A stretch of DNA of 64,000 nt from a bacterium. Its GTDB lineage: Bacteria; Bacillota; Clostridia; Lachnospirales; Lachnospiraceae. Positions within the stretch are counted from its first letter, which is position 1; the number at the start of each line of letters is the position of its first letter. A program made the translations under genes and the position numbers. The stretch covers positions 1-64,000 of the forward strand of contig JAMPFT010000014.1 in assembly GCA_023664305.1 (NCBI GenBank). Direction: 5' to 3'. Below, piece by piece: positions 1 through 64,000 of the stretch. The notes below the pieces were generated by a model. It had not been told where the DNA came from and searched no databases. It saw only the letters and a program-made list of their open reading frames with translations.

Positions 1-51
1 TGCTATATGGAAGGTCATGGAGTCCTTTATCAACTCTTTTGACCCCAACAT

Positions 52-195
52 CTAACTATCCTTATAATATGTTTCCGCAAAAATATCCTTCACAAGATAG
101 GTCTTGCCAACCTGTCTCGCTCCCCACACAATAAGCGGCTTTCTGCGCTTATCGGTATTCCATTCTATCAAATTCTGTAATGCAATTCGTTCCAT
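52..195 (-). pseudogene. Truncated AAA (AAA_14-type) ATPase, N-terminal fragment
   Basis: The minus strand reads MERIALQNLIEWNTDKRRKP and then a P-loop GARQVGKT, the Walker A form of the AAA_14/DUF4143 ATPases often found in Clostridia. An in-frame TAG ends it after 47 codons, whereas family members run to about 400 residues. Translation past the stop in all three frames gives nothing that looks like the rest of this family, so the remainder seems deleted, not just interrupted. A ribosome site (GGAGG) precedes the ATG at 195 and a good promoter lies upstream, so expression signals remain. The left window edge hides any further remnant. Confidence 0.6.
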
Positions 196-225
196 AAAAG
201 AACCTCCGGGATATTTGATAGCAGT

Positions 226-254
226 ATCATAATATAATTTGCACCTTTTTGCAA
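226..254 (-). promoter_or_regulatory. Sigma-A-type promoter of the AAA ATPase remnant
   Basis: On the minus strand TTGCAA (249-254) is followed after 17 bp by TATGAT (226-231). The spacer contains the first of the four phased GGTGCA motifs, so a protein binding there would sit on the promoter. Confidence 0.5.
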
Positions 255-345
255 GTTATTTTAATAATTATCTGCACCATTTTCCTGTTTTCTGAATTAA
301 TTATCTGCACCAAAATCGCTGTTTCTGCGTCAGCAATTTGCACCT
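231..345 (-). repeat. Four GGTGCA-type motifs spaced exactly 33 bp
   Basis: On the plus strand GCACC occurs at 241, 274, 307 and 340, a strict 33-bp period. Each is preceded by an AT-rich word (AATATAATTT, ATAATTATCT, TTAATTATCT, TCAGCAATTT). The central two copies are the closest match, sharing AATTATCTGCACCA. The array covers the promoter and upstream region of the AAA remnant, and 33 bp is close to three helical turns, so an iterated operator is the simplest reading. The DNA between motifs is too different for this to be a CRISPR array. Confidence 0.5.
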
Positions 346-420
346 TCTTCGATATTCGGTTGCCATGTATGCCCCGAAGCATACAATGGCATAAATCTAC
401 GAGGGCTTTTCCATAATATA

Positions 421-466
421 GACAAAAACCGCCGCGGCCCGGACCGTCAAGGTCCGCTGCCGCGGC
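421..466 (-). terminator. Rho-independent terminator of the butyrate operon
   Basis: GCCGCGG at 431 pairs with CCGCGGC at 460-466, and CGGACC (440-445) pairs with GGTCCG (451-456). On the minus strand the hairpin is followed by GGTTTTTGTC. It lies 30 bp past the etfA stop codon. Confidence 0.85.
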
Positions 467-496
467 GATACATACATCTTTTCGTCAGAAACTTTC

Positions 497-1561
497 TCAA
501 TTCCTGTTCTTTGCTTCCTTCTCCGCCTTCAGGGCTGCGGTCAGCGTGGGCACGATCTTGTTCAGATCCCCTACCACGCCGTAGTCCGCCACGTCAAAGA
601 TCGGAGCGTCCTCGTCCTTGTTGATTGCGACGATGATATCGGACTCTTCCATACCCGCGACATGCTGAATCGCGCCGGAGATACCGATTGCAAAATAAAT
701 CTGGGGACGTACCGTCTTGCCGGTCTGTCCTACCTGCAGATCCTTGGGCTTCCAGCCCGCGTCCACAACGGCACGGGAACAGGATACGGTGCCGCCCATT
801 ACCTCCGCCAGCTCCTCTAAAATCTTAAAGTTCTCCGGGCTGCCCACGCCGCGGCCGCCGGATACCAGAACCTTCGCGTCCATGATATCTACGGTATCGC
901 TGACCGCCTTCACGACCTCCTTGATGGTCACATAGCGGTTGTTGGGCGTAAAGCCGGGATTATATTCCACAACGACAGCCTTCGCTCCCGCGACAGGCTC
1001 CAGCTTCTGCATAACGCCGGGGCGAACCGTCGCCATCTGCGGACGGTTGTCAGGGCAGGCAATGGTAGCGATCGTGTTTCCGCCAAAGGCCGGACGGGTC
1101 ATCAGCAGCTGGTTGTGCTTCTGCTCCACGCCGGGTCTGGGCTCCAGCGGGAAATCGCCGATCTCCAATACGGTACAGTCCGCCGTCAGGCCCGTAGCCA
1201 CTCTCGCGGAAACGGTGGGGCCTAAGTCTCTGCCGATGGCGGTAGCGCCTACCAGCACAATCTCGGGCTTAAACTCATCGATGACGGACGCCAGAGCGTG
1301 TGCGTAAGGCTCCGTCCTGTAGGTAGCCAGTTCCGGATCGTCCACGACGATCACCTTGTCCGCGCCGTACTCCGCCAGCTTGTCGGCCAGTCCCTTCACC
1401 TGATATCCGATGAGCACCGCCGTAACCTCTGTCTCCAGCTTTGCGGCAAGCTCTTTTCCTTTTCCCAGCAATTCGTATGCGATACCGCTGATCTCATTGT
1501 CTACCTGCTGGGCAAACACATATACCCCTTTATAGTCCTCCAGGACAATTTCTTTCTTCAT
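497..1561 (-). CDS. etfA: Electron transfer flavoprotein subunit alpha
   Basis: FAD-carrying subunit of the EtfAB heterodimer, which works with butyryl-CoA dehydrogenase. In clostridia this complex bifurcates electrons from NADH to crotonyl-CoA and ferredoxin. The C-terminal FAD domain is clear: SGGRGVG near residue 234 and GQTGKTVRPQIY near 278, followed by AIGISGAIQH. The length of 354 aa is normal. I chose the ATG at 1561 because GGAGG (1568-1572) lies 6 nt upstream; the in-frame TTG at 1567 would touch that ribosome site. It is the last gene of the operon, 31 bp after etfB, followed by a strong terminator. Confidence 0.96.
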   Translation of the reverse strand: MKKEIVLEDYKGVYVFAQQVDNEISGIAYELLGKGKELAAKLETEVTAVLIGYQVKGLADKLAEYGADKVIVVDDPELATYRTEPYAHALASVIDEFKPEIVLVGATAIGRDLGPTVSARVATGLTADCTVLEIGDFPLEPRPGVEQKHNQLLMTRPAFGGNTIATIACPDNRPQMATVRPGVMQKLEPVAGAKAVVVEYNPGFTPNNRYVTIKEVVKAVSDTVDIMDAKVLVSGGRGVGSPENFKILEELAEVMGGTVSCSRAVVDAGWKPKDLQVGQTGKTVRPQIYFAIGISGAIQHVAGMEESDIIVAINKDEDAPIFDVADYGVVGDLNKIVPTLTAALKAEKEAKNRN

Positions 1562-1592
1562 GGTCAACCTCCATTTTTTCCTTCCGACTTTA

Positions 1593-2378
1593 TCAGATCA
1601 CATGCTTCTCCTTGAATTTCCCGACAATATAGGCAACCGCATCCTCGGGGGACTCAGGAACAACCTTCTCTCCCGCGCCCTTGCGCACCTTGTCGGACGC
1701 CTTCGCGATCTTGGTGGGGGATCCCGCCAGACCTAAATTGCTGTCGTCCACGTCCTTCAGATCGGCTCTGCCCCAGGTCGTAATCTCAGCGGCGCACGCG
1801 TCGAAGATTCCGCCGGGCGTCATATAACGGGGCTCGTTCAGCTCGGAGAGCGCTGTGATCAGGCAGGGCATCTGCGCCTCCAGCACATGATATCTGTCGT
1901 CATACTGTCTCTGGACGGTTACCTTATTTCCCTCGATCTTGAGATCCTGTGCGTAGGAAATCACCGGGATCTGCAGATGCTCCGCGATCTGGGGGCCAAC
2001 CTGCGCGGTATCTCCGTCGATGGCCTGACGGCCGGTGATGATCAGGTCATAGTCGATGTTTCTCAGAGCGCCTGCGATGGTGGTGGAGGTAGCCCAGGTA
2101 TCCGCGCCGCCCAGCACTCTGTCCGTCACAAGGATTCCCTTGTCCGCGCCCATGGCAATCGCCTCGCGCAGCACGTCCGCCGCCTTGGGAAGTCCCATGG
2201 TCAGGACGGTAACCTCAGCGCCGTACTCATCCTTCAGCCGCAAAGCCGCCTCCAGGCCCGCCTTGTCGTCCGGATTCATGATCGCGAGCATGGCGCCTCT
2301 GTCAAGGGTTCCGTCCGGATTAAATTTCACGCCGCCCTTGGTATCGGGCACCTGTTTAATACAAACAACAATTTTCAT
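1593..2378 (-). CDS. etfB: Electron transfer flavoprotein subunit beta
   Basis: Second Etf subunit. In clostridial bifurcating Etf it holds the flavin that first accepts electrons from NADH (family knowledge). The family signature GRQAIDGDTAQVGP sits at residues 116-129, the N-terminus MKIVVCIKQVPD is typical, and 261 aa is the usual length. AAGGAG lies 8 nt before the ATG. It sits between bcd and etfA with 29 and 31 bp spacers, so the three subunits of the Bcd-Etf complex are made from one message. Confidence 0.96.
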   Translation of the reverse strand: MKIVVCIKQVPDTKGGVKFNPDGTLDRGAMLAIMNPDDKAGLEAALRLKDEYGAEVTVLTMGLPKAADVLREAIAMGADKGILVTDRVLGGADTWATSTTIAGALRNIDYDLIITGRQAIDGDTAQVGPQIAEHLQIPVISYAQDLKIEGNKVTVQRQYDDRYHVLEAQMPCLITALSELNEPRYMTPGGIFDACAAEITTWGRADLKDVDDSNLGLAGSPTKIAKASDKVRKGAGEKVVPESPEDAVAYIVGKFKEKHVI

Positions 2379-2407
2379 TGTATTTTCTCCTTCTTTCTTA
2401 TTTTACC

Positions 2408-3574
2408 TTACTTCAGCAGAGCCGAGGAAATAACCATTCTCTGTACCTCACTGGTTCCCTCGTAGATCTCGGTGATCTTTGCGTCGCGCATCATGCGCTC
2501 CACATCATACTCTCTGATATAACCGTAGCCGCCGTGGAGCTGAACCGCCTTTGTGGTAACCTCCATGGCAACCTCCGCCGCGTACAGCTTCGCCTGCGCA
2601 GCCTCCACGGAATAGGAGATCTTGGGATTGCTTCTGTATTCGTCCTTCTTGCGCGCCGCCTTGTATACCAGCAGCTTAGCCGCCTCTACCTTGGTCGCCA
2701 TGTCAGCCAGCTGGAACTGGGTGTTCTGGAACTGTCCGATGGAACGGCCGAACTGCTTTCTCTCCTGAACGTAGGCGATGGTCGTCTCAAGCGCGCCCTC
2801 CGCAAGCCCGAGAGCCTGTGCGGCGATACCGATTCGTCCGCCGTCCAGCGTATGCATGGCGATGGCAAAGCCCTTGCCCTTCGCGCCCAGCAGATTTTCC
2901 TTCGGGATACGGCAGTCGGTAAAGATCAGCTCGTAGGTGGAAGAGCCGCGGATACCCATCTTCTTTTCCTTGGTGCCGAAGGTGAAGCCGGGGGTTCCCT
3001 TCTCCACGATAAACGCGGAGATTTCCTTCTGCATCCTGCCGCGCTTCTCAATCTTTCCGGTCACGGCGATAATAATGTAAACGTCCGCTTCCTTACCGTT
3101 TGTGATAAAGCACTTGGAGCCGTTCAGCACCCACTCGTCGCCGTCCAGGACTGCCTTGGTCTGCTGTCCCTGGGCGTCGGTTCCCGCGCCGGGCTCGGTC
3201 AGTCCGAAAGCGCCGATCTTGCGGCCGCTTGCCAGATCAGGCAGATACTTCTGCTTCTGCTCCTCAGTTCCGTAGGTCAGAATCGGATCGATGCAAAGGG
3301 AAGTATGAGCGGAAACAATAACACCTGTTGTTCCACACACCTTGGAAAGCTCCTCCACGCACATCGCGTAGGTCAGGATATCGCAGCCCTGTCCGCCGTA
3401 TTCCTTGGGTACGGGGATACCCATAAATCCGTACTTTGCCATCTTCTCCACAGTCTCTCTGGGAAAACGCTCTTCCTCGTCTACTTCCTGTGCAAGAGGC
3501 TTTACTTCCTTCTCGGCGAAATCCTTAAAAAGCTGTCTCGCCATCTCATGCTCTTTGGATAACGTAAAATCCAT
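2408..3574 (-). CDS. bcd: Butyryl-CoA dehydrogenase (acyl-CoA dehydrogenase)
   Basis: Reduces crotonyl-CoA to butyryl-CoA with FAD, partnered by EtfAB in the cytoplasm. The 388-aa chain has the whole acyl-CoA dehydrogenase fold: N-terminal helical domain, FGLTEPGAGTD in the middle domain, and C-terminal QLHGGYGYI and EIYEGTSEVQR. The Glu in YEGT (about residue 372) aligns with the catalytic base of short-chain dehydrogenases. It is placed directly before etfB-etfA, as in other butyrate producers, which separates it from fatty-acid-oxidation homologues. Confidence 0.96.
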   Translation of the reverse strand: MDFTLSKEHEMARQLFKDFAEKEVKPLAQEVDEEERFPRETVEKMAKYGFMGIPVPKEYGGQGCDILTYAMCVEELSKVCGTTGVIVSAHTSLCIDPILTYGTEEQKQKYLPDLASGRKIGAFGLTEPGAGTDAQGQQTKAVLDGDEWVLNGSKCFITNGKEADVYIIIAVTGKIEKRGRMQKEISAFIVEKGTPGFTFGTKEKKMGIRGSSTYELIFTDCRIPKENLLGAKGKGFAIAMHTLDGGRIGIAAQALGLAEGALETTIAYVQERKQFGRSIGQFQNTQFQLADMATKVEAAKLLVYKAARKKDEYRSNPKISYSVEAAQAKLYAAEVAMEVTTKAVQLHGGYGYIREYDVERMMRDAKITEIYEGTSEVQRMVISSALLK

Positions 3575-3609
3575 GATATCTATTCCTCCATTTTAACCAT
3601 TATTGATTG

Positions 3610-4449
3610 TTATTTATTGTAGTTATAGAATCCCTCTCCGGTCTTCTTGCCCAGCTTGCCTGCGCGCACCATCTTTCTTAAGAGCGGAGCGGGCGCATAC
3701 TTGGAGTCGCCTGTCTCAGCGTAGATCACCTCCATGATCGCCAGAACGATATCCAGTCCGATATAGTCGCCCAGCGCCAGGGGCCCCATGGGATGATTTG
3801 CGCCCAGCTGCATGGCAACGTCGATATCCGCCACAGACGCAACGCCCGCCGCGTATACGTTGATCGCTTCGTTGATCATGGGGATCAGGATCCTGTTTAC
3901 CACAAAGCCCGCCGCCTCGTTTACCTCTACCGGCGTCTTGCCGATCTCGGAAGCGATCTTCTTGATCTGCTCTACCAGCTCCGCCGGGGTGTTCGCGCCT
4001 GCGATAACCTCTACCAGCTTCATCCTGTCCGCGGGATTGAAGAAATGCATACCGATCAGAGGACGGTCCAGCCCGTTGCCCATCTCGGTGATGGAAAGGG
4101 AAGAGGTGTTGGAAGCGAAGATACAATCCTTCTTCACGATCTGCTGCAGCTCCGCGAAGGTCTGCTTCTTGATCGCCATGTTCTCCGGGCATACCTCGAT
4201 GACCAGATCGCATTCCGTACAGATATCCTTCAAACCGGTAACGATCTTCGCCGCAACCGCGTCCGCCTTCTCCTGCGTGATTTTTTCCTTGCCCACCAGG
4301 AAATTCAGATTCTTCAAAATTTTAGCCTTGCCGCCGTCCGCGAACTCCTGCTTAATGTCGCAGAGGCATACCTCATAGCCGTCCGTCATGGCAAAAGCCT
4401 GCGCGATCCCGGCTCCCATCGTACCCGCGCCGATAATACCTACCTTCAT
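3610..4449 (-). CDS. hbd: 3-hydroxybutyryl-CoA dehydrogenase
   Basis: Reduces acetoacetyl-CoA to 3-hydroxybutyryl-CoA with NAD(P)H. The N-terminal Rossmann motif GIIGAGTMGAGIAQ is at residues 4-17, SNTSS near 113, and the catalytic His is in GMHFFNPADR (about residue 135). It is 279 aa, the normal length for bacterial single-function Hbd. AAGGAGG precedes the ATG by 7 nt. It lies between crt and bcd. Confidence 0.96.
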   Translation of the reverse strand: MKVGIIGAGTMGAGIAQAFAMTDGYEVCLCDIKQEFADGGKAKILKNLNFLVGKEKITQEKADAVAAKIVTGLKDICTECDLVIEVCPENMAIKKQTFAELQQIVKKDCIFASNTSSLSITEMGNGLDRPLIGMHFFNPADRMKLVEVIAGANTPAELVEQIKKIASEIGKTPVEVNEAAGFVVNRILIPMINEAINVYAAGVASVADIDVAMQLGANHPMGPLALGDYIGLDIVLAIMEVIYAETGDSKYAPAPLLRKMVRAGKLGKKTGEGFYNYNK

Positions 4450-4527
4450 GATAAATCCTCCTTGTATTTGAAAATGTTTTCATACTTCCCGTCATACCGC
4501 CAACGGAAATTCAAGCAATTTGCACAC

Positions 4528-5352
4528 CTACTTGTTCTGGAAAGGCTCCTTTACCTTCTCCTTGTTCTTGTCAAGGAAGAAGGCCATGCCGTACTTCTGA
4601 TCCTCCGTCTCGAAGCAGTCGCCGAAAAGCTTCTCCTCGATCACAACGGCCTCGTCCATCTCCACGTCCAGACCCTCGTTGATCGCCCTCTTGCAGTTGC
4701 GCACCGCGATCGGCGCGTTCTTCGCGATCCCCGCCGCCATCTTCTGCGCCGCAGCAAGCAGCACCTCCTGCGCCGTCTTTACGACATTGCCCTCCGCGTC
4801 CGTCTCCGCGGAATACACCTCGTTCACCAGACCGATCCGCAGCGCCTCCGCAGCCTTGATGTTGCGCGCCGTGTAAATCATCTGCTTCGCCATGCCTGCG
4901 CCCACCAGCCGGGCCAGCCTCTGGGTTCCGCCAAAGCCCGGGGTGATCCCCAGACCCACCTCCGGCTGTCCGAAGACCGCGTTGTCGGAGCAAAGCCTGA
5001 TATCGCAGCTCATGGAAATCTCGCAGCCTCCGCCCAGTGCAAAGCCGTTTACCGCCGCGATCACGGGGATCGGGAAGGTCTCCAGCCTGCGGAACACGTC
5101 GTTGCCCTTCTTGCCGAAGGCTTCTCCCTCCGCCTTGGTCAGCGTGCTCATCTCGCCGATATCCGCGCCCGCCACAAAGGACTTCTGTCCCGCTCCGGTG
5201 AGGATCAGACAGCGGACCTCCTCCAGATTGACCCCGTCCAGGGTCTCGTTCAGTTCATCCAGCACCTGGGAGTTCAAGGCGTTCAATGCCTTCTCCCGGT
5301 TGATGGTAATCGTGGCGATATTGCCCTTCTGTTCATATAAAATATATTCCAT
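4528..5352 (-). CDS. crt: 3-hydroxybutyryl-CoA dehydratase (crotonase)
   Basis: Dehydrates 3-hydroxybutyryl-CoA to crotonyl-CoA. The crotonase oxyanion-hole loop FVAGADIGEM (59-68), ALGGGCE (105-111) and QPEVGLG (129-135) are all present, and 274 aa is standard. The frame is open further upstream to 5424, but the ATG at 5352 gives the standard N-terminus MEYILYEQKGNIATITINRE and follows a GAGGG ribosome site. The upstream extension overlaps the small ORF that ends at 5384. Confidence 0.95.
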   Translation of the reverse strand: MEYILYEQKGNIATITINREKALNALNSQVLDELNETLDGVNLEEVRCLILTGAGQKSFVAGADIGEMSTLTKAEGEAFGKKGNDVFRRLETFPIPVIAAVNGFALGGGCEISMSCDIRLCSDNAVFGQPEVGLGITPGFGGTQRLARLVGAGMAKQMIYTARNIKAAEALRIGLVNEVYSAETDAEGNVVKTAQEVLLAAAQKMAAGIAKNAPIAVRNCKRAINEGLDVEMDEAVVIEEKLFGDCFETEDQKYGMAFFLDKNKEKVKEPFQNK

Positions 5353-5383
5353 GTTTATACCCTCTGCCCTCTTTGGCATCCAT

Positions 5384-5542
5384 TCAATATTTGCCTTTCG
5401 ATGACAGACCGGCAGGTCTGGCATCGGAAGGCTCTTTCTCTTTTCCCTTCCCGGCTTCCCGCTTCCTGTCTTTCTTCTCCTTCAGCTTATTTCCTGCTTT
5501 CGAAAGGATTTCGATCAGCGCGCGGTTCGCATAGAGTCCCAT
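5384..5542 (-). CDS. 52-aa basic small protein inside the butyrate operon
   Basis: Begins MGLYANRALIEILSKAGNKL and continues as a Lys/Arg/Glu-rich tail (KEKKDRKREAGKGKEKE), ending SSKGKY. The ATG at 5542 lies 4 nt after the thl stop codon, with GAGG 9 nt upstream inside the end of thl, so it looks translationally coupled. It ends 31 bp before the crt start. I do not recognise the family. The first 20 residues could form an amphipathic helix and the rest looks disordered. It could be a true small protein of the pathway or a chance ORF; position and ribosome site favour expression. Confidence 0.5.
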   Translation of the reverse strand: MGLYANRALIEILSKAGNKLKEKKDRKREAGKGKEKEPSDARPAGLSSKGKY

Positions 5543-5546
5543 TTTC

Positions 5547-6731
5547 TCAGTCCTCTATTTTTACGATGGTGGAGCAGCCCATGCCGCCGCCGATACACAG
5601 CGTAGCCAGGCCGGTCTTCGCGCCTCTCGCCTGCATCTCATGCAGCAGCGTGACCAGAATACGGCATCCGGAAGCGCCCACGGGATGACCCAAAGCGATC
5701 GCGCCGCCGTTGGGGTTCAGCTGTCTGTCAACATCGATGCCCAGTTCCTTGCCTACCGCTACGGACTGCGCCGCGAAAGCCTCGTTTGCCTCGATGATAT
5801 CAAAGTCCTCGATCTTCATGCCGGTCTTCGCCAGCACCTTCCTTGTGGAAGCTACGGGGCCGATTCCCATGACCTCGGGACGAACGCCTGCCAGCGCGCC
5901 CGCCACAAAGGTAGCCATAGGCTTCACGCCCAGCTCCTTCGCCTTCTCCTCGCTCATCACGACGATCGCCGCGGCGCCGTCGTTGATGCCGGAAGCGTTG
6001 CCCGCAGTCACAAAGCCGTCGGGATTGATGGGACGGAGCTTCTGCAGCCCTTCGATCGTAGATCCGGCGCGGGGGCCCTCGTCTACCTTAAACTCGATGG
6101 TCTCCTTCTTTTTCTTCACCGTCACGGGAACGATCTCCGCGTCAAACGCGCCGGACTTCTGCGCCGCTTCCGTCTTCTGCTGGCTCTTTAAGGCAAACTC
6201 ATCCAACTCCTCGCGGGTAAGCCCCCACTCGCGGCAGATATTGTCCGCCGTCATAATCATATGATAATCGTTGAACGCATCCCAGAGAGCGTCCTTGATC
6301 ATGGTATCCACCAGAGTGCCGTTGTTCATCCGATAGCCGTAACGTCCCTGAGGGATCGCGTAGGGAGCCATGGACATATTCTCCATACCGCCCGCAACGA
6401 CGATATCCGCGTCTCCCGCCATAATCATCTGTGCCGCCTGGTTCACGCAGTTTAAACCCGAACCGCAGACCACATTCATCGTAACGGCGGGCACCTCGAT
6501 GGGAAGACCTGCCTTGATGGAAGCCTGTCTTGCCACGTTCTGGCCCTGGCCTGCCTGAATGACGCAGCCCATATAAACCTGATCCACAGTCTCAGGCTTC
6601 ACGCCCGCTCTGTTCAGCGCTTCCCGAATAACGATTGCGCCCAGCTCTGCGACGGGCGTGGTGCTCAGTGTGCCGCCCATCGTACCGATCGCGGTACGGC
6701 AGGCTCCGGCTAAAACTACTTTTCTTGCCAT
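5547..6731 (-). CDS. thl: Acetyl-CoA C-acetyltransferase (thiolase)
   Basis: Condenses two acetyl-CoA into acetoacetyl-CoA, the first step towards butyrate. The active-site Cys89 is in NVVCGSGL, the His is in [10 protein letters not shown] (about 349), and the second Cys is in CIGGGMG (about 379). The product is 394 aa. The ATG at 6731 ([16 protein letters not shown]) is preferred over an in-frame start 15 nt upstream because GGAGG lies 8 nt before it. First gene of the operon; a promoter is visible at 6797-6825. Confidence 0.96.
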
Positions 6732-6796
6732 GTTTTTTTCCTCCAATATGATTTGTTTTTTATGATTGTTATTTTTTTATCATACCCACTTTATCC

Positions 6797-6825
6797 AGTT
6801 TACCATAGGCCCGACGGTTTTGCAA
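6797..6825 (-). promoter_or_regulatory. Probable promoter of the thl-crt-hbd-bcd-etfBA operon
   Basis: Minus-strand TTGCAA (6820-6825), 17-bp spacer, TAAACT (6797-6802), giving a 5' leader of about 60 nt before thl. A second TATGAT-like hexamer lies nearer the gene but has a poor -35 partner. Confidence 0.45.
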
Positions 6826-6849
6826 TGAATTTCTGACAGAATATTCCGT

Positions 6850-8214
6850 TTATGGGCGGTACAGTACCGGCTGCTGCAGATAATAGGGCAGGGCCGTGAC
6901 ATACACCGTCACCAGCAGAGAAACTACGATCCCGGACATCACCGCCAGAAACAGAACATTTTTCCGCTTTTCCGACGCCCTGTCCCAGAGAGGCAGCTTT
7001 ACAAGCCCGCGGACAACATAGTACATGCCGGGAACCAACGCCGGCAGAAGATAACGGCCCTGGGCCTGATAGTCCACCGTATAGGAATACCGGATCAGAA
7101 GAAGGAGCGGCATCGCAATACAGAATGCCATAACCCCGTGAATCAGGATTCTGCGCCATCTGTCTCCGACCAGGAACTCCCCGCCGCGCCTGCGGAAAAA
7201 CAATCCGAGGATGCCCGCCCCGAAAAGCGCCAGATAAAAAACATAAACGATTTTCCAGGTATACAGTGTGGCGGACCCATAGTTTGCGATAAAGCTGACC
7301 GCCATCTTCGGGAAAAAAGCTGTTCCAAACAGCATGGAGAGCAGGGAAATTCCCTGCGTCGCATAGGTCTCGGTCTGAACCCCAAAGGATTTGACCAGCG
7401 TCTGCTTCGTCTCCAGCCCGATGAAGTCCCCGTCGTAAAGGACATAATTCCGGATAAAGGACCAGCTGATGCAGAGAAGAACCACCGCGGAAATCGACAG
7501 CCCCTTTTTCAGAAGCCCCCTCCAGTCGCACCTCCATCCGCCGTCCTCCTTTTTCAGGAAATAAGCCGCAAACAATACGATGCTGCCCAGAATATATCCG
7601 TAGGCATTATAATACGAAAGTGTACACAGGATAATCCCCGCCGTCAGAAGTCCGCAGGAGCCGAAGGAAAAGCCGTCCCCGTACCCCCTCGCCAGCCCGT
7701 ACAGTATCAGCGCCACGGACAACATACAGAGAGAATCCGGATTCGTATAAGTATGCAGGAACAGACCCTGGGGCAGAAAGACCGCCAGAAAGCAGAACAA
7801 CCATTTCAGCCGTTCGTCCCGAAAAAGCTTCTTCCCCAGCAGCAAAACCACATAAGCCATGACAAGTCCAAAGGCCACATTCACCAGCCTTGCCGTATAC
7901 AAAAGTGCCAGGGGCGATTCCGTAAACAGGTTCACAAAACGCATGGCAAAGCCCTGTATCATATACGGAAGCAGCGTATAGAAGCCGTAGGTCCACTTGC
8001 AGTCGCCGCTGAAAAGCTCCGCCTCGTAGCCCGTGGGCAGAGTTCCGTGGTTGCAGATATATAAGGGCACCAGATAGCGGGAATGCTCGTCCGGGGGATT
8101 CGGCAGATACGGATATACGTCATAAAGAGGCTGATGCAGCGCCACCGTCAGCGCTGCTGTCAGATAAAGCGCAAAATACAGCAGTGTGATACCCTTTTTT
8201 CTGTTTTGTTTCAA
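6850..8214 (-). CDS. DUF2142-type polytopic membrane protein
   Basis: A 454-aa integral membrane protein with about ten hydrophobic segments. After the first membrane segment it carries an extracytoplasmic loop with PPDEHSRYLVPLY, resembling the conserved P-x-DE-x-x-H region of DUF2142 membrane proteins, which are related to GT-C polyprenyl-phosphate-sugar transferases and occur in cell-surface polysaccharide loci. The start is a TTG at 8214 with GAGGAGG 7 nt upstream. It stands alone here, so a role in surface glycan modification is only inferred from the family. Confidence 0.65.
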   Translation of the reverse strand: MKQNRKKGITLLYFALYLTAALTVALHQPLYDVYPYLPNPPDEHSRYLVPLYICNHGTLPTGYEAELFSGDCKWTYGFYTLLPYMIQGFAMRFVNLFTESPLALLYTARLVNVAFGLVMAYVVLLLGKKLFRDERLKWLFCFLAVFLPQGLFLHTYTNPDSLCMLSVALILYGLARGYGDGFSFGSCGLLTAGIILCTLSYYNAYGYILGSIVLFAAYFLKKEDGGWRCDWRGLLKKGLSISAVVLLCISWSFIRNYVLYDGDFIGLETKQTLVKSFGVQTETYATQGISLLSMLFGTAFFPKMAVSFIANYGSATLYTWKIVYVFYLALFGAGILGLFFRRRGGEFLVGDRWRRILIHGVMAFCIAMPLLLLIRYSYTVDYQAQGRYLLPALVPGMYYVVRGLVKLPLWDRASEKRKNVLFLAVMSGIVVSLLVTVYVTALPYYLQQPVLYRP

Positions 8215-8412
8215 GCTTATACCTCCTCGGACCTCCGATCAATGCGCGCTCAAAGCGCGCTCCTATCCGAACACAATACTATCATTTCCCACAAGAGTGT
8301 GTCAACGGCTTTTCCCGTCCGAAACTGACGTTTTACACGGTGTACGCCGCAACGCGAAAAAATTTAATTTCCTACTTCCCGTTTTCTCTTTTCTGTGTTA
8401 TAGTAGAGGTAC

Positions 8413-8486
8413 GGAAACATAGCTCAGCTGGGATGAGCGCTCGCCTGACTAGCGGGAGGCCAAGGGTTCGAGCCCCTTTGTTTCCA
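8413..8486 (+). tRNA. tRNA-Val-like gene, anticodon GAC, with unusual bases
   Basis: A 74-nt cloverleaf: acceptor GGAAACA/TGTTTCC with discriminator A, D stem GCTC/GAGC, anticodon stem CTCGC/GCGGG with loop CTGACTA, five-base variable loop, T stem AAGGG/CCCTT with loop TTCGAGC. T33 precedes GAC, which reads GUC/GUU (valine). Base 37 is T, where a purine is nearly universal, and base 21 is T instead of A. No CCA is encoded. A TATAGT -10 hexamer (8399-8404) and the terminator at 8492 make it a single-gene unit. It may be a working divergent tRNA or a decaying copy. Confidence 0.8.
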
Positions 8487-8491
8487 TACCG

Positions 8492-8522
8492 ACAGAGTGA
8501 CAGTTTTTGTCACTCTGTTTTT
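8492..8522 (+). terminator. Intrinsic terminator of the tRNA unit
   Basis: A perfect 11-bp stem, ACAGAGTGACA (8492-8502) with TGTCACTCTGT (8508-8518), followed by a T run. Confidence 0.9.
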
Positions 8523-8529
8523 AACTCAA

Positions 8530-8553
8530 GGGCAGTTCGCAAAGCGTGCTGCC
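8530..8553 (+). repeat. Short hairpin repeat, copy 1 (loop TTCGCAAAGCGTG)
   Basis: GGCAG (8531-8535) pairs with CTGCC (8549-8553) around a 13-nt loop that matches 11 of 13 bases of the loop of the hairpin at 58553-58589. It sits between the tRNA terminator and rarA. Confidence 0.5.
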
Positions 8554-8684
8554 TGTTGTTTTCCTGCGCAATGGAACGGGCTTCTCTGCGGATGCCGCCT
8601 CTTCTGCCGAAAGGCCGGGAAGCCGCGGCAGACGGCAGAGAAACGACCGGCTTTTGCGGAATACAGAAAGGTGTGGTTGTCGCC

Positions 8685-10040
8685 ATGGAACAGTTATCCC
8701 TTTTCGATCTGCAGGATCAGCCTTCCCTCTCCCCGGCCCTCTCGCCCCTGGCGGACAGGATGCGGCCCGAGACTTTGGAAGATTATATCGGCCAGCGTCA
8801 CCTTTTAGGCGAGGGGAAGCTGTTGAGACGGATGCTGGAGCAGGATCAGATTCCCTCCATGATCTTCTGGGGGCCGCCCGGCGTCGGCAAAACCACCCTC
8901 GCCAGGATCATCGCCAACCGCACCAAATCCGGCTTCATCAGCTTCAGCGCCGTCACAAGCGGCATTAAGGAAATCAAGGATATCATGAAGCAGGCGGAGG
9001 ACAACCGTATCTGCGGCATACGCACCCTCTGCTTCGTGGACGAGATACATCGTTTCAACAAGGCCCAGCAGGACGCCTTTCTCCCCTATGTGGAAAAGGG
9101 CAGCATTACCCTCATCGGAGCCACCACCGAAAATCCTTCCTTTGAGATCAACGCCGCGCTGCTCTCCAGATGCAAGGTTTTCGTCTTAAAAGAGCTGACA
9201 CAGGAGGATCTTGCCGATCTGCTTGCCAGAGCCCTTTCGGATAAAAGGGGCTTCGGCACAATGGATATCCGCATGGACCGCGAACTGCTTGCCGTCATTG
9301 CAAACTTTGCAAACGGGGACGCCCGCACGGCCCTGAACACGCTGGAGATGGCCGTTCTCAACGGAGAAATCGCCTCCGACGGCTCTGTCACCGTAAAAAG
9401 AGAGACACTGGAACAGTGTCTCGGCAAAAAAACGCTCCTATACGATAAAAAGGGCGAAGAGCATTACAATCTGATCTCCGCCCTCCATAAATCCATGCGA
9501 AATTCCGACCCGGACGCGGCGGTATACTGGCTGGCCAGAATGCTGGAAGCGGGGGAAGACCCCCTCTTCATCGCCAGAAGACTCATCCGCTTCGCCAGCG
9601 AGGATATCGGCCTGGCGGACAACCAGGCGCTGCAGCTTGCAGTCGCCGCCTACCAGGCATGTCATTTCAACGGTATGCCGGAGTGCAATCTGAATCTTGC
9701 CCAGGCAGTGATCTACCTGTCTCTGGCGCCTCGCTCCAACGCCGTGTACCGCGCCTACGAGACCGCAAAGGCCGACGCCCTCACCATGCTGTCGGAGCCC
9801 GTTCCCCTTGTGATCCGCAATGCCCCCACGCAGCTCATGGACGACCTTCACTACGGAGAAGGGTATATCTACGCCCACGACACGGAAGAAAAGATCGCCC
9901 GCATGACCTGTCTGCCGGAAAGCCTCAGGGACAGACGCTACTATCTGCCGGGGACGTCCGGCGCGGAGGGCGATCTGAAGGAGCGTCTGGAAAGAAGCAG
10001 GGCTTTCCGGCTGGGAGAGGAGTCACTTCCGCCGGATTAG
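8685..10040 (+). CDS. rarA: Replication-associated recombination protein A (AAA ATPase)
   Basis: RarA/MgsA/Mgs1-family ATPase acting at stalled replication forks, related to clamp loaders. Walker A GPPGVGKTT and Walker B CFVDEIHRFN are present, followed by the sensor ATTENPSFEIN and the C-terminal tetramerisation region (SLAPRSNAVYRAY). The ATG at 8685 gives 451 aa and starts MEQLSLFDLQDQP; this contains QLSLFD, a plausible beta-clamp-binding peptide of QL[S/D]LF type. The frame is open upstream through the tRNA, which rules out earlier starts. A GTG at 8673 is a weaker alternative. Confidence 0.93.
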   Translation: MEQLSLFDLQDQPSLSPALSPLADRMRPETLEDYIGQRHLLGEGKLLRRMLEQDQIPSMIFWGPPGVGKTTLARIIANRTKSGFISFSAVTSGIKEIKDIMKQAEDNRICGIRTLCFVDEIHRFNKAQQDAFLPYVEKGSITLIGATTENPSFEINAALLSRCKVFVLKELTQEDLADLLARALSDKRGFGTMDIRMDRELLAVIANFANGDARTALNTLEMAVLNGEIASDGSVTVKRETLEQCLGKKTLLYDKKGEEHYNLISALHKSMRNSDPDAAVYWLARMLEAGEDPLFIARRLIRFASEDIGLADNQALQLAVAAYQACHFNGMPECNLNLAQAVIYLSLAPRSNAVYRAYETAKADALTMLSEPVPLVIRNAPTQLMDDLHYGEGYIYAHDTEEKIARMTCLPESLRDRRYYLPGTSGAEGDLKERLERSRAFRLGEESLPPD

Positions 10041-10103
10041 TCCGGGAATTTTACCCCGGGCGGACGGACCGCTCCGGGATGACAAATGATCTTTACAGGA
10101 GCG

Positions 10104-11443
10104 TCAGAGTTTGGCTTTTTCGATTCTGCACTGATGTTTTTTGCTTTTCCTCTCATAGTTAATTCCTACAAGCAAAACATCTCCCCTATACTCTTTCAGC
10201 GCAGAGACATACTTTTTACTTTTAATCTGACTGATCGCCCCATCGGCAGACTTATCCCACTTTAATTCCAAAACCGGGGCCAGTCATCCCAGCCATCATT
10301 TTTTACTGCGCGGAGAAAAACGCTTCTCACTTCCTCATTCTGAATGAATACTTCCTTTGTATTACCGTCATATGCCAGCTATCCCATATGAATCAACAAC
10401 GTGATTACATCGTCTGCGGACTTGAACGACGTTATATCATTCTGGAAAGACTCGACATCAATACAGCGCCTCCGATTCCCCAGCATATCTACGATCATCT
10501 GTCTTAATCCGTCAAAATCCATTGCAATATACGTCATTAAAGATTCATATGTTTCCGTCCTCGACCAGAAATTGCCAAATTCTCCGCTGTCTATCGCTTC
10601 AATCACAGAATTAGGGCTATAAACATGACCAATCGTCTCAAAAAAATACCCGTCATACCACCGCTGCATTTCTTCAAACGGCATCTTGTGTTCCCCGCAA
10701 AGATTTCTGACTTCTGTTTCTGTAAAGCCGACCTACTCAGCCATCTGCCTGGGGCTGACCATCGTATGTTCGCTAAAGTTATTCAACGCCGACTGCGTCC
10801 CATACTTCTTAATCGGCAAAATTCCCGTAATATACGCCAATTTCAAAAACGCCCCGGAAGGAGTACCCTTAAACAGTCCTCTGAGCAGATTAATATACTC
10901 CTTATGAAGCTTCTCATTGGTTTTATCTTCCCGGAACAGACAATCTCACTCGTCAATAATAATGATGAATTGCTCCTTTGTCAGCACATTGATATTAGCC
11001 AATACGGCGGGCAATGAAATATCCGTATCCTGAATGCATTCCGGATATTCCTTCTTTAACTCGGCAATCACCTGTTCCTGAAAATAACTCACCACACCAA
11101 CAGAAGAGCTTCTTTTCATTTCCTCGAGCGCGTTTCCGTACATCCACTGAATATCCAGAAAAATCACGCTGGATTTATTTAAATACCTGTGAAAAGACTC
11201 ATCCTAACTTATCTTAAAATCCGAAAACAGCTCCTCGGAACTGCAGCCTTTGCTGTAATATGCCGCAAGCATTGTCACCGCCATCGTCTTGCCAAATCTT
11301 CTCGGCCTGCTGGAACAGATTAACGGCCTGTCTTTCCCAATGCAGCTGTTCGTATACTTAATCAAATCTGACTTATCCACATACAATTCGGAATTAACGG
11401 ATACCGCAAACTGCTCATTCCCCGGATTTAGATAGATTCCCAT
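10104..11443 (-). pseudogene. Decayed AAA-ATPase-like / PD-(D/E)XK nuclease gene (DUF1703 type)
   Basis: The start MGIYLNPGNEQFAVSVNSEL and the SRPRRFGKT P-loop mark the AAA-ATPase-like (PF09820) plus PD-(D/E)XK (PF08011) family. One frame runs through the gene but is cut by in-frame stops: TAG at 11204, TGA at 10946 (where family members have DEWD), TAG at 10733 and TAG at 10379. Further on, VKNDGWDDW is joined out of frame to PVLELKWDKSADGAI, so the middle of the nuclease domain is deleted. The C-terminus, including the ELK catalytic motif, is intact to the stop at 10104. This gene is dead. Confidence 0.85.
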
Positions 11444-11601
11444 ATCTGTCTGCTCCCTGTCCTCTCAAAACTCCGCCTGCCTTTTGCAATAGAAACCGTT
11501 TGCCTTTTATTGCCTATTCCCTATTTTATCCTATCCGCCTCCCGATTACAACAAAAAAAGGAACAGGAACCGCTTTTCTCCGGTTCTCACCTGCCGCTGT
11601 C

Positions 11602-14430
11602 TTACATCCTGTCCCTCAGCCTCGTCCCGCCGCATATACGAAGCAGCCGCCGGACAGATCGCTCCAGATCCTCCCTGGATACCCTTCCCTCCGCATGTCC
11701 CTGCAAAATCTGGCGGATGACAGGCGGGCCGCCCGGCATGACAATATCGTTGCCCGCGTGTACGGCGTCCGCCCCGTCCACGACGACGTCCATATCGCCC
11801 CAGTCTGTGACTACAAATCCCGAAAAGCCCCACTCCTCCCTTAGAATCTCCGTGCAAAGCTCCCGGCTTCCCGCCGCAAAGGTTCCGTTGATCTTGTTGA
11901 AGGAGGTCATAATACACTGCAAAGAGGCCCCCCGCACCATCAGTTCAAAGGGCTTTAAATACAATTCCCGCAGCGTCCTTTCCTCCAGAATAGAATCCGC
12001 CGCGTCATACTGTCTTCCGGCGCTCCCCCTGCGCCAGGTCTCCTGCTCATTGGCGGCAAAATGCTTCGCACAGACCAGCACGGGATGATTCTCCTGTACT
12101 CCCCGGGCAATCTCGCAGCCGCATATTCCGGCCAGCAGCGGATCCTCCGAAAAATACTCAAAATTCCGGCCGCACAAAGGATGCCGGTGCAGATTCATCG
12201 CCGGGGCAAGCCACACGTCTACCTGCTCCGCCTCGCACTCCCTGCCCATTTCCTCTCCGAAGGCATACCAGAGCTCCCGATCAAAGGAGCACGCCGTCAA
12301 CATCTCGCAGGGCCAGGCAAACTGTCCTATTCCGGCGGGCCCGTCCTTATAAAAGACAGAGTGAATCCCTTTCTCTTTTATGGCGGGCGACACATACCCC
12401 GCAAAGCCGGTGGGATGGTCATTTTCTGTCAGGGGATTTCCCGCTTCGTCAAAAATGGTCGCAGGCTCCGAACCGTCCCCAAAGGCGGCGAAGGGAACGC
12501 CGGGGCCGTACCCGACGCAGAGGCTGGCCAGCTCCTCTATCGATAGTGCCGGAGTCTCATTCCCGTCCTTACTCTCCTGCATCTGTGCCGCATCCGCCCA
12601 TTGTTCCGCGTCCGACGTCTTTACCGTTTCTGACATTCTTCCTGCGGCCGACATCCTTGCTGCTTCCACCATCTGGCCTGCGTCCGGCTCTCGCTCAACA
12701 GCTGTTACATTTCGTGTCTCCTGTGTCCCGTCTGTCTCCGGTCTTAAAAACTCCAGCTTCCCCCGGTTGCAGTCCCGCAGCCCCAACCGATTCTTGCACT
12801 GCTTAACCAGAATCCTCTTCTCTACCGGGATTTTTACCGCCTCCTGCAGATTTCCCGAGGAATTTCCCACCAGCAGCCGATAGCTGCCCGCGGAAATCAC
12901 CCAGGCGGCCTGTTCTTCATCATAGCAGGCAAACCGTTCCCATGGGATCTCCACGCGGCAGACTGTCTTTTCTTTCCGCTCCAGCAGCTTTGTCTTTTCC
13001 CAGCCAACCAGCACCAGACCCGGCCTTTCGAGTTCCCGTTCCACAAACTCCGACTTCAAGTTCTCGATTTCCCAATTCGCAAGCCTCGGCTCCAAACTTT
13101 CAGCTTCCCGTCCCGCCTGCTCCGGCTCCGAGTTCCCTATTTTGCCGTCCGCCAGTCCGTGCTCCGGGCTCTCGATTTCCCGTCCCGCTTGCCCCGGCTC
13201 CGAGCTTTCCATTTCCCGGCTCGCCTGCTCCGGCCCCGAGCTTTCCATTTCCCGGCTCGCCTGCTCCGGCCCCTCGATTTTGCCATCCATCAGTTCTATC
13301 CCCGGTCTTTCGATCTCCCGGCACTCCACGGACAGATAGACCTGCACCGTCTCCCTGCCCGCTCTTTCTCCCGTATTTTCCACCTCCACACGGAGCACGA
13401 TCTTGTCCTTTCCTTCTTCCACGCCCTGAAGATTCAGGGAAAAGGTCGTATAGGACAACCCGTAACCAAAAGGATACAGCGGTTTCTTCACGGGAGAGAA
13501 ATCTTTTCCGAAGGTAGAAAAGTAACGGTATCCCAGGTAAAGCCCCTCCCGATATACCGTCACAGGGCTTTTCCGAAAACCGACGCTTCCGTTTTCCGCC
13601 GCGTCCAGCCCGTAGCTCTCATAGGTCTTAAGCTTCCCCTCGTCCTCCTTATCCCAGGTAAAATCCTTCGCCGCCGGGTAATCCTCATAATTTTCCGCAA
13701 TCGTTACCGCCAGCTTCCCGCAGGGGGACGCCTCGCCCGAAACAAGCTCCGCCAGCGCGTCCGCCCCCTCTTCCCCGGGGATGCCCAGAAACAGGATTGA
13801 CCTGATGGCCTCGTACTCCTTCGTCCAGGCCAGATCCACCAGCCCGTTTACGTTCAGGATCAGGACAACCTTCGGGAAAAAGTTACAAATCCGGCCAATC
13901 AGCCGCCGCTCGGACTCCGTCAGGTAATAGTCCCCCTCTAAATGCCGGTCGCATTCCTCCCCGCCGGAATTGCGCCCCAAAATCCATACGGCGGTATCCG
14001 TTCTTTCTGACGCCTCCTTGAAAAGCTCCTCCGGTACGTCAGGCTCCGCCTTAGGCGCATGATACTTCCCGAAAATCTCATACATGATCCCGCTGTTGAT
14101 ATACTGCCCCGCCATAGACCAGTCGAAGGCATCCGGATCCTCTTCTCCCTCCGCCGCAATCTTCTCCCGGTAAAGGTAAGCCAGTCCTTCCATCGGCAGA
14201 AGCCCCTGTTCGATAAAGGCCTGCAGGATGCTTTTGCAGCCATCCCTGTGGGCGGCCCCGGAGCCGTTTCCAGACACAAAGGTATCCAGCTGTGCGCGCC
14301 CGAAAACCGCTATACGGGTATTCTTTTTCAGCGGCAGAAGCTGCCCTTCATTTTTCAGCAGCACCGCAGATTCCCTTACCATCCTGCGGGCGAGTTCTTT
14401 TTTACAAACCGAATTTTCCCTGTCTTCCAT
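11602..14430 (-). CDS. Glycoside hydrolase family 3 enzyme with swapped domain order
   Basis: Probable beta-glucosidase of 942 aa. The alpha/beta sandwich domain comes first (ESAVLLKNEGQLLPL near residue 20), then an Fn3-like domain, then a linker, and the TIM barrel last, with KH at 789-790 and the nucleophile Asp876 in FVVTDWGD. This reversed order is known from rumen enzymes (Butyrivibrio BglA, Ruminococcus albus beta-glucosidase). A 12-residue tandem repeat (about 380-460) interrupts the Fn3-like domain, and a Met/Ala/Glu-rich linker spans 575-625. No signal peptide, so it is cytoplasmic. The ATG at 14430 has GGAG 8 nt upstream. It follows the other GH3 gene by 32 bp. Confidence 0.88.
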   Translation of the reverse strand: MEDRENSVCKKELARRMVRESAVLLKNEGQLLPLKKNTRIAVFGRAQLDTFVSGNGSGAAHRDGCKSILQAFIEQGLLPMEGLAYLYREKIAAEGEEDPDAFDWSMAGQYINSGIMYEIFGKYHAPKAEPDVPEELFKEASERTDTAVWILGRNSGGEECDRHLEGDYYLTESERRLIGRICNFFPKVVLILNVNGLVDLAWTKEYEAIRSILFLGIPGEEGADALAELVSGEASPCGKLAVTIAENYEDYPAAKDFTWDKEDEGKLKTYESYGLDAAENGSVGFRKSPVTVYREGLYLGYRYFSTFGKDFSPVKKPLYPFGYGLSYTTFSLNLQGVEEGKDKIVLRVEVENTGERAGRETVQVYLSVECREIERPGIELMDGKIEGPEQASREMESSGPEQASREMESSEPGQAGREIESPEHGLADGKIGNSEPEQAGREAESLEPRLANWEIENLKSEFVERELERPGLVLVGWEKTKLLERKEKTVCRVEIPWERFACYDEEQAAWVISAGSYRLLVGNSSGNLQEAVKIPVEKRILVKQCKNRLGLRDCNRGKLEFLRPETDGTQETRNVTAVEREPDAGQMVEAARMSAAGRMSETVKTSDAEQWADAAQMQESKDGNETPALSIEELASLCVGYGPGVPFAAFGDGSEPATIFDEAGNPLTENDHPTGFAGYVSPAIKEKGIHSVFYKDGPAGIGQFAWPCEMLTACSFDRELWYAFGEEMGRECEAEQVDVWLAPAMNLHRHPLCGRNFEYFSEDPLLAGICGCEIARGVQENHPVLVCAKHFAANEQETWRRGSAGRQYDAADSILEERTLRELYLKPFELMVRGASLQCIMTSFNKINGTFAAGSRELCTEILREEWGFSGFVVTDWGDMDVVVDGADAVHAGNDIVMPGGPPVIRQILQGHAEGRVSREDLERSVRRLLRICGGTRLRDRM
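13040..13300 (-). repeat. In-frame 36-bp minisatellite in the GH3 gene
   Basis: About seven units of a 12-residue repeat, consensus GPEQASREMESS. Two adjacent units are near identical at the DNA level (about 13194-13275), while the outer units are degenerate (for example EPGQAGREIESP, EPEQAGREAESL). The array falls in the loop of the Fn3-like domain between strands QVYLS and LVGWEK. Confidence 0.8.
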
Positions 14431-14462
14431 TTTCCGTACTCCCTCTTCCGCATAAAGCCGTC

Positions 14463-17054
14463 TCAGGGCAACACAACCGCCTCCGCGTAAAGCGCCCGAT
14501 CCTTCCCTTCCACCCACGCGTCCCGCACAATCTCAAATTCCGCCGTAAGCCGGAGGTCCTCCGAGGAGCCTCCGACCGTCAGGTCAAACATCCCCTTTTC
14601 CACTTTCCATCTCATATCTTTATCCAAAAACGCCGTCTGGGAAAGATCCAGCTCAAAACAAATCTCCTTACTCTCACCCGGCTGGAGGCTGACGCGCTTG
14701 AATCCCGCCAGCTCCTTTACCGGCCTTGTCCGGGAGGCAAAGCGGTCGGCCAGGTACAGCTGCGCCACCTCATCCCCGTCCCTGTCCCCGGTATTCGTCA
14801 CCGTAAAGCTTACCTGAAGCTTTTCCTCCGGGGAAAGCCTGCTGCCGGACAGTTTCAGATCTCCGTACTTAAAATCGGTATAGGACAGGCCGTGCCCGAA
14901 ACAGTAGCGCGGCGTATGGGGCAGATCCACATAATTGACAAAGCCGATGCTCCCCGCCTGATGCCAGGCCGAGCCGTTGGGATGATTGTAATAGATGGGA
15001 ATCTGACCCGCATGATAGGCCACGGACACCGGCAGCTTCCCGCCGGGGTTATAGGTTCCAAGCAAAACGTCCGTCACCGCCTGCGCGCCGCATTCCGACG
15101 GATTCCAAGCCTCCAAAATCGCGTTCAGGTATTGATCCGCCGCGTCGCTGGAAATCGGTCTCCCGTTGAAATGGATGCCCACCATGGGCTTACCGTATTT
15201 CGCCGCCTCCCGAAGAAAGGCATCCTGACAGGCGGGCAGATTGATATCGCTGGCGTCTACGCCCTCTCCCATGGATGCCAGGGAACAGGTGCCGTGCTTT
15301 CCCCCGAGCGTCAGCAGTACCAGATCCGCCTGCTCCACAAGCTTCAGAGCCTCCGCAAAGCCGGAAGTATCATCTCCCGCAACGGGATATCCGTAAGCAT
15401 ACAATATCTCCGCATCCGGCAGCTCCGCCTTAAGCTGCTCCAGCAAAGTCCGACAGCCCGGCTTCTGGCGACGCAGAATTTCATCCAATTCCTCCGTCTC
15501 ATCCGACTGGATATTCGTCCCCGGCACAACCGCCACCTCTCGGTTATCCATGTTCGGCATTCCCGCCACGCCCGCGATGGAATTTGCCACTGCAAAGGTA
15601 GATTCCACCATACAGACGTGGGTATAGCCGCCGAAAAACTTCCGTCCGTTATTTGCGTGGGGCCCGATCAGGGCAATTTTCCTTCCCTTGCCGGAGATTG
15701 GCGAAGCTTTCTTTCCCTCTCCTGAAACGGCGGAAAGCTCTTTCCCCTCTTCGGAGACTGAAAAGAGCTTCTCTCCCTTATCCAAAACCGCGGGAAGTCC
15801 TTCCCCCTCTTCCGAAACTGACAAAGGCTCCTTTCCCTTATCCAAAACCGGCAGAGCCTGACCACAAATCGGAAGCGTCCCGTCGTTTTTCAGCAGTACC
15901 ATCGACTCCCTGGCCGACTGCAGGGAAACCTCCTTGTCCTCCGGCTGCGAGAAAGCCGCTTTCAGCTCCTCGCCGGAAAGCGCGAAGGGATGCTCAAACA
16001 GTCCCATCCGGAACTTTGCCTCCAATACCCGCAGCACCGCCCGGTTCAGAATCCCGATATCCGCGCTGCCGTCGGCAAAGCGCTCCGCCAACTCCCGGCA
16101 AAAGCCGTTGGTATCCGGCATCTCGATATCCATCCCGGCCTCCATGGCCATCAGTCCGGCGTCCGCCGCCGTCTCGCCGATCCGCTGTACCTCATGGGCG
16201 TTGCCGATGCCGCCGTAATCGCTGACGCAAAGACCCTCAAAACCCATCTCCTCCCGCAAAAGCCCGGTCAGAAGCTCATGGGAGACAGAGACCGGAATCC
16301 CGTCGATGGAGCAATAACAGGGCATGACGCCCCGCAGCCCAGCCCGGCTGACCGCCGCCTGAAAGGGCTTTGCATAGATTTCCCGCAACTCCCTTTCTGT
16401 GGTGCTGCTATGGGTTCCGTGGATACCTCCCTGGGAATTGTGAAAGGCCAGAAAATGCTTCGCCACGCTCTCCGGCCTCCTGCCCGCAGTCTCCGTCTCC
16501 TGGACTCCCTTCGTATAGGCCGCCCCCAGAGCCGCCGCCAAAACCGGATCCTCCCCGTAAGACTCTCCCTGCCGTCCCATCCGGGAATCCCTGGAAATAT
16601 CCAGCACCGGAGCCAGCACATGGGTAATTCCGCAGGCGGCCTCTTGTCTGCTGACAATCCGGGCGATTTTCTCCTCCAGCTCCGGATCCCAGCCCGACCC
16701 GCGCCCGATGCCCGAAGGGAAACTCGTCGCCTCCTGGATAAACGCGCCGCAAAGCCCCTCCATATGAAAAATCGCCGGAATATGATGAGGGCTGTTCTCC
16801 ATCACAATCCGCTGGGACTCCCGGAGCCAGTCCGCCGCTTCCTCCAGCGTCTTTTTCATCCGGACATCCAGTGTGCTCACCTCCCCGATTCCCAGAGGCG
16901 CGTTTTTCCGAAACCACTCTTTATCGTCAAAGGAGTCCTGAAAGGGAAAGACGCAGTTGACCTGCGCCATCTTTTCCTCCAGACTCATTTCTTCCAATAA
17001 AAGCTTTGCCCGCATTTCCGGGGACAAGGTCGCATCCGTATAGCTTCCGCTCAT
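14463..17054 (-). CDS. Glycoside hydrolase family 3, probable beta-glucosidase
   Basis: An 863-aa enzyme with standard order: TIM barrel, alpha/beta sandwich (KIALIGPHANNG near 459) and C-terminal Fn3-like domain (ELAGFKRVSLQPGES). KHFLAFH (from about residue 199) and the nucleophile Asp279 in CVSDYGGI are intact. A repeat of about 55 residues (402-458) links barrel and sandwich. No signal peptide, so it acts on imported oligosaccharides. AGGAGG lies 7 nt before the ATG. It is followed 32 bp later by the second GH3. Beta-xylosidase activity cannot be excluded. Confidence 0.88.
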   Translation of the reverse strand: MSGSYTDATLSPEMRAKLLLEEMSLEEKMAQVNCVFPFQDSFDDKEWFRKNAPLGIGEVSTLDVRMKKTLEEAADWLRESQRIVMENSPHHIPAIFHMEGLCGAFIQEATSFPSGIGRGSGWDPELEEKIARIVSRQEAACGITHVLAPVLDISRDSRMGRQGESYGEDPVLAAALGAAYTKGVQETETAGRRPESVAKHFLAFHNSQGGIHGTHSSTTERELREIYAKPFQAAVSRAGLRGVMPCYCSIDGIPVSVSHELLTGLLREEMGFEGLCVSDYGGIGNAHEVQRIGETAADAGLMAMEAGMDIEMPDTNGFCRELAERFADGSADIGILNRAVLRVLEAKFRMGLFEHPFALSGEELKAAFSQPEDKEVSLQSARESMVLLKNDGTLPICGQALPVLDKGKEPLSVSEEGEGLPAVLDKGEKLFSVSEEGKELSAVSGEGKKASPISGKGRKIALIGPHANNGRKFFGGYTHVCMVESTFAVANSIAGVAGMPNMDNREVAVVPGTNIQSDETEELDEILRRQKPGCRTLLEQLKAELPDAEILYAYGYPVAGDDTSGFAEALKLVEQADLVLLTLGGKHGTCSLASMGEGVDASDINLPACQDAFLREAAKYGKPMVGIHFNGRPISSDAADQYLNAILEAWNPSECGAQAVTDVLLGTYNPGGKLPVSVAYHAGQIPIYYNHPNGSAWHQAGSIGFVNYVDLPHTPRYCFGHGLSYTDFKYGDLKLSGSRLSPEEKLQVSFTVTNTGDRDGDEVAQLYLADRFASRTRPVKELAGFKRVSLQPGESKEICFELDLSQTAFLDKDMRWKVEKGMFDLTVGGSSEDLRLTAEFEIVRDAWVEGKDRALYAEAVVLP
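15670..15860 (-). repeat. In-frame repeat in the first GH3 gene
   Basis: Encodes imperfect copies of VLDKGKEPLSVSEEGEGLPA (residues 402-458): LDKG...SVSEEG occurs twice, followed by decayed units (AVSGEGKK, PISGKGRK). The DNA units are about 60 bp. It forms the linker between the barrel and the second domain and is absent from ordinary GH3 proteins. Confidence 0.7.
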
Positions 17055-17067
17055 AATTATACCTCCT

Positions 17068-17286
17068 GCCCGCTTAAAATTTCTTTACACACTTCCCGTC
17101 ATGTCGGCGCAGCCGACACGAACTAATCCTACGGAACCATTCGGTTCCGGGAAGAATCGCTTCCCAAAGAGGTGGGCTGCGCCCCCTCTTGGAGGTGGGC
17201 TGCGCCCCCTCTTGGAGGTGGGCTGCGCCCCCTCTTGGAGGTGGGCTGCGCCCCCTCTTGACCGCTTAGAAAATCTTTGCACACTT
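17068..17286. repeat. Intergenic hairpin cluster flanked by direct repeats
   Basis: Between two copies of a 27-29-bp motif (17068-17094 and 17258-17286) lie three adjacent perfect hairpins: TGTCGGC-GCA-GCCGACA (17102-17118), CGGAACC-ATTC-GGTTCCG (17132-17149) and GGGAAG-AATCG-CTTCCC (17149-17165). The 23-bp tandem array follows. The whole block sits between the GNAT gene and the first GH3 gene. I see no coding potential. Confidence 0.75.
17169..17260. repeat. Four perfect 23-bp tandem repeats
   Basis: Four identical head-to-tail units at 17169, 17192, 17215 and 17238. Each unit is nearly palindromic (GAGGTGGGC pairs with GCCCCCTC around TGC), so the array is a row of four hairpins. There are no unique spacers, so it is not CRISPR. 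Confidence 0.95.
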
Positions 17287-17302
17287 ATAAAGTAAGAAAT
17301 CG

Positions 17303-17806
17303 TCAAAGCGTTTTCTCTGCAACAAGCTTGATCCACCCTCGCTGCTCCACTTCCCTGATGACACAAAATCCGTTTTTCTTCCAAAAATGCGTAGATTGCG
17401 GATTTCCCTGGTCGATGGCCAGTCGGATTGCCGTTTTCCCCTGAGACTTCAAATACCTTGCGGCTTCGCTGATGATTCCGCTTCCGATCTGCCGTCCCTG
17501 AAACGCTTTCTTCATCATAAAAAAGCCAATATAAGCGATCTCCTGTGTCGGATAACCGTCGATCAAATCCATGACTGCGATCAAAGCTCCATCGAGATAA
17601 TAGCCCACATAGTATTTGAAGGACCTCTCTATCCCGGGCGGTGTAACATGCAGCATATCGAGGATTTGTTCTTCGGTTGGCTCCGCCTCAGTATATTGGT
17701 AAAACTGGGGATTTCCCTTGCACAATTCCAAAATGTCATCGGCATAAGAATCATCCAGTCTTCTGACTTTGTAAATACTGCTGAGCAAGGATACGTCAAT
17801 CATCAT
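17303..17806 (-). CDS. GNAT-family N-acetyltransferase
   Basis: A 167-aa single-domain GNAT. The acetyl-CoA loop is GRQIGSGI (QGRQIGSGIISEAARYL), followed by the typical AIDQGNPQSTHFWKKNGF. It transfers an acetyl group from acetyl-CoA to an amine; the substrate is unknown. The start overlaps the stop of the preceding 160-aa gene by 4 nt (ATG at 17806 or 17803), so the two are translationally coupled. Confidence 0.8.
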   Translation of the reverse strand: MMIDVSLLSSIYKVRRLDDSYADDILELCKGNPQFYQYTEAEPTEEQILDMLHVTPPGIERSFKYYVGYYLDGALIAVMDLIDGYPTQEIAYIGFFMMKKAFQGRQIGSGIISEAARYLKSQGKTAIRLAIDQGNPQSTHFWKKNGFCVIREVEQRGWIKLVAEKTL

Positions 17807-18285
17807 TTTCCCTCCGCAAATTTGTTGAATCTTCTCAGCAAAGTAATTCCGGCATCCTGTGCAAATACGAAATATTCGCCATCATAACTAAACCCACAGG
17901 TATAAAACCCGTAGTCTTCAAATATAACTCTCTCAAGCTGTGAAGCGTCTGTAAAATAGACCACAGTCCGACGATCTGCGAGGATTTCAATCCTGACTTT
18001 ATCATTTTGCCGAGTGGAATGTGAAATTTTCCCTCCATATTCTCCGGAAATATTGATTACCTCGTCAGGGAGCAGGCTGCATAGCGCTGTATACGTTAAT
18101 TCATCATATTCACAGTCGCATTCTTCGATCATGCCCGTTTTGCAGTCAATTAAAGTACACTTCTGTGATGAGATACAAAGCAGTTTATTGCAATATTCTT
18201 TCGAAAACCCAACCCATTCCAACCCGCCAACAACTAATTCCTTAACACATTCCCAGTTTGTTAATCCATCAACAGCTATCCACAT
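17803..18285 (-). CDS. Hypothetical 160-aa protein
   Basis: Begins MWIAVDGLTNWECVKELVVG and has alternating beta-strand-like segments and several Cys residues (ECDCEYDEL), with no signal peptide or membrane segment. Repeated patterns such as VYFTDASQLERVIFEDYGFYTCGFSYDGEYFVFAQD suggest a beta-propeller or WD-like fold. I do not recognise the family. The ATG at 18285 has GGAG 7 nt upstream, better than an upstream ATG at 18318 with no ribosome site. It lies between GH94 and the GNAT gene. Confidence 0.6.
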   Translation of the reverse strand: MWIAVDGLTNWECVKELVVGGLEWVGFSKEYCNKLLCISSQKCTLIDCKTGMIEECDCEYDELTYTALCSLLPDEVINISGEYGGKISHSTRQNDKVRIEILADRRTVVYFTDASQLERVIFEDYGFYTCGFSYDGEYFVFAQDAGITLLRRFNKFAEGK

Positions 18286-18320
18286 ATTCTCACTCCGCAA
18301 GTTAAGGTTTACAAACATAA

Positions 18321-20648
18321 TTATAACCCGCTTCCGGCAGCAATGACAACCCTGATATCGTGACTTCCGCCGTCCCGGTAATCCGGCAGAAGGTTTCCCT
18401 CCACCGGCACGCCGTCCGCCGTAATCCGGAAATTTTTCTGCTCCGCGCATTCCTCCCTTTCCAACCGAATCCGATAGTCCGCACCCCGGAAATGCCGCCT
18501 GACCTCCGCGCTCTCCCACTCCTCCGGAAACGCCGGATCGATACGCAGCCCCTCGTAGTCCCGCTTCACTCCCAGAATCCCCTCGTAAAGCCCCATCATG
18601 GACCAGGAGGACGTCCCGGTGGTCCAGGACCAATAGGATTTCCCGTAATATTTCGGATGGGTGGCGTAACAGTTGGTAAAAACGTAGGGCTCCGCCCCAG
18701 ACTGAGAGGATGGATTCTTCTCGCTGTCCGGCATAATCTTTTTCAGGGTGCGGAGAGCCTCGGTTCCCCGGCCCAGCTTACAGTCCGCCAGAATCTTAAA
18801 GGCCGAGGCATGACAGTACACTCCGCCGTTCTCAAACAGTCCCGGCAGCATCCCCGACATGCGGCCCACATGGGGCGAATAGCTCTCGTAGGGCGGCATG
18901 TTCAGCGGGAAGCCGAAATCATGCTCCATAGAATCCACCGCCGCCGTCACCTGTGCCAGCCGCTCTGCGGGAACCACGTCCGCCAGCACCGCCCAGGTCT
19001 GGGCGTTCAGATAAAGCTTGCTCCCCTGACTGTTCTTTCCCCCGATGGGCTCCTCCCGGCTTAAGGCCCGCAGATACCAGTCCCCGTCCCAGGCCGCCTC
19101 GTTGATCCGCTTCCGCAAAATTTCATACTCCCGAGCCATGCGCTCCGCGTAAGCGGCGTCGCCGATCTGCTCCGACAGCCTGCCCAACTCCCGGAGAGCC
19201 AGACAGCATTGGTGAGACAGCATCACAGATTCCGCCTCCGGATCCGTCGTCACATTCAGGGCGTCGTTCCAGTCCGCAAAAAACAGTCGAACCAGCCCGT
19301 TCCTGCCCTTGTCCCCAAGCAGGCGCTCCGCCGCGGCGTGGAGATGCTCCAGCACCGTCGCCTCGCCGCCGTCCTGCCAGGAAACGCTTCTTTGCAGAAT
19401 CGAGAAATCCCCCGTCTCCTTTACCAGCTCGCACACTGCCCAGATAATCCAGAAGGGCTGGTCGGAGTACCTGGTATCGTCGTAGGGATACCAGGTCAGC
19501 ACCCCGTGTCCGTCCCGAAACTGATGCCGCAGGCATTCCAGAATCTCCTCCTCCGCCTTCTCCTGCCGGTAGTTCAGCATTCCCACCGCGATCTGCAGAT
19601 TATCCCTCACGCCCTTCTTCCCCGCGATACAGCATTCCATCTGCTTTTTCAGCCACTCGTTCATGATCGCGTTGATCTTCTCGTCCGGCGTCTGTACCCG
19701 GAGGGAACCGTTCTTCGCCAGGGCGTGCCGCTTCGTCTCCTCGAAGACCGCTTCCACCCGCCCCGGGTCGGAATACCGCCGCCGCACCTCTATCGCCTCC
19801 TCGAAGGACTCGCTGACCCCGAAAACCGTCTGAATCGTTTTCTTCTCCCCCGGCTGCAGGGTAAATTTATGCTGCAGCACGCCGCCCAGGATAAACAGCG
19901 CCGCATCCGAGCAGGTGCAGTCCAACCCCTCCACGACGACCCTGGGCCGCTGGAACAGGGCGTAGGCGGAAGCGTCCAGCTTCGTGATGGAGCCGGTCTC
20001 CCCGCAGAACCTCGCCAGATCCCCGTCCCATGCAAAAACCGGCTCCGAGGACGCCAAATAAGCGTTGTATCGCTTATGGGGCGCGAAAGGGTGGGAGGAA
20101 GCGCAGTAAACCCCGTTCAACTCCCGGTCGAAGCGGGTCTCCAGACAGCGGTACATTTCGTAATACCTGGGATAAGAAAAGCCCTCCAGCTCGAAGGTCA
20201 CCGCCGAGAACATACTCAGCGTCCTCGGCCTGCCGTCCCGGTTTTCCAGCTCTACCGTCCAGACCTCATTATACCCCTTCTCCGGCACAAACAGCCGCCA
20301 GCTTCCCGCAATCCCGCCGTGAACGGAACGGATTTTGCTGTAGGCGATAGCGTGCTCACAGCAAAACTCCTCCGCTTCCGTGTTCATGGGGCCTGCCCCG
20401 ATGTGGAAGCAGTCGCCGCTCTCCTCGTCCCGCAGATAGAGATAGCGCGCATCGTTATTGTTGATCATGCACATATCCGCTTTTTCGTTCAGATAATAGC
20501 TGCGCCCGTGGCCCATCTGGGACACCTGGGCACAGTACCCGTTTTCGCTCCAGAGGTAGTTGAACCAGTAGCGGGGCGGTCTGGGATTGTAGACCGCGCA
20601 GACCGTTCCCTCCTCCAGAAACTCGTAATCCTTCTTCTTGTTTTCCAT
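18321..20648 (-). CDS. Glycoside phosphorylase, family GH94
   Basis: A 775-aa GH94-type enzyme. It should phosphorolyse a beta-linked disaccharide or oligosaccharide into a sugar 1-phosphate and a shorter sugar. The FFADWNDALN motif (about 456-465) carries the family's catalytic Asp in DWND. It also has an N-terminal beta-sandwich, a six-hairpin helical barrel and the C-terminal SYWSWTTGTSSWSMMG stretch. The N-terminus (RPPRYWFNYLWSENGYCAQ) is unlike cellobiose phosphorylase, so another beta-glucoside is possible. The ATG at 20648 has AAGGAG 7 nt upstream, next to a strong hairpin. It follows the GPH transporter gene. Confidence 0.82.
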   Translation of the reverse strand: MENKKKDYEFLEEGTVCAVYNPRPPRYWFNYLWSENGYCAQVSQMGHGRSYYLNEKADMCMINNNDARYLYLRDEESGDCFHIGAGPMNTEAEEFCCEHAIAYSKIRSVHGGIAGSWRLFVPEKGYNEVWTVELENRDGRPRTLSMFSAVTFELEGFSYPRYYEMYRCLETRFDRELNGVYCASSHPFAPHKRYNAYLASSEPVFAWDGDLARFCGETGSITKLDASAYALFQRPRVVVEGLDCTCSDAALFILGGVLQHKFTLQPGEKKTIQTVFGVSESFEEAIEVRRRYSDPGRVEAVFEETKRHALAKNGSLRVQTPDEKINAIMNEWLKKQMECCIAGKKGVRDNLQIAVGMLNYRQEKAEEEILECLRHQFRDGHGVLTWYPYDDTRYSDQPFWIIWAVCELVKETGDFSILQRSVSWQDGGEATVLEHLHAAAERLLGDKGRNGLVRLFFADWNDALNVTTDPEAESVMLSHQCCLALRELGRLSEQIGDAAYAERMAREYEILRKRINEAAWDGDWYLRALSREEPIGGKNSQGSKLYLNAQTWAVLADVVPAERLAQVTAAVDSMEHDFGFPLNMPPYESYSPHVGRMSGMLPGLFENGGVYCHASAFKILADCKLGRGTEALRTLKKIMPDSEKNPSSQSGAEPYVFTNCYATHPKYYGKSYWSWTTGTSSWSMMGLYEGILGVKRDYEGLRIDPAFPEEWESAEVRRHFRGADYRIRLEREECAEQKNFRITADGVPVEGNLLPDYRDGGSHDIRVVIAAGSGL

Positions 20649-20661
20649 GATGATTCTCCTT

Positions 20662-20696
20662 AGGGGAGCACGCCCCCTTTGGAGGCGTGCTCCCCT
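20662..20696 (-). repeat. Strong hairpin just upstream of the GH94 ribosome site
   Basis: AGGGGAGCACGCC (20662-20674) pairs perfectly with GGCGTGCTCCCCT (20684-20696). No T run follows, so it is more likely an intercistronic processing or stability hairpin than a terminator. Confidence 0.7.
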
Positions 20697-20876
20697 ACGC
20701 TTGTCTTTCAACTATCTTACTTCGAGGCTGCCATACTCCTACGACTGCCTTTCCCTGCTGCCTCAGGATATCTTTCTTTCCCGACAGCCTCTTTTCTTCA
20801 GGCATCTTTGCTTGCGGCTTTAAGTTGACTCACCTTCTCGACGCCTCATCTCTTCAGCCGCCTTTCCTCGCTTACC

Positions 20877-22595
20877 TTAAACCGACTTATTCCCCTTCCT
20901 CGCCTGCTTAGCGGCCTGCTTCGCTTCCTTCTCCGCCTGCTTCGCCAGGTACTTCGCGTTCTCGGTCTCAAAGTCCAGACCCTTGCGCGCGCAGAGCTCC
21001 TTCAGATCCGCAATCCGGTTTTCCTCAAACTCCTTCGCCAGTTTTTCATTCTCCCGACGCTCCAGCTCCTCCGGCTCGACCCATTCCTCGCCTCTTGCAA
21101 GAACGGCGGCCTTTTTCCGGCGCTCCAGCTCGGCGTTAATCTCCGGCAGATGCTTCTCCACATCGACGAAGGGCAGGATAATCAAATTCGCCACCGCCAG
21201 CAGTACGTCAAAAGCATAAAAGGCCAGGGTCATAAAGGATTTTACCTCCGCGCTGGGAGTTATCCCCGCCACGTCTACGAATCCCAGCTTCAGGATCGAT
21301 GCCTCGAAGCCCCCGGCGAAGGGCGCGTAAATCAGACTTAAAAACGCCGTGACAATCGCCGTTCCCATCAGACCCTCCAGACGGTAGCCGGACTTGTACT
21401 CGATACTGTCAAAGGCAAAGCACACCAGCGTCGCTACGATATAAGCGTTGGGAAGCATACCCGCCTGACGCAGGAATCCGGCTGCCAGCGCAATCGGAAG
21501 ATTGCTGGGGAACATCCAGCCTACAACCGCCCCGATCAGGACGAGGGCATAGCCGCCCACCGCCACGTTGCGAATGCCAAGCTTCCTCGCCAGAGGGTAA
21601 ATGATGATTGCGCCGAGTCCGAGCGGAATCCCCGTAACCACCTGGTACAGGGTATACATAAAGTAATCCGTCTCGCCGCCCAGCATGAATTTGATGTAAA
21701 AGTACTGTACGTTTCCGCCCTTAAAGTTATCCACGATTCCGCCTACCAGCGTGATCAGGGTCAGCAGGACAAAATATTTATTGGTGGCCAGCGCCCGGAT
21801 CTGATCCATCACGGGAATCCGGTTCTCGTTGCCCTCTCCCTCTTCCAGCGCAAGATCCTCGATGATACGCTCCTTCGTATAGAAGTACTCCAGCAGCAGT
21901 AAGGGAATCGCGCAGATCGACAGGACAACCAGCAAAATAGCGTATCCGTTGATATCATGCTCCAGCCACATAGGAAGGACAACCATATTGATCAGCATAC
22001 CGATAATCATACCGGATATCAGCGTCCAGGACACCTGACGGATAAATTTCAGCTGCGTCTTCTCCTTGGAATCACGGGTGGATATAGATACAATATTGTC
22101 GCGGAAGGTGTAGAAAAACGTGGAACCCACCGTGTGATAGCAGATCAGCAGGAAAAAGAAATAGTACCAATAGCTCTCCCCCAGAGTCGTGCCGGGGAAG
22201 AGGAAGATCAGCCCGCCGATGATAATGGAGATAAAGCCGAACAGCAGATGCCAGGGACGCATACGACCCTGACGGGACTTCGTGTGCTGCATCAGCCAGC
22301 CCGTAAACAGTCCCGCAAACACGGCGAGAACCTTCGCCACGGTCATGATGACCTCGTACTTGCCGCCCATGGCCTGAATCATCTCGATATTATCCACGCC
22401 GTACATCGCGCCGGTTTGCTGGGTAAAGAATTTCTCCACCAGCGCCGCGATCGTATTGACGACGAAGATCAGCCCCAGCGGCCCTACCAGGTGTCCCAGA
22501 ATCCGCTCCTTCTTCGTGACGGTTCTGGATGTTATTTTGGAATCCATGAATTTCTTTTCAAATATGCCATGGCTCAATAATTCGATGTTAGCCAT
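20877..22595 (-). CDS. GPH-family sugar:cation symporter (MelB-like, MFS)
   Basis: A 572-aa membrane protein with about twelve transmembrane segments. It has the glycoside-pentoside-hexuronide family features: an early GPLGLIFVVNTIAALVEKFF segment, and TRDSKEKTQL in the central cytoplasmic loop. The C-terminal 90 residues form a charged, Ala/Glu/Lys-rich cytoplasmic tail (EEWVEPEELERRENEKLAKEFEENR), longer than in MelB. It imports glycosides with Na+ or H+. Its place between the clan GH-A hydrolase and GH94 suggests it takes up their common oligosaccharide. AAAGGGG precedes the ATG. Confidence 0.87.
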   Translation of the reverse strand: MANIELLSHGIFEKKFMDSKITSRTVTKKERILGHLVGPLGLIFVVNTIAALVEKFFTQQTGAMYGVDNIEMIQAMGGKYEVIMTVAKVLAVFAGLFTGWLMQHTKSRQGRMRPWHLLFGFISIIIGGLIFLFPGTTLGESYWYYFFFLLICYHTVGSTFFYTFRDNIVSISTRDSKEKTQLKFIRQVSWTLISGMIIGMLINMVVLPMWLEHDINGYAILLVVLSICAIPLLLLEYFYTKERIIEDLALEEGEGNENRIPVMDQIRALATNKYFVLLTLITLVGGIVDNFKGGNVQYFYIKFMLGGETDYFMYTLYQVVTGIPLGLGAIIIYPLARKLGIRNVAVGGYALVLIGAVVGWMFPSNLPIALAAGFLRQAGMLPNAYIVATLVCFAFDSIEYKSGYRLEGLMGTAIVTAFLSLIYAPFAGGFEASILKLGFVDVAGITPSAEVKSFMTLAFYAFDVLLAVANLIILPFVDVEKHLPEINAELERRKKAAVLARGEEWVEPEELERRENEKLAKEFEENRIADLKELCARKGLDFETENAKYLAKQAEKEAKQAAKQARKGNKSV

Positions 22596-22621
22596 ATATT
22601 ACCCCTTTCTTTTGTCGATTT

Positions 22622-22669
22622 CGACAGTCAGGCCGGCAGCGTTTTTCGGCGCTGTCAGCCCGACTGTCG
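22622..22669 (-). repeat. Long imperfect hairpin between the GH and GPH genes
   Basis: CGACAGTC at 22622 pairs with GACTGTCG ending at 22669, and CAGCG with CGCTG inside; about 17 of 20 positions pair. There is no T run. Probably an intercistronic mRNA structure. Confidence 0.6.
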
Positions 22670-22864
22670 CCCTCCGCTTTTCTCGCTGTAACTGTTCTCT
22701 TTATCCTGACTTTCTTTGTTTCCTTTTCCGAAAGTTCCGACCTGACATCCGGTATCGTTGTTGATTTCTTTCCGCTTCGCCTCGCAACTCCCGTGTTTTC
22801 ATCAGATCAATTCATCCGGTTATTCCGCTTCCATATAGCGCAATCCTCTTCCGCCGGTTCCTTT

Positions 22865-25405
22865 TCAAGCCAACACCAACCGGTACTGCACGCCCGGAAC
22901 GCTTCCGTCCAGCGTAAACCGCACGCCGTCCGCCGTCTTCTCCCCCTCCGGCGCCGCCAGCACTTCGCCCACCGGATTCAAGATCTCCAATGTCGCAGCC
23001 TCCGCCTTTACCAGGATGCTTCCTTCCAGCGTCTCCGCGTACAGCTTGCCCCGGAAGACACAGTTGGTAAAGGGAATCCCCATCATCGACGGGCCGGGCT
23101 GGTAGGTCGTCTCGTCCATACCGGAGGTTCCCAGCGCCATCAGCACAAACTCCTTCGCCTCCGCAAGCGTCTGCCGGCACGAGTCCTGCGACGTCAAGGG
23201 GCTTTCGTACACAAATTCCTTTGCCTTCGCAGGCTCCTGCTCCGCTATAGGAAGCAGCGAGAGCGAAATTCTCTCGTTTTTCGCCTGAACGGAAACCTTT
23301 TCCGAAAGCGCAATCGTTTCCGAATCAGTTGCCCCGCCCGCTTCTTCCGCGGAAGCCGAACCCTTCAGCGGCGCGCCGCTGAAATAGCCGCAGTAAGGCG
23401 TGTGGATCTGGAATCTCGCCTGATCCGGGTCGAATACGATCTCCCCGGTAGCGGAAATCAGCTTCCCGTCTACATACCCGACTCCCTCGCCGAGAACGCC
23501 CCACTTCTTAAACGCCTGATCCAGCAGGGACGCGAACTCCCGATAGTCTCCGCTCCCGGCAACCTCCCGGATTTCGTCGAATACCAGCGCCTGCTCTCCC
23601 AGATGAACTCCGCCCCGGATTTCCTCGGTTCCCTTCGCCGCCTTTACGAGCCTCTCCTTTTCCAGGAAGCGGCGCATCGCGTCCCGATAGGGCGACCATG
23701 CATAATACACAGCGTGCTTCGCCTCGGACAGGTTCGCGCCGTTCAGGAAGCCCGCATTCAGAGCGATGTCCGCGTCTCCCCGGTAAGTCTCGCCGCCGTC
23801 CAAAAAGACGTTCCGCATTCCGGTCACATAGGGCAGGAAGGTGTTCAGCACAGAATGGAAATTCGGCAGGGTAAGCAGATCGTCCCGGGTATGCACCACA
23901 TCTATCTTCGCACCGGAGGGAGCGATCAATCCCTTCAAAAATACTGTCGCCATAAAGCCCCACTGACAGATCACCGCCGGGTCGTTGTAGACATCGAACA
24001 CGTTCAAAATCTCGTCCGCCGGCTGGTCGTCCCACTTTTCGGAGGTATGATGGTTATAGAGAATCAGGCCGTCCCAATCGTTCAGGCAGGCGTAGGCCAC
24101 CGTATGGACGAAGGCCGTGGAATGGAAGGGATGCTCCCCGTACTCGTTCCACTCGCTGAGCATAAAGGGCTTTCCGTCGATCACCGCGACGGAGGCCAGG
24201 CTGGGAATCGTCGTAGCCATAGCGCCGATTCCTCTTTGAAGCGTCAGGGGATTCACCGACACATACTCCGTGGGCCCCACTACCATATAGGTATTGTCCG
24301 TGCAGGGCAGGATGGGATGGTTGAAATAGCTGTTGTTTTCCATGAGGTCGCCGTCGCTGTGACCGTAGACATCCGCCGCGCCGCCCAGCAAATTGCTGGT
24401 CACAATCGGAACCTTTGCCCCCAGGTCATGCAGGAAGTTCTTCATCATCCGGTAAAACCTCCGGTTCACCCCGATGCCGAACTCCATATAATCCGCGTAG
24501 CGGGCCGGGCCGCAGGGCGCGTCCCACTGTCCCAGCGGGTCGTTCACCGGCTGCATAAAGCTTCCCTCGGCGATACGGACGGTATTTTCCGCCGGATCCT
24601 CGTCCTCCCCCAGAGCGCAGACGCCCCCGTTCGTCCAGGCTTTTTTCAGGTTCTCCCGGTTGTCGTATTTCATCAGCAGGAAACGGTTAAACTTCCGCTG
24701 CACCTCCAGTCGGTACGGAATCATGTTCTCCATATCCTTGCGGTCTTCCGTCCCCTTGATCGCGGACTCCTCGTTGTTGATCTGGATCGTGATCACCGCC
24801 GGATCGTCGATCAGCGCCAGCCCCGTATAAGGGTTGACATGACAGAGAAGCTCCTTCGCGTACTCCTTCTGCAGCTCGATCAGCCGCTCGTTGAACATGG
24901 GGAAGCACTTGGTACAGGAATCCATCTTCCCCGGATAATCCAGTCCGTCCCCCTCCACAAAGTCCCTTGCCACAATCAGGTCGATGTGCAGGTAGATTCC
25001 CTTTTCCTTCAGCTTTGCCGCGAAATAGTCAAAGCGATCCAGCCCTTCCGGGTTAAATTTGCGGCTGCTGCCGCTCTTGTAATCCAGAAGCGGCGCTTCC
25101 TCGCAGCTGCTCCAGCTGCCGGGTTCCGTCCCGATCGGCGTGTCCGCGGCGTGCAGACGGATCACGTTGACGCCCATGCTGGCAAAGCGCTCCGCCAGCT
25201 TATCCGCCGTCTCATGATCCGGCGTATTGGACCTCGCGGCTACGTTAAAGCCCAGAAACCGGGCCCTTGTGCCGTCCTCGAAGTAAAAGTGTCCGTCTTT
25301 TACCTGTACAAACCCGTGCTTTCCCGCAGGAGCGTCCAAAAGGTGGGAATAATCCAGTACCCCTTTGTTCGGCTCCGCCTTGTGTATACGAATCCTCTGT
25401 TTCAT
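22865..25405 (-). CDS. Clan GH-A glycoside hydrolase (cellulase-like), family uncertain
   Basis: An 846-aa cytoplasmic enzyme (no signal peptide) with a TIM barrel of clan GH-A type. The probable acid/base Glu212 is in IQINNEES at the end of strand 4, and the nucleophile Glu418 is in PFMLSEWNEYG at the end of strand 7. N-terminal FVQVKDGHFYFEDGTRARFLGFNVAA resembles GH5/GH42-like proteins. About 250 C-terminal residues look like beta-sandwich accessory domains. First gene of the locus with its own promoter (25472-25500). AGGAGG lies 7 nt before the ATG. The substrate is unknown. Confidence 0.75.
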   Translation of the reverse strand: MKQRIRIHKAEPNKGVLDYSHLLDAPAGKHGFVQVKDGHFYFEDGTRARFLGFNVAARSNTPDHETADKLAERFASMGVNVIRLHAADTPIGTEPGSWSSCEEAPLLDYKSGSSRKFNPEGLDRFDYFAAKLKEKGIYLHIDLIVARDFVEGDGLDYPGKMDSCTKCFPMFNERLIELQKEYAKELLCHVNPYTGLALIDDPAVITIQINNEESAIKGTEDRKDMENMIPYRLEVQRKFNRFLLMKYDNRENLKKAWTNGGVCALGEDEDPAENTVRIAEGSFMQPVNDPLGQWDAPCGPARYADYMEFGIGVNRRFYRMMKNFLHDLGAKVPIVTSNLLGGAADVYGHSDGDLMENNSYFNHPILPCTDNTYMVVGPTEYVSVNPLTLQRGIGAMATTIPSLASVAVIDGKPFMLSEWNEYGEHPFHSTAFVHTVAYACLNDWDGLILYNHHTSEKWDDQPADEILNVFDVYNDPAVICQWGFMATVFLKGLIAPSGAKIDVVHTRDDLLTLPNFHSVLNTFLPYVTGMRNVFLDGGETYRGDADIALNAGFLNGANLSEAKHAVYYAWSPYRDAMRRFLEKERLVKAAKGTEEIRGGVHLGEQALVFDEIREVAGSGDYREFASLLDQAFKKWGVLGEGVGYVDGKLISATGEIVFDPDQARFQIHTPYCGYFSGAPLKGSASAEEAGGATDSETIALSEKVSVQAKNERISLSLLPIAEQEPAKAKEFVYESPLTSQDSCRQTLAEAKEFVLMALGTSGMDETTYQPGPSMMGIPFTNCVFRGKLYAETLEGSILVKAEAATLEILNPVGEVLAAPEGEKTADGVRFTLDGSVPGVQYRLVLA

Positions 25406-25471
25406 GTTGTTTCCTCCTGTCCGCCGGTGATCGGCTCTTCCTCTATTAACATAGCACGCCGAAGCGTCTTG

Positions 25472-25500
25472 ATATTGTAAAATACGGTTTATTTTTGCAA
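25472..25500 (-). promoter_or_regulatory. Promoter of the glycan locus
   Basis: Minus-strand TTGCAA (25495-25500), 17-bp spacer, CAATAT (25472-25477). An inverted repeat GTAAAAT...ATTTTAC overlaps the -35 and spacer and may be an operator. Confidence 0.5.
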
Positions 25501-25532
25501 TTTTACAGAGATTTTAAAATATTTTTTCCACG

Positions 25533-25576
25533 AAAAAAGCCGGTAACCCACTGCCCAAAGGGTAATGGTATCACCT
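25533..25576 (-). terminator. Terminator after the Cthe_2159-type gene
   Basis: Minus-strand stem CCATTACCC/GGGCAGTGG, extended by GGT.../...ACC, followed by GGCTTTTTTCG. It lies 30 bp past the stop of the gene ending at 25607. Confidence 0.6.
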
Positions 25577-25606
25577 ACCTGTAAATGCGCTCTATTGTTT
25601 GTTCCC

Positions 25607-27400
25607 TTACCTGAATCTACCGCCCCTGCCGCCTCTTCGTCCGGATATCGTGGATATGGAATCTATCGTGATCTCTGCCCTCTGGCCGCCTGCATCTAAA
25701 ACATAGGTTTTCCCCCGCTCAAGCTCCGGACTGCTGAATACGACAGAATTACCTGACTTTACTGCCGTATGGCTGAACAACGTATTTCCCTGTTCATCCG
25801 TAACCGTAATCTCATCTCCGGCCCCGAAGGCTCTGTCAAAGGTATGGCAGAAGGAATACTGCTCTGAACGGTTGTCAAAGGTTTCCGCCATGCCGGAGCT
25901 TCCCAGTGCAATCACGGTGCCTCCGCTGACAGTACATATTCCCCCGTTCTCCGAGCCGGAATCAATGGCTCCGTTCCCATTGTCGGACGGGCCGTCCACA
26001 ATCACAAGTCCGCCCTCGACAGAGAGATTCCCGTTGGAATCCAGTCCGTCTCCTTTTGCGTCAATGGTAACATTACCGCCGGTAATCCGAAGCTCTGGCG
26101 TCTCTTCCGTTGTCTTCCCGAGTCCTCCCCAGCCCCATCTGCTTTTTCCGCCATAGGCATTGATCCCATCATCCGACGCCGTCACGGTGATATCTCCGCC
26201 GCTGCATAGAATCCGGTTTGCCTCCAGCCCTTCGTAAGACTTCACAATGCAGATACTGCCATCCTCCACGGTCAGTTCTGTATCTGCATGAATCCCGTCG
26301 TCTCCTGTGGAAATCCAAAAAACGCCGCCGGAAATCAGGACGCTCCCGTTGGAGTGGAAAGCGTCGTCCCGGGAATCCACCGTAATTTCTCCCCCGGTAA
26401 GAATCATTTCCGTGCCGCACTTAAAGCCTTTGGCGCTTGTCTCTGCTTCCTCTGACATATCCCATCCCGAGTCCGGGAAACCCCAGCCGCGCTCTGACAA
26501 AAAGACAACATCTTCACTCCCGCCGCCTGAAACCACCTTAAAGCTGCCGCCTGAAATCTCCAGCCTTGTTTCTGCCTGTATCCCGTCACTGCTGCTTTCA
26601 ATGGAAAACGTACCCCCGCTGATGAAAACCGTACCGTAGCCGTCCCCGGTGGTATCGTCCGATTTGATTCCGTCCCCGCCGGTAAAAACAGTGAAGTCTC
26701 CCCCGGTGATCCTGACAGAGTCCTTCCCTTTTATGCCGTTGTTCCTGGCCTCCACGAAAATTGTCCCGCTCTCAATCAGCAGACGGTTCGTGGTATGGAT
26801 TCCGTTGTTGATATACCCATAGACATGCAGAGAGCATGTCCCTGAAACAGACAGGTCGTCACGGGCATACAGGGCGGCGCCGCTTGCATTATCGTCCGCG
26901 CCATCTTCTACCGCCCGAAAATCAACCTCTTCCCCGCTTTGAAGCAAGTTTTCGGTTCCTTCCTCCAGAACGATTATCGTATGCCCCGCGTTTTCCACAT
27001 AGACAGCCGCTTCCGACGCATTTCTGATATCCACTCCGGAAAATATCAGAAATACCTCCTCATCGCTGCCGACATCCACATAAATCTGCCCATCCTCCAG
27101 CGTGCCGCTGATCACATATGTTCCGCCCTGGCGAATGGACACCGTATTTCCTGATATTTGTACTCCTTCACCTGACGCGCTGCTTCCGTTCTGTTCCAGC
27201 AAAATCCGAACCTTCTCCTCCTCTGTGGAAGCGGATACCGGAATATTTTCTCTTCCTGACACAGAATCCTGTTCTGCCTCGGTTCCCGGACCGGCAACCG
27301 GCTGCGTCCCATACCGCACGCCATACAGGACTGCCGCCGACAATACGATAACCGACAACCCAATAAAGGCCAACAACTGCATTCGCTTTTTCTTCTTCAC
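25607..27400 (-). CDS. Cthe_2159-type carbohydrate-binding beta-helix protein (DUF4353)
   Basis: A 597-aa exported protein. An N-terminal membrane segment (LLAFIGLSVIVLSAAVLYGV) is followed by repeated parallel-beta-helix rungs of the type SGGTFSIESSSDGIQAETRLEISGG. This repeat is typical of the Cthe_2159 family, whose founder binds cellulose and acidic pectin and has a beta-helix fold. The GTG at 27400 (GGAGG 7 nt upstream) is preferred over the ATG at 27424, where the ribosome site would be only 1 nt away. Last of a three-gene set with DUF4956 and VTC genes. Role at the cell surface inferred. Confidence 0.8.
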   Translation of the reverse strand: MKKKKRMQLLAFIGLSVIVLSAAVLYGVRYGTQPVAGPGTEAEQDSVSGRENIPVSASTEEEKVRILLEQNGSSASGEGVQISGNTVSIRQGGTYVISGTLEDGQIYVDVGSDEEVFLIFSGVDIRNASEAAVYVENAGHTIIVLEEGTENLLQSGEEVDFRAVEDGADDNASGAALYARDDLSVSGTCSLHVYGYINNGIHTTNRLLIESGTIFVEARNNGIKGKDSVRITGGDFTVFTGGDGIKSDDTTGDGYGTVFISGGTFSIESSSDGIQAETRLEISGGSFKVVSGGGSEDVVFLSERGWGFPDSGWDMSEEAETSAKGFKCGTEMILTGGEITVDSRDDAFHSNGSVLISGGVFWISTGDDGIHADTELTVEDGSICIVKSYEGLEANRILCSGGDITVTASDDGINAYGGKSRWGWGGLGKTTEETPELRITGGNVTIDAKGDGLDSNGNLSVEGGLVIVDGPSDNGNGAIDSGSENGGICTVSGGTVIALGSSGMAETFDNRSEQYSFCHTFDRAFGAGDEITVTDEQGNTLFSHTAVKSGNSVVFSSPELERGKTYVLDAGGQRAEITIDSISTISGRRGGRGGRFR

Positions 27401-27458
27401 CCCGACACCTCCACTCCCTAACATACCTCCAACAACACCTACAATTGGTGCAAAACCG

Positions 27459-27546
27459 GAAGAATCCGCTCTGCGGATTCTTCTGTGTGTAACTTAGAAA
27501 TTCTTAGTGGGCGTGCTTTGACCACTTAGAATTTCTTTACACACTT
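27459..27546 (-). repeat. Two intercistronic hairpins containing a shared 29-bp motif
   Basis: GAAGAATCCGC-TCT-GCGGATTCTTC (27459-27483) is a perfect 11-bp hairpin. Next to it GTGTGTAA and AGAAATTCTTAGTGG (27485-27510) pair with CCACTTAGAATTTCT and TTACACAC (27522-27544), with one 3-nt bulge and one mismatch. The right arm is a copy of the motif that borders the 17.1-kb cluster. Confidence 0.75.
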
Positions 27547-28209
27547 TTATAACATTTCCCTGTCCGAAAAGTCCCCGATTATAATGCTCAGGTTTCCGTT
27601 CCGCGCGCGGAGTTCATCCAGAAACTCCTTGGAGATATGCCTGTCCTTCAGGACAATGTCATAGGATAATTCAAAGAGTGTCCCCATGTCGGTCGTCCTG
27701 ATTTTCGTCATTTGCGCTTTCGCCGTATATTTTTCAAACACATCGTCGAACAGCCCTTCATAATCAAAATTTTCCGGTATCATAATCTTCAGATGCTTCT
27801 CATGCAGGGACGCGGCTCCAAAATTTACTGCCGTCAAAAGCAGAGTAAAGGCCGCGGACAACACAAAGAAAATAACCGCAATCCCTATGTATCCCATGCC
27901 CAGGGCCAGCCCCAGTGCCATCGCCGTAAAGATGGCCGCGATCTCCCTCGCCGTTCCCGGGACACTGCGGAAACGGACCAGTGCAAAAGCACCCGCTACG
28001 GCAACGCCGGTTCCGATATTGCCGTTCACCAGCATGATAATAATTGCCACCGTCATGGGAAGCAGCGCCAACGTCAGGGCAAAGCTGGCGCTGTGTTTGC
28101 TCCGGTACAAAAAAACCGTCGCCGTCAGGACGCCCAGTACCATCGCCACCGCCAAACTGATCAGCAATGACGGCAATGTAACGGGATGTGTCAGAATACT
28201 GTTTAACAT
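27547..28209 (-). CDS. DUF4956 domain membrane protein
   Basis: A 220-aa protein with an N-terminal half of about four transmembrane segments (LLISLAVAMVLGVLTATVFLY onward) and GAFALVRFRSVPGTAREIAAIFTAMALGLALGMGY, the hallmark of DUF4956. The C-terminal half is cytoplasmic and alpha/beta. The function is unproven. It is usually found next to VTC-domain genes, as here: its ATG (28209) overlaps the end of the VTC gene by 7 nt. GAGAGGA precedes the start. Confidence 0.85.
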   Translation of the reverse strand: MLNSILTHPVTLPSLLISLAVAMVLGVLTATVFLYRSKHSASFALTLALLPMTVAIIIMLVNGNIGTGVAVAGAFALVRFRSVPGTAREIAAIFTAMALGLALGMGYIGIAVIFFVLSAAFTLLLTAVNFGAASLHEKHLKIMIPENFDYEGLFDDVFEKYTAKAQMTKIRTTDMGTLFELSYDIVLKDRHISKEFLDELRARNGNLSIIIGDFSDREML

Positions 28210-29006
28210 ACCAAATCCTCTCTTTCTGTGAATCGGTTTTGAGCTTCGCCGCGTTCTCCGGCTGTCTCTGCAGGCAAGCCTGCGCTCTCCGGCCCTATTG
28301 CCTGCGGACGCAGGTTTACGGCGAGATGCTTTCGGTAACAGACTCCGTATTTCGAAAAACCCGACGCATATATTCTGAGTTCGCTGAGCAAAGCCGCAAG
28401 CCATAGCGGCATCGCCTGAACAAGCTTGATTTCCATGACAATCCTGTCTTCTGCCAGTACCGGCATTCCGGCCATTCCCGCCCGCAAATTCAGTTCGTTC
28501 TGCCGCCACCGTATGTTCCAGTCAAAGGTGATACGCAGCTCCGGATTCTCCCGTCCCACGAATGCCACACGCTCATATCCGATGAAGACTTTCGGCGTCG
28601 GATTGTACTTATGCAGAAACCATTGAATTTCACGCTGTATCTGCGCATCCTCATGGGCTATCCGACTCCCGCCCAGAAATCTCTGTACTTCAAAAGGAGT
28701 TGCCGCCACCCTTCTTTTGTATACGATTCCATTGAATTTTTTCTTGATTTCCGCATAAACCGTATCGCTGCTGCCGGGGACGCCATAGCTGCGGATCCTG
28801 AATTTTTCTTTATAAAGCGGACTGTCTATGGATGTCCGGATCAAATCATAGTTATCTGTGTCATAATAAATATTGCAGACCGTATGTATCCCATATTCAT
28901 CCTCCGTCATCCATTTCCCGATTCCGGAAACAAACGCCTTATACTGCTCTCTTGTCAACAAGAATTTCTTCTCATAACGCTTAAAAATATATTGTATCCC
29001 GGCCAT
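28203..29006 (-). CDS. VTC-domain protein, probable polyphosphate polymerase
   Basis: A 267-aa single VTC domain, the catalytic fold of yeast Vtc4, which makes polyphosphate from ATP (CYTH/triphosphate-tunnel family). Tunnel-lining basic and acidic residues are visible: YEKKFLL near the start, FRIRSYG, EIKKKFNGIVYKRR, YERVAF, RITFDWNIRWR and VMEIKL. The ATG at 29006 has GGAGG upstream. First gene of the VTC-DUF4956-Cthe_2159 set. Whether the product is polyphosphate or another triphosphate reaction is not shown by the sequence. Confidence 0.82.
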   Translation of the reverse strand: MAGIQYIFKRYEKKFLLTREQYKAFVSGIGKWMTEDEYGIHTVCNIYYDTDNYDLIRTSIDSPLYKEKFRIRSYGVPGSSDTVYAEIKKKFNGIVYKRRVAATPFEVQRFLGGSRIAHEDAQIQREIQWFLHKYNPTPKVFIGYERVAFVGRENPELRITFDWNIRWRQNELNLRAGMAGMPVLAEDRIVMEIKLVQAMPLWLAALLSELRIYASGFSKYGVCYRKHLAVNLRPQAIGPESAGLPAETAGERGEAQNRFTEREDLVC

Positions 29007-29188
29007 TTTATCCTCCTGCGTAATCGTCCGCATCACTTCGTTAAAAATTATACAGGCTATTTGTGAAATTTCTGTGAGAATTTTGTGAGAAAAAAGGATC
29101 GGGACCGTCTTTACATACGGCTCCGGCAGCTCCGTTTTTACAGCCGGGACAATGACCTCACCCCCGTATCCCTCCGCCCATCTTTTGC

Positions 29189-29217
29189 TTGCATTGAATG
29201 GCTTCTTTTGCTATAAT
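29189..29217 (+). promoter_or_regulatory. Promoter of the solute-binding lipoprotein gene
   Basis: TTGCAT (29189-29194), 17-bp spacer, perfect TATAAT (29212-29217). Confidence 0.7.
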
Positions 29218-29266
29218 TTCAACGGATTAAGCAGACATAACGGGAGTTTGGTAAGGAGGAGCTGTT

Positions 29267-31039
29267 ATGATAAGGAAATTACGCGTTCTCTCGACTGCGG
29301 TTCTCACAGCCGTACTGCTTTTGACGGGCTGCGCCCGCTCGGAAACGTCCGACGGCAGCGAGGCGCTCACCTGGAGCACATGGAGCAATTATAACAATCA
29401 CAAGCCGTTTATCGAGCATTTGAAAGAAACACACCCCGAGGTCGAGATTGATTTCATCTCGTACATGGGCGGCAACGCCACAGGCTATAGCTGGGCGCAG
29501 ATGCGCGCCGACGATATCACCGACGTTTTCATCACCTCGCAGATACTTGACGCGGAGCTTGCCAGGGAGCGTCTCATCGACCTTTCGGGGTACGATTTTA
29601 TCGGAGAGCTTCCCACCTCTCTGCTCGATCATATATCGATAGACGGCGGCGTTTATCTTCTGCCCAGCACTAACCTTATGTTCGGCATAGTGTACAACAA
29701 AACGCTTATGGAGGAGCACGGCTGGGAGGTGCCCCAAAACTTTGCGGAGCTGGAGTCTCTCTGCGCCGAGATACGCGCGGCGGGACTTATCCCGGGCATT
29801 GTGAACACACAGCTCACCGCCTCCCCCTTCTCGGCAGTGTTCAATCTCGCTAAAACCTCCTGGCTGACCACGACCGAAGGCGCAAAATGGGAACAGGACT
29901 TCCTCGCGGGAAACGCGACCGCCGCGGGAATGTGGGAAAGCACGATGGAATACGTCCAGAAATACATAGACATAGGAATGTTCACAACCGACCCCGAAGA
30001 CCGCGCCGCCGAGACTCTTGTCAGGGAATATCTCGGTAACAGAAAAGCTGTATTCCTCACAATGTCGTCAATCGTAAGCAGTTCCGTTCTCGAAAACGGC
30101 GACGAGCTGGGGCTTATGCCGTATATCGGAGAGGACGGCAGCAAGAATATTTATATGTACAGCCCGGACAAATACTTCGGTATCAGCAGCCGCCTGACGG
30201 AGCCGGGGAACGAGAAAAAGCTTGAAAACGCGATAACGCTGCTTTCAACGCTTTACTCCGCCGAGGGTCAGAATACGCTGCTCGAAGGGAAGTCGCCGTG
30301 CGTTATGAGTGTACTCGGCGCCGCGGACGTTTCCGAGGATTCCATGGTATACGATGCCCAGCAGGCAATGCACGACGGACGGGCGTTCCCGATGACCTAT
30401 GCGAACTGGGACGGCGTTCTCGCCGATATGGGACAGGCGTTCAAGGATTGGATGCGCGGTGAAAACGGTATGGACGGCGAAAAGTGCATAGCCTGCATGG
30501 ACGAGCTGCAAAGCGCCTACCTCAGCAACGACGAAGAAATATATTTCTGTGAAAGCACCGCCGACTTCACGACTGAGCAGACAGCGGCGCTCGTCGGCAA
30601 GGCGCTTGGGAGCGCGGTCGGCGCCGATGCGGCGATGATACCGGTAGGCGAGTTCCACGACGGCGTAGAGCTTCCCGCGGGCGTGAGCGGAAAGCTCTAC
30701 AAGGGTCTGATCAACGCCGAGGTCTCCACCACAATCGTACCCGCCTACGACGGCGAATACGCCATAATGACCATGACCGGCGCGGAAGCGAAATCACTCG
30801 CCGCCGCGGGCTTTGCGGCTTCGGAGGAGGTCGCGCCCTTCCCGTACATTCTTACCGCAAAGGGCGGAGTTCTCGATGACGATACGACATATAAAGTAGC
30901 GTTCCCAAAGCACGGATATACGCAACAGACCGCCGAGACATACAACGCGGTCGTGGAAAGCGGCTCGCTGCGCACTTTCCTGCGCGAATGGCTGGAAAAA
31001 GAGAAAACCGTATCCCCGGACGGAAATCCGTGGGAATGA
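29267..31039 (+). CDS. Sugar-type solute-binding lipoprotein with a 5'-nucleotidase-C-like tail
   Basis: A 590-aa lipoprotein: lipobox LLLTGC with Cys22. Residues about 33-420 are a family-1 extracellular solute-binding domain (LTWSTWSNYNNHKPFIEHLKETHPEVEI, PMTYANWDGVL). From about residue 425 the sequence ADFTTEQTAALVGKALGSAV, GADAAMIPVGEF, GKLYKG and YAIMTMTGAEAKSLAAAG resembles the 5'-nucleotidase C-terminal domain, without its metal-binding catalytic domain. No permease genes are adjacent. AAGGAGG lies 7 nt before the ATG. Plus strand in a minus-strand region; its stop overlaps a LacI remnant. Confidence 0.78.
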   Translation: MIRKLRVLSTAVLTAVLLLTGCARSETSDGSEALTWSTWSNYNNHKPFIEHLKETHPEVEIDFISYMGGNATGYSWAQMRADDITDVFITSQILDAELARERLIDLSGYDFIGELPTSLLDHISIDGGVYLLPSTNLMFGIVYNKTLMEEHGWEVPQNFAELESLCAEIRAAGLIPGIVNTQLTASPFSAVFNLAKTSWLTTTEGAKWEQDFLAGNATAAGMWESTMEYVQKYIDIGMFTTDPEDRAAETLVREYLGNRKAVFLTMSSIVSSSVLENGDELGLMPYIGEDGSKNIYMYSPDKYFGISSRLTEPGNEKKLENAITLLSTLYSAEGQNTLLEGKSPCVMSVLGAADVSEDSMVYDAQQAMHDGRAFPMTYANWDGVLADMGQAFKDWMRGENGMDGEKCIACMDELQSAYLSNDEEIYFCESTADFTTEQTAALVGKALGSAVGADAAMIPVGEFHDGVELPAGVSGKLYKGLINAEVSTTIVPAYDGEYAIMTMTGAEAKSLAAAGFAASEEVAPFPYILTAKGGVLDDDTTYKVAFPKHGYTQQTAETYNAVVESGSLRTFLREWLEKEKTVSPDGNPWE

Positions 31040-31305
31040 CGGCGCTCAGAATGAAGAACCATATTGCCATCGGTTCGCTGAAACCGCTTAAGGAAGCCGG
31101 TTACTGCATTCCTCAGGATGTCGGCATAATCGGATTTGACGATCTGCCGACTACTCAGTTTCTGGAACCGCCGATGACTACGGTACACGTTCCGACCCAC
31201 TATATGGGGAAGGCAGCCGCCCAGCGCCGTATCAGGCGCTGGGCGGCTGCCTTCCCGGTGAAAATCGAAATCGGGACAGCGCTTATTTTGCGAAAGAGCG
31301 TGTAA
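31036..31305 (+). pseudogene. C-terminal remnant of a LacI/GalR-family regulator
   Basis: The frame encodes KNHIAIGSLKPLKEAGYCIP, then QDVGIIGFDDLPTTQFLEPP and MTTVHVPTHYMGKAAA, ending ALILRKSV. This is the C-terminal effector lobe of LacI regulators. The DNA-binding and N-terminal lobe are missing. The ATG at 31036 overlaps the lipoprotein stop (ATGA). A 22-bp perfect inverted repeat lies inside, in place of the usual last helix. Not expected to work as a regulator. Confidence 0.8.
31207..31256. repeat. 22-bp perfect inverted repeat, 6-nt loop
   Basis: Arms 31207-31228 and 31235-31256 are fully complementary around GTATCA. The arm begins GGGAAGGCAGCC and ends CAGCGCC. No T run follows, so it is not a simple terminator, although it could end lipoprotein transcription. 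Confidence 0.9.
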
Positions 31306-31346
31306 GGGATTGAATGCCGGTCTCCTTTTTTCAAAGCCAAAAGCGG

Positions 31347-31592
31347 TCAATAATTAATATACTCATATAAAGCATCTTTCCCGCCTTCCAACTCATTATC
31401 ACACGCCCCACACAAATATTCATTTGTCTCAAAATATAACCTTGTCTCCGCATCCGACAAGAGCTTATAAATCTCCATCCTCAGCAACATTTTATAAGCC
31501 GCTTCATAATCTATATTTTGTCTTTTCATTAAATGCTTTGTCAATGCCACAACACACATCCCTGTTGTAGTCTCAATCCTGCTATCCCGCAC
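31347..31592 (-). CDS. Small 81-aa protein, possibly DUF3791-like
   Basis: A GTG start at 31592 with GGAGG 7 nt upstream gives RDSRIETTTGMCVVALTKHL at the N-terminus. It is helical, with four Cys residues. Size and neighbourhood recall the small DUF3791 proteins that sit with DUF3990 proteins in clostridial genomes, but the match is loose. It starts 4 nt after the stop of the preceding ORF. AT-richer than the flanking chromosome. Confidence 0.5.
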   Translation of the reverse strand: MRDSRIETTTGMCVVALTKHLMKRQNIDYEAAYKMLLRMEIYKLLSDAETRLYFETNEYLCGACDNELEGGKDALYEYINY

Positions 31593-31596
31593 AACG

Positions 31597-31818
31597 TTAC
31601 CTCCAGTCAATTGCCTTTATACTTGCAATAAGCCTGTCTGCCACTTCCTGTTTTCCTACATAATATTGGATTCCCAGATTTTCGGTCTCCAGATTATTCA
31701 GCAATATCCCTTTGGCCGCATCCGACCCGACTTTACCATACAGACCATCCCAATATGCCTTCAGACAGAACGCTGTATCGTCGTACATCCACTTTCTGTA
31801 TTTCTGACACGGTTCCAT
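31597..31818 (-). CDS. 73-aa protein, perhaps a DUF3990 C-terminal fragment
   Basis: Sequence MEPCQKYRKWMYDDTAFCLK, then AYWDGLYGKVGSDAAKGILL and a tail GIQYYVGKQEVADRLIAS. The Y/W-D-x-x-Y-G-x-V-x-x-D pattern recalls the C-terminal part of DUF3990 proteins, which are normally about 150-180 aa. No ribosome site is visible before the ATG, so this may be a truncated gene. It lies 14 bp after a DUF3791-like gene and 4 bp before another. Confidence 0.4.
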   Translation of the reverse strand: MEPCQKYRKWMYDDTAFCLKAYWDGLYGKVGSDAAKGILLNNLETENLGIQYYVGKQEVADRLIASIKAIDWR

Positions 31819-31832
31819 GGTATAAAGTCGTC

Positions 31833-32045
31833 TTAAGATTGCGATACATATTGTTCGACCTCCCTTACCATTTCATCGCCTGTCATGCTGTCAAATATAT
31901 CCGGGCATTCAGCAACATAGTTTAATATTGCGTATTGTTCATCCAGCTTTAAAAAGTCATCCGCTGAAATGTTATACTTTTTACAATAATTTTCAGTCAC
32001 TAAATACATAAGAAATATCGTATTATTCAGTCTTTTTTCTGACAT
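31833..32045 (-). CDS. DUF3791-like small protein (70 aa)
   Basis: Starts MSEKRLNNTIFLMYLVTENY and continues CKKYNISADDFLKLDEQYAI, ending EMVREVEQYVSQS. Helix-rich, in the size range of DUF3791, where a tyrosine-containing helix is followed by a conserved hydrophobic segment. AAAGGA lies 8 nt before the ATG at 32045; an ATG at 32063 has no ribosome site. First of three small genes; this layout recalls DUF3791/DUF3990 gene sets of unknown, possibly toxin-antitoxin, role. Confidence 0.5.
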   Translation of the reverse strand: MSEKRLNNTIFLMYLVTENYCKKYNISADDFLKLDEQYAILNYVAECPDIFDSMTGDEMVREVEQYVSQS

Positions 32046-32168
32046 ATTTTCTATCCTTTCCATATCTTTTATCTACGAGTCAAACGCTCTCAGCAAACCT
32101 GTCATAAAAGAAAAGCCTGTTGCCCGGCTTCTCTCCAAAAGGTTTGCAAATCATACCTTCGCTTCACC

Positions 32169-33122
32169 TCAAATCTTTTTTTCAAGATCCCTGTTTAACT
32201 TTGTGAAAATAACATTATAAGGATAAAATCCATTTTGGGAAAAAGTATCTTTCAGACGTTTTTTGGCGCTCGTGTTAATTTTTACAAGTTCATCAATTAT
32301 CAGGGAATCAAAAAACTGTACCTTTTTTTCTATAATATCTTTTTTACAGTTCAAAGACATCTCAAAACGGCTTTCATAGCACTCCATCCCGCAGGCAATC
32401 CGAATGTCTTCAAACCCGGTACGTTTAATAAAATAATTACGATAAGTATTCAATATCACACAGTCATCAAGAAAATTTTCGGTATCTTCCACTGTTGGGA
32501 CATCGTCAATGATAACCGTAAAAACAGAAACTCGCTTCCGCTGCCCATCCAACATACAATAACTATTGAGACAGTCTTTACCATTATCCTCGACAAAAAT
32601 GCTTTCTGTCGAAAATAATTCAAACAGAAATTTTTCAAACCTTTCAAGAAGTTGATTGGATTCATTGGATATTTCAATTCTAATCTTGACATACCCGGCA
32701 AAGACACTCTTGTTACGGGTCTTGCATCGTTTCCAGCATCCAAGTCCCTGTGCCGCATCCAAAAAATTTACGGTCTCATCGTCTTCCGCCTGCTGTTCGG
32801 CATCTCTCTCAAAGATTTCATAATGATTCTGCCGTTTTTGAATTTCGAACGCTTTCCCATTGGCCTTGAAACACGGGAATCTGTCGGCCTTCTCATTATT
32901 GGTCAGAATATGACAGCAAACCAGATTATGATCTGCCGTTTTTCCACCTCTTGATTGCGGCAAAATATGATCCACATTCCAGCCGTAATCACTGTTCCTG
33001 TCATTGTAAGCCGCCTTCGCGATCTCACGACCGGAAAAATCAGTTGCTTTTTGCCTTTTGCCAAACTGCTGTACCCACAGCCGACTGGCAGTTTCTTTGT
33101 TCAGTTCCATAAGTTTTTCCAT
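32169..33122 (-). CDS. HNH endonuclease-domain protein
   Basis: A 317-aa protein. The HNH motif is near the N-terminus: WNVDHILPQSRGGKTADHNL (48-67) followed by CCHILTNNEKAD. Asp51-His52 and Asn66 fit the beta-beta-alpha metal nuclease core. The C-terminal 200 residues (KIRIEISNESNQLLERFEKF, NTYRNYFIKRTGFEDIRI) are not familiar to me. It is AT-rich, which suggests acquisition. AAAGGAG lies 8 nt upstream. It could be a defence or mobile-element nuclease; neither a methylase nor an integrase is visible nearby. Confidence 0.75.
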   Translation of the reverse strand: MEKLMELNKETASRLWVQQFGKRQKATDFSGREIAKAAYNDRNSDYGWNVDHILPQSRGGKTADHNLVCCHILTNNEKADRFPCFKANGKAFEIQKRQNHYEIFERDAEQQAEDDETVNFLDAAQGLGCWKRCKTRNKSVFAGYVKIRIEISNESNQLLERFEKFLFELFSTESIFVEDNGKDCLNSYCMLDGQRKRVSVFTVIIDDVPTVEDTENFLDDCVILNTYRNYFIKRTGFEDIRIACGMECYESRFEMSLNCKKDIIEKKVQFFDSLIIDELVKINTSAKKRLKDTFSQNGFYPYNVIFTKLNRDLEKKI

Positions 33123-33245
33123 GTGTCATATCTCCTTTTCTCATGCAAAAAGAAGTATGATTTGTATTTGACCTCCTTGTAGTATTAAGCAAATACTCTG
33201 ACTGACACATAGGGCAACCTATTGCTGAAACCTCAAAGGGTAATC

Positions 33246-33275
33246 CTTATAACAGCTTGACTAAGGATTTGTCAA
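33246..33275 (-). promoter_or_regulatory. Promoter of the HNH nuclease gene
   Basis: Minus-strand TTGACA (33270-33275), 18-bp spacer, TATAAG (33246-33251), about 120 bp before the gene. An additional AAGGAGG occurs in the leader, far from any good start. Confidence 0.6.
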
Positions 33276-33484
33276 TCATCTTTTTGCAAATGCAAAAGAG
33301 ATAAGATTTGCTCGTTTCAAGTATAACACACCGGCAAAATCATCGCAATAAACACTAACCATATTCTTTAATATCTTTCAAAAACTCAATACATGAAACT
33401 TACGCTACTCTTGCCGTTCTGAACGTATTTATGGAACTGTCAACAAACGCAACAGTTCCACAATCACATAATCAGCCTTAACTA
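33276..33484. other. Gene-free spacer, AT-rich
   Basis: No convincing ORF or RNA gene. It contains a small TTTTTGCA/TGCAAAA inverted repeat next to the HNH promoter and marks the edge of the AT-rich island. Confidence 0.5.
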
Positions 33485-33571
33485 CTATTCCAAGCCATAT
33501 CCTTTCAAAGCATCCGGAATGCGCTCCGGCAGATTCCTTTCATAAGCTTCTTTCTCTGACAGGGTTCCCAT
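33485..33571 (-). CDS. Possible 28-aa ORF coupled to the M23 peptidase gene
   Basis: The ATG at 33571 lies 3 nt after the peptidase stop, with GGAG 6 nt upstream. It encodes MGTLSEKEAYERNLPERIPD and then ALKGYGLE. The ribosome site is good, but no family is recognisable. It may be a microprotein or the start of a deleted gene. Confidence 0.3.
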   Translation of the reverse strand: MGTLSEKEAYERNLPERIPDALKGYGLE

Positions 33572-33574
33572 TAT

Positions 33575-34693
33575 CTACTCCTGCTGCCTCTCCTCCGCCT
33601 GCTTTATTTCCGCAGACTGCCCTTCCTCATACCCCTCCACCGCCGGATCCACAATCTCCGTCGTCCTCCGCCACTCCTTCGTCCCCTCCACCTTCTCCGC
33701 CGCCTGCGTATGCTTTGCCAGAAACCTGGTCAGCGGATACAGATCAATCCATATCTCATTGTTCCCTTCCTTCTGCGACTCGTCAAAGATCAGCTGCAGC
33801 CCCCAGTGAAGATGCACGATCTTGATATTGTTCACATTCTCCGTGGTACTGTACCCCGTATGCCCCATATACCCGATCACATCCCCGGCGCTCACCACAC
33901 TGCCCGGCTCCAGCCCTTCCGCATAAGGGTAATTCTGCCGCAGATGCGCATAGTAATAGTACCGCTTCCCATCAAAGCTGCTGATTCCGATCCGCCAGCC
34001 CCCGTATTGGTTCCAGCCTAAAGCGGTCACAACGCCGGACTCCACCGCCATGATAGGTGTGCCGACCAGACCCATCATATCATGTCCCAGGTGCTGCCGT
34101 TTATAACCGTAGCTTCGGCTGACGCCGAAATCGTCATAGTGCGTGTAATCAAAACCTCTCGCCAGAGGAAAATATCCCTTCAAACCGTATTTATCGACAT
34201 AGCTGACATTTCCCGCCTCATCCGTCTGTTCCTCCCTGTACTCTCCCACCAGGCCGCCCAGCGCTGCGTCATAGGCCTCCCTGTAATAGGAAAAGTATTT
34301 CAGATTCTCCGTCAGCTCCTCTAAGGACTTTTCTCCTTCCGCCAGGGACTCCGCCGCTTTTTCCATGGTTTTTAACGCGTTTTTGTCAAATTCCCCGCCG
34401 GTTCTGGCCGCCGTGTAGGCCAACAGATCAATCCAGCAGACTTCATGCTCCGTTCCATGGGTTTCCACATCCCAGTCATAGGCGCTGCACAGAGCCTCGT
34501 AGGAGACGGTAAAGTCTACCCATTTTATATAGTCGTTTTCCACTGTCAACACAGAATTGTTGACGGTTCTGCTCTCCGTCAGGCGGCTCTGGCGTCCCAC
34601 CGTCAGAACCGCTGCCGCCATCACCAGAATACATTCCAGAAGGATTCCTTTCCTGATCAGGGCCAGATATCCTGCCCTCCGCTGTCTGTCCAT
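33575..34693 (-). CDS. M23-family (LytM) cell-wall peptidase, membrane anchored
   Basis: A 372-aa protein with one N-terminal membrane segment (GILLECILVMAAAVLTV) and a C-terminal LytM domain. The zinc ligands are His201 and Asp205 in HLGHD and His296 in HLHWG (294-298). Unlike lysostaphin-type enzymes it has a long N-terminal helical stalk (residues 50-170). It probably cuts peptidoglycan cross-bridges outside the membrane, or regulates such an enzyme. The C-terminal tail is rich in Glu and Gln. GGAG precedes the ATG by 5 nt. Confidence 0.85.
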   Translation of the reverse strand: MDRQRRAGYLALIRKGILLECILVMAAAVLTVGRQSRLTESRTVNNSVLTVENDYIKWVDFTVSYEALCSAYDWDVETHGTEHEVCWIDLLAYTAARTGGEFDKNALKTMEKAAESLAEGEKSLEELTENLKYFSYYREAYDAALGGLVGEYREEQTDEAGNVSYVDKYGLKGYFPLARGFDYTHYDDFGVSRSYGYKRQHLGHDMMGLVGTPIMAVESGVVTALGWNQYGGWRIGISSFDGKRYYYYAHLRQNYPYAEGLEPGSVVSAGDVIGYMGHTGYSTTENVNNIKIVHLHWGLQLIFDESQKEGNNEIWIDLYPLTRFLAKHTQAAEKVEGTKEWRRTTEIVDPAVEGYEEGQSAEIKQAEERQQE

Positions 34694-34756
34694 CGCCGCT
34701 CCGGGTATCTTTTCTCACTGGAATATATGAAAAAATCAGAAGACATATACCCAAAA

Positions 34757-36424
34757 TCAGTGCCGGGAATACTGCTTTTCCTCTTTTGCACACAGATATT
34801 CCCGTACATCGGTCTTTCGTATGATCTGCCGCAGAGGAAGGATGCGCGACGGCGGCACGGACAATTCGTCCACGCCCATGGCAAGAAATTCCGCCGTCAT
34901 TTCCCCGTCCGCTCCAAGCTCCCCGCAGATCGCGACTCTGATCCCTGCGGCATGCGCGTTTTCCACCGTCATGCGGATCAAGCGCAGTACGGCGGGATGC
35001 CTCGGGTCATAGGCGCTCCGGGAACCGGCGCTCTGTCTGTCGGCGGCCAGTGTATACTGGGTCAGATCGTTGGTCCCGATGCTGAAAAAGTCAACCTCTT
35101 TCGCAAGTTCCCTGCTCATCATCACAGCAGCAGGTGTCTCGATCATAATTCCCTGTTTGGGCAGGCCGTAAGGGATTCCCTCCGCCGCAAGGCCTGCCTT
35201 CACCTCTTCCAGGACGGCTCTGATCTGTCCTATCTCCTCAAGCCCCGTGATCATGGGATACATAATCCCGATATTTCCAAAAACGCTGGCCCGCAGCAGC
35301 GCACGCAGCTGTGTTTTAAAAATTTCCGGTCTGGCAAGGCAAAGCCGGATGCCGCGGCATCCGAGAGCCGGATTTTCCTCCTGTTTTAGGTTTAAATAAT
35401 CACATTTTTTATCGGCGCCGAGGTCCAGGGTGCGGATGATAACTTCTCCCGTTTCCATCGCTTCCGCCGCTGCCCTGTAAACGGCAAACTGTTCCTCTTC
35501 CGTCGGAAAGCCGTTTCTTCCAAGATAGAGGAACTCGCTTCTGAAAAGGCCGATGCCGCCCGCGTCGTTCCGGACGGCATCCTCCACGTCCGCGATGCTT
35601 CCGACATTTGCGTACAGCGCCATTCTCCTTCCGTCCCGCGTTATGTTATCCTTTCCTCTCAGCTCCTGCAGCTGTCTTTCCCGCGTCAGCGCTTCTTCCC
35701 GCTGCGCACGAAACCGCGCCAGAAGCTCCTCCTCCGGCTCCACATAAAACAGTCCTTCCCCGCCGTCCACAATGCCGGTCTTTCCGTCTATTTCTTCCTT
35801 CCACGGCGTCTGCATCCCCACGATAACGGGAATCCCCATGGTTCTCGCAAGGATAGCCGTATGGGAATATCCGGATCCCTGCACGGTCACAAGGGCGGAC
35901 ACCTTTTTTCTGTCCGTCCGTACCGTCTCCGACGGCGTCAGATCCTCGGCCGCCAGTATCACCGGCTCCCCCGCATCCTCCGGGCTGTCAGACGTCCCCT
36001 GCAAAAGTCCCAGGAGTCTTTCGCTTACATCCTTCACATCCGCCGCCCTGGCCCGCACATAATTGTCCTCCATGGCGGCAAACCGGCCTGCAATCGCTTC
36101 CCCTGCGGCGGACACCGCATACTCTGCGTTCATCAGGCCGTCCCGCACGGTTTTTTCCACCGCCTCATTATAGTCGCTGTCCTCCAATATCATCCGGTGC
36201 GACTCAAATATAGCGGCCGCCTCTCCTCCGATCTCTTTTCTGACTTTCTGGTACAGTTCTTCCAACTGCGCCAACGCTTTCTGACGGGCTTCCCGGTATC
36301 TTGTAAGCTCGGCGTCTGCGTCCCGGACCTTTTCTTCGGAAATCCGGCGCGGTTTTTTCCGGTAAAGCCGGATTCTGCCGATCGCGATACCGGCAGACAC
36401 ACTCTCTCCTCTGTATACCTGCAT
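34757..36424 (-). CDS. ptsI: Phosphoenolpyruvate-protein phosphotransferase (PTS enzyme I)
   Basis: Starts the PTS phosphate chain by moving phosphate from PEP to HPr. The phosphorylated His188 is in GSGYSHTAILAR, and the PEP-domain Cys500 is in ICGELGADGEMTAEFLAMG. It has 555 aa, normal for enzyme I. GSGYSHTA differs from the usual GGRTSHSA, which is common in clostridial homologues used with specialised PTS. It lies 43 bp after fruK, so fructose use is the likely context, yet no HPr or EII gene is in this window. Confidence 0.92.
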   Translation of the reverse strand: MQVYRGESVSAGIAIGRIRLYRKKPRRISEEKVRDADAELTRYREARQKALAQLEELYQKVRKEIGGEAAAIFESHRMILEDSDYNEAVEKTVRDGLMNAEYAVSAAGEAIAGRFAAMEDNYVRARAADVKDVSERLLGLLQGTSDSPEDAGEPVILAAEDLTPSETVRTDRKKVSALVTVQGSGYSHTAILARTMGIPVIVGMQTPWKEEIDGKTGIVDGGEGLFYVEPEEELLARFRAQREEALTRERQLQELRGKDNITRDGRRMALYANVGSIADVEDAVRNDAGGIGLFRSEFLYLGRNGFPTEEEQFAVYRAAAEAMETGEVIIRTLDLGADKKCDYLNLKQEENPALGCRGIRLCLARPEIFKTQLRALLRASVFGNIGIMYPMITGLEEIGQIRAVLEEVKAGLAAEGIPYGLPKQGIMIETPAAVMMSRELAKEVDFFSIGTNDLTQYTLAADRQSAGSRSAYDPRHPAVLRLIRMTVENAHAAGIRVAICGELGADGEMTAEFLAMGVDELSVPPSRILPLRQIIRKTDVREYLCAKEEKQYSRH

Positions 36425-36467
36425 CCTTAATTCCTTTCCCTCTCCGGCGCTGCGCCTGTTCTTGCCG

Positions 36468-37388
36468 TCACTGTATTCTCCCGGCTTTCACCTCTGTGTA
36501 CAGTTCCCTGATCTCATCTGCCCCGGCAAATCCGTCTGAATACGCGCTTGCGCTGCCTGCCGCCACACCCATACTCAGGGCGTGAAGATAATCGCCTTTT
36601 TCCAGCCACCCCGCCAAAAAGCCCGCCGCCATGGAATCGCCTGCGCCCACACTGTTTTTCAGCTCTCCCTTCGGCACAAAGGCCCTGTATACGGCGCCGT
36701 CCTCCGCAATCAGTACCGCTCCCTCTCCGGCCATGGAAATCAGCACATTGCGCGCTCCCATCTCCTGCAGCTTTTTCCCGTAAGGTATCACACTGTCATC
36801 CGGCGGCAGCTCCACGTCAAACAGCTCTCCCACCTCATGGTGGTTCGGTTTGATCAAAAACGGCCGGTACTCCAGCGTCTTCAGCAGCAGATTTTTCGTG
36901 GCGTCTACCACTGTCTGCAGCCGCCTGTCCCGCAGCCCGGCAAGGATGTCCCGGTAAATACCGTCCGGCACGGACGCCGGAGCGCTTCCCGAAAGGAACA
37001 GGACATCTCCATCCTGCAGTTTTCTTAATCTCCGCATCAATGCCTCCCTGTCCTCCCCGCGGATTTCAGGCCCCCGGCCGTTGACCTCCGTTCCCTCCAC
37101 CGATTTCAGTTTGAAGTTGATTCGCGAAAACCCGTCCCGCAAATGTATCATTTCGGATTTTATCCCGGTCTCCTGCAGGCGGCGGACGATCTCCTCCCCC
37201 GTAAATCCCGCCGTAAAACCGAGCGCAATGCTGTCAAACCCGAGGTTTTTTAACACCGCTGACACGTTGATCCCTTTTCCTCCCGGCGCAAGCACCTCCG
37301 ACTCGGTTCTGTTCGTCCGTCCCGGCCTGAAATCATCCACGGAAACGATATAATCCAGAGAAGGATTTAATGTGACCGTATATATCAT
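36468..37388 (-). CDS. fruK: 1-phosphofructokinase
   Basis: PfkB-family kinase that phosphorylates fructose 1-phosphate to the 1,6-bisphosphate. N-terminal TVTLNPSLDYIV, the APGGKGINVS sugar-binding signature and the catalytic Asp251 in NSVGAGDSMAAGF are all typical of FruK and LacC-type kinases. 306 aa. Tagatose 6-phosphate kinase is the main alternative; the linkage to ptsI favours fructose. The ribosome site is weak (GGAA). A bidirectional terminator separates it from hpf. Confidence 0.88.
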   Translation of the reverse strand: MIYTVTLNPSLDYIVSVDDFRPGRTNRTESEVLAPGGKGINVSAVLKNLGFDSIALGFTAGFTGEEIVRRLQETGIKSEMIHLRDGFSRINFKLKSVEGTEVNGRGPEIRGEDREALMRRLRKLQDGDVLFLSGSAPASVPDGIYRDILAGLRDRRLQTVVDATKNLLLKTLEYRPFLIKPNHHEVGELFDVELPPDDSVIPYGKKLQEMGARNVLISMAGEGAVLIAEDGAVYRAFVPKGELKNSVGAGDSMAAGFLAGWLEKGDYLHALSMGVAAGSASAYSDGFAGADEIRELYTEVKAGRIQ

Positions 37389-37462
37389 TTTCTTTTTTCC
37401 GTTCCTGAATTTATTTTGTACAAAGCATTCTTCCCCGCCATGATAAAATTTCCCTTAAGATA

Positions 37463-37505
37463 AAATACACCGGAAAGGAAATACTGTCCTTTTCCGGTGT
37501 ATTTT
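37463..37505. terminator. Bidirectional terminator between hpf and fruK
   Basis: AAAATACACCGGAAAGGA pairs with TCCTTTTCCGGTGTATTTT, with an A run on one side and a T run on the other. It lies 29 bp past the hpf stop. Confidence 0.88.
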
Positions 37506-37533
37506 CACTGACCGTTTCTGATTTTGCGGAAAG

Positions 37534-38061
37534 CTATACTTCCGGCTCAATCAATCCGTAAGTATCGCCCTTTCTCTTGTACACCACATTGACCTGATCC
37601 GTCTCGGCGTTAATAAACACATAGAAATTATGTCCCAACAGCTCCATCTGGATACATGCGTCTTCCGGATACATGGGCTTAATGTCAAACTTCTTGCTTC
37701 GGACGATCTTAATCTCCTCGTCGTCCATGTAAGTATTTTCCACATACATCTTGCTGAAATCGCCGGGCGTCTGCTGCTTGTCCACAATCTTATTTTTGTA
37801 TTTCTTCAGCTGTCTCTCAATAATCTCTTCAACCAGGTCAATGGATACATACATATCGTTGCTTACCTGTTCGGAACGGATGATGTTCCCCTTGACGGGA
37901 ATCGTCACTTCAATCTTCTGGCGCTCCTTCTCCACGCTCAGAGTGACATGGGCCTCCGTGTCGGAATTGAAATACTTTTCCAGCTTACCGATCTTTTCTT
38001 CTACTGCGGATTTCAGGCCGGGCGTGACTTCAATGTTTCTTCCTACGATAATAAATTTCAT
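37534..38061 (-). CDS. hpf: Long-form ribosome hibernation promoting factor
   Basis: A 175-aa protein that binds the 30S decoding site and joins 70S ribosomes into inactive 100S dimers in stationary phase. The N-terminal HPF/RaiA domain (MKFIIVGRNIEVTPGLKSAV, about residues 1-100) and the C-terminal dimerisation domain (IVRSKKFDIKPMYPEDACIQ, HNFYVFINAETDQVNVVYKR) mark the long form. It has its own promoter and terminator, so it is monocistronic. Confidence 0.95.
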   Translation of the reverse strand: MKFIIVGRNIEVTPGLKSAVEEKIGKLEKYFNSDTEAHVTLSVEKERQKIEVTIPVKGNIIRSEQVSNDMYVSIDLVEEIIERQLKKYKNKIVDKQQTPGDFSKMYVENTYMDDEEIKIVRSKKFDIKPMYPEDACIQMELLGHNFYVFINAETDQVNVVYKRKGDTYGLIEPEV

Positions 38062-38095
38062 GCTATCATCCCCTTCGCTTGTTTATTGTATAAGC

Positions 38096-38125
38096 ATTAT
38101 AACATATTTACATTGGGTTATGCAA
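38096..38125 (-). promoter_or_regulatory. hpf promoter
   Basis: Minus-strand TTGCAT (38120-38125), 18-bp spacer, perfect TATAAT (38096-38101), 35 bp before the ATG. Confidence 0.75.
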
Positions 38126-38275
38126 CAATTTAGCTAATTTTTTCCATGTTTTTGACATCGAATCTGTCGGCAAAAAATTTCCATTTTTCGACAATAAATG
38201 ATTTTTATCACATTTTCACAAAACAGGCGTTCCGATTTTGCTCCGTTTCGAATAGATTCCTCTCCGGCAAAAAAC

Positions 38276-38346
38276 TGTGGAAATTGTGCATAACTCCGTG
38301 TATAAGTTGCTTTCGGCCTGTTTTCAGGCTTTTTAGATGTGGATAA
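38276..38346 (-). promoter_or_regulatory. Cluster of DnaA-box-like sites
   Basis: All in one orientation: TGTGGAAAT (38276), TGTGCATAA (38285), CGTGTATAA (38297) and a perfect TGTGGATAA (38338), the complement of TTATCCACA. AT-rich DNA follows. No dnaA, dnaN or rpmH is near, so a titration or regulatory cluster is more likely than oriC. Confidence 0.45.
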
Positions 38347-38525
38347 CTTTTTTCTTTCCGCAATTTTTTCCCCGGCGTTTTTCCGCTTTCTTTTTATCTT
38401 TGTCTATTTTGTACAAGCGTCGAAAAAAGAACCGGCTTTCACGGCAAACAAATTATTTGATAACTTAACGTTTTTTTATCAGTTGTGCCGTATTTCCCGT
38501 AAAAAAGCGTCCTGTCGGACACTTA

Positions 38526-38546
38526 GAAGAATGCTTCGCATTCTTC
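38526..38546. repeat. Perfect 8-bp hairpin with a CTTCG loop
   Basis: GAAGAATG-CTTCG-CATTCTTC. It is preceded by GGACACTTAGAA, resembling the border motif of the hairpin clusters at 17.1 and 27.5 kb. Confidence 0.5.
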
Positions 38547-38574
38547 CCTTGCTGCGACGTAATTTCCTATGGGA

Positions 38575-38603
38575 TAAAAAAGCCGCGTCCGATTGGACGC
38601 GGC
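38575..38603 (-). terminator. Terminator of the NlpC/P60 gene
   Basis: A perfect 9-bp stem, GCCGCGTCC/GGACGCGGC (38582-38603), followed on the minus strand by TTTTTT, 17 bp past the stop. Confidence 0.92.
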
Positions 38604-38619
38604 CTCTTTACTCTGTCAT

Positions 38620-39813
38620 TTAGAAAATTCTCCTGATCGCCAGAATCTTTCTGTAATCTGCTTTGGAAACGATGATTCCCACTCTTTTGTTGGATGCGTG
38701 AACAATCTGTCCGTCTCCGATATACAACGCCACATGGCCGGAATAACAGATCAGGTCGCCCGGCTGCGCGTTCTCCAGTCCGTCCACCGCATATCCCTGC
38801 GAGCGGTCCGATGCGGAGGAATGCGGCAGGCTTACGCCGAAATTCGCATACACGCTCATGACAAAGCCGGAACAGTCCGCACCGTTGGTCAGGCTGGTGC
38901 CGCCGTACACATAAGGATTCCCCACAAACTGAAGCGCATATTCCGCAACCGCTACTCCCATCTCGCTGCCCTCGCCTACCGTATAGGTGACGGGCGTCTG
39001 ATCCGATTTATTGGAATTGCTCTTGGCCGCCTTCGCAGCCGCAGCCTCCCTGGCTTTCTTCCGCTCCTGCTCCTCTTTGGCAAGACGGGCCTTTTCCTCT
39101 TCCCTGGATTCCGCCTGTACAAATTCGCTGTGAAGCACTACATAATCCTTGGATACCCAGCCGATACCTTCCTCAACGTCCACCTTCACCCAGCCGTCCG
39201 TCTCGTCCAGCACCAAAAGCTCCTCCGCCTCCGGCACCATTCCAATGATGGCGCATTCCGTCGAGGGTTCCTTTCTGACAAACAGAGTCTGCGTATCCAC
39301 GGTAGCGATTCTCGTGCCCACTCTTCTGGCAATCTCCACCGCATCCTCTCCGGTGACGCAGTACTCGCCCTTCACATACCCGGTCACATTGCCGGATGTG
39401 ATCTGATACCAGCCGTTCTCCTCCGCGATAAAGGTTCCCACGGAGTTATTGTAAAGCTTCCCCAGAATTTCTCCCTCTTCGCTGGGAAGGCTTCTGACGT
39501 TCACATACTTACTGACCTGAGCGATGACGAGATTGCGGAACAGCTCCTCCTCCGTTGGCTCCTCCGGGGACGCTGCCAACGCTGCGGTCTCCCCGTCTAT
39601 GTTGATCCATTCGATGATAGACTCTATCGGAATCGTCGTCTGCTCGGAAACCTCCTCCAGACTGCTCCCTCTGGAAACAATCAGTCCGATACCGCCGCTG
39701 GGTAATACCGAGTCAGTGCCGGAACCGAGAGCATTGGCAGTAAGGCTCATACAGGAAAAAGCCGTAGCCGCCGCCAAAGCATATGCAGTTGCTTTTACTG
39801 TTTTGTATCTCAT
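38620..39813 (-). CDS. Secreted NlpC/P60 endopeptidase with SH3 domains
   Basis: A 397-aa exported cell-wall hydrolase. Signal peptide (YALAAATAFSCMSLTANALG), then two bacterial SH3 domains (KYVNVRSLPSEEGEILGKLY; TRIATVDTQTLFVRKEPSTE), an Ala/Lys/Glu-rich coiled linker, and a C-terminal NlpC/P60 domain with Cys314 (DCSGF), His360 (GHVAL) and His372. It cuts gamma-D-Glu to diamino-acid bonds in peptidoglycan stems. The ATG at 39813 has AGGAG 8 nt upstream and starts the signal peptide; the longer frame does not. Own promoter and terminator. Confidence 0.92.
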   Translation of the reverse strand: MRYKTVKATAYALAAATAFSCMSLTANALGSGTDSVLPSGGIGLIVSRGSSLEEVSEQTTIPIESIIEWINIDGETAALAASPEEPTEEELFRNLVIAQVSKYVNVRSLPSEEGEILGKLYNNSVGTFIAEENGWYQITSGNVTGYVKGEYCVTGEDAVEIARRVGTRIATVDTQTLFVRKEPSTECAIIGMVPEAEELLVLDETDGWVKVDVEEGIGWVSKDYVVLHSEFVQAESREEEKARLAKEEQERKKAREAAAAKAAKSNSNKSDQTPVTYTVGEGSEMGVAVAEYALQFVGNPYVYGGTSLTNGADCSGFVMSVYANFGVSLPHSSASDRSQGYAVDGLENAQPGDLICYSGHVALYIGDGQIVHASNKRVGIIVSKADYRKILAIRRIF

Positions 39814-39924
39814 TCTTACACTCCTGCGCGCCGCAGACGGACATCCCCGGCGCCGCGCCAATCCGTAATCCGAAAATCTTCAGACATCTCTTCATATGTT
39901 ACAAATTTATTACATCCTTTAACA

Positions 39925-39953
39925 AATATAGCACGCTCTCCCGGTTTTGTCAA
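39925..39953 (-). promoter_or_regulatory. Promoter of the NlpC/P60 gene
   Basis: Minus-strand TTGACA (39948-39953), 17-bp spacer, TATATT (39925-39930). The leader is about 105 nt; I could not match it to a c-di-AMP riboswitch, which often precedes such genes. Confidence 0.7.
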
Positions 39954-40022
39954 CAGGCAAAGAAAATCCGTTAAAATTTTGATTTTCCGCGTATTTCCGC
40001 CGTTTTCCCGCGATTGGAAAAA

Positions 40023-40052
40023 GGAACCGCCAAAATTGACGGTTCCTTTTTT
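40023..40052. terminator. Bidirectional terminator after trxB
   Basis: GGAACCG at 40023 pairs with CGGTTCC ending at 40046, with A and T runs on the two sides. It lies 50 bp past the trxB stop. Confidence 0.85.
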
Positions 40053-40095
40053 TCCAAAAAATATTTCGGATTTCTTAATAAATTAACACAACAAA

Positions 40096-41016
40096 TTAAA
40101 AATTCCGTTTTTCCCTGCAGAAGTTTCCCGCCGCCACCGCCGCGTTGGCTCCGTCCGCCACTGCCGTGACGATCTGCCTGAGCGGCTTCTTTCTTATATC
40201 CCCGGCGACATACAGTCCGGGCAGCGTTGTGGCGCAGTCTTCGCCCGCCAGCACATATCCGTCCCCGTCGCAATTCGCCAATCCGCGCGCCAGCTCCGTG
40301 GCGGGACGGATGCCTACCGCCACAAAAAGACCGGAAACCTCCAGCTCAAAGAATTCATCCGTTTTTTTCCTTCTCACACGGAGCCCTTCTACACTTTCCG
40401 TCCCCAGAATTTCCTCCACCGCACAGCTGTACAGGATCTCCACATTCTCCAGCCTGCTCAGCTCCTCCTGCAGTATCGCGGCTCCCCGCAGCTCGTCTCT
40501 TCTGTGGATCAGGTACACCCTGCTGCAGATTCCCGCCAGATAAACGGCGTCCTCCAGGGCCACGTCCCCGCCGCCGACTACTGCCACCGTCTTTCCTCTG
40601 AAAAACGCCCCGTCGCAGGTAGCGCAGTACGACACCCCTCTGCCGGAAAGCTCCGCCTCTCCCGGCACGCCCAACAGCGCATGAACCGCCCCGGAGGCGA
40701 GGATAACGGTCTTTGCCTCCAGTTCCCCGGAATCCGTCTTCACTTTCTTGATCCCGTCCCGATCCTCAAGCGCCAGAGCCTCCGCCTCCAAAAACTCCAC
40801 GCCCAGTCTGTCCGCGTGTTCCCGAAACTTCACGCCGAGATCAAATCCGTTGCTTCCCGGCAGTCCCGGATAATTATCCACTTCATAGGTATTTAACACC
40901 TGTCCGCCGCTCATGGGCGCCTTTTCCAGAACCACAAGCCGCAGTCCCGCCCTCTTTCCGTAGATTGCCGCAGTCAGTCCCGCCGGCCCGGACCCTATAA
41001 TGATCAAATCATACAT
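40096..41016 (-). CDS. trxB: Thioredoxin reductase family protein
   Basis: A 306-aa flavoprotein. FAD motif GSGPAG at 8-13, the redox pair Cys131-Ala-Thr-Cys134 (SYCATCDG), NAD(P)H motif GGGDVALE and C-terminal GLYVAGDI. It passes electrons from NAD(P)H, or ferredoxin in some clostridia, to thioredoxin. The ATG at 41016 has GAGGTG 6 nt upstream, and upstream extensions lack the Rossmann start. Its leader begins near the structured element at 41131-41249. No trxA gene is visible. Confidence 0.92.
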   Translation of the reverse strand: MYDLIIIGSGPAGLTAAIYGKRAGLRLVVLEKAPMSGGQVLNTYEVDNYPGLPGSNGFDLGVKFREHADRLGVEFLEAEALALEDRDGIKKVKTDSGELEAKTVILASGAVHALLGVPGEAELSGRGVSYCATCDGAFFRGKTVAVVGGGDVALEDAVYLAGICSRVYLIHRRDELRGAAILQEELSRLENVEILYSCAVEEILGTESVEGLRVRRKKTDEFFELEVSGLFVAVGIRPATELARGLANCDGDGYVLAGEDCATTLPGLYVAGDIRKKPLRQIVTAVADGANAAVAAGNFCREKRNF

Positions 41017-41130
41017 GTCTGTCACCTCTGTACCCGCTCCGCGGGCCTGTATTCTACTGTTCTCAGTTCCCTCTCCGTCCATGTTATCCCGCCGCTGTTC
41101 GCAAAGCCTGAAAATAACTAACTTCCCGGC

Positions 41131-41249
41131 AGGCCCCGGTTCCTCTGCGGACACGTTTGCACTCGGGTCGGCACATAACGGACGCTAAGCTCGAAAGTAC
41201 CTCGCCAAGCGCCGATGCGCCTTTACGGTCCGCAGAGGAACCGGGGCCT
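41131..41249. repeat. Structured repeat element, copy A
   Basis: A 119-nt element closed by a perfect 22-bp inverted repeat (41131-41152 with 41228-41249; inner end GCGGAC/GTCCGC) around a 75-nt core. The core matches copy B (46308-46382) at 72 of 75 positions. The stems of A and B differ at six pairs, five of which keep pairing by double change. It lies between the divergent trxB and SDR genes. The strand is unknown. Confidence 0.85.
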
Positions 41250-41410
41250 ACAGAAAGCCGGTATTTTGCACGGTGTATGGTCGGTCACTTTCAGTATAAC
41301 AACACCTCTCCGTAAAAGCAAGTTGTGAACGGGCGGGGACTGTGATAAAATAGGGACGAGGGTAATGCACACAGAATCTGAATGCGCACGCCGCAGCAAA
41401 GGAGATTTCC

Positions 41411-42139
41411 ATGAACACAAACCGAATGACCGCTCTGATCACCGGCGCTTCCCGGGGGATCGGACGCGCAGCGGCAGCCGAATTTGCCGCCGCAGGATAC
41501 GATCTCTTCCTCACCTGTTCAAAATCACTGGCGGCGCTAAAAGATCTGGCCGCCGGACTGAGCGCCGAACATCATATCCGCTGCCAGGCCTTTCAGACCG
41601 ACATGGGGTGCGAAGAGGATGTACTCCGCCTCTTTCAGGAAATCAAAACGCTGGATGTGCTGGTAAACAATGCCGGCATCTCCCACATCGGGCTGTTGAG
41701 CGACATGACCTCCGAAGAATGGCATCGGGTGATGGCCGTCAATCTGGACTCCTGCTTTTATACCTGTAGGGCGGCCATTCCTCTGATGCTGCAAAGGCAC
41801 AGCGGCAGAATCGTCAACGTCTCTTCGGTCTGGGGCGCTCAGGGCGCTTCCATGGAGGTGGCTTATTCCGCCTCCAAGGGCGGCGTGAACGCTTTTACCC
41901 GCGCCTTAGCCAAGGAGCTGGCCCCCAGCGGGATTCAGGTAAACGCCGTTTCCTGCGGCGTCATCGACACCGCTATGAACGGCTGCCTGTCGCCGGAGGA
42001 TCTGCAGGCTCTGCGCTCGGAAATCCCCGCCGACAGATTTGGCACCGCCCGGGAGGCCGCCCGGCTGATCCTGCAGACCGCGCAGGCCCCGGAATATATG
42101 ACCGGCCAGATTATAACGATAGACGGCGGATGGTATTGA
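41411..42139 (+). CDS. SDR-family oxidoreductase (FabG-like)
   Basis: A 242-aa short-chain dehydrogenase. NAD(P) motif TGASRGIG (11-18), NNAG (86-89), catalytic Ser139, Tyr152 and Lys156 in YSASK, and a C-terminal ITIDGGW. It resembles 3-oxoacyl-ACP reductase and related SDRs; the substrate cannot be named. The ATG at 41411 follows AAAGGAG. Monocistronic and divergent from trxB, not in a fatty-acid cluster. Confidence 0.85.
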   Translation: MNTNRMTALITGASRGIGRAAAAEFAAAGYDLFLTCSKSLAALKDLAAGLSAEHHIRCQAFQTDMGCEEDVLRLFQEIKTLDVLVNNAGISHIGLLSDMTSEEWHRVMAVNLDSCFYTCRAAIPLMLQRHSGRIVNVSSVWGAQGASMEVAYSASKGGVNAFTRALAKELAPSGIQVNAVSCGVIDTAMNGCLSPEDLQALRSEIPADRFGTAREAARLILQTAQAPEYMTGQIITIDGGWY

Positions 42140-42268
42140 CCCTCCGCCGTCTCTTTGACCTCACCCGCTTTGTCTCGCGAATTTTCTTAACGTCTCCCGG
42201 ATTCCTGCCGGTTTTTTCTTTGCGTTCTCCGCCTTTCCGATCTCACCGCAAAAGTCTTCTTTCGCCGC

Positions 42269-42535
42269 TTACGTCAGCTTTTCCTTCTCCTCTTCCAAAA
42301 CCGCCCTGACGTCCGTATCCGGCACGAGAGAATCCACAATCTTCTGCATCTCGTCCTTGCTCTTTGCATCCCTGCATCTCATCAGCAGATGCTCCTTGTC
42401 CGTCTCGCTTAAGGACGCATAGCTCTTCATGGCAGGCTCGTTCATCGCCAGCGCGAAGCCAACCCCCGCGGGCAGCCCCTGCAGCCCGAAGCCGTCTCCG
42501 CTTTCACCGTTTATATCCATTCCGCCGATATCCAC
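42269..42535 (-). CDS. Hypothetical 88-aa protein
   Basis: The GTG start at 42535 has GAAGGGG 8 nt upstream. A Gly-rich N-terminus (DIGGMDINGESGDGFGLQGL) and the segment FALAMNEPAMKSYASLSETD are followed by a helical half (LLMRCRDAKSKDEMQKIVDS). I have an impression of similar small proteins in Lachnospiraceae with a NEPAM...LSE core, but know no function. No signal or membrane segment. It lies just after the TPR protein in the same direction. Confidence 0.6.
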   Translation of the reverse strand: MDIGGMDINGESGDGFGLQGLPAGVGFALAMNEPAMKSYASLSETDKEHLLMRCRDAKSKDEMQKIVDSLVPDTDVRAVLEEEKEKLT

Positions 42536-42621
42536 TTTGCACACCCCTTCTTTCCGACAGTAATTTTTCTCATGTCGGAATCAGTGTGTGCGAAAAAGGA
42601 TAAAAATATGCATCTTAAAAG

Positions 42622-45177
42622 CTATTTTCCGACATACCTTTCGGCCTCCTCCATATCGCGGTATCCGTACATTCTCACGCTGTTGCCCATGATATCGAAG
42701 GCCGGATTTCTCCCTTCTCCGGCATATTTTACAATATATCTTCCGTAAAGCTCCAGCATCTTGTCGGAGTAGGTCCCCAGCTCGCCGCGCAGATAGGTCT
42801 CATAGGAGGTGTCAAAGGGATTGTCCTGATCGGTATGAATGCTTCTGGCATTTTCCGCCAGCGCCGGGTACTCTCCCGCAAACTCTTCCATCCATTTCAC
42901 CTGCAGCTCGCAGATCTGCTCGATAATCTTTTTCTTTTCCTCCGAAAGCTCCGGAAAATGTCCCTTGATCTCCTCATATTTTTCCGGCGCGGTGCTCGCC
43001 ATCATGCGCCCGTATTTTTCCTCGATCAGATTGTGTCCTCTGGAATATTCTCTGCGGAAATCGTAGAGATACTGTAAAAGCATCGTTCTATCCCAGGTCA
43101 GGTACTGGCTTTTTCTCATGATGGAAAAGGTCGGCCAGTCGTTCTGGCAGCTCGCCCGTCCCCCCTCGTTTTTCACCTTGTCAAAGGCCTCAAATTCCAG
43201 TCTTGCGATGGCCTCCACAAGCTCCCCGTCGCTTTTTTCCTCCAGCGACGCCTTGTAGACCAGTTCCTCGCTGTGCGCGTCCAGATAAGGGTCGATATCG
43301 CTGATAATATCCCGTGCATACAGCTCATCCGCAAAAAACTGTCCCAGTCTCTCCAGCAGGGCGCTCACCTTCTCCGCATCCGGCTCCTGTGCAGCAAGCG
43401 CCTCCTGAACCTGTTCCAAAAGCCTCAACGTCTTCCTTCCCGCCTCAGACTCTCCCGTCCTGCGGCAGAGCCACTTGTCATGGGTGGGATATTTCCCGTC
43501 CATATAAATTCTGAGCCGCATGGCCTCCCGGATCCCGTTCCACACCATCATTTCCGCCGTCAGCTTATCACCCCGGCCAAGCATCCGGGGAAAATTATAC
43601 TGTGCCGTCTGGGAAAAGCCTGCCGCCGCTTCCGCCAGCTTTAAATACAGAATCCGCGCCGGATAACCCTGTGCCAGCCGACCGCGGAAAGCGCTGAAAA
43701 TCCCCTCGTCGTCCCGAAACACCTCTCCGTTTACCGCCGCTGCCAGCGAAGCGTCGCTGACCTCCCGCCAGTTTATCTTTTCATAGCTGTCCGCGCCCAC
43801 CAGACTTTCATAGAACTCCGAGATACGCATAACGCCCCTTCTGTTCCTGCCGCTGACCTGAGGCGCCCGCCGATATCCCTGAAATTCCGTCGGCAGCTCC
43901 CGGTACGCCTGCTGCAGGGCTTCTCCGATCTCACGGTAAGTCTCATCCGTCAGCCACATGCAAAAGCCGGGGCCCCAGTCGTGATCCGCCGAAAGGTTGT
44001 CGTCGTAGCCAAAGCAGTCGGATCCTCTTCCCGCCAGTCCGACGGCAATCCTGCCTTCATACTCGCCGAATTTCTCCCGGATCATGGGCGCTCCCAGCGC
44101 TTCATAATACGCTTTGCACAGGGCGAGTCCCTTGTCTGCAGACCCTTTATCCGCAAGGCTTCCGCTTCCCGGTTCCCGGCCTCTCAGGTTCCTGTTTCCC
44201 TGATTCCTGTTCCCCTCGCTCCTGTTCCCCTCGCTCCTGTTCCCTTCGCTCCTGTCCTCTTCGCTCCCGTTCCCTTGGTTCCTGTTCCCTTCGTTCCTGT
44301 TCCCTTCGCTCCTGTTCCCTTCGTTCCTGTCCTCTTCGCTCCCGTTCCCTTGGTTCCTGTTCCCCTCGCTCCTGTCCTCCGGCGCTTTTTCCGCCTCCCT
44401 TTCACAGACCGCCAGGTTTTCCGCCAGCCTGTAATAAGCCTGGTTCCTCCCGACGCCCTGCTCTACAAGCTCCATGGCCTGCCGGTAGTATTCCCCTGCC
44501 TCCCGATATTCCTTTCTGTAAAAATGCCATGCTCCCATGGCGGACAGCGCCGCTCCGAAATGGCTGTCCCTGACCCCGATTTTTTCGAAGGTCTCCACCG
44601 ATTTTCCGGCGTACTCTCCGGCTTCCTCCATCCGCCCCAGCTGTACGCAGGTGGCCGCCAGATTTGCATAAGTCACTCCCAGTTCATACGCCGCATCCTT
44701 CTCCTTGACAATCTGCAGCGCCTTCAGCTGACATTCTCTGGCCTCCTCGAACCTCCCCATCTCCTGATAAAGCAGACTGATATTGTTTTGAAGGCCCGCC
44801 GACAGCATGCTGTCCCGGGAGAGCTTCTGCCGGTAGATTTCCTGCACCTGAAGGTATTTCTCCAAAGACTCCTGCAGCCTTCCGCCCGCACGGTACACGT
44901 TGGCCACATTCAGCAGCGTAGTAGCGTAGGGAACCGTCCCTTCAAGCCCCATCTTCTCCGCCTGACGGACGGCGCGTTCCGCAATCGAATAAGCATCCTC
45001 ATATCGGCCGGCCTCCCGATAATATCCCAATAGCTCGTTCAAAAGCTGCAGCAGGCTGTCGTCGTCCTGCTCCGCCACCGCCGCTGCCGCGCTTTCCCGC
45101 AGCAGCTTTTCCGCCTCTTCTCCCCTGTTCTCCTCAAAGAGAGCGTCCGCCTGTGCCAAAACCTTCTGAATCTCCAT
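42622..45177 (-). CDS. TPR - DUF4037 - DUF4125 multidomain protein
   Basis: An 851-aa cytoplasmic protein. Tetratricopeptide repeats cover residues 1-265. A low-complexity pentapeptide repeat (268-333) follows. The DUF4037 domain holds GRGSDCFGYDDNLSADHDWG (383-402), whose GS and Asp residues look like a nucleotidyltransferase-fold active site. The C-terminal 200 residues (MRKSQYLTWDRTMLLQYLYD onward) are DUF4125. The function is unknown; the domain set suggests a regulated nucleotidyl transfer. The ATG at 45177 follows AGGAGG closely. Confidence 0.8.
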   Translation of the reverse strand: MEIQKVLAQADALFEENRGEEAEKLLRESAAAAVAEQDDDSLLQLLNELLGYYREAGRYEDAYSIAERAVRQAEKMGLEGTVPYATTLLNVANVYRAGGRLQESLEKYLQVQEIYRQKLSRDSMLSAGLQNNISLLYQEMGRFEEARECQLKALQIVKEKDAAYELGVTYANLAATCVQLGRMEEAGEYAGKSVETFEKIGVRDSHFGAALSAMGAWHFYRKEYREAGEYYRQAMELVEQGVGRNQAYYRLAENLAVCEREAEKAPEDRSEGNRNQGNGSEEDRNEGNRSEGNRNEGNRNQGNGSEEDRSEGNRSEGNRSEGNRNQGNRNLRGREPGSGSLADKGSADKGLALCKAYYEALGAPMIREKFGEYEGRIAVGLAGRGSDCFGYDDNLSADHDWGPGFCMWLTDETYREIGEALQQAYRELPTEFQGYRRAPQVSGRNRRGVMRISEFYESLVGADSYEKINWREVSDASLAAAVNGEVFRDDEGIFSAFRGRLAQGYPARILYLKLAEAAAGFSQTAQYNFPRMLGRGDKLTAEMMVWNGIREAMRLRIYMDGKYPTHDKWLCRRTGESEAGRKTLRLLEQVQEALAAQEPDAEKVSALLERLGQFFADELYARDIISDIDPYLDAHSEELVYKASLEEKSDGELVEAIARLEFEAFDKVKNEGGRASCQNDWPTFSIMRKSQYLTWDRTMLLQYLYDFRREYSRGHNLIEEKYGRMMASTAPEKYEEIKGHFPELSEEKKKIIEQICELQVKWMEEFAGEYPALAENARSIHTDQDNPFDTSYETYLRGELGTYSDKMLELYGRYIVKYAGEGRNPAFDIMGNSVRMYGYRDMEEAERYVGK
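44190..44385 (-). repeat. 15-bp in-frame minisatellite (NRSEG/NRNQG) in the TPR gene
   Basis: About 13 five-residue units (NRSEG, NRNEG, NRNQG, with NGSEED variants) at residues 268-333. A longer period is also visible: NRNQGNGSEEDR occurs twice. It is Asn/Gly/Glu/Arg-rich, presumably a disordered linker between TPR and DUF4037. Confidence 0.9.
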
Positions 45178-45232
45178 ACTCCTCCTGTTCTGCGTCCCTG
45201 TCCGCGCACTTCCTGTCACGCCCCGTCTTCAA

Positions 45233-45330
45233 CCTCTCAATCCGCAGCCTGACCCGGTCTCCCGACACCTTCTTCGCCTGCTTTCGGCCTCTCAATTTGC
45301 AGTCTGGTCCGGTCTCCTCCGCACCTTCTT
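45233..45330. repeat. Degenerate 42-bp direct repeat between exoA and the TPR gene
   Basis: CCTCTCAATCCGCAG...CCGGTCTCC...CACCTTCTT (45233-45274) recurs at 45288-45330 with scattered changes, a period of about 55 bp. No coding potential recognised. Confidence 0.6.
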
Positions 45331-45373
45331 ACCCTACTACCTACAGGATGCCCACATCCGCGGCGGATACTCC

Positions 45374-46129
45374 TCACAACGTCATTGTCAGCTCCACCGG
45401 ACAGTGATCAGAGCCGAAAATCTCCGTGTGGATCGCCGCGCCGCTCATCCGATCCCGGATGCCGTCCGACACCAGAAAGTAGTCGATACGCCACCCCGCA
45501 TTCTTCTGCCGCGCCTGAAAACGGTAGGACCACCAGCTGTACACACCTTCCGTGTCCGGATAAAAATACCGGTAGCTGTCCGTAAAACCGCTCTCCAAAA
45601 GCTCCGTCATTTTACCCCGCTCCTGATCCGTAAAACCGGCATTATTCCGGTTGGTTTTCGGATTTTTCAGATCGATCTCCCTGTGGGCCACATTCATGTC
45701 GCCGCAGACGATGACCCCCTTATCCTGCGCCAGTCTGTTCAGATACGCCCTGAAATCATCCTCCCAACGCATACGGTAATCCAGACGCTTCAACTCATCC
45801 TGAGAATTGGGCGTATATACCGTAACCAGATAAAAATCCGGATATTCCAAGGTGATGACCCTGCCCTCACGGTCGTGCTCCCCGATGCCGAGCCCGTAGG
45901 TCACTGCAGCAGGCTCCCTCCTGGCAAAAATTGCCGTACCCGAGTACCCTTTTTTCTCGGCATAATTCCAATACTGATAATAACCGGGCAGTTCAAGCTC
46001 GATCTGTCCGGCCTGCAGCTTTGTCTCCTGCAGGCAGAAAAAATCCGCGTCCAGACGGTTGAACTCCTCCATAAAGTTTTTTCCCGCAACCGCCCGCAGT
46101 CCGTTCACGTTCCAAGATATCAGCTTCAT
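45374..46129 (-). CDS. xth: Exodeoxyribonuclease III
   Basis: A 251-aa AP endonuclease / 3'-5' exonuclease for base-excision repair. N-terminal MKLISWNVNGLRA, the metal-binding Glu35 in LQETK, GDMNVAH and C-terminal FGSDHCPVEL with His242. AGGAGG directly abuts the ATG, an unusually short spacing. The promoter (46194-46223) overlaps the upstream gene's terminator hairpin, and copy B of the structured element lies further upstream. Confidence 0.95.
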   Translation of the reverse strand: MKLISWNVNGLRAVAGKNFMEEFNRLDADFFCLQETKLQAGQIELELPGYYQYWNYAEKKGYSGTAIFARREPAAVTYGLGIGEHDREGRVITLEYPDFYLVTVYTPNSQDELKRLDYRMRWEDDFRAYLNRLAQDKGVIVCGDMNVAHREIDLKNPKTNRNNAGFTDQERGKMTELLESGFTDSYRYFYPDTEGVYSWWSYRFQARQKNAGWRIDYFLVSDGIRDRMSGAAIHTEIFGSDHCPVELTMTL

Positions 46130-46193
46130 CCTCCTGACCGTACCTTTCGCGCCTGCAGCTCGAACCCGCAGGCATAGTATTTTCTCAAAAATA

Positions 46194-46223
46194 ATTATAA
46201 GAAAACCGGGACACGCTTGTCAA
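46194..46223 (-). promoter_or_regulatory. Promoter of xth, inside a terminator hairpin
   Basis: Minus-strand TTGACA (46218-46223), 18-bp spacer, TATAAT (46194-46199). The -35 lies in the loop of the hairpin at 46203-46240. Confidence 0.65.
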
Positions 46224-46240
46224 GTAAGCGCGCCCGGTTT
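46195..46240 (-). terminator. Terminator of the XRE regulator transcript
   Basis: AAACCGGG (minus strand, starting at 46240) pairs with CCCGGTTT, with further pairing CGCGCTT/AAGCGTG inside, followed by TCTTATAATT. Confidence 0.65.
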
Positions 46241-46287
46241 AGTGTACTTGTTACCGTTCACGGGTCTGAAAGTAGCGCGCCCTGCAG

Positions 46288-46402
46288 GCACGGATTCTTT
46301 CGCGGACACGTTTGCACTCGGGTCGGCACATAGCGGACGCTAAGCTCGAAAGAACCTCGCCAAGCGCCGATGTGCCTTTACGGTCCGCGAAAGAACCCGT
46401 GC
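46288..46402. repeat. Structured repeat element, copy B
   Basis: A 115-nt element: a 20-bp stem with one mismatch (46288-46307 with 46383-46402) around a 75-nt core nearly identical to copy A. An inner pairing GGCACAT (46324-46330) with ATGTGCC is perfect here and has one mismatch in A. It lies 38 bp after the XRE gene stop and 159 bp before xth. Confidence 0.85.
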
Positions 46403-46440
46403 TCTCGGAAAAATACCGCCCGGATCTCCTGCCTGTCAAA

Positions 46441-47508
46441 TCAGCCCAAATCTTCCCGCAGTCTGTGTACCAACAGCTGAAACCGCATTTCATTCCGAAG
46501 CGGCTCCAAAACCTCGTCCTTTTCCAGCCCCTGCAGGATCACCGTCTTCAATTCCCGGCTCACCGCAAGCTTCTCGGGCATAGGAGCAATTGCCGGCGCA
46601 AAAAGCAGGGGGTTCGGCGCCTCCATCGGCTTTGTCACGCTCTCTGTCAGCTCCTCGAGATATTTTAGGGCCTTCTCCCGCTCGCCCCGCCGCAGACAGA
46701 TCTCCGCAAACAAGCCCGCCTCCATGCTGCCTCCCACCCGGAACATCCTTTTCAGCTTCCGCAGCACTCTACAGATTTCTTCCGTCCGATCGGCCTCTGT
46801 GTCAAGCTCTTCTCCCAGCATGCTCATCAGACAACTCTGCACTTTTCCCACCCGCTCGTAGAGCTGCTTCTGGGCAGTCTCCAGCGCCTTTTCCTTTTCC
46901 CCTTTTTTCAGGTACAGCTGCACCCACAGCGATGTAAAATTTTCCGTGCCGTTCGGATTTCCCTTCAAGAGTGCCTCCGCTTTCTCCAGCTCGCCGTCCG
47001 CAAGCTCCAGAGATACCAGCATCGATACCGCGGAGAGGTAAAAGGCAGGATTCCCGCTGTCGTATATGGCCCGGCAAAGCTCCTTTTTCCGGCTTTTCCA
47101 GCGTTTTCTGTCCTCCGGGCCGCTGTCCTGCCGGATCATCTCAAAAAGGGAAAGAATCGCCACAGCGTTAAATTTCAGCGGAATATCAGAAGGATAATCG
47201 CAAAGGAGGCCGTTCAGCTTTTCCTCCGCTTCCGCCCCACGGCCCGCCCTTGTCATCTCCGTCATCTCCGCCGTATACGTTCCCAGCTTTTCCTCCGTCA
47301 GTTTCTCTTCAAAAGACAGCAGAGAGTCCACATCCGTACACAGCGCCCTGGCTAAGGGACAAAGCAGCGTGATGTCAGGATAGGAACTGTCTGTCTCCCA
47401 TTTGCTCACCGCGGGCGCGGATACCCCCAGCGCCGCCGCAAGCTGTTCCTGTGTCATTCCTCCGGCTTTCCGCCGTCTTGCAATGTTTTCACCGATTTTT
47501 AATTCCAT
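46441..47508 (-). CDS. XRE-family regulator with a TPR-like C-terminal half
   Basis: A 355-aa protein. The N-terminal HTH_3 domain (GENIARRRKAGGMTQEQLAA, then LGVSAPAVSKWETDSSYPD) is followed by about 280 helical residues with a TPR-like pattern (EKALETAQKQLYE, REKALKYLEELTE). This layout is common in Firmicutes regulators that respond to peptides or stress, but the target is unknown. The ATG at 47508 starts the canonical MELKIGENI; the longer frame is unlikely. The ribosome site is weak. Confidence 0.82.
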   Translation of the reverse strand: MELKIGENIARRRKAGGMTQEQLAAALGVSAPAVSKWETDSSYPDITLLCPLARALCTDVDSLLSFEEKLTEEKLGTYTAEMTEMTRAGRGAEAEEKLNGLLCDYPSDIPLKFNAVAILSLFEMIRQDSGPEDRKRWKSRKKELCRAIYDSGNPAFYLSAVSMLVSLELADGELEKAEALLKGNPNGTENFTSLWVQLYLKKGEKEKALETAQKQLYERVGKVQSCLMSMLGEELDTEADRTEEICRVLRKLKRMFRVGGSMEAGLFAEICLRRGEREKALKYLEELTESVTKPMEAPNPLLFAPAIAPMPEKLAVSRELKTVILQGLEKDEVLEPLRNEMRFQLLVHRLREDLG

Positions 47509-47651
47509 TTTTCCGTTTTCCTTTCCGATTGTTCCGGCCGGTAAGTACAGTATAGACAAAACCGACCCGCCGCGCAATGGAGGAAAAATCAACTAAACGG
47601 ACTTTTTCTTAACCGCCGGGAAAGTTTGGGGTTCCGCTATGATTCGGAGGT

Positions 47652-49139
47652 TCACAGAAGGTCATATTTCTCAACATCCATGTTTACCGGCCCGTCCGCA
47701 AAAAAGGAAATACCGTCCGCAGCCTGATCCGTATACAAAACGGCAGTCATGACCTGTTCTCCGTCGTTCACAAAAGCCTCCACACTGAATTTGTCCAAAA
47801 TAATTCTCAGCTTCAGTCTCCCGTTTTCACTGTTCACCTTGCTGCGTCTCTGGTGAATGATCGCCCGTCTTGAACCGGAAAACTTTCTGTCAACCTTCAG
47901 CACGGATTCTCTGGGCCGAAAACTGAAGGAGGTCTGATACCTGTCATCCTGCGCAAAGCGCACGGCAAATTTCTGGTAAACTTCCTTTCCCTCCTCCGGG
48001 CGGAGCGTGATCAGCAGTTCCACTCTGCGCCCCCGGATTCCTTCCAGACTCATAACGCCGTCAAAGGAGACATTCTCATAAACCACCCGATTCCGCCGCA
48101 TATCTTCCAGCTCTCTCACCGGATTCTGATACAGTCTGCCGTTTTTCAAAGACAGCTCCCTTGGCAGACTCATCTGACCGAACCACGACACGTCATTTCT
48201 TCTCATATAGTCGCAGGTGTCCCAGTTCTGCATCCATCCGATCATGATTCTCCGTCCGTCAGGTGCCAGCATCGTCTGTGGCGCATAAAAGTCGATTCCG
48301 TAGTCAACAGCCTGATCCGACTCCTCCGTAAAGCTTTCCGTCTCCTCGTCAAAATCGCCGATCAGGCACAACGTACCGTTTCCGTTGTGGTATTCGAATC
48401 CCTGGGGAAGCATATCCTGAGGACTTGTAATTAACAGCCATTTCCCGTCCAGTTCAAAAAAATCCGGGCACTCCCACATTTTCCCGTATCTCCCCCGGTT
48501 AGCTGTCAATACCTTTCTGTACTGCCAGTCAAAACCGTCCGGACTGCCGAAAAGCAATATCTGTCCGCTGCCGTCCGCGCTGCGGTTCCCCACAACGCAA
48601 TAATAACCGCCTTTTTTATTCCGCCATATTTTCGGATCCCTGAAGTCATATCTGCTGGCTCCCTCCGGCAGATCCCTCTGATCCAAAACGGGGTTTTTCC
48701 CGTATTTCACATAATCCGTTCCGTCCCCTACCGCAAGGCACTGCGTCTGTAATTCGCGGAAACCTCCGTTTATCTGCGGCTCTCTCAAAACGCCGGTATA
48801 CATCAAAAGCTGCCTTCCGTCCGGAAGCGTCACGGCGCTGCCGGAAAAACACCCGTCTCTGTCGCAGGGTTCATCCGGCGCCAGCGCCGCAGGCTGGTAC
48901 TCCCAATGCAGCAGATCATCGCTCACCGCATGTCCCCAATGCATGGGGCCCCAATGGGAATCATACGGATAATACTGGTAAAACAGATGATATCTGCCTT
49001 CGTACCAGGAAAATCCGTTGGGATCGTTCATCCATCCCACACGCGCGGAAAGATGAAATCCCGGCCGCTCTTCCTGCGAGATCATTTTTGCAGACGCCTC
49101 TTCATATCTGCGCGCCTCTCTCAAACTCTGAGTTATCAT
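47652..49139 (-). CDS. GH32 beta-fructosidase (sucrose/fructan hydrolase)
   Basis: A 495-aa cytoplasmic enzyme. The three catalytic motifs are WMNDPNG with nucleophile Asp39, FRDP with Asp168 and the acid/base Glu223 in ECPDF. A five-bladed propeller (about 1-345) is followed by the GH32 C-terminal sandwich (VDRKFSGSRRAIIHQ). It hydrolyses beta-fructosides such as sucrose, its 6-phosphate or inulin oligomers. Last gene downstream of the sugar ABC transporter, so it probably degrades the imported oligosaccharide. No signal peptide. Confidence 0.93.
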   Translation of the reverse strand: MITQSLREARRYEEASAKMISQEERPGFHLSARVGWMNDPNGFSWYEGRYHLFYQYYPYDSHWGPMHWGHAVSDDLLHWEYQPAALAPDEPCDRDGCFSGSAVTLPDGRQLLMYTGVLREPQINGGFRELQTQCLAVGDGTDYVKYGKNPVLDQRDLPEGASRYDFRDPKIWRNKKGGYYCVVGNRSADGSGQILLFGSPDGFDWQYRKVLTANRGRYGKMWECPDFFELDGKWLLITSPQDMLPQGFEYHNGNGTLCLIGDFDEETESFTEESDQAVDYGIDFYAPQTMLAPDGRRIMIGWMQNWDTCDYMRRNDVSWFGQMSLPRELSLKNGRLYQNPVRELEDMRRNRVVYENVSFDGVMSLEGIRGRRVELLITLRPEEGKEVYQKFAVRFAQDDRYQTSFSFRPRESVLKVDRKFSGSRRAIIHQRRSKVNSENGRLKLRIILDKFSVEAFVNDGEQVMTAVLYTDQAADGISFFADGPVNMDVEKYDLL

Positions 49140-49167
49140 TTCGCACTCATCCTCTCCCTGATTCGCA

Positions 49168-49202
49168 AATCAGGATAGCAGTGCCAGGCCGCTATCCTGA
49201 TT
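49168..49202 (-). terminator. Perfect 12-bp hairpin between the binding protein and GH32 genes
   Basis: AATCAGGATAGC (49168-49179) pairs with GCTATCCTGATT (49191-49202). The T run is short, so it may attenuate, not end, transcription into the GH32 gene. Confidence 0.55.
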
Positions 49203-49254
49203 TATTCAGATTCTTATTTTTTTATCGTCTGATTACCGGAAATTCTAAACAGGA

Positions 49255-50925
49255 TCAGTTTTCATAATATGCATCCAGGTACTTCTGGAACAGTGCAAGA
49301 TACTCCTGCAGCCCATAGGCATCCAGATCCTTCAGATACTGATTCCAGTCGTTATCGTCGAATCCGTCTCTGATCCACTCGGACTTTCTTGCCCGTATGG
49401 TCTTTTCAATGTCCGCCTGCAGATTGGATAATGTCACAGTATCTTCCTTGCTCATGAATACATTGGGATACACATAGTTTCTTGTCATATAAGGCGTGTA
49501 GATTTCTTCGATCCAGTCCAGACGGTACTGTGCGTCGTCCGGGCAGGTCACATATACGCCATAATACTCGTCAAGGATGGCAAGAGGTCCGCCGACCGCC
49601 TCCGCCTCTCTTACTTCTACCGGCGAAGCGCTTCCTAACGGCGCGTGCTGCAGCATATCCTCGCCGTTGGCATTCTTCCCCATCACAAAGATATCAAACT
49701 CGTCGTCCTCACCGTAAGTTCCCCAGTTATTCTGAGGCGACTGAATCGGTTCATACATCAGATCCAGCCATGCGCATACAAGGGCAGGCTGCTGCGCGAC
49801 TGCCGTCACCACACAGCGTCCCCGGTCATAGCCGCTTGTAAAGGAACCGTTCTGAGGTGTGATAATCCGCTTCCCGTCCACTGCCAGCGGAGGAAGGGGA
49901 ACAAAATCTTCCAGATTGTCAATATTAGCCACATCCCAGCTGAAGCATACTCCGTAACGGTGGGATTTCCCCTTTGCCACATAGGTAGACCATTCATGCG
50001 TAAAGCATTCCGGATCGATCAGCCCCTGCGTATAAAGGGAATGCATCCAGGTAAGTCCCTCCTTGAAGCCGTCCTGGGTGGCGGCGCAGATTACTTCCTT
50101 GTCGTCCGTAACCGCAATATGCCTTCCCTTGTCGGCATCTCCGTAGCCCTCGCCAAACGCATTGATCAGGATGCTGGGATCCTGATCTCCGTCATTGACG
50201 ATACAGGACATGGGAATAATGTCGCCCTCGATTCCGAACTCTTCCTGAAGCCTCGACGCGTTGTCGCGGAATGCCACCAGCGCCTTCTCAAAATCTTCTA
50301 TCGTCTCCGGCACTTCCAGATCGAGGAAGTCCAGCCACTTTTTGTTGATAAAGCCCATGTTTCCGATAGTCTGGATCGCCGTCTTATTTGCGCCGAGCTG
50401 CTCGATCCAGGGAAGGGACCAGATATGGCCGTCCGTCGCGGTACTCATCTTCCTGTACTCCGGAAATTTGTCAAATACCGCCTTCAGATTCGGCATATAG
50501 TTATCGATGTACTCCTCCAACGGGATGATGATCCCCTGCTCCGCAAAGCGAAGAAGATCGTTATCCCCAAAGCCTGCCGTGAAAATGAAATCCGTCAGGG
50601 ATTTGGGATCTGCCATGATCGTCTGGATTTTTTCTCCCCACTGATTGCTCGGAATCGCATTCCATTCAATATGTACGTTGCTCTTTTCCTCCAGCCGCTT
50701 GAAGATCGTGCGGTTGTTGGGATTGGCCTCCGTGTTCGCAGGGTAATTGATCAGGCCTGTGAGCGTTACCTTCTCGGCCTGCGGGAACTGCAGCTCGCTG
50801 GCTTCCATCGGCTTAAAGGTTCCGTCGTTCAGCTCCACCTTGCTTCCTCCGCACGCCGTCAGGGAAAGAAGCATTCCCGCCGTCAAAACGGCTGCCGTAA
50901 TCTGTTTAAATCGTTTGCTTTTCAT
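49255..50925 (-). CDS. Sugar ABC transporter solute-binding lipoprotein (LplA-like)
   Basis: A 556-aa lipoprotein, lipobox SLTAC with Cys25, of the large family-1 binding proteins paired with LplB/YtcP-type permeases in Firmicutes. Binding-protein features include IFTAGFGDNDLLRFAEQGII, IWSLPWIEQLGANKTAIQTI and GFINKKWLDFLDLEVPET. It captures an oligosaccharide outside the membrane; the GH32 gene suggests fructo-oligosaccharides. The ATG at 50925 has AAGGAAA upstream. It follows the two permease genes. Confidence 0.9.
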   Translation of the reverse strand: MKSKRFKQITAAVLTAGMLLSLTACGGSKVELNDGTFKPMEASELQFPQAEKVTLTGLINYPANTEANPNNRTIFKRLEEKSNVHIEWNAIPSNQWGEKIQTIMADPKSLTDFIFTAGFGDNDLLRFAEQGIIIPLEEYIDNYMPNLKAVFDKFPEYRKMSTATDGHIWSLPWIEQLGANKTAIQTIGNMGFINKKWLDFLDLEVPETIEDFEKALVAFRDNASRLQEEFGIEGDIIPMSCIVNDGDQDPSILINAFGEGYGDADKGRHIAVTDDKEVICAATQDGFKEGLTWMHSLYTQGLIDPECFTHEWSTYVAKGKSHRYGVCFSWDVANIDNLEDFVPLPPLAVDGKRIITPQNGSFTSGYDRGRCVVTAVAQQPALVCAWLDLMYEPIQSPQNNWGTYGEDDEFDIFVMGKNANGEDMLQHAPLGSASPVEVREAEAVGGPLAILDEYYGVYVTCPDDAQYRLDWIEEIYTPYMTRNYVYPNVFMSKEDTVTLSNLQADIEKTIRARKSEWIRDGFDDNDWNQYLKDLDAYGLQEYLALFQKYLDAYYEN

Positions 50926-50998
50926 AGTATTTTCCTTTCTATATTGTGTCAATATCGTTCTCTCATTCCGTGCAGCGAATAGCCGAACCGCTCCTGAC

Positions 50999-51907
50999 TC
51001 AGCCTTTTACCGATCCCACCATGATGCCGCTGTCAAAATACTTTTGGAAGAACGGATACATTACCAGCAGCGGCAGACTGGAAATAATGATCGTCGCATA
51101 TTTCAGCAGCTCCGCCAGCTGCGCCCGTTCCGCCGTACTCTGCATATCCGAGATCATTCCGGACTCCGGCTTGTTTTGAATCAGTATGGACCGAAGCACT
51201 ACCTGCAAAGGCTGCTTCGCCGTGTCGTCCAGATAGATCAGCGCGTCAAAATAACTGTTCCACATACCGACAAACTGCCACAGCGCCAGCACTGCGATTA
51301 CCGGCGTACATACCGGCAAAAGAATCATGAAAAAGAATTTCATCTCATTTGCGCCGTCCACATCCGCAGCCTCCCGCAGCTCGGAGGGAATGCCCTGATA
51401 ATAAGTCCTGGCAATGATCATGTTCCATACGCTGAAGGCTCCGGGTATGACGATGGCCCATATGGTATTTTTCATGTGCAGATTGTTGATCAACAGATAG
51501 GTAGGAATCAGGCCGCCTCCGAAAAACATCGTGATCACAAAGATCACATTGAAAAAGCCCTTTCCCCTGAAATCCGCCCTCGACATAGGATAAGCCGCCA
51601 ACAGGGTAACAAAAACAGATATCACGGTATATACGACGGAATAAACCACCGCGTTTTTAAAGCCGATCCAGATCTGAGCGTTGGAAAGAACCCGTTCATA
51701 AGCGGTCAGCGTCCACTTGCTGAAGTCGAAGGTAATTCCCTTGTTCTGCAGGGTGATGGGATCCATGAACGACGCGACCACGATATAGATCATGGGAATA
51801 ATGATCGCGACCACAAACAGACCCAGCAGTATGTAGCCTACCATCAGCAATGTCTTATCCTGTATGGAATACCTTTTAAATTTTTTCTTGTTCATCTTGA
51901 TTACCAT
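50999..51907 (-). CDS. Sugar ABC transporter permease (MalG/YtcP type)
   Basis: A 302-aa inner-membrane permease with about six transmembrane segments and the EAA loop (YYQGIPSELREAADVDGANE) that docks the ATPase. No ATP-binding subunit is encoded nearby, as is usual for Lpl-type systems that share an MsmK-like ATPase. The start at 51907 or an ATG at 51895 are both possible; AAAGG is very close to the first. Confidence 0.92.
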   Translation of the reverse strand: MVIKMNKKKFKRYSIQDKTLLMVGYILLGLFVVAIIIPMIYIVVASFMDPITLQNKGITFDFSKWTLTAYERVLSNAQIWIGFKNAVVYSVVYTVISVFVTLLAAYPMSRADFRGKGFFNVIFVITMFFGGGLIPTYLLINNLHMKNTIWAIVIPGAFSVWNMIIARTYYQGIPSELREAADVDGANEMKFFFMILLPVCTPVIAVLALWQFVGMWNSYFDALIYLDDTAKQPLQVVLRSILIQNKPESGMISDMQSTAERAQLAELLKYATIIISSLPLLVMYPFFQKYFDSGIMVGSVKG

Positions 51908-51927
51908 GCCTTTCTCACACTGTTTTC

Positions 51928-52896
51928 CTACAGGCCCTTGCCTTCGTTCATTCTGGCAACGATTTTGTTCACCGTGATCAACAGAATGACATTGATGACC
52001 GTATTGAATAACCCTACCGCTGTGGAGAACCCGTAATCGCCGTCCAGAAGACCCTTTTTATACACATATGTGGCAATGATCTCCGAAGATCTCATGTTCA
52101 GATCCGTCTGCAGCGCGTAAGCTTTCTCAAAACCGACACTCATGATATTGCCGGCCTGCATGATAAACTGGATAATTACCACATCCTTGATCGCGGGCCA
52201 TTCCACCGCCTTGATCTGTTGGAAGATATTGGCTCCGTCGATAATTGCCGCTTCCTTCAGCTCCTGGCTGGCATTTGACAGCGCCGCCGTATACATGATG
52301 GAAGCCCAGCCTGCGCCCTGCCAGATACCGCTGGCAATGTAAATTGTCCTGAACGCCTCCGGCATGGTCATAAAATCGATGGAAGTTCCAAGGAACAGGT
52401 TCACCGGGCCGGTCACCGACAAAAGGATCCTGACAATACCGCAGAGCACGATGACAGAAATAAAATTCGGCATGTACAGCACCAGCTGAATCTTCTGTTT
52501 TATTTTAGCGCTCTGGATCCTGTTCAGCAGAAAAGCCAGAAGGATCGGAATCGGGAACCCCCACAGCAATCCGAAAATGCTCAGCTTCAAAGTGTTTGCC
52601 AGATAGGACAGAAAATCGGGCGACGACAGAAACCGTTTAAAATGTGCAAATCCAACCCACGGGCTGTCCAAAAGTCCTCTGATTGGATTGTAATTCTCAA
52701 AGGCGATCAGGATACCGCCCATGGGAATGTACCGGAAAATGATTGTAAGCGCCAGCGCAGGCAGTAAAAAAATCACATATAGCTGCCAATGCTGTCTCAT
52801 GTAGAGAAGAGTCCCCCGCACTCCCCCCGACTTGCCCCTGTTCCTTCCGCCGGGTGATTTCCCGTCTGCCGGAACAGCTTTCGTACTTGTTTTCAT
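51928..52896 (-). CDS. Sugar ABC transporter permease (MalF/LplB type)
   Basis: A 322-aa permease. A charged, Gly-rich N-terminal tail precedes the first membrane span (LYVIFLLPALALTIIFRYIP). The EAA loop reads LSNASQELKEAAIIDGANIF. First gene of the permease-permease-binding protein-GH32 operon. It has a promoter (53020-53048) and an operator in the leader (52959-52978), divergent from the LacI gene. Confidence 0.92.
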   Translation of the reverse strand: MKTSTKAVPADGKSPGGRNRGKSGGVRGTLLYMRQHWQLYVIFLLPALALTIIFRYIPMGGILIAFENYNPIRGLLDSPWVGFAHFKRFLSSPDFLSYLANTLKLSIFGLLWGFPIPILLAFLLNRIQSAKIKQKIQLVLYMPNFISVIVLCGIVRILLSVTGPVNLFLGTSIDFMTMPEAFRTIYIASGIWQGAGWASIMYTAALSNASQELKEAAIIDGANIFQQIKAVEWPAIKDVVIIQFIMQAGNIMSVGFEKAYALQTDLNMRSSEIIATYVYKKGLLDGDYGFSTAVGLFNTVINVILLITVNKIVARMNEGKGL

Positions 52897-52958
52897 CTAC
52901 TTTCTCCTTTCTCCGTTTCATCTCGCCAGCTCACTTCACGCGTTTTGCATTTGCCCTT

Positions 52959-52978
52959 TACACATATCTTTTTGTGTA
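52959..52978 (-). promoter_or_regulatory. LacI-type operator in the ABC operon leader
   Basis: TACACA-N8-TGTGTA is a perfect 6+6 inverted repeat downstream of the transcription start. Its core ACACA-N8-TGTGT matches the site inside the lacI-like promoter. Confidence 0.65.
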
Positions 52979-53019
52979 TTTGTGCATTTGTAAAATTTGT
53001 GTTTTGCTTTTGTAAATAT

Positions 53020-53048
53020 AGATTATCCTATAGTGCTCGCTTTGTCAA
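53020..53048 (-). promoter_or_regulatory. Promoter of the sugar ABC operon
   Basis: Minus-strand TTGACA (53043-53048), 17-bp spacer, TAATCT (53020-53025). The leader of about 115 nt is rich in ACAAA words. Confidence 0.75.
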
Positions 53049-53215
53049 CAACTATTTTGTCATTTTTTACATATTTTCACCATTTTTATTTTGCATTTGT
53101 GTATTTTTATGATGCAGCATTTTTTCATATGCACATTTTTAGCATTCCTGAGGCAATTTTTTTCTCTCAAAAGCTCATACTACACAACATCTGTCTCGCA
53201 TTTTTCTTTTTACAT

Positions 53216-53244
53216 TTGACACAATTCGTTTTGTGCTCTATAAT
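53216..53244 (+). promoter_or_regulatory. Full-consensus promoter of the LacI-family gene, with operator
   Basis: TTGACA (53216-53221), 17-bp spacer, TATAAT (53239-53244). The operator ACACA-N8-TGTGC (53219-53236) lies over the -35 and spacer, so repression by its own product is expected. Confidence 0.88.
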
Positions 53245-53296
53245 GTTTTCATAAGAAAAAAGTACCGTCAGAGAATAACAGAAACGGAGAAGGTTT

Positions 53297-54355
53297 ATGG
53301 CAGAAAGAGTTACCATACAGGATATTGCAGATGCGCTTAATCTTTCCCGCAACACAGTATCCAAGGCAATCAACAATACCGGGATTTTGGCTGATGCCAC
53401 ACGGGAAAGGATTCTGACAAAAGCCGTCGAGATGGGCTACAAGCAGTTTTCCTACGCATCCATAACCAATCTCGGAAAGGCAGAATCCGCCGTACCGAAG
53501 GGTGAAATCGCAATGTTCAGCACCGGCTTTATCGGAAATTCCCACTTTTCCTCTACGATGCTGGACAAATTCCAGCGGGAGCTTTCCCAGCTCGGTTACG
53601 GCTTCACCATCTATCGTATCAGCGAGGACGAGATTGCCGCCCTGCAGCTGCCTGCAGCCTACAATCAGGAACGGACCGACGGCATTATCTGCGTCGAACT
53701 GTTTGACGCGGACTACAGCTCCATGCTCTGCGGACTGGATAAGCCTCTTCTTTTTGTAGATTCCGCGGTCACGGGGCTCGGCTCTCCTCTGAGAGCCGAC
53801 TGTCTCTATATGGAAAACCAGGCTAATATCCACAGCTTTGTCAGCGAGATGATACGCAGGGGAAAAAAGAAGATCGGCTTTATCGGAGAATACAGACACT
53901 GCCAGTCATTTTTCGAACGGTATATGGGTTACCGAAACTCCATGTACCTCCACGGCCTGCCCTGCCCCGAGGAGTATTGCATCGTCAGCAATAAACCGGA
54001 TATCCGCAACCCTGACAGCGCAGCTTATCAGGAGTATCTGACCGAATGTCTGCAGAAGCTAAATTCCATACCCGAGGTATTTATCTGCGCCAATGACTTT
54101 GTCGCTTTGGACGTACTGCAGGTGTTTAAAAGACTCGGCATTTCTGTTCCGCAGGATGTCTGGCTCTGCGGCTTTGACGACTCTCCGGAGTCGAAGATCG
54201 TAACGCCGACCCTCACCACGATTCATATTCACAGCCAGATCATGGGCTTTTCCGCGGTACATCTGCTGGTATCCAGAATCAAGGAACCCTCTTTGAACTT
54301 CCGCACAATGCACACGGAAACCAGCCTGATCTACAGGGAATCCACAGGAGATTAG
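53297..54355 (+). CDS. LacI/GalR-family transcriptional regulator
   Basis: A 352-aa regulator. The helix-turn-helix and hinge are at residues 1-60 (TIQDIADALNLSRNTVSKAI), then the periplasmic-binding-like effector domain (IGFIGE, VFICANDFVALDVLQ, LCGFDDSPES). It lies divergent to the ABC-GH32 operon and probably represses it in the absence of sugar. It shares an operator with that operon. GGAGAAGG precedes the ATG. It is followed by YesL and another membrane protein gene on the same strand. Confidence 0.93.
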   Translation: MAERVTIQDIADALNLSRNTVSKAINNTGILADATRERILTKAVEMGYKQFSYASITNLGKAESAVPKGEIAMFSTGFIGNSHFSSTMLDKFQRELSQLGYGFTIYRISEDEIAALQLPAAYNQERTDGIICVELFDADYSSMLCGLDKPLLFVDSAVTGLGSPLRADCLYMENQANIHSFVSEMIRRGKKKIGFIGEYRHCQSFFERYMGYRNSMYLHGLPCPEEYCIVSNKPDIRNPDSAAYQEYLTECLQKLNSIPEVFICANDFVALDVLQVFKRLGISVPQDVWLCGFDDSPESKIVTPTLTTIHIHSQIMGFSAVHLLVSRIKEPSLNFRTMHTETSLIYRESTGD

Positions 54356-54378
54356 CAGCTACAGAAAGGATAAATTTC

Positions 54379-55074
54379 ATGAAAAGTTTTTTTAACCCGG
54401 ACGGGCCTCTGATGCAGTTCATCACGAAAATAGCTTACAGCGCTTATTTGAACCTGTTATGGTTCCTCTGCTGTCTGCCGATCGTTACCGTGGGCGCTTC
54501 CACGACGGCGTTGTTTTATGTAAGCCTGAAAATTGTCAAAAACGAGGAGGGCAATATCACAAAGGCTTTCTTTCGCTCTTTCCGGGACAATTTCAAAAAG
54601 GGAACCGTCATCTGGCTGATCCTGTTGGGCATCGGAATCCTGCTGGCCGCCGACGGATATATTTTCTATCATATGCGTTTTGAAAATATCTTCTGGACGC
54701 TGGGAACGGCCGTATTTATCGTGGCTGTCGCCGCTTATGCCATAATTCTGATGTATATTTTCCCGCTTTTATCCCGATTTGAGAACACCGTAAAGGCAAT
54801 GTTCCTAAATTCCATCATGCTCGGAATGCGTTTTCTTCTCTGCACCGTCCTGATGGCAGCTATCTATGCGCTCATGGCGTATACCGTAATCAACCTTTTT
54901 ATGCCTGCCGTTATTTTCGGGCAGGGACTTTGCGCGCTGCTTTGTTCCTGGCTGCTCTCCAATATCCTGAAGCTGTGCGAGGAAAAGGCCGACGCACCGT
55001 CGGAAGAAGAAAACGGTGCGGAATACACGGACTCGGGAGACGCCGACACGGAAGAAATCTCCGACAGAATCTGA
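54379..55074 (+). CDS. YesL-family (DUF624) membrane protein
   Basis: A 231-aa protein with about five transmembrane segments. The start MKSFFNPDGPLMQFITKIAY, LPIVTVGASTTALFYV and FFRSFRDNFKKGT are typical of YesL/DUF624, which occur next to Lpl-type sugar ABC transporters in Firmicutes; the role is unknown. The C-terminal 40 residues are acidic and cytoplasmic. It starts 23 bp after the regulator, with AAAGGA 8 nt before the ATG, so the two are co-transcribed. Confidence 0.88.
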   Translation: MKSFFNPDGPLMQFITKIAYSAYLNLLWFLCCLPIVTVGASTTALFYVSLKIVKNEEGNITKAFFRSFRDNFKKGTVIWLILLGIGILLAADGYIFYHMRFENIFWTLGTAVFIVAVAAYAIILMYIFPLLSRFENTVKAMFLNSIMLGMRFLLCTVLMAAIYALMAYTVINLFMPAVIFGQGLCALLCSWLLSNILKLCEEKADAPSEEENGAEYTDSGDADTEEISDRI

Positions 55075-55164
55075 AAACCCTGACATAAATCTTCAAGCTT
55101 TGAAAGGAACGCCTGCGCTTTTTGCTGTCATAATCCGCAGATTGCGAAAGGGCACGGTATCCGT

Positions 55165-55890
55165 ATGAAAAAAATTCTGCGAGACGAAAATCTCACCGCC
55201 CTGCACGGCAGAAAAAGGCTGCAATATATCTGGAACTACTACAAATTTCCGCTGGCCGTTCTCTGTATTGTCCTGTACATCGCCGGATATGCCGCTTACC
55301 GCAGCATCACGCACAAAGACACCGTTCTGTATACCGCGCTGGTAAACGTTGTCGCAGGCGCAGATCTGACCGAACGCCTCGGTGAAAATTTTGTGGACTA
55401 CCTTGATCTGGATTCCGCAAAATATGAGCTGACCCTCTACACCGGTCTGTATCTGACCGACGACGAATTAAACGAGTACCACGAGTACACCTATGCCTCC
55501 CGAATGAAAATACTGGCCTCTATCGAAGGAGAAATTCTGGATGTGGTTCTTATGAACAGAGAGGCCTTTGACGCCTTTTCACAAAACGGCTACCTGTGCG
55601 ATCTCGGTGATCTGCTTTCCCGGGAGTCCCCGGCTCTTTACGAACGTCTGGCCGCCGATCTGGTAAACGGAATCGAGATTCTGGAGGACAATTCCTCCGA
55701 TCTGATTTTCGACGAATCGACACCCTATCAGGCGGTAACGGCGGAATACCCCATGGGGCTGGATCTGTCCCGATCCGCTCTGATCCGGGAAGCAGGCTTC
55801 GAGGATACGGTTTATCTGGGGATCATCGCAAACTCTCCCCGGCTGGATGCGGCCTTAGCCTACCTGGAATATCTGTTCATGAACCGTTAA
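55165..55890 (+). CDS. Hypothetical membrane-anchored protein
   Basis: A 241-aa protein. A basic cytoplasmic N-terminus (HGRKRLQYIWNYYKFP), one membrane helix (LAVLCIVLYIAGYAAY), then an extracytoplasmic domain of about 190 residues rich in acidic and helical segments (LGENFVDYLDLDSAKYELTL, EGEILDVVLMNREAFDAF, YLCDLGDLL). The external domain looks like part of a solute-binding-protein fold. The family has no name I can give. It follows yesL by 90 bp and is probably in the same operon. Confidence 0.6.
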   Translation: MKKILRDENLTALHGRKRLQYIWNYYKFPLAVLCIVLYIAGYAAYRSITHKDTVLYTALVNVVAGADLTERLGENFVDYLDLDSAKYELTLYTGLYLTDDELNEYHEYTYASRMKILASIEGEILDVVLMNREAFDAFSQNGYLCDLGDLLSRESPALYERLAADLVNGIEILEDNSSDLIFDESTPYQAVTAEYPMGLDLSRSALIREAGFEDTVYLGIIANSPRLDAALAYLEYLFMNR

Positions 55891-55937
55891 TCCCTGCCAG
55901 CTTTTCCATATTTTTTGCATCTTTTCATCCGACACTC

Positions 55938-55966
55938 TTGTCATTTACAACATATAGTATTATAAT
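55938..55966 (+). promoter_or_regulatory. Promoter of the tocopherol-cyclase-like gene
   Basis: TTGTCA (55938-55943), 17-bp spacer, perfect TATAAT (55961-55966). Confidence 0.7.
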
Positions 55967-56048
55967 GGAAATTGATACTACGAAATATTGATTCACACTG
56001 GGGTATTGCTTTCTCAGGTATTCTGGCGGAGAAAAGAGAGACAATCGG

Positions 56049-57191
56049 ATGAATTTGTCAGATCTGACAAGAAATGCATACATGCTGCGAGGTTCCCTTG
56101 CCAAAAGAGGCTACATGCGCTGGTGGCACTCCTTCTCCGGAGTACAGCGGCAGACGGGGGAGACTCGCTCTTTTTTTATAGAATTTCTTATTGTAAACCC
56201 CGGTCTTGGCGGAGAACTGCCCATTCTGGGCCAGCATCCCTATTATAAAAAACGGGGAAAAAAGCCCTCCTATGTCCTGATCAAGGCGGGAGCTTTTCCC
56301 GATGCGGAGGGAAACGGCGGAAAGCAGCTCCATTCCTTCTATCCCGTCTCCTCCCTGAAAACGACCCGGCGTCCTCTCGTCATGCAGGTGGAGGACTGCT
56401 TCTACAGTGAGGATCGGATCAGCGGCTTTGTGGACGTATCGGAGGAAGAGTCACGGCATCGGTCACTTATGACCGACGCAGGCGTCATGGAATGGGAGCT
56501 GGAGGTATATAAGGCGGTGGCCTGCAATACCGGTATCCTGGCAAGCCCGCTTTTCCAGGCTCTCAATGCCCTTGACAGCTACTGGCACGGGGAAGGCATC
56601 AGAAGCTTCTTTCGCGGCAGCGTAACGCTGGACGGTATCCCCTACGAGGTTTCCCCCGACGACAGCTACGGTTACGCCGACAAGCATTGGGGGCGTAATT
56701 TTAACCGACCCTGGCTGCAGTTTTCCTGCGGCGGACTCGTCAGTCAGCGCAGCGGCAGACAGCTGCGCCATTCCGTGCTGGCTGTAAACGGGTGTTTTCC
56801 CAGATTTCTGTTCATCCCGCTGCGCCGCAAGCTTCTGATCCAGCTGACCTACACGGGTGAGGATTATGATTTCGGCTTCCGCCCCTTTGTGCTGTCCCGC
56901 TGTAAATGGGAGACAAAGGAGACGAACAAACGCTATATCTGGCATATCACGGCGCAGAATAAAACCTCTGTCATCAAGATTTCCGGCAGCTGTACCAAGG
57001 CACAGATGCTTGCCCTGCAGTACGAAAACCCCGACGGGATCAAATCCCGGCTGCCGCTGTTGGCAGGCGCTGCGGCCATCGGAACGATCCGGCTTTACCG
57101 GCGTGTTCCGGGCGGAAAGGAGCTTTTTGATACCCTGCAGATGCAGCAGGGCTTTTGCGAATATCGGGCCGACTCTCTGCGGAATCACTAA
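56049..57191 (+). CDS. Tocopherol-cyclase-like (lipocalin-type) protein
   Basis: A 380-aa soluble protein. The motif YGYADKHWGRNFNRPWLQFS (about residues 212-231) resembles the signature YxAEKNWG...PxxWxWxQ of tocopherol cyclase-like proteins (PF14249), which have lipocalin-like beta-barrels. Other segments are beta-rich (SVTLDGIPYEVSPDD, LIQLTYTGEDYDFGF). Bacteria like this one make no tocopherol, so a lipid-binding or cyclising role on another substrate is inferred. It has its own promoter. Its 3' end overlaps the convergent acyltransferase-like gene by 4 bp. Confidence 0.6.
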   Translation: MNLSDLTRNAYMLRGSLAKRGYMRWWHSFSGVQRQTGETRSFFIEFLIVNPGLGGELPILGQHPYYKKRGKKPSYVLIKAGAFPDAEGNGGKQLHSFYPVSSLKTTRRPLVMQVEDCFYSEDRISGFVDVSEEESRHRSLMTDAGVMEWELEVYKAVACNTGILASPLFQALNALDSYWHGEGIRSFFRGSVTLDGIPYEVSPDDSYGYADKHWGRNFNRPWLQFSCGGLVSQRSGRQLRHSVLAVNGCFPRFLFIPLRRKLLIQLTYTGEDYDFGFRPFVLSRCKWETKETNKRYIWHITAQNKTSVIKISGSCTKAQMLALQYENPDGIKSRLPLLAGAAAIGTIRLYRRVPGGKELFDTLQMQQGFCEYRADSLRNH

Positions 57192-58018
57192 TTCTGCGGA
57201 CAGATCAGTGCTGCAGTCATCTCCCCGGCCGCGGATCCGACGGTTCCTCCCTTCAACAGCAGCGCCTTCACCCGTTTTTGCAGACCGGTATTTTCCGGCA
57301 GAATTTTGTAGTCTGTGTCCTCCGGTTTCTGAAAGAGCCATTCTATAAATTCCTTCGAATCTCTGTCCTCATGCATGATTTTAAAGCGTTTTTGAAACGA
57401 CACGATATTGGATTCCTCCGGCAGAAGCGTTTTTAAGACGGGCGACAGCAGCCAGGAATCGCATCTGTATTTTTCGTACCGATACTCGCTGTAACAGGTC
57501 CGGAAAAAGGAGCCTGCCCGCTTTAGGGAATCCTCCACCGATGCAGGCGTCAAATCCGCATCCGACGGTATGTGGATTCCGATTACATTCTCTTCCTCTC
57601 CCCTGCAGAACTCATATTCCAGCGCGCCGATCCGAAAAAGGCTCATGCTGATCTGCCTCCAGGTCCACCATCCCCGGTCAAAAAACATCTCTCCGTTTTT
57701 CCTTCTGCATTCTTCCAGGAATCTGGGGAAGCAGCGCATCGTGTCCGCAAAGATCGGCTCCGGGATCCCTTTTCCCCGATATTTCTCCGCTGTCCGCCCC
57801 GCGCATTTTAGCTGACAGTACAGCATTTTCAGATGTCTCTCATCTGCTCTTAGTTCTCTGCTTAAGCCCCTATAGCCTTCCGCCGCCGTGTCATGATTCA
57901 TCATCTGTTTCAGGTAATATTCATATTGCTTCAAATGAATCTCTCTGCCAACGGAATCCAGCTCCCGGATCAGTTCGGGCTGTAAACCGATCACGGCGTA
58001 CAGTTCCTTTAATTCCAT
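57188..58018 (-). CDS. GNAT-like acyltransferase-domain protein (NAT_N/GNAT_C type)
   Basis: A 276-aa protein. The N-terminal helical half (DERHLKMLYCQLKCAGRTAE, RCFPRFLEECRRKNGEMFFD) and the C-terminal half (RIGALEYEFCRGEEENVIGI, HIPSDADLTPASVEDSLKRA, CDSWLLSPVLKTLLPEESNI) match the pattern of clostridial acyltransferase-domain proteins built from a NAT_N and a GNAT_C domain. The substrate is unknown. It is convergent with the lipocalin-like gene and 15 bp downstream of the Rrf2 regulator, probably co-transcribed with it. Confidence 0.68.
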   Translation of the reverse strand: MELKELYAVIGLQPELIRELDSVGREIHLKQYEYYLKQMMNHDTAAEGYRGLSRELRADERHLKMLYCQLKCAGRTAEKYRGKGIPEPIFADTMRCFPRFLEECRRKNGEMFFDRGWWTWRQISMSLFRIGALEYEFCRGEEENVIGIHIPSDADLTPASVEDSLKRAGSFFRTCYSEYRYEKYRCDSWLLSPVLKTLLPEESNIVSFQKRFKIMHEDRDSKEFIEWLFQKPEDTDYKILPENTGLQKRVKALLLKGGTVGSAAGEMTAALICPQN

Positions 58019-58033
58019 GCTGCTTCTCTCCCT

Positions 58034-58480
58034 CTACTTTAAGCCGCCGTTCTCCGCCGTCTCCTTACGTTTCCGCCGCTTTTCCACCAGATCCGCGATC
58101 GTCACATTGTCAATAACGTCGTTTATCGCCCGGTATAAATCCTTCCAGACCTCCAGCGTCTCGCAGGTATCGCACCTCTCACACTCCGGCGCGCCCTCCT
58201 GCAGACAGGCCACGGGCGCCATAGACCCCTCCGTCAGCCGCAGGATCTCTCCCACGCTGCATTCCTTCGGTTCTCTGGCCATACGGTATCCTCCCTGGGC
58301 TCCTCTGACGCTTTTTACATATCCTCCCTTGTTCAGCACCGCAATAATCTGCTCCAGATATTTTTCGGATATGCCCTGTCTGGCGGCGATATCCTTTACC
58401 TTAATGCATTCCCCCGTGTCATTCCATGCCAGATCCAGCATGATCCGCACCGCATATCTGCCTTTGGTCGAAATTTTCAT
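58034..58480 (-). CDS. Rrf2-family regulator with Fe-S-type cysteines (IscR-like)
   Basis: A 148-aa regulator. The winged helix-turn-helix (KVKDIAARQGISEKYLEQII, then VRGAQGGYRMA) is followed by Cys92, Cys100, Cys103 and Cys106 (ACLQEGAPECERCDTC), close to the three Cys that hold the cluster in IscR. CymR-type sulfur regulators lack these Cys, so an Fe-S sensor is likelier. GAGGT precedes the ATG. It lies beside metQIN; control of those genes is possible but unproven. Confidence 0.88.
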   Translation of the reverse strand: MKISTKGRYAVRIMLDLAWNDTGECIKVKDIAARQGISEKYLEQIIAVLNKGGYVKSVRGAQGGYRMAREPKECSVGEILRLTEGSMAPVACLQEGAPECERCDTCETLEVWKDLYRAINDVIDNVTIADLVEKRRKRKETAENGGLK

Positions 58481-58508
58481 AGCTACCTCCGTATACGTTA
58501 AAACGTCA

Positions 58509-58539
58509 GCATCCCTGACGGTACGCGCGTCAGGGATGC
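58509..58539 (-). terminator. Perfect 12-bp hairpin upstream of the Rrf2 gene
   Basis: GCATCCCTGACG pairs with CGTCAGGGATGC around GTACGCG. It is followed on the minus strand by TGACGTTTT and may terminate metQ readthrough or protect the Rrf2 leader. Confidence 0.55.
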
Positions 58540-58552
58540 CTCGTTTTTCTTA

Positions 58553-58589
58553 ACATAAGGGCAGTCCGCGAAGCGTGCTGCCCTTATGT
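58553..58589 (-). repeat. Hairpin after metQ, copy 2 of the GGGCAG...CTGCCC family
   Basis: ACATAAGGGCAG (58553-58564) pairs perfectly with CTGCCCTTATGT (58578-58589). The loop TCCGCGAAGCGTG matches 11 of 13 bases of the 8530-8553 hairpin. Confidence 0.7.
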
Positions 58590-58592
58590 TTC

Positions 58593-59420
58593 TTACCTGT
58601 AAGGGATTACCCCTCCGTTATAGTTCTCGTTGATATAATTTTTGATCTCATCGGATTTCAGCACATCAACCAGCGCTTTGATTTTCTCCGAATTTTCGTT
58701 GCCCTCCTTCACGGCGATCACGTTTACATACGTCGCAGCCGCATCGGATTCTGCGCTCTCATATAAAAGCGCGTCATCCGCCACGGTATAGCCCGCTTCC
58801 ATCGCGTAATTCCCGTTCATGACGCCGAAGGACACATCCACAAGCATTCTGGGGATCTGGGCCGCCTCCAGCTCCACGATCTCGATGTTATAAGGATTGT
58901 CTGTGATGTCCAGCTTTGTCGCGGTAAGTCCTACGCCCTCTTTCAGGGTCAGATAGCCGTTATCCTGCAAAAGCAGCAGGGCACGCGCCTCGTTTGTGGT
59001 ATCGTTGGGCACGGCAACGGTCGCCCCTTGCATTTTGGCAAGGTCATTTTCCTTTCCGGGATAAAGTCCGAAGGGCTCATAGTGGATTCCGCCGGCATTT
59101 ACCAGATGGGTTCCGTGCTCCGCGTTAAACTCCTCCAGATAGGGAATGTGCTGGAAATAATTGGCGTCAAATTCACCGGCCTCCACCACATTGTTGGGCT
59201 GTATGTAGTCCGAAAACACCTTGATTTCCAGCGTATAGCCCTGAGCCTCCAGAATCGGCTTTGCCTGCTCTAAAACCTCCGCGTGAGGCACCGCCGTGGC
59301 GGCCACCGTAATCGTCCTGTCGTCGGCTCCCTTGTCATCGGCTCCCTTGCCGCCGCAGCCTGTCAGGACTCCTGCCGTCAGCACTGCGATGCTCAAAAGA
59401 GCAATCCCTTTTTTCTTCAT
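58593..59420 (-). CDS. metQ: Methionine ABC transporter binding lipoprotein
   Basis: A 275-aa NLPA-family lipoprotein, lipobox VLTGC with Cys22, followed by a short repeat (GGKGADDKGADD). Typical MetQ segments: ATAVPHAEVLEQAKPILEAQ, FDANYFQHIPYLEEFN, GATVAVPNDTTNEARALLLL. It delivers D/L-methionine (or related compounds) to MetNI. GGAGG precedes the ATG by 7 nt. Last gene of metN-metI-metQ, 78 bp after metI. Confidence 0.94.
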   Translation of the reverse strand: MKKKGIALLSIAVLTAGVLTGCGGKGADDKGADDRTITVAATAVPHAEVLEQAKPILEAQGYTLEIKVFSDYIQPNNVVEAGEFDANYFQHIPYLEEFNAEHGTHLVNAGGIHYEPFGLYPGKENDLAKMQGATVAVPNDTTNEARALLLLQDNGYLTLKEGVGLTATKLDITDNPYNIEIVELEAAQIPRMLVDVSFGVMNGNYAMEAGYTVADDALLYESAESDAAATYVNVIAVKEGNENSEKIKALVDVLKSDEIKNYINENYNGGVIPYR

Positions 59421-59498
59421 AATCTTTCCTCCTCATCCGACGCTTTCCGCGCCGTCTTTTTATCTATACCAAACGGCGTCCGCCGTCAGTACCGTAAA

Positions 59499-60173
59499 TC
59501 AGCGGCTTCTCTTATCCAGCTTTCTGGCAAGCTTTGTGCCTGCGAACTGCATCAGCTGTACCAGAACCACCAGCAGGATTACCGTTATCCACATAATACG
59601 GATGTGGTAGCGGACATAGCCGTACTGGATGGCGATATCTCCCAGTCCGCCGCCGCCCACGGCTCCCGCCATGGCGGAATATCCCAGAATTGTTCCCAAC
59701 ACAATCGTTCCGTTTACGATCAGCGAGGCTCTCGCCTCCCCCAGCATGACCTTAACCACCACAGTCCAAAGGCTGGCCCCCATGCTCTGGGCCGCCTCGA
59801 TAACGCCCTTATCCACCTCCAGAAGCGAGGACTCCACCATCCGGGCGATAAACGGCGCCGCCGCCAGCACCAGGGGAACAATGGTCGCCGTAGGGCCATA
59901 GGCCTTTCCCACCACCGCCCGGGTAAAAGGAATTACCGCGATCACCAGGATCAAAAAAGGAATACTTCTCACAATATTGGCAATCACATCCAACGTCTTA
60001 TAAACGATCCGGTTGGGCTTAAGCCCGTCCTTCGCGGTAAGCACCAAGGCGATCCCCATAGGCAGTCCCAGCAGATAAGCCACAACGGTGGAAATCAGCG
60101 TCATATACAGGGTCACAAGAGTCCCCTCCGCCAGCAGATGAATCATTCCGCTGTCCAGCACATCGTCAAACAT
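59499..60173 (-). CDS. metI: Methionine ABC transporter permease
   Basis: A 224-aa permease with about five transmembrane segments. MetI signatures: GTLVTLYMTLISTVVAYLLG, NIVRSIPFLILVIAVIPFTR and the coupling-helix region SSLLEVDKGVIEAAQSMGAS. The ATG lies 8 nt inside the end of metN with GGAGG just upstream, so the two are translationally coupled. Confidence 0.94.
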   Translation of the reverse strand: MFDDVLDSGMIHLLAEGTLVTLYMTLISTVVAYLLGLPMGIALVLTAKDGLKPNRIVYKTLDVIANIVRSIPFLILVIAVIPFTRAVVGKAYGPTATIVPLVLAAAPFIARMVESSLLEVDKGVIEAAQSMGASLWTVVVKVMLGEARASLIVNGTIVLGTILGYSAMAGAVGGGGLGDIAIQYGYVRYHIRIMWITVILLVVLVQLMQFAGTKLARKLDKRSR

Positions 60174-61173
60174 AAGCCTCCACCTCCTCCACCGTCAGCT
60201 TTCTTTCCTTCAGATAATGAATCATTTTGGAGGCCGCCGCGCCGTCCTCCGGGAGCTGCAGGATCATCTGGCCGTGGGCGATGCCGCCGATATCCTTTGT
60301 ATCCGCCAGCAGAATATTGACCGGCGCTTTACATTCCAGCACCATGTTGGCAATCACCGGTTCAAAAGAAGAATTTTCCGTGAACACAATACGGATACAG
60401 CGCTTGCTCTGCATCTCCTTCGCCCGGGTATCCGCCATAAACACCAGCTTCCTGGCCGCCGCCGTCTTCGGGGAGGTAAAGACCTCCTCCACCGTGCCGT
60501 ACTCCGCCAGCTCTCCGCTGTCTATGATGGCCACATGGGAGCAGATCTCCTGTACCACCGCCATCTCATGGGTGATAATCACGATTGTGATGCCGAAATC
60601 CCGATTGATCTGCTGCAACAGCTGCAGGATGGATTTTGTCGTCGTAGGGTCCAGCGCGCTGGTGGCCTCGTCGCACAGCAGAATCTTGGGATTGTTTGCC
60701 AGAGCCCGCGCGATTGCCACACGCTGCTTCTGGCCGCCCGACAGCTGGGCGGGATAACTTCCCGCCTTCTCCGCGATCCCCACGATCTCCAAAAGCTCCA
60801 GCGCCCGCTTTTTTGCATCCGCCTTTTTCACCCCGGCGATCTCCATGGGAAAGCGGACGTTATCCAGCACGCTCTTTTGCATCAGCAGATTGAAATGCTG
60901 AAAGATCATGGCGATCTCCATCCTGGTGCGCCGAAGCTCCCGCTCGGTCATGGCCGAAAGATCCCTGCCCTCGATCAGCACGGTGCCCGAGGTGGGCCGT
61001 TCCAGGAAATTCAGGCATCTCACCAGCGTGGACTTTCCCGCGCCGCTCATACCGATGATACCGTAGATATCTCCTTTTTCGATGTCGAGGCTGATCCCCT
61101 TCAGCGCCTCCACCTGATTGTCTTTTCCCAAAAATGTCTTGGTTACCTTTTGTATCTGAATTATGGGTTCCAT
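60166..61173 (-). CDS. metN: Methionine ABC transporter ATP-binding protein
   Basis: A 335-aa ABC ATPase. Walker A GMSGAGKST, signature LSGGQKQRVAIARAL, Walker B ILLCDEATSALD, and a C-terminal NIL domain (about 260-335) that senses methionine and inhibits transport. First gene of the operon, behind a near-consensus promoter. The leader of about 135 nt shows no SAM-I or T-box hallmarks that I can see, so control may come from a protein such as the neighbouring Rrf2 regulator. Confidence 0.94.
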   Translation of the reverse strand: MEPIIQIQKVTKTFLGKDNQVEALKGISLDIEKGDIYGIIGMSGAGKSTLVRCLNFLERPTSGTVLIEGRDLSAMTERELRRTRMEIAMIFQHFNLLMQKSVLDNVRFPMEIAGVKKADAKKRALELLEIVGIAEKAGSYPAQLSGGQKQRVAIARALANNPKILLCDEATSALDPTTTKSILQLLQQINRDFGITIVIITHEMAVVQEICSHVAIIDSGELAEYGTVEEVFTSPKTAAARKLVFMADTRAKEMQSKRCIRIVFTENSSFEPVIANMVLECKAPVNILLADTKDIGGIAHGQMILQLPEDGAAASKMIHYLKERKLTVEEVEAYV

Positions 61174-61313
61174 GGGTTCCTACCAACCTGATATGAATTA
61201 TTTTCTGTAAGGCAGTGTAACACAAATTCAGTCTTCTGTAAATATTTTTCCCATAGGTGCCGTCTCTTCCCTGCTCTATTTCCTACTGTTTTGCTGGGTT
61301 TATCACAAACAGC

Positions 61314-61342
61314 ATCATACACTATCTCCCCTGTCCTGTCAA
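61314..61342 (-). promoter_or_regulatory. metNIQ promoter
   Basis: Minus-strand TTGACA (61337-61342), 17-bp spacer, TATGAT (61314-61319). Confidence 0.8.
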
Positions 61343-61374
61343 GACCTGATTTTGATGAACAGGCTTTTCGGCAG

Positions 61375-61403
61375 TTGACAGTCTCTTCTGCCCAAAGTAT
61401 ACT
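61375..61403 (+). promoter_or_regulatory. aroA promoter
   Basis: TTGACA (61375-61380), 17-bp spacer, TATACT (61398-61403). Divergent from the metN promoter; the -35 boxes are 32 bp apart. Confidence 0.8.
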
Positions 61404-61479
61404 AAAACCGTATTCTTCCCGTCAGGGAAGGTCTTTCTAAGATTACATATGCCGCCCGGCGCGGCAGAAACGGAGATTG

Positions 61480-62862
61480 ATGACAATGACTGAACGGGAA
61501 ATATACGAAGTGCCCTGCATCTTTAGAAACGGAAAGCTTTCCGGCGCTGCTCTGGAGGTCGAAGTACACGGCTCCAAAAGCATCACGAACCGCGCCCTGC
61601 TTCTGGCGACCCTGGCGGAGGGAACCTCCACCCTGCGGGACGTTCTTTTCTCGGACGACTCCAGACATTTTCTGGACTGTATCCGGGAGCTTGGCTTTGA
61701 AACCGAGGTAAACGAGACCGAAAAAAGGATTACCGTAAAAGGCCTGGGCGGGAAAGTCCCCCGGGCCGAAGCAGATTTGTATGTGGGAAGCGCGGGAACC
61801 GCCGCCAGATTTCTGTCCGCCTATCTGGGACTGTCCTCCGGAGTCTACCGAATGGATTCCTCCGAGCAGATGCGAAAGAGGCCCATGGCTCCGCTGCTGC
61901 ATTCCCTGCAGGAGCTGGGCTGCGAAATTTCCTATCGGGGAGAAGAGGAACATTTTCCCTTTGTCTTGAGAGGCCACGGCTTTCAAAGGGACAGGATTAC
62001 CGTCAATATTGACGAAAGCAGCCAGTTTCTCAGCGCCCTGCTCATCGCCTCCTGCCTGTCGAAGGATACCTTCTTTGCGCTTCTGGAGGGTTCCCACGGC
62101 ATGGCTTATATAGATATGACGGTAAAGATGATGCAGGACTTTGGCGTACAGGCTGAAGCACTGTATTATTGCTCCGGGAACGCCGAAAATCACGACTGCA
62201 GCGGCTGCATCAACAGCACGCAGCCCTACGGCTACCGCATTGCCGCCGGACAGCGCTATCGCGCGCTGGATTATTCCGTAGAGCCCGACATGTCCGCCGC
62301 CTGTTATTTTTACGCCATGAGCCCCCTGTTAGGCATCTCCGTGGCTGTGCGCAATATCCGCCGGACTGCCCGGCCTCTCCAGGGAGATACCGCCTTTTTA
62401 CAGGTACTGGAGCAGATGGGCTGTACCGTCTCCGACACGGACTACGGCGTTTTGGTACAGCCCCCCGCAAAGGGAGTATACTGCGGCGTAGACGTAGATA
62501 TGTCCGCCTTTTCCGATCAGGCCATCACCCTGGCCGCCATCGCGCCCTTTGCAGACAGTCCTACCACAATCCGCGGTATCGGCCATATCCGCCGTCAGGA
62601 AAGCGACCGCATCACGGCCATCGTGACCGAACTGGGGAAGATGGGAATCCGATGCGAGGAGACGGAGACAAGTATTACTGTCTATCCCGGCGCACCCCGT
62701 CCTTCCGCGGTGGAGACCTACGACGACCACCGCATGGCTATGGGCTTCTCCCTGATCGGACTGCGCAGCCCCGGAATCGTAATCCAAAACCCCGGCTGCT
62801 GCCGCAAAACCTTTGAGGACTATTTTACCGTGCTGGACGGTGTCGTCGCGCAGCTCTCTTAG
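61480..62862 (+). CDS. aroA: 3-phosphoshikimate 1-carboxyvinyltransferase (EPSP synthase)
   Basis: A 460-aa shikimate-pathway enzyme joining PEP to shikimate 3-phosphate. Signatures: HGSKSITNRALLLATLAEGT, the LYVGSAGTAARFLSAYLGL loop, MRKRPMAPLL, and C-terminal RRQESDRITAIVTELGKMG and TYDDHRMAMGFSLIGL. The start is uncertain: ATG at 61480 (4 nt from GGAG) or at 61486 (10 nt). It stands alone, outside an aro operon, and is somewhat longer than the usual 425-430 aa because of an insert with Cys residues near 235 (NHDCSGCINSTQPYG). Confidence 0.93.
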   Translation: MTMTEREIYEVPCIFRNGKLSGAALEVEVHGSKSITNRALLLATLAEGTSTLRDVLFSDDSRHFLDCIRELGFETEVNETEKRITVKGLGGKVPRAEADLYVGSAGTAARFLSAYLGLSSGVYRMDSSEQMRKRPMAPLLHSLQELGCEISYRGEEEHFPFVLRGHGFQRDRITVNIDESSQFLSALLIASCLSKDTFFALLEGSHGMAYIDMTVKMMQDFGVQAEALYYCSGNAENHDCSGCINSTQPYGYRIAAGQRYRALDYSVEPDMSAACYFYAMSPLLGISVAVRNIRRTARPLQGDTAFLQVLEQMGCTVSDTDYGVLVQPPAKGVYCGVDVDMSAFSDQAITLAAIAPFADSPTTIRGIGHIRRQESDRITAIVTELGKMGIRCEETETSITVYPGAPRPSAVETYDDHRMAMGFSLIGLRSPGIVIQNPGCCRKTFEDYFTVLDGVVAQLS

Positions 62863-62925
62863 TCTGCCCTCTTTGGATATTTCCGAAGGAGGAGACGGAT
62901 TATCGAAAACCGACCGCAAAACACA

Positions 62926-62984
62926 AAAATCTGCAGTGACTGCCTCCCGGTTCAAACAGGGAATAAGCCTTCACTGCAGATTTT
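62926..62984 (+). terminator. aroA terminator
   Basis: AAAATCTGCAGTGA (62926-62939) pairs perfectly with TCACTGCAGATTTT (62971-62984), with A and T runs. It may act in both directions. Confidence 0.8.
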
Positions 62985-63014
62985 ACATTATAAATCGGTC
63001 TCACCGCCGGCAGT

Positions 63015-63563
63015 CTAAAGCTCCGGAACCGAGATTTCCATCTCGCATCCGGCGTACGCCCCGTCGCCGTTCCCACTTCCCTCTGTACACACCGCCGAAA
63101 CGGTCAGCTTACCGCCGGACAAACCGGAAAAGGTCTCTTCATCCATAATCAGCGACGCTTCGATGCAATTCAAGCCCGCAATCTCGGAAGCCGAAACCGC
63201 CAGATTGCCGAAATAATCATTTCCGGAAGAATCGGTCAGCTTTACCCACTCCGTATCCCCAAGCAGGTCTCCGTGACAAAACGGAATACAGTACGCCATA
63301 CGGAAACGCAGCTGAACACTGTCGGAGCGTCTGATCAGATATACTTTGGAAAGGTATAAACCGTCCCGATCCAGAATATCGCAGTCAGCCTTCAGGGTTT
63401 CAAGATTCTCTCCCCAGTCAGGATAATGCGCGCCGTCGGTCTGCCCTGCCAGACCGGTATCCAGTCCTCCCCGGCTGAAACTGACATAGGCGTATGCGGC
63501 ATAAACGGCAAAGCACACCGCCACAGCCGACAATGCGCATGCAAGATACTTCAGGCCCTTCAT
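63015..63563 (-). CDS. Hypothetical membrane-anchored protein (182 aa)
   Basis: An N-terminal signal anchor (YLACALSAVAVCFAVYAAYAYV) precedes an extracytoplasmic beta-rich domain (DGLYLSKVYLIRRSDSVQLR, EWVKLTDSSGNDYFG, GGKLTVSAVCTEGSGNGDGA). Four to five Cys residues outside could form disulphides. I do not recognise the family. GGAG lies 7-8 nt before the ATG. It is a single gene between aroA and the rpsI operon. Confidence 0.65.
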   Translation of the reverse strand: MKGLKYLACALSAVAVCFAVYAAYAYVSFSRGGLDTGLAGQTDGAHYPDWGENLETLKADCDILDRDGLYLSKVYLIRRSDSVQLRFRMAYCIPFCHGDLLGDTEWVKLTDSSGNDYFGNLAVSASEIAGLNCIEASLIMDEETFSGLSGGKLTVSAVCTEGSGNGDGAYAGCEMEISVPEL

Positions 63564-63701
63564 AGCATTCTCCTCTCTGAAAACAGCTGTATCTCAAGCT
63601 GTATCTCAAACCGACACCGAAAATCACTCCACAATACAAGTATAGCATACCCCCCAATTGCAAGCATAAATTTCGTTTCCGTTTGGTATGAAAGGACAAA
63701 A

Positions 63702-63736
63702 ACAGCCGCCAACTACTCGCAATAGTTGACGGCTGT
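63702..63736 (-). terminator. Terminator of the rpsI operon
   Basis: ACAGCCGYCAACTA/TAGTTGRCGGCTGT stem (14 bp, one mismatch), followed on the minus strand by TTTTTGTCC. It lies 20 bp past the rpsI stop. Confidence 0.9.
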
Positions 63737-63756
63737 CACTTTGTAACACGCTGATA

Positions 63757-64000
63757 TTATCTCTTGCTGAACTGAGGCGCACGTCTCGCAGCCTTCAGAC
63801 CGTACTTCTTTCTCTCCTTCATACGGGGATCTCTGGTCAGAAATCCTGCTTTCTTCAGCGCCGGTCTGTAGTCGGCGTCTACCTGCAGAAGCGCTCTTGC
63901 GATACCGTGTCTGACAGCTCCCGCCTGACCGGTATAGCCGCCGCCCTTTACGTTGACGATCACGTCGAACTTATCCGCCGTCTCGGTAAGCACCAGAGGC
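63757..64000 (-). CDS. rpsI: 30S ribosomal protein S9, C-terminal part
   Basis: The last 81 or so codons of S9, cut by the window edge. [40 protein letters not shown] and the C-terminal FSKR, which reaches the P-site tRNA in the ribosome, are conserved. The gene is normally the second of rplM-rpsI. Confidence 0.97.

Follow-up and report, generated by a model that had tools for sequence, protein, structure and literature searches.

A MITE-like repeat family with an unusual long-hairpin body across Lachnospiraceae

The window analyzed here, a 64,000-nt stretch of a Lachnospiraceae genome (assembly GCA_023664305.1, contig JAMPFT010000014.1, positions 1 to 64,000), contains two copies of a long hairpin with closely similar apices and stems that differ in sequence while remaining paired. 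This raises two questions: what kind of element these hairpins are, and why their arms match. We posit, with a probability of roughly three in four, that the window elements belong to a MITE-like, non-autonomous transposon family that has spread in Lachnospiraceae, a reading in which a DDE transposase would act in trans and a mixture of processes would keep the arms matched.

The two elements, their shared core and the enclosing long inverted repeat lie where the initial annotation had placed them, at 41131-41249 (copy 1) and 46288-46402 (copy 2). The arms of the long stem P1 of copy 1 (41131-41152 and 41228-41249, plus strand; helix 1 of our alignment) are 22 nt each, 100% complementary and separated by 75 nt. 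In the left arm the inner GCGGAC is conserved and the outer part differs by locus. The arms of copy 2, defined by inverted-repeat comparison (46288-46307 and 46383-46402, plus strand), are 20 nt each and 95% complementary, again with a spacing of 75 nt. The enclosed 75-nt apices (41153-41227 in copy 1 and 46308-46382 in copy 2, both assigned to the minus strand, on which the loop motifs of the conserved copy 1 apex fit best) are identical at 72 of 75 positions (96%). Folding of copy 1 is far more stable than that of shuffled sequences, with z-scores of -7.21 for the plus strand and -8.16 for the minus strand, and none of 200 shuffles equaled it on either strand.

Four smaller parts are recognized within the apex of copy 1. 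The first is a small hairpin, P5 (41155-41162, minus strand), closed by a GNRA-type tetraloop that is GCAA in this copy; of 204 parsed copies, 193 have a GNRA tetraloop on the minus strand and none has one on the plus strand. The inner closing pair of the hairpin is either C-G (156 copies) or T-A (48 copies). Helix P2 pairs 41170-41176 with 41215-41221, and helix P3 pairs 41179-41186 with 41208-41214 with one bulged base; both are supported by the copy alignment and the parsed copies, and P2 has two both-side-changed pairs in the own genome and 55 distinct helices in 167 parsed copies. The innermost part is a 25-nt motif, CTARGCTCGNNARNACCTCGCYAAG (41185-41209), whose apical loop on the minus strand is GAGG...CGA, that is, a tandem G-A. 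Judged by eye, the plus-strand order in relatives is a AGTGACGCC-like run, a variable arm of ~20 bp, GCAGAC, the small hairpin, P2 ending in ACGT, P3, P4 around TCGNNANNACCTC, the return strands and a close near GGCTGAA. Across copies, the body of the element is a long hairpin with arms that differ by copy and measure, together with the ends, from about 20 to almost 70 bp, and a conserved apex of ~75 nt, which by eye is also found under other kinds of ends.

Covariation is a standard sign of functional RNA, and the initial annotation had described strong covariation on the basis of these two copies. Counted by eye, stem pairs 7, 8, 10, 16 and 18 are indeed altered in both arms without loss of pairing, and the change at pair 14 is one-sided. 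The pattern extends to an alignment of 38 gapless copies (37 distinct rows) drawn from 60 core hits in the own genome, in which 19 of 25 arm pairs and 4 of 17 inner pairs are changed on both sides. Over the whole structure, 192 both-side cells were counted compared with 59.8 +/- 5.5 in shuffled alignments, none of 500 of which reached as high a value; sliding the partner column by 1-3 positions lowered pairing from 93.6% to 31-41%.

The element is a multicopy repeat in its own genome, where a search that scored 40 of 54 candidates returned at least 63 matches, arms or pieces among them. The 60 core hits come from 39 fetched stretches and fall into 40 groups, including several tandem arrays of up to four units. 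The inner motif has 51 exact matches in this genome, some of them outside the 39 fetched stretches, compared with none for a reversed-pattern control. Among the 61 genomes of the genus, own genome included, the element was detected in 21 by BLAST and in 26 by the inner motif. In a class-wide sample of 291 genomes, the inner motif was present in five, all among the 10 members of the own family, and in none of the 281 others. A scan of species genomes returned at least 116 stretches; most of the 80 matches listed are named as Lachnospiraceae or as genera of that family, and a few carry only the names Eubacteriales, Clostridia, Clostridiales or Clostridiaceae. Further copies with varied stems exist in the own genome and in Lachnospiraceae relatives, their arms mostly still paired. 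Contigs terminate inside elements in the own genome (C2:1, C11:1 and C12:64642) and at several contig ends of the relatives G012 and G062; the assemblies are therefore broken at these repeats, and true copy numbers are probably higher.

The copies are intergenic. Neighbors were analyzed for 140 of the 167 copies with good arms, leaving out 27 near stretch ends; with a home-made gene caller, none of the 140 lies inside a gene. The two same-direction arrangements are represented by 53 and 51 copies, and 26 copies lie between divergent and 10 between convergent genes. The balance between the two same-direction arrangements speaks against a fixed position at gene 3' ends, which had been suspected from genome G017, where elements occur as inverted pairs (L233-L241) whose members lie ~200-720 nt from each other and often belong to two subtypes. 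At 33 sites of the own genome (window 41131-41249 and 32 others), 13 copies have divergent neighboring genes and none has convergent ones. Two arrangements in other assemblies were also observed. At L154:1880-2700 and L240:380-1400, in two assemblies, a small gene, which we take to be DUF3781-like, and another long hairpin lie between two inverted elements. At five loci of other Lachnospiraceae (L131, L134, L163, L174 and L176), the innermost motif occurs as a short stand-alone hairpin, in doublets 44-46 nt apart.

The evidence for transposition comes from the ends of the elements. In genomes G012, G061, G062 and G064 the hairpin is bounded by terminal inverted repeats, GTAACAGTTCAGC...GCTGAACTGTTAC. 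Target duplications of 8 bp, with 7-8 of 8 positions matching, flank 16 of the 26 G012 copies and 9 of the 14 from G062, compared with 2 of 650 and 0 of 182 mispaired flanks used as controls; in G061 and G064, duplications of at least 7/8 flank three of six copies (mispaired control, 0 of 30). Complete elements with an apex measure 178-230 nt (those with runs of N left out). Given the inverted ends together with the 8-bp duplications, we assign the family to non-autonomous MITE-like elements of about 180-230 bp; given that the arms lie inside the inverted ends, we regard the arms as part of the element. The GTAACAGTTCAGC end itself is abundant, with 475 occurrences in G062, 213 in G061 and 153 in G012; the apex motif is present in 17 of 52 sampled G062 stretches with ends, many of the others being cut by contig ends, and at L270, L271, L280 and L289 the ends are present and the apex motif is absent.

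The own genome presents a sparser picture. Its ends, GTTACYGTTCACGG, are found in only a few copies, and most of its copies lack recognizable ends. A full duplication accompanies 1 of 10 automatic end calls, several of these calls being false picks in tandem arrays. That one call is at L033, where the duplication GATTAATA matches at 8 of 8 positions, and 10-nt direct repeats flank L033, L042 and L039. Copy 2 of the window has a left end, GTTACCGTTCACGG (46250-46263, plus strand; from end calling), which is the end motif of an own-genome subfamily and also occurs elsewhere; a matching right end was looked for at this copy and none was found. The scarcity of recognizable ends in the own genome, and the fact that arms vary by locus while the apex is constant, would suit a different origin of the arms, namely that they belong to the target, the apex having been inserted into an existing palindrome or having arisen by fold-back copying of it. 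We regard this origin as improbable because the GTAACAGTTCAGC families have their arms within the inverted ends and their target duplications beyond those ends. With respect to the initial annotation, the hairpin was placed correctly and its description as a mobile repeat family with a covarying hairpin is borne out by the many own-genome copies and by the ends and duplications of the relatives; the span that it reported is too short, since the conserved flanks, inverted ends and target duplications of relatives extend outside it.

The family probably moves in double-stranded form, with a DDE-type transposase acting on it in trans, and we searched for candidate movers. The initial annotation had named movement through single-stranded DNA as one possibility. 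If this were movement of the REP or IS200 kind, a REP-associated (RAYT) or IS200/IS605 Y1 transposase would mobilize the hairpin. The hairpin shape, the intergenic placement and the tandem and inverted pairs are features that such a system could produce. However, Y1_Tnp has no match in the own genome, and no Y1 transposase was found in any of nine draft genomes (73-99% complete) with at least nine copies of the motif. To our knowledge, Y1 elements make neither target duplications nor inverted ends, both of which are present here. We therefore reject a Y1 transposase as the mover and consider movement of this kind very unlikely.

The ends and the 8-bp duplication pointed to a second candidate, given that IS66-family elements have GTAA ends and 8-bp duplications. 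The IS66 transposase is not favored as the mover since it has no match in the richest genomes, all of which are drafts in which a gene can be missed: seven of the nine element-rich draft genomes, including the own genome and G012, have no match, and G017 and G050 have one each. Among the related drafts, G062 and G063 have none, G061 has one and G064 has a broken one. The surroundings of the IS66 matches contain nothing beyond chance-level similarity to the GTAACAGTTCAGC ends. An autonomous partner with the same ends was also sought, and no transposase-sized end pair was present among the end places listed. Wide end pairs occur at L144 and L072, the former consisting of ordinary genes, presumably cobalamin genes, between two separate elements. 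A scan of viral contigs for the 14-nt end returned at least 120 stretches, with four wide end pairs in those loci; L360, the one inspected, spans ordinary phage-like genes, and we accordingly take all four for chance. Plasmid and phage records gave no match to the G062 element, and phage records gave none to copy 1.

The preferred reading, that of a MITE-like element, leaves the matching of the arms to be explained. One explanation is that the minus-strand transcript folds into a structured RNA that serves the cell or the element itself and that the arms covary in order to keep an RNA stem, which would be compatible with mobility. The covarying P1 and P2 are in keeping with this explanation, as are the minus-strand GNRA tetraloop, the tandem G-A of the apical loop and the lower folding energy of copy 1 on the minus strand (-83.8 kcal/mol vs -70.7 kcal/mol for the plus strand). 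If one strand were selected as the folded molecule, G-U mismatches on that strand would be expected to be more common than A-C. In the arms of relatives, G-U on the minus strand is indeed in excess, 113 vs 75 on the plus strand, and 89 vs 49 among 86 arms after similar ones are collapsed; the corresponding counts in G012 are 15 vs 0, essentially from one lineage. Within the apex, P4 favors the minus strand (19 vs 3) and P2 leans to it (14 vs 8).

Other observations weigh against a selected RNA. The arms of the own genome have no strand preference, with minus-strand and plus-strand counts of 31 vs 33, 35 vs 28 on the alignment and 4 vs 6 among 10 collapsed arms, and one P3 pair favors the plus strand (44 vs 1). 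The two orientations relative to same-direction neighbors are equally common, and no relative was found in Rfam. Passages of PMC8794818 describe GNRA loops as very stable in DNA as well as in RNA, so that, as far as that account goes, the loops do not decide which molecule folds. The relatives lend genuine support to a folded minus strand, and the window's own genome lends it none. The initial proposal that the hairpin is selected as a structured RNA consequently fares unevenly: the minus-strand GNRA loops and the minus-strand G-U excess of relatives speak for it, and the own genome, without a strand preference, and the mixed signals of the apex do not. We would give a selected RNA appreciable weight, at somewhat below even odds.

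The second explanation places the covariation at the level of DNA, template switching copying one arm onto the other or copies recombining with one another, in which case no selected RNA is needed. The mechanism is published: passages of PMC8794818 and PMC8604942 describe template switching that yields changes on both sides without selection on an RNA. The absence of a strand preference in the own genome is in line with this explanation, and so is the fact that divergence is much greater in arms than in cores and the arms nevertheless remain matched. Between own-genome copies, outer left arms differ by 46.6% and cores by 7.2% (35 of 37 rows), and 11.4% of the outer arm pairs of a copy are not Watson-Crick. 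Left arms in G062 differ from one another at 8.18 of 38 sites and from the right arm of the same element at 1.40 of 38, with a core difference of 2.7%, and 302 of 426 variable site-pairs are altered on both arms (10 of the 14 extracted elements, those of other lengths being left out). Of the 26 G012 copies, compared at two neighboring arm sites, 10 have a mismatch at both sites, 9 at a single site and 7 at neither; four of the seven fully matched copies have one letter pair and three have the other, which is the pattern expected from recombination or from copying in which either arm can serve as the template.

Several findings weigh against copying, at least as a fast process. The relatives have the strand preference described above, and many G012 copies remain uncorrected; in that genome the two arms of a copy are farther apart (2.15, with an indel inflating one row) than left arms are from one another (1.50). 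At a locus that is orthologous between two genomes and 91% identical along the main stretch of the alignment, change has been slow and predominantly confined to one side, with both-side changes in one of five variable arm site-pairs as judged by eye. Some of the template switching described in passages of PMC8604942 inverts the spacer, and none of the 26 G012 copies has an inverted apex. Copying at the DNA level is a possible cause to which we assign a probability only slightly lower than that of a selected RNA.

It is possible that both processes contribute to the arm covariation. Under the MITE-like reading, the arms may be kept matched by selection for a folded minus strand, as a transcript or as single-stranded DNA, in combination with arm-to-arm copying or recombination between copies, and the apex may be retained for its fold; we are less sure of these steps than of the mode of movement. 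More speculatively, and in our judgment rather unlikely, the family could be a new mobile structured module, in which the minus strand folds as RNA or single-stranded DNA, the apex is selected in each copy and reused under several kinds of ends and in stand-alone hairpins, and the two arms of the stem form a paired "barcode", particular to each copy, that is renewed on both sides together.

We did not find this family among known systems, as the initial annotation had also supposed. Searched with Rfam 15 at the gathering score, the window gives two matches, both outside the element, and five relatives give none; a relaxed scan added one chance-level match, also outside the element. No paper on the repeat family was found among those listed from the open-access literature searched, a body of work that mostly excludes subscription journals. 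REP elements and REPINs, which are associated with RAYT, are likewise intergenic hairpins that sometimes occur in inverted pairs. In contrast to them, the present family has target duplications and much longer arms and is without a Y1 transposase in the genomes searched. Bacterial MITEs, as portrayed in passages of PMC10969869, are similarly short and intergenic, with inverted ends, target direct repeats and transcripts predicted to form stable stem-loops; relative to that portrayal, the present family is distinguished by its very long, copy-specific paired arms and by an apex found under other ends as well. ERIC/IRU sequences of enterobacteria can be likened to it by description, in other bacteria, passages of PMC2229807 reporting a 127-bp repeat with an orientation-dependent effect on transcripts when co-transcribed. 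The BOX, RUP and SPRITE repeats of pneumococcus resemble it in being multicopy with extensive secondary structure, and are judged parasitic by the authors in passages of PMC3049150; according to the same passages they are almost confined to pneumococcus and its near relatives, whereas the present family is spread over Lachnospiraceae. In sum, the family is MITE-like, has an unusual body in the form of a long hairpin, occurs across Lachnospiraceae and was not found in the sources searched.

The newly described family breaks assemblies and dots the intergenic regions of Lachnospiraceae. It constitutes a natural system: copies number in the dozens per genome, intact target duplications mark the young ones, and arm changes are paired. 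Given that the strand signals differ between genomes, the respective shares of folded-strand selection and DNA-level copying in covariation become testable. Two further observations concern the window itself. An Rfam match to Staphylococcus-1 RNA at 33186-33314 on the minus strand scores 100.2 bits, above the gathering score, in a genome that looks like Lachnospiraceae. Between the two hairpins, an array of 15-bp repeats at 44157-44411 lies within a minus-strand ORF (42622-45219, 865 aa) and codes for NRSEG/NRNEG-like units.
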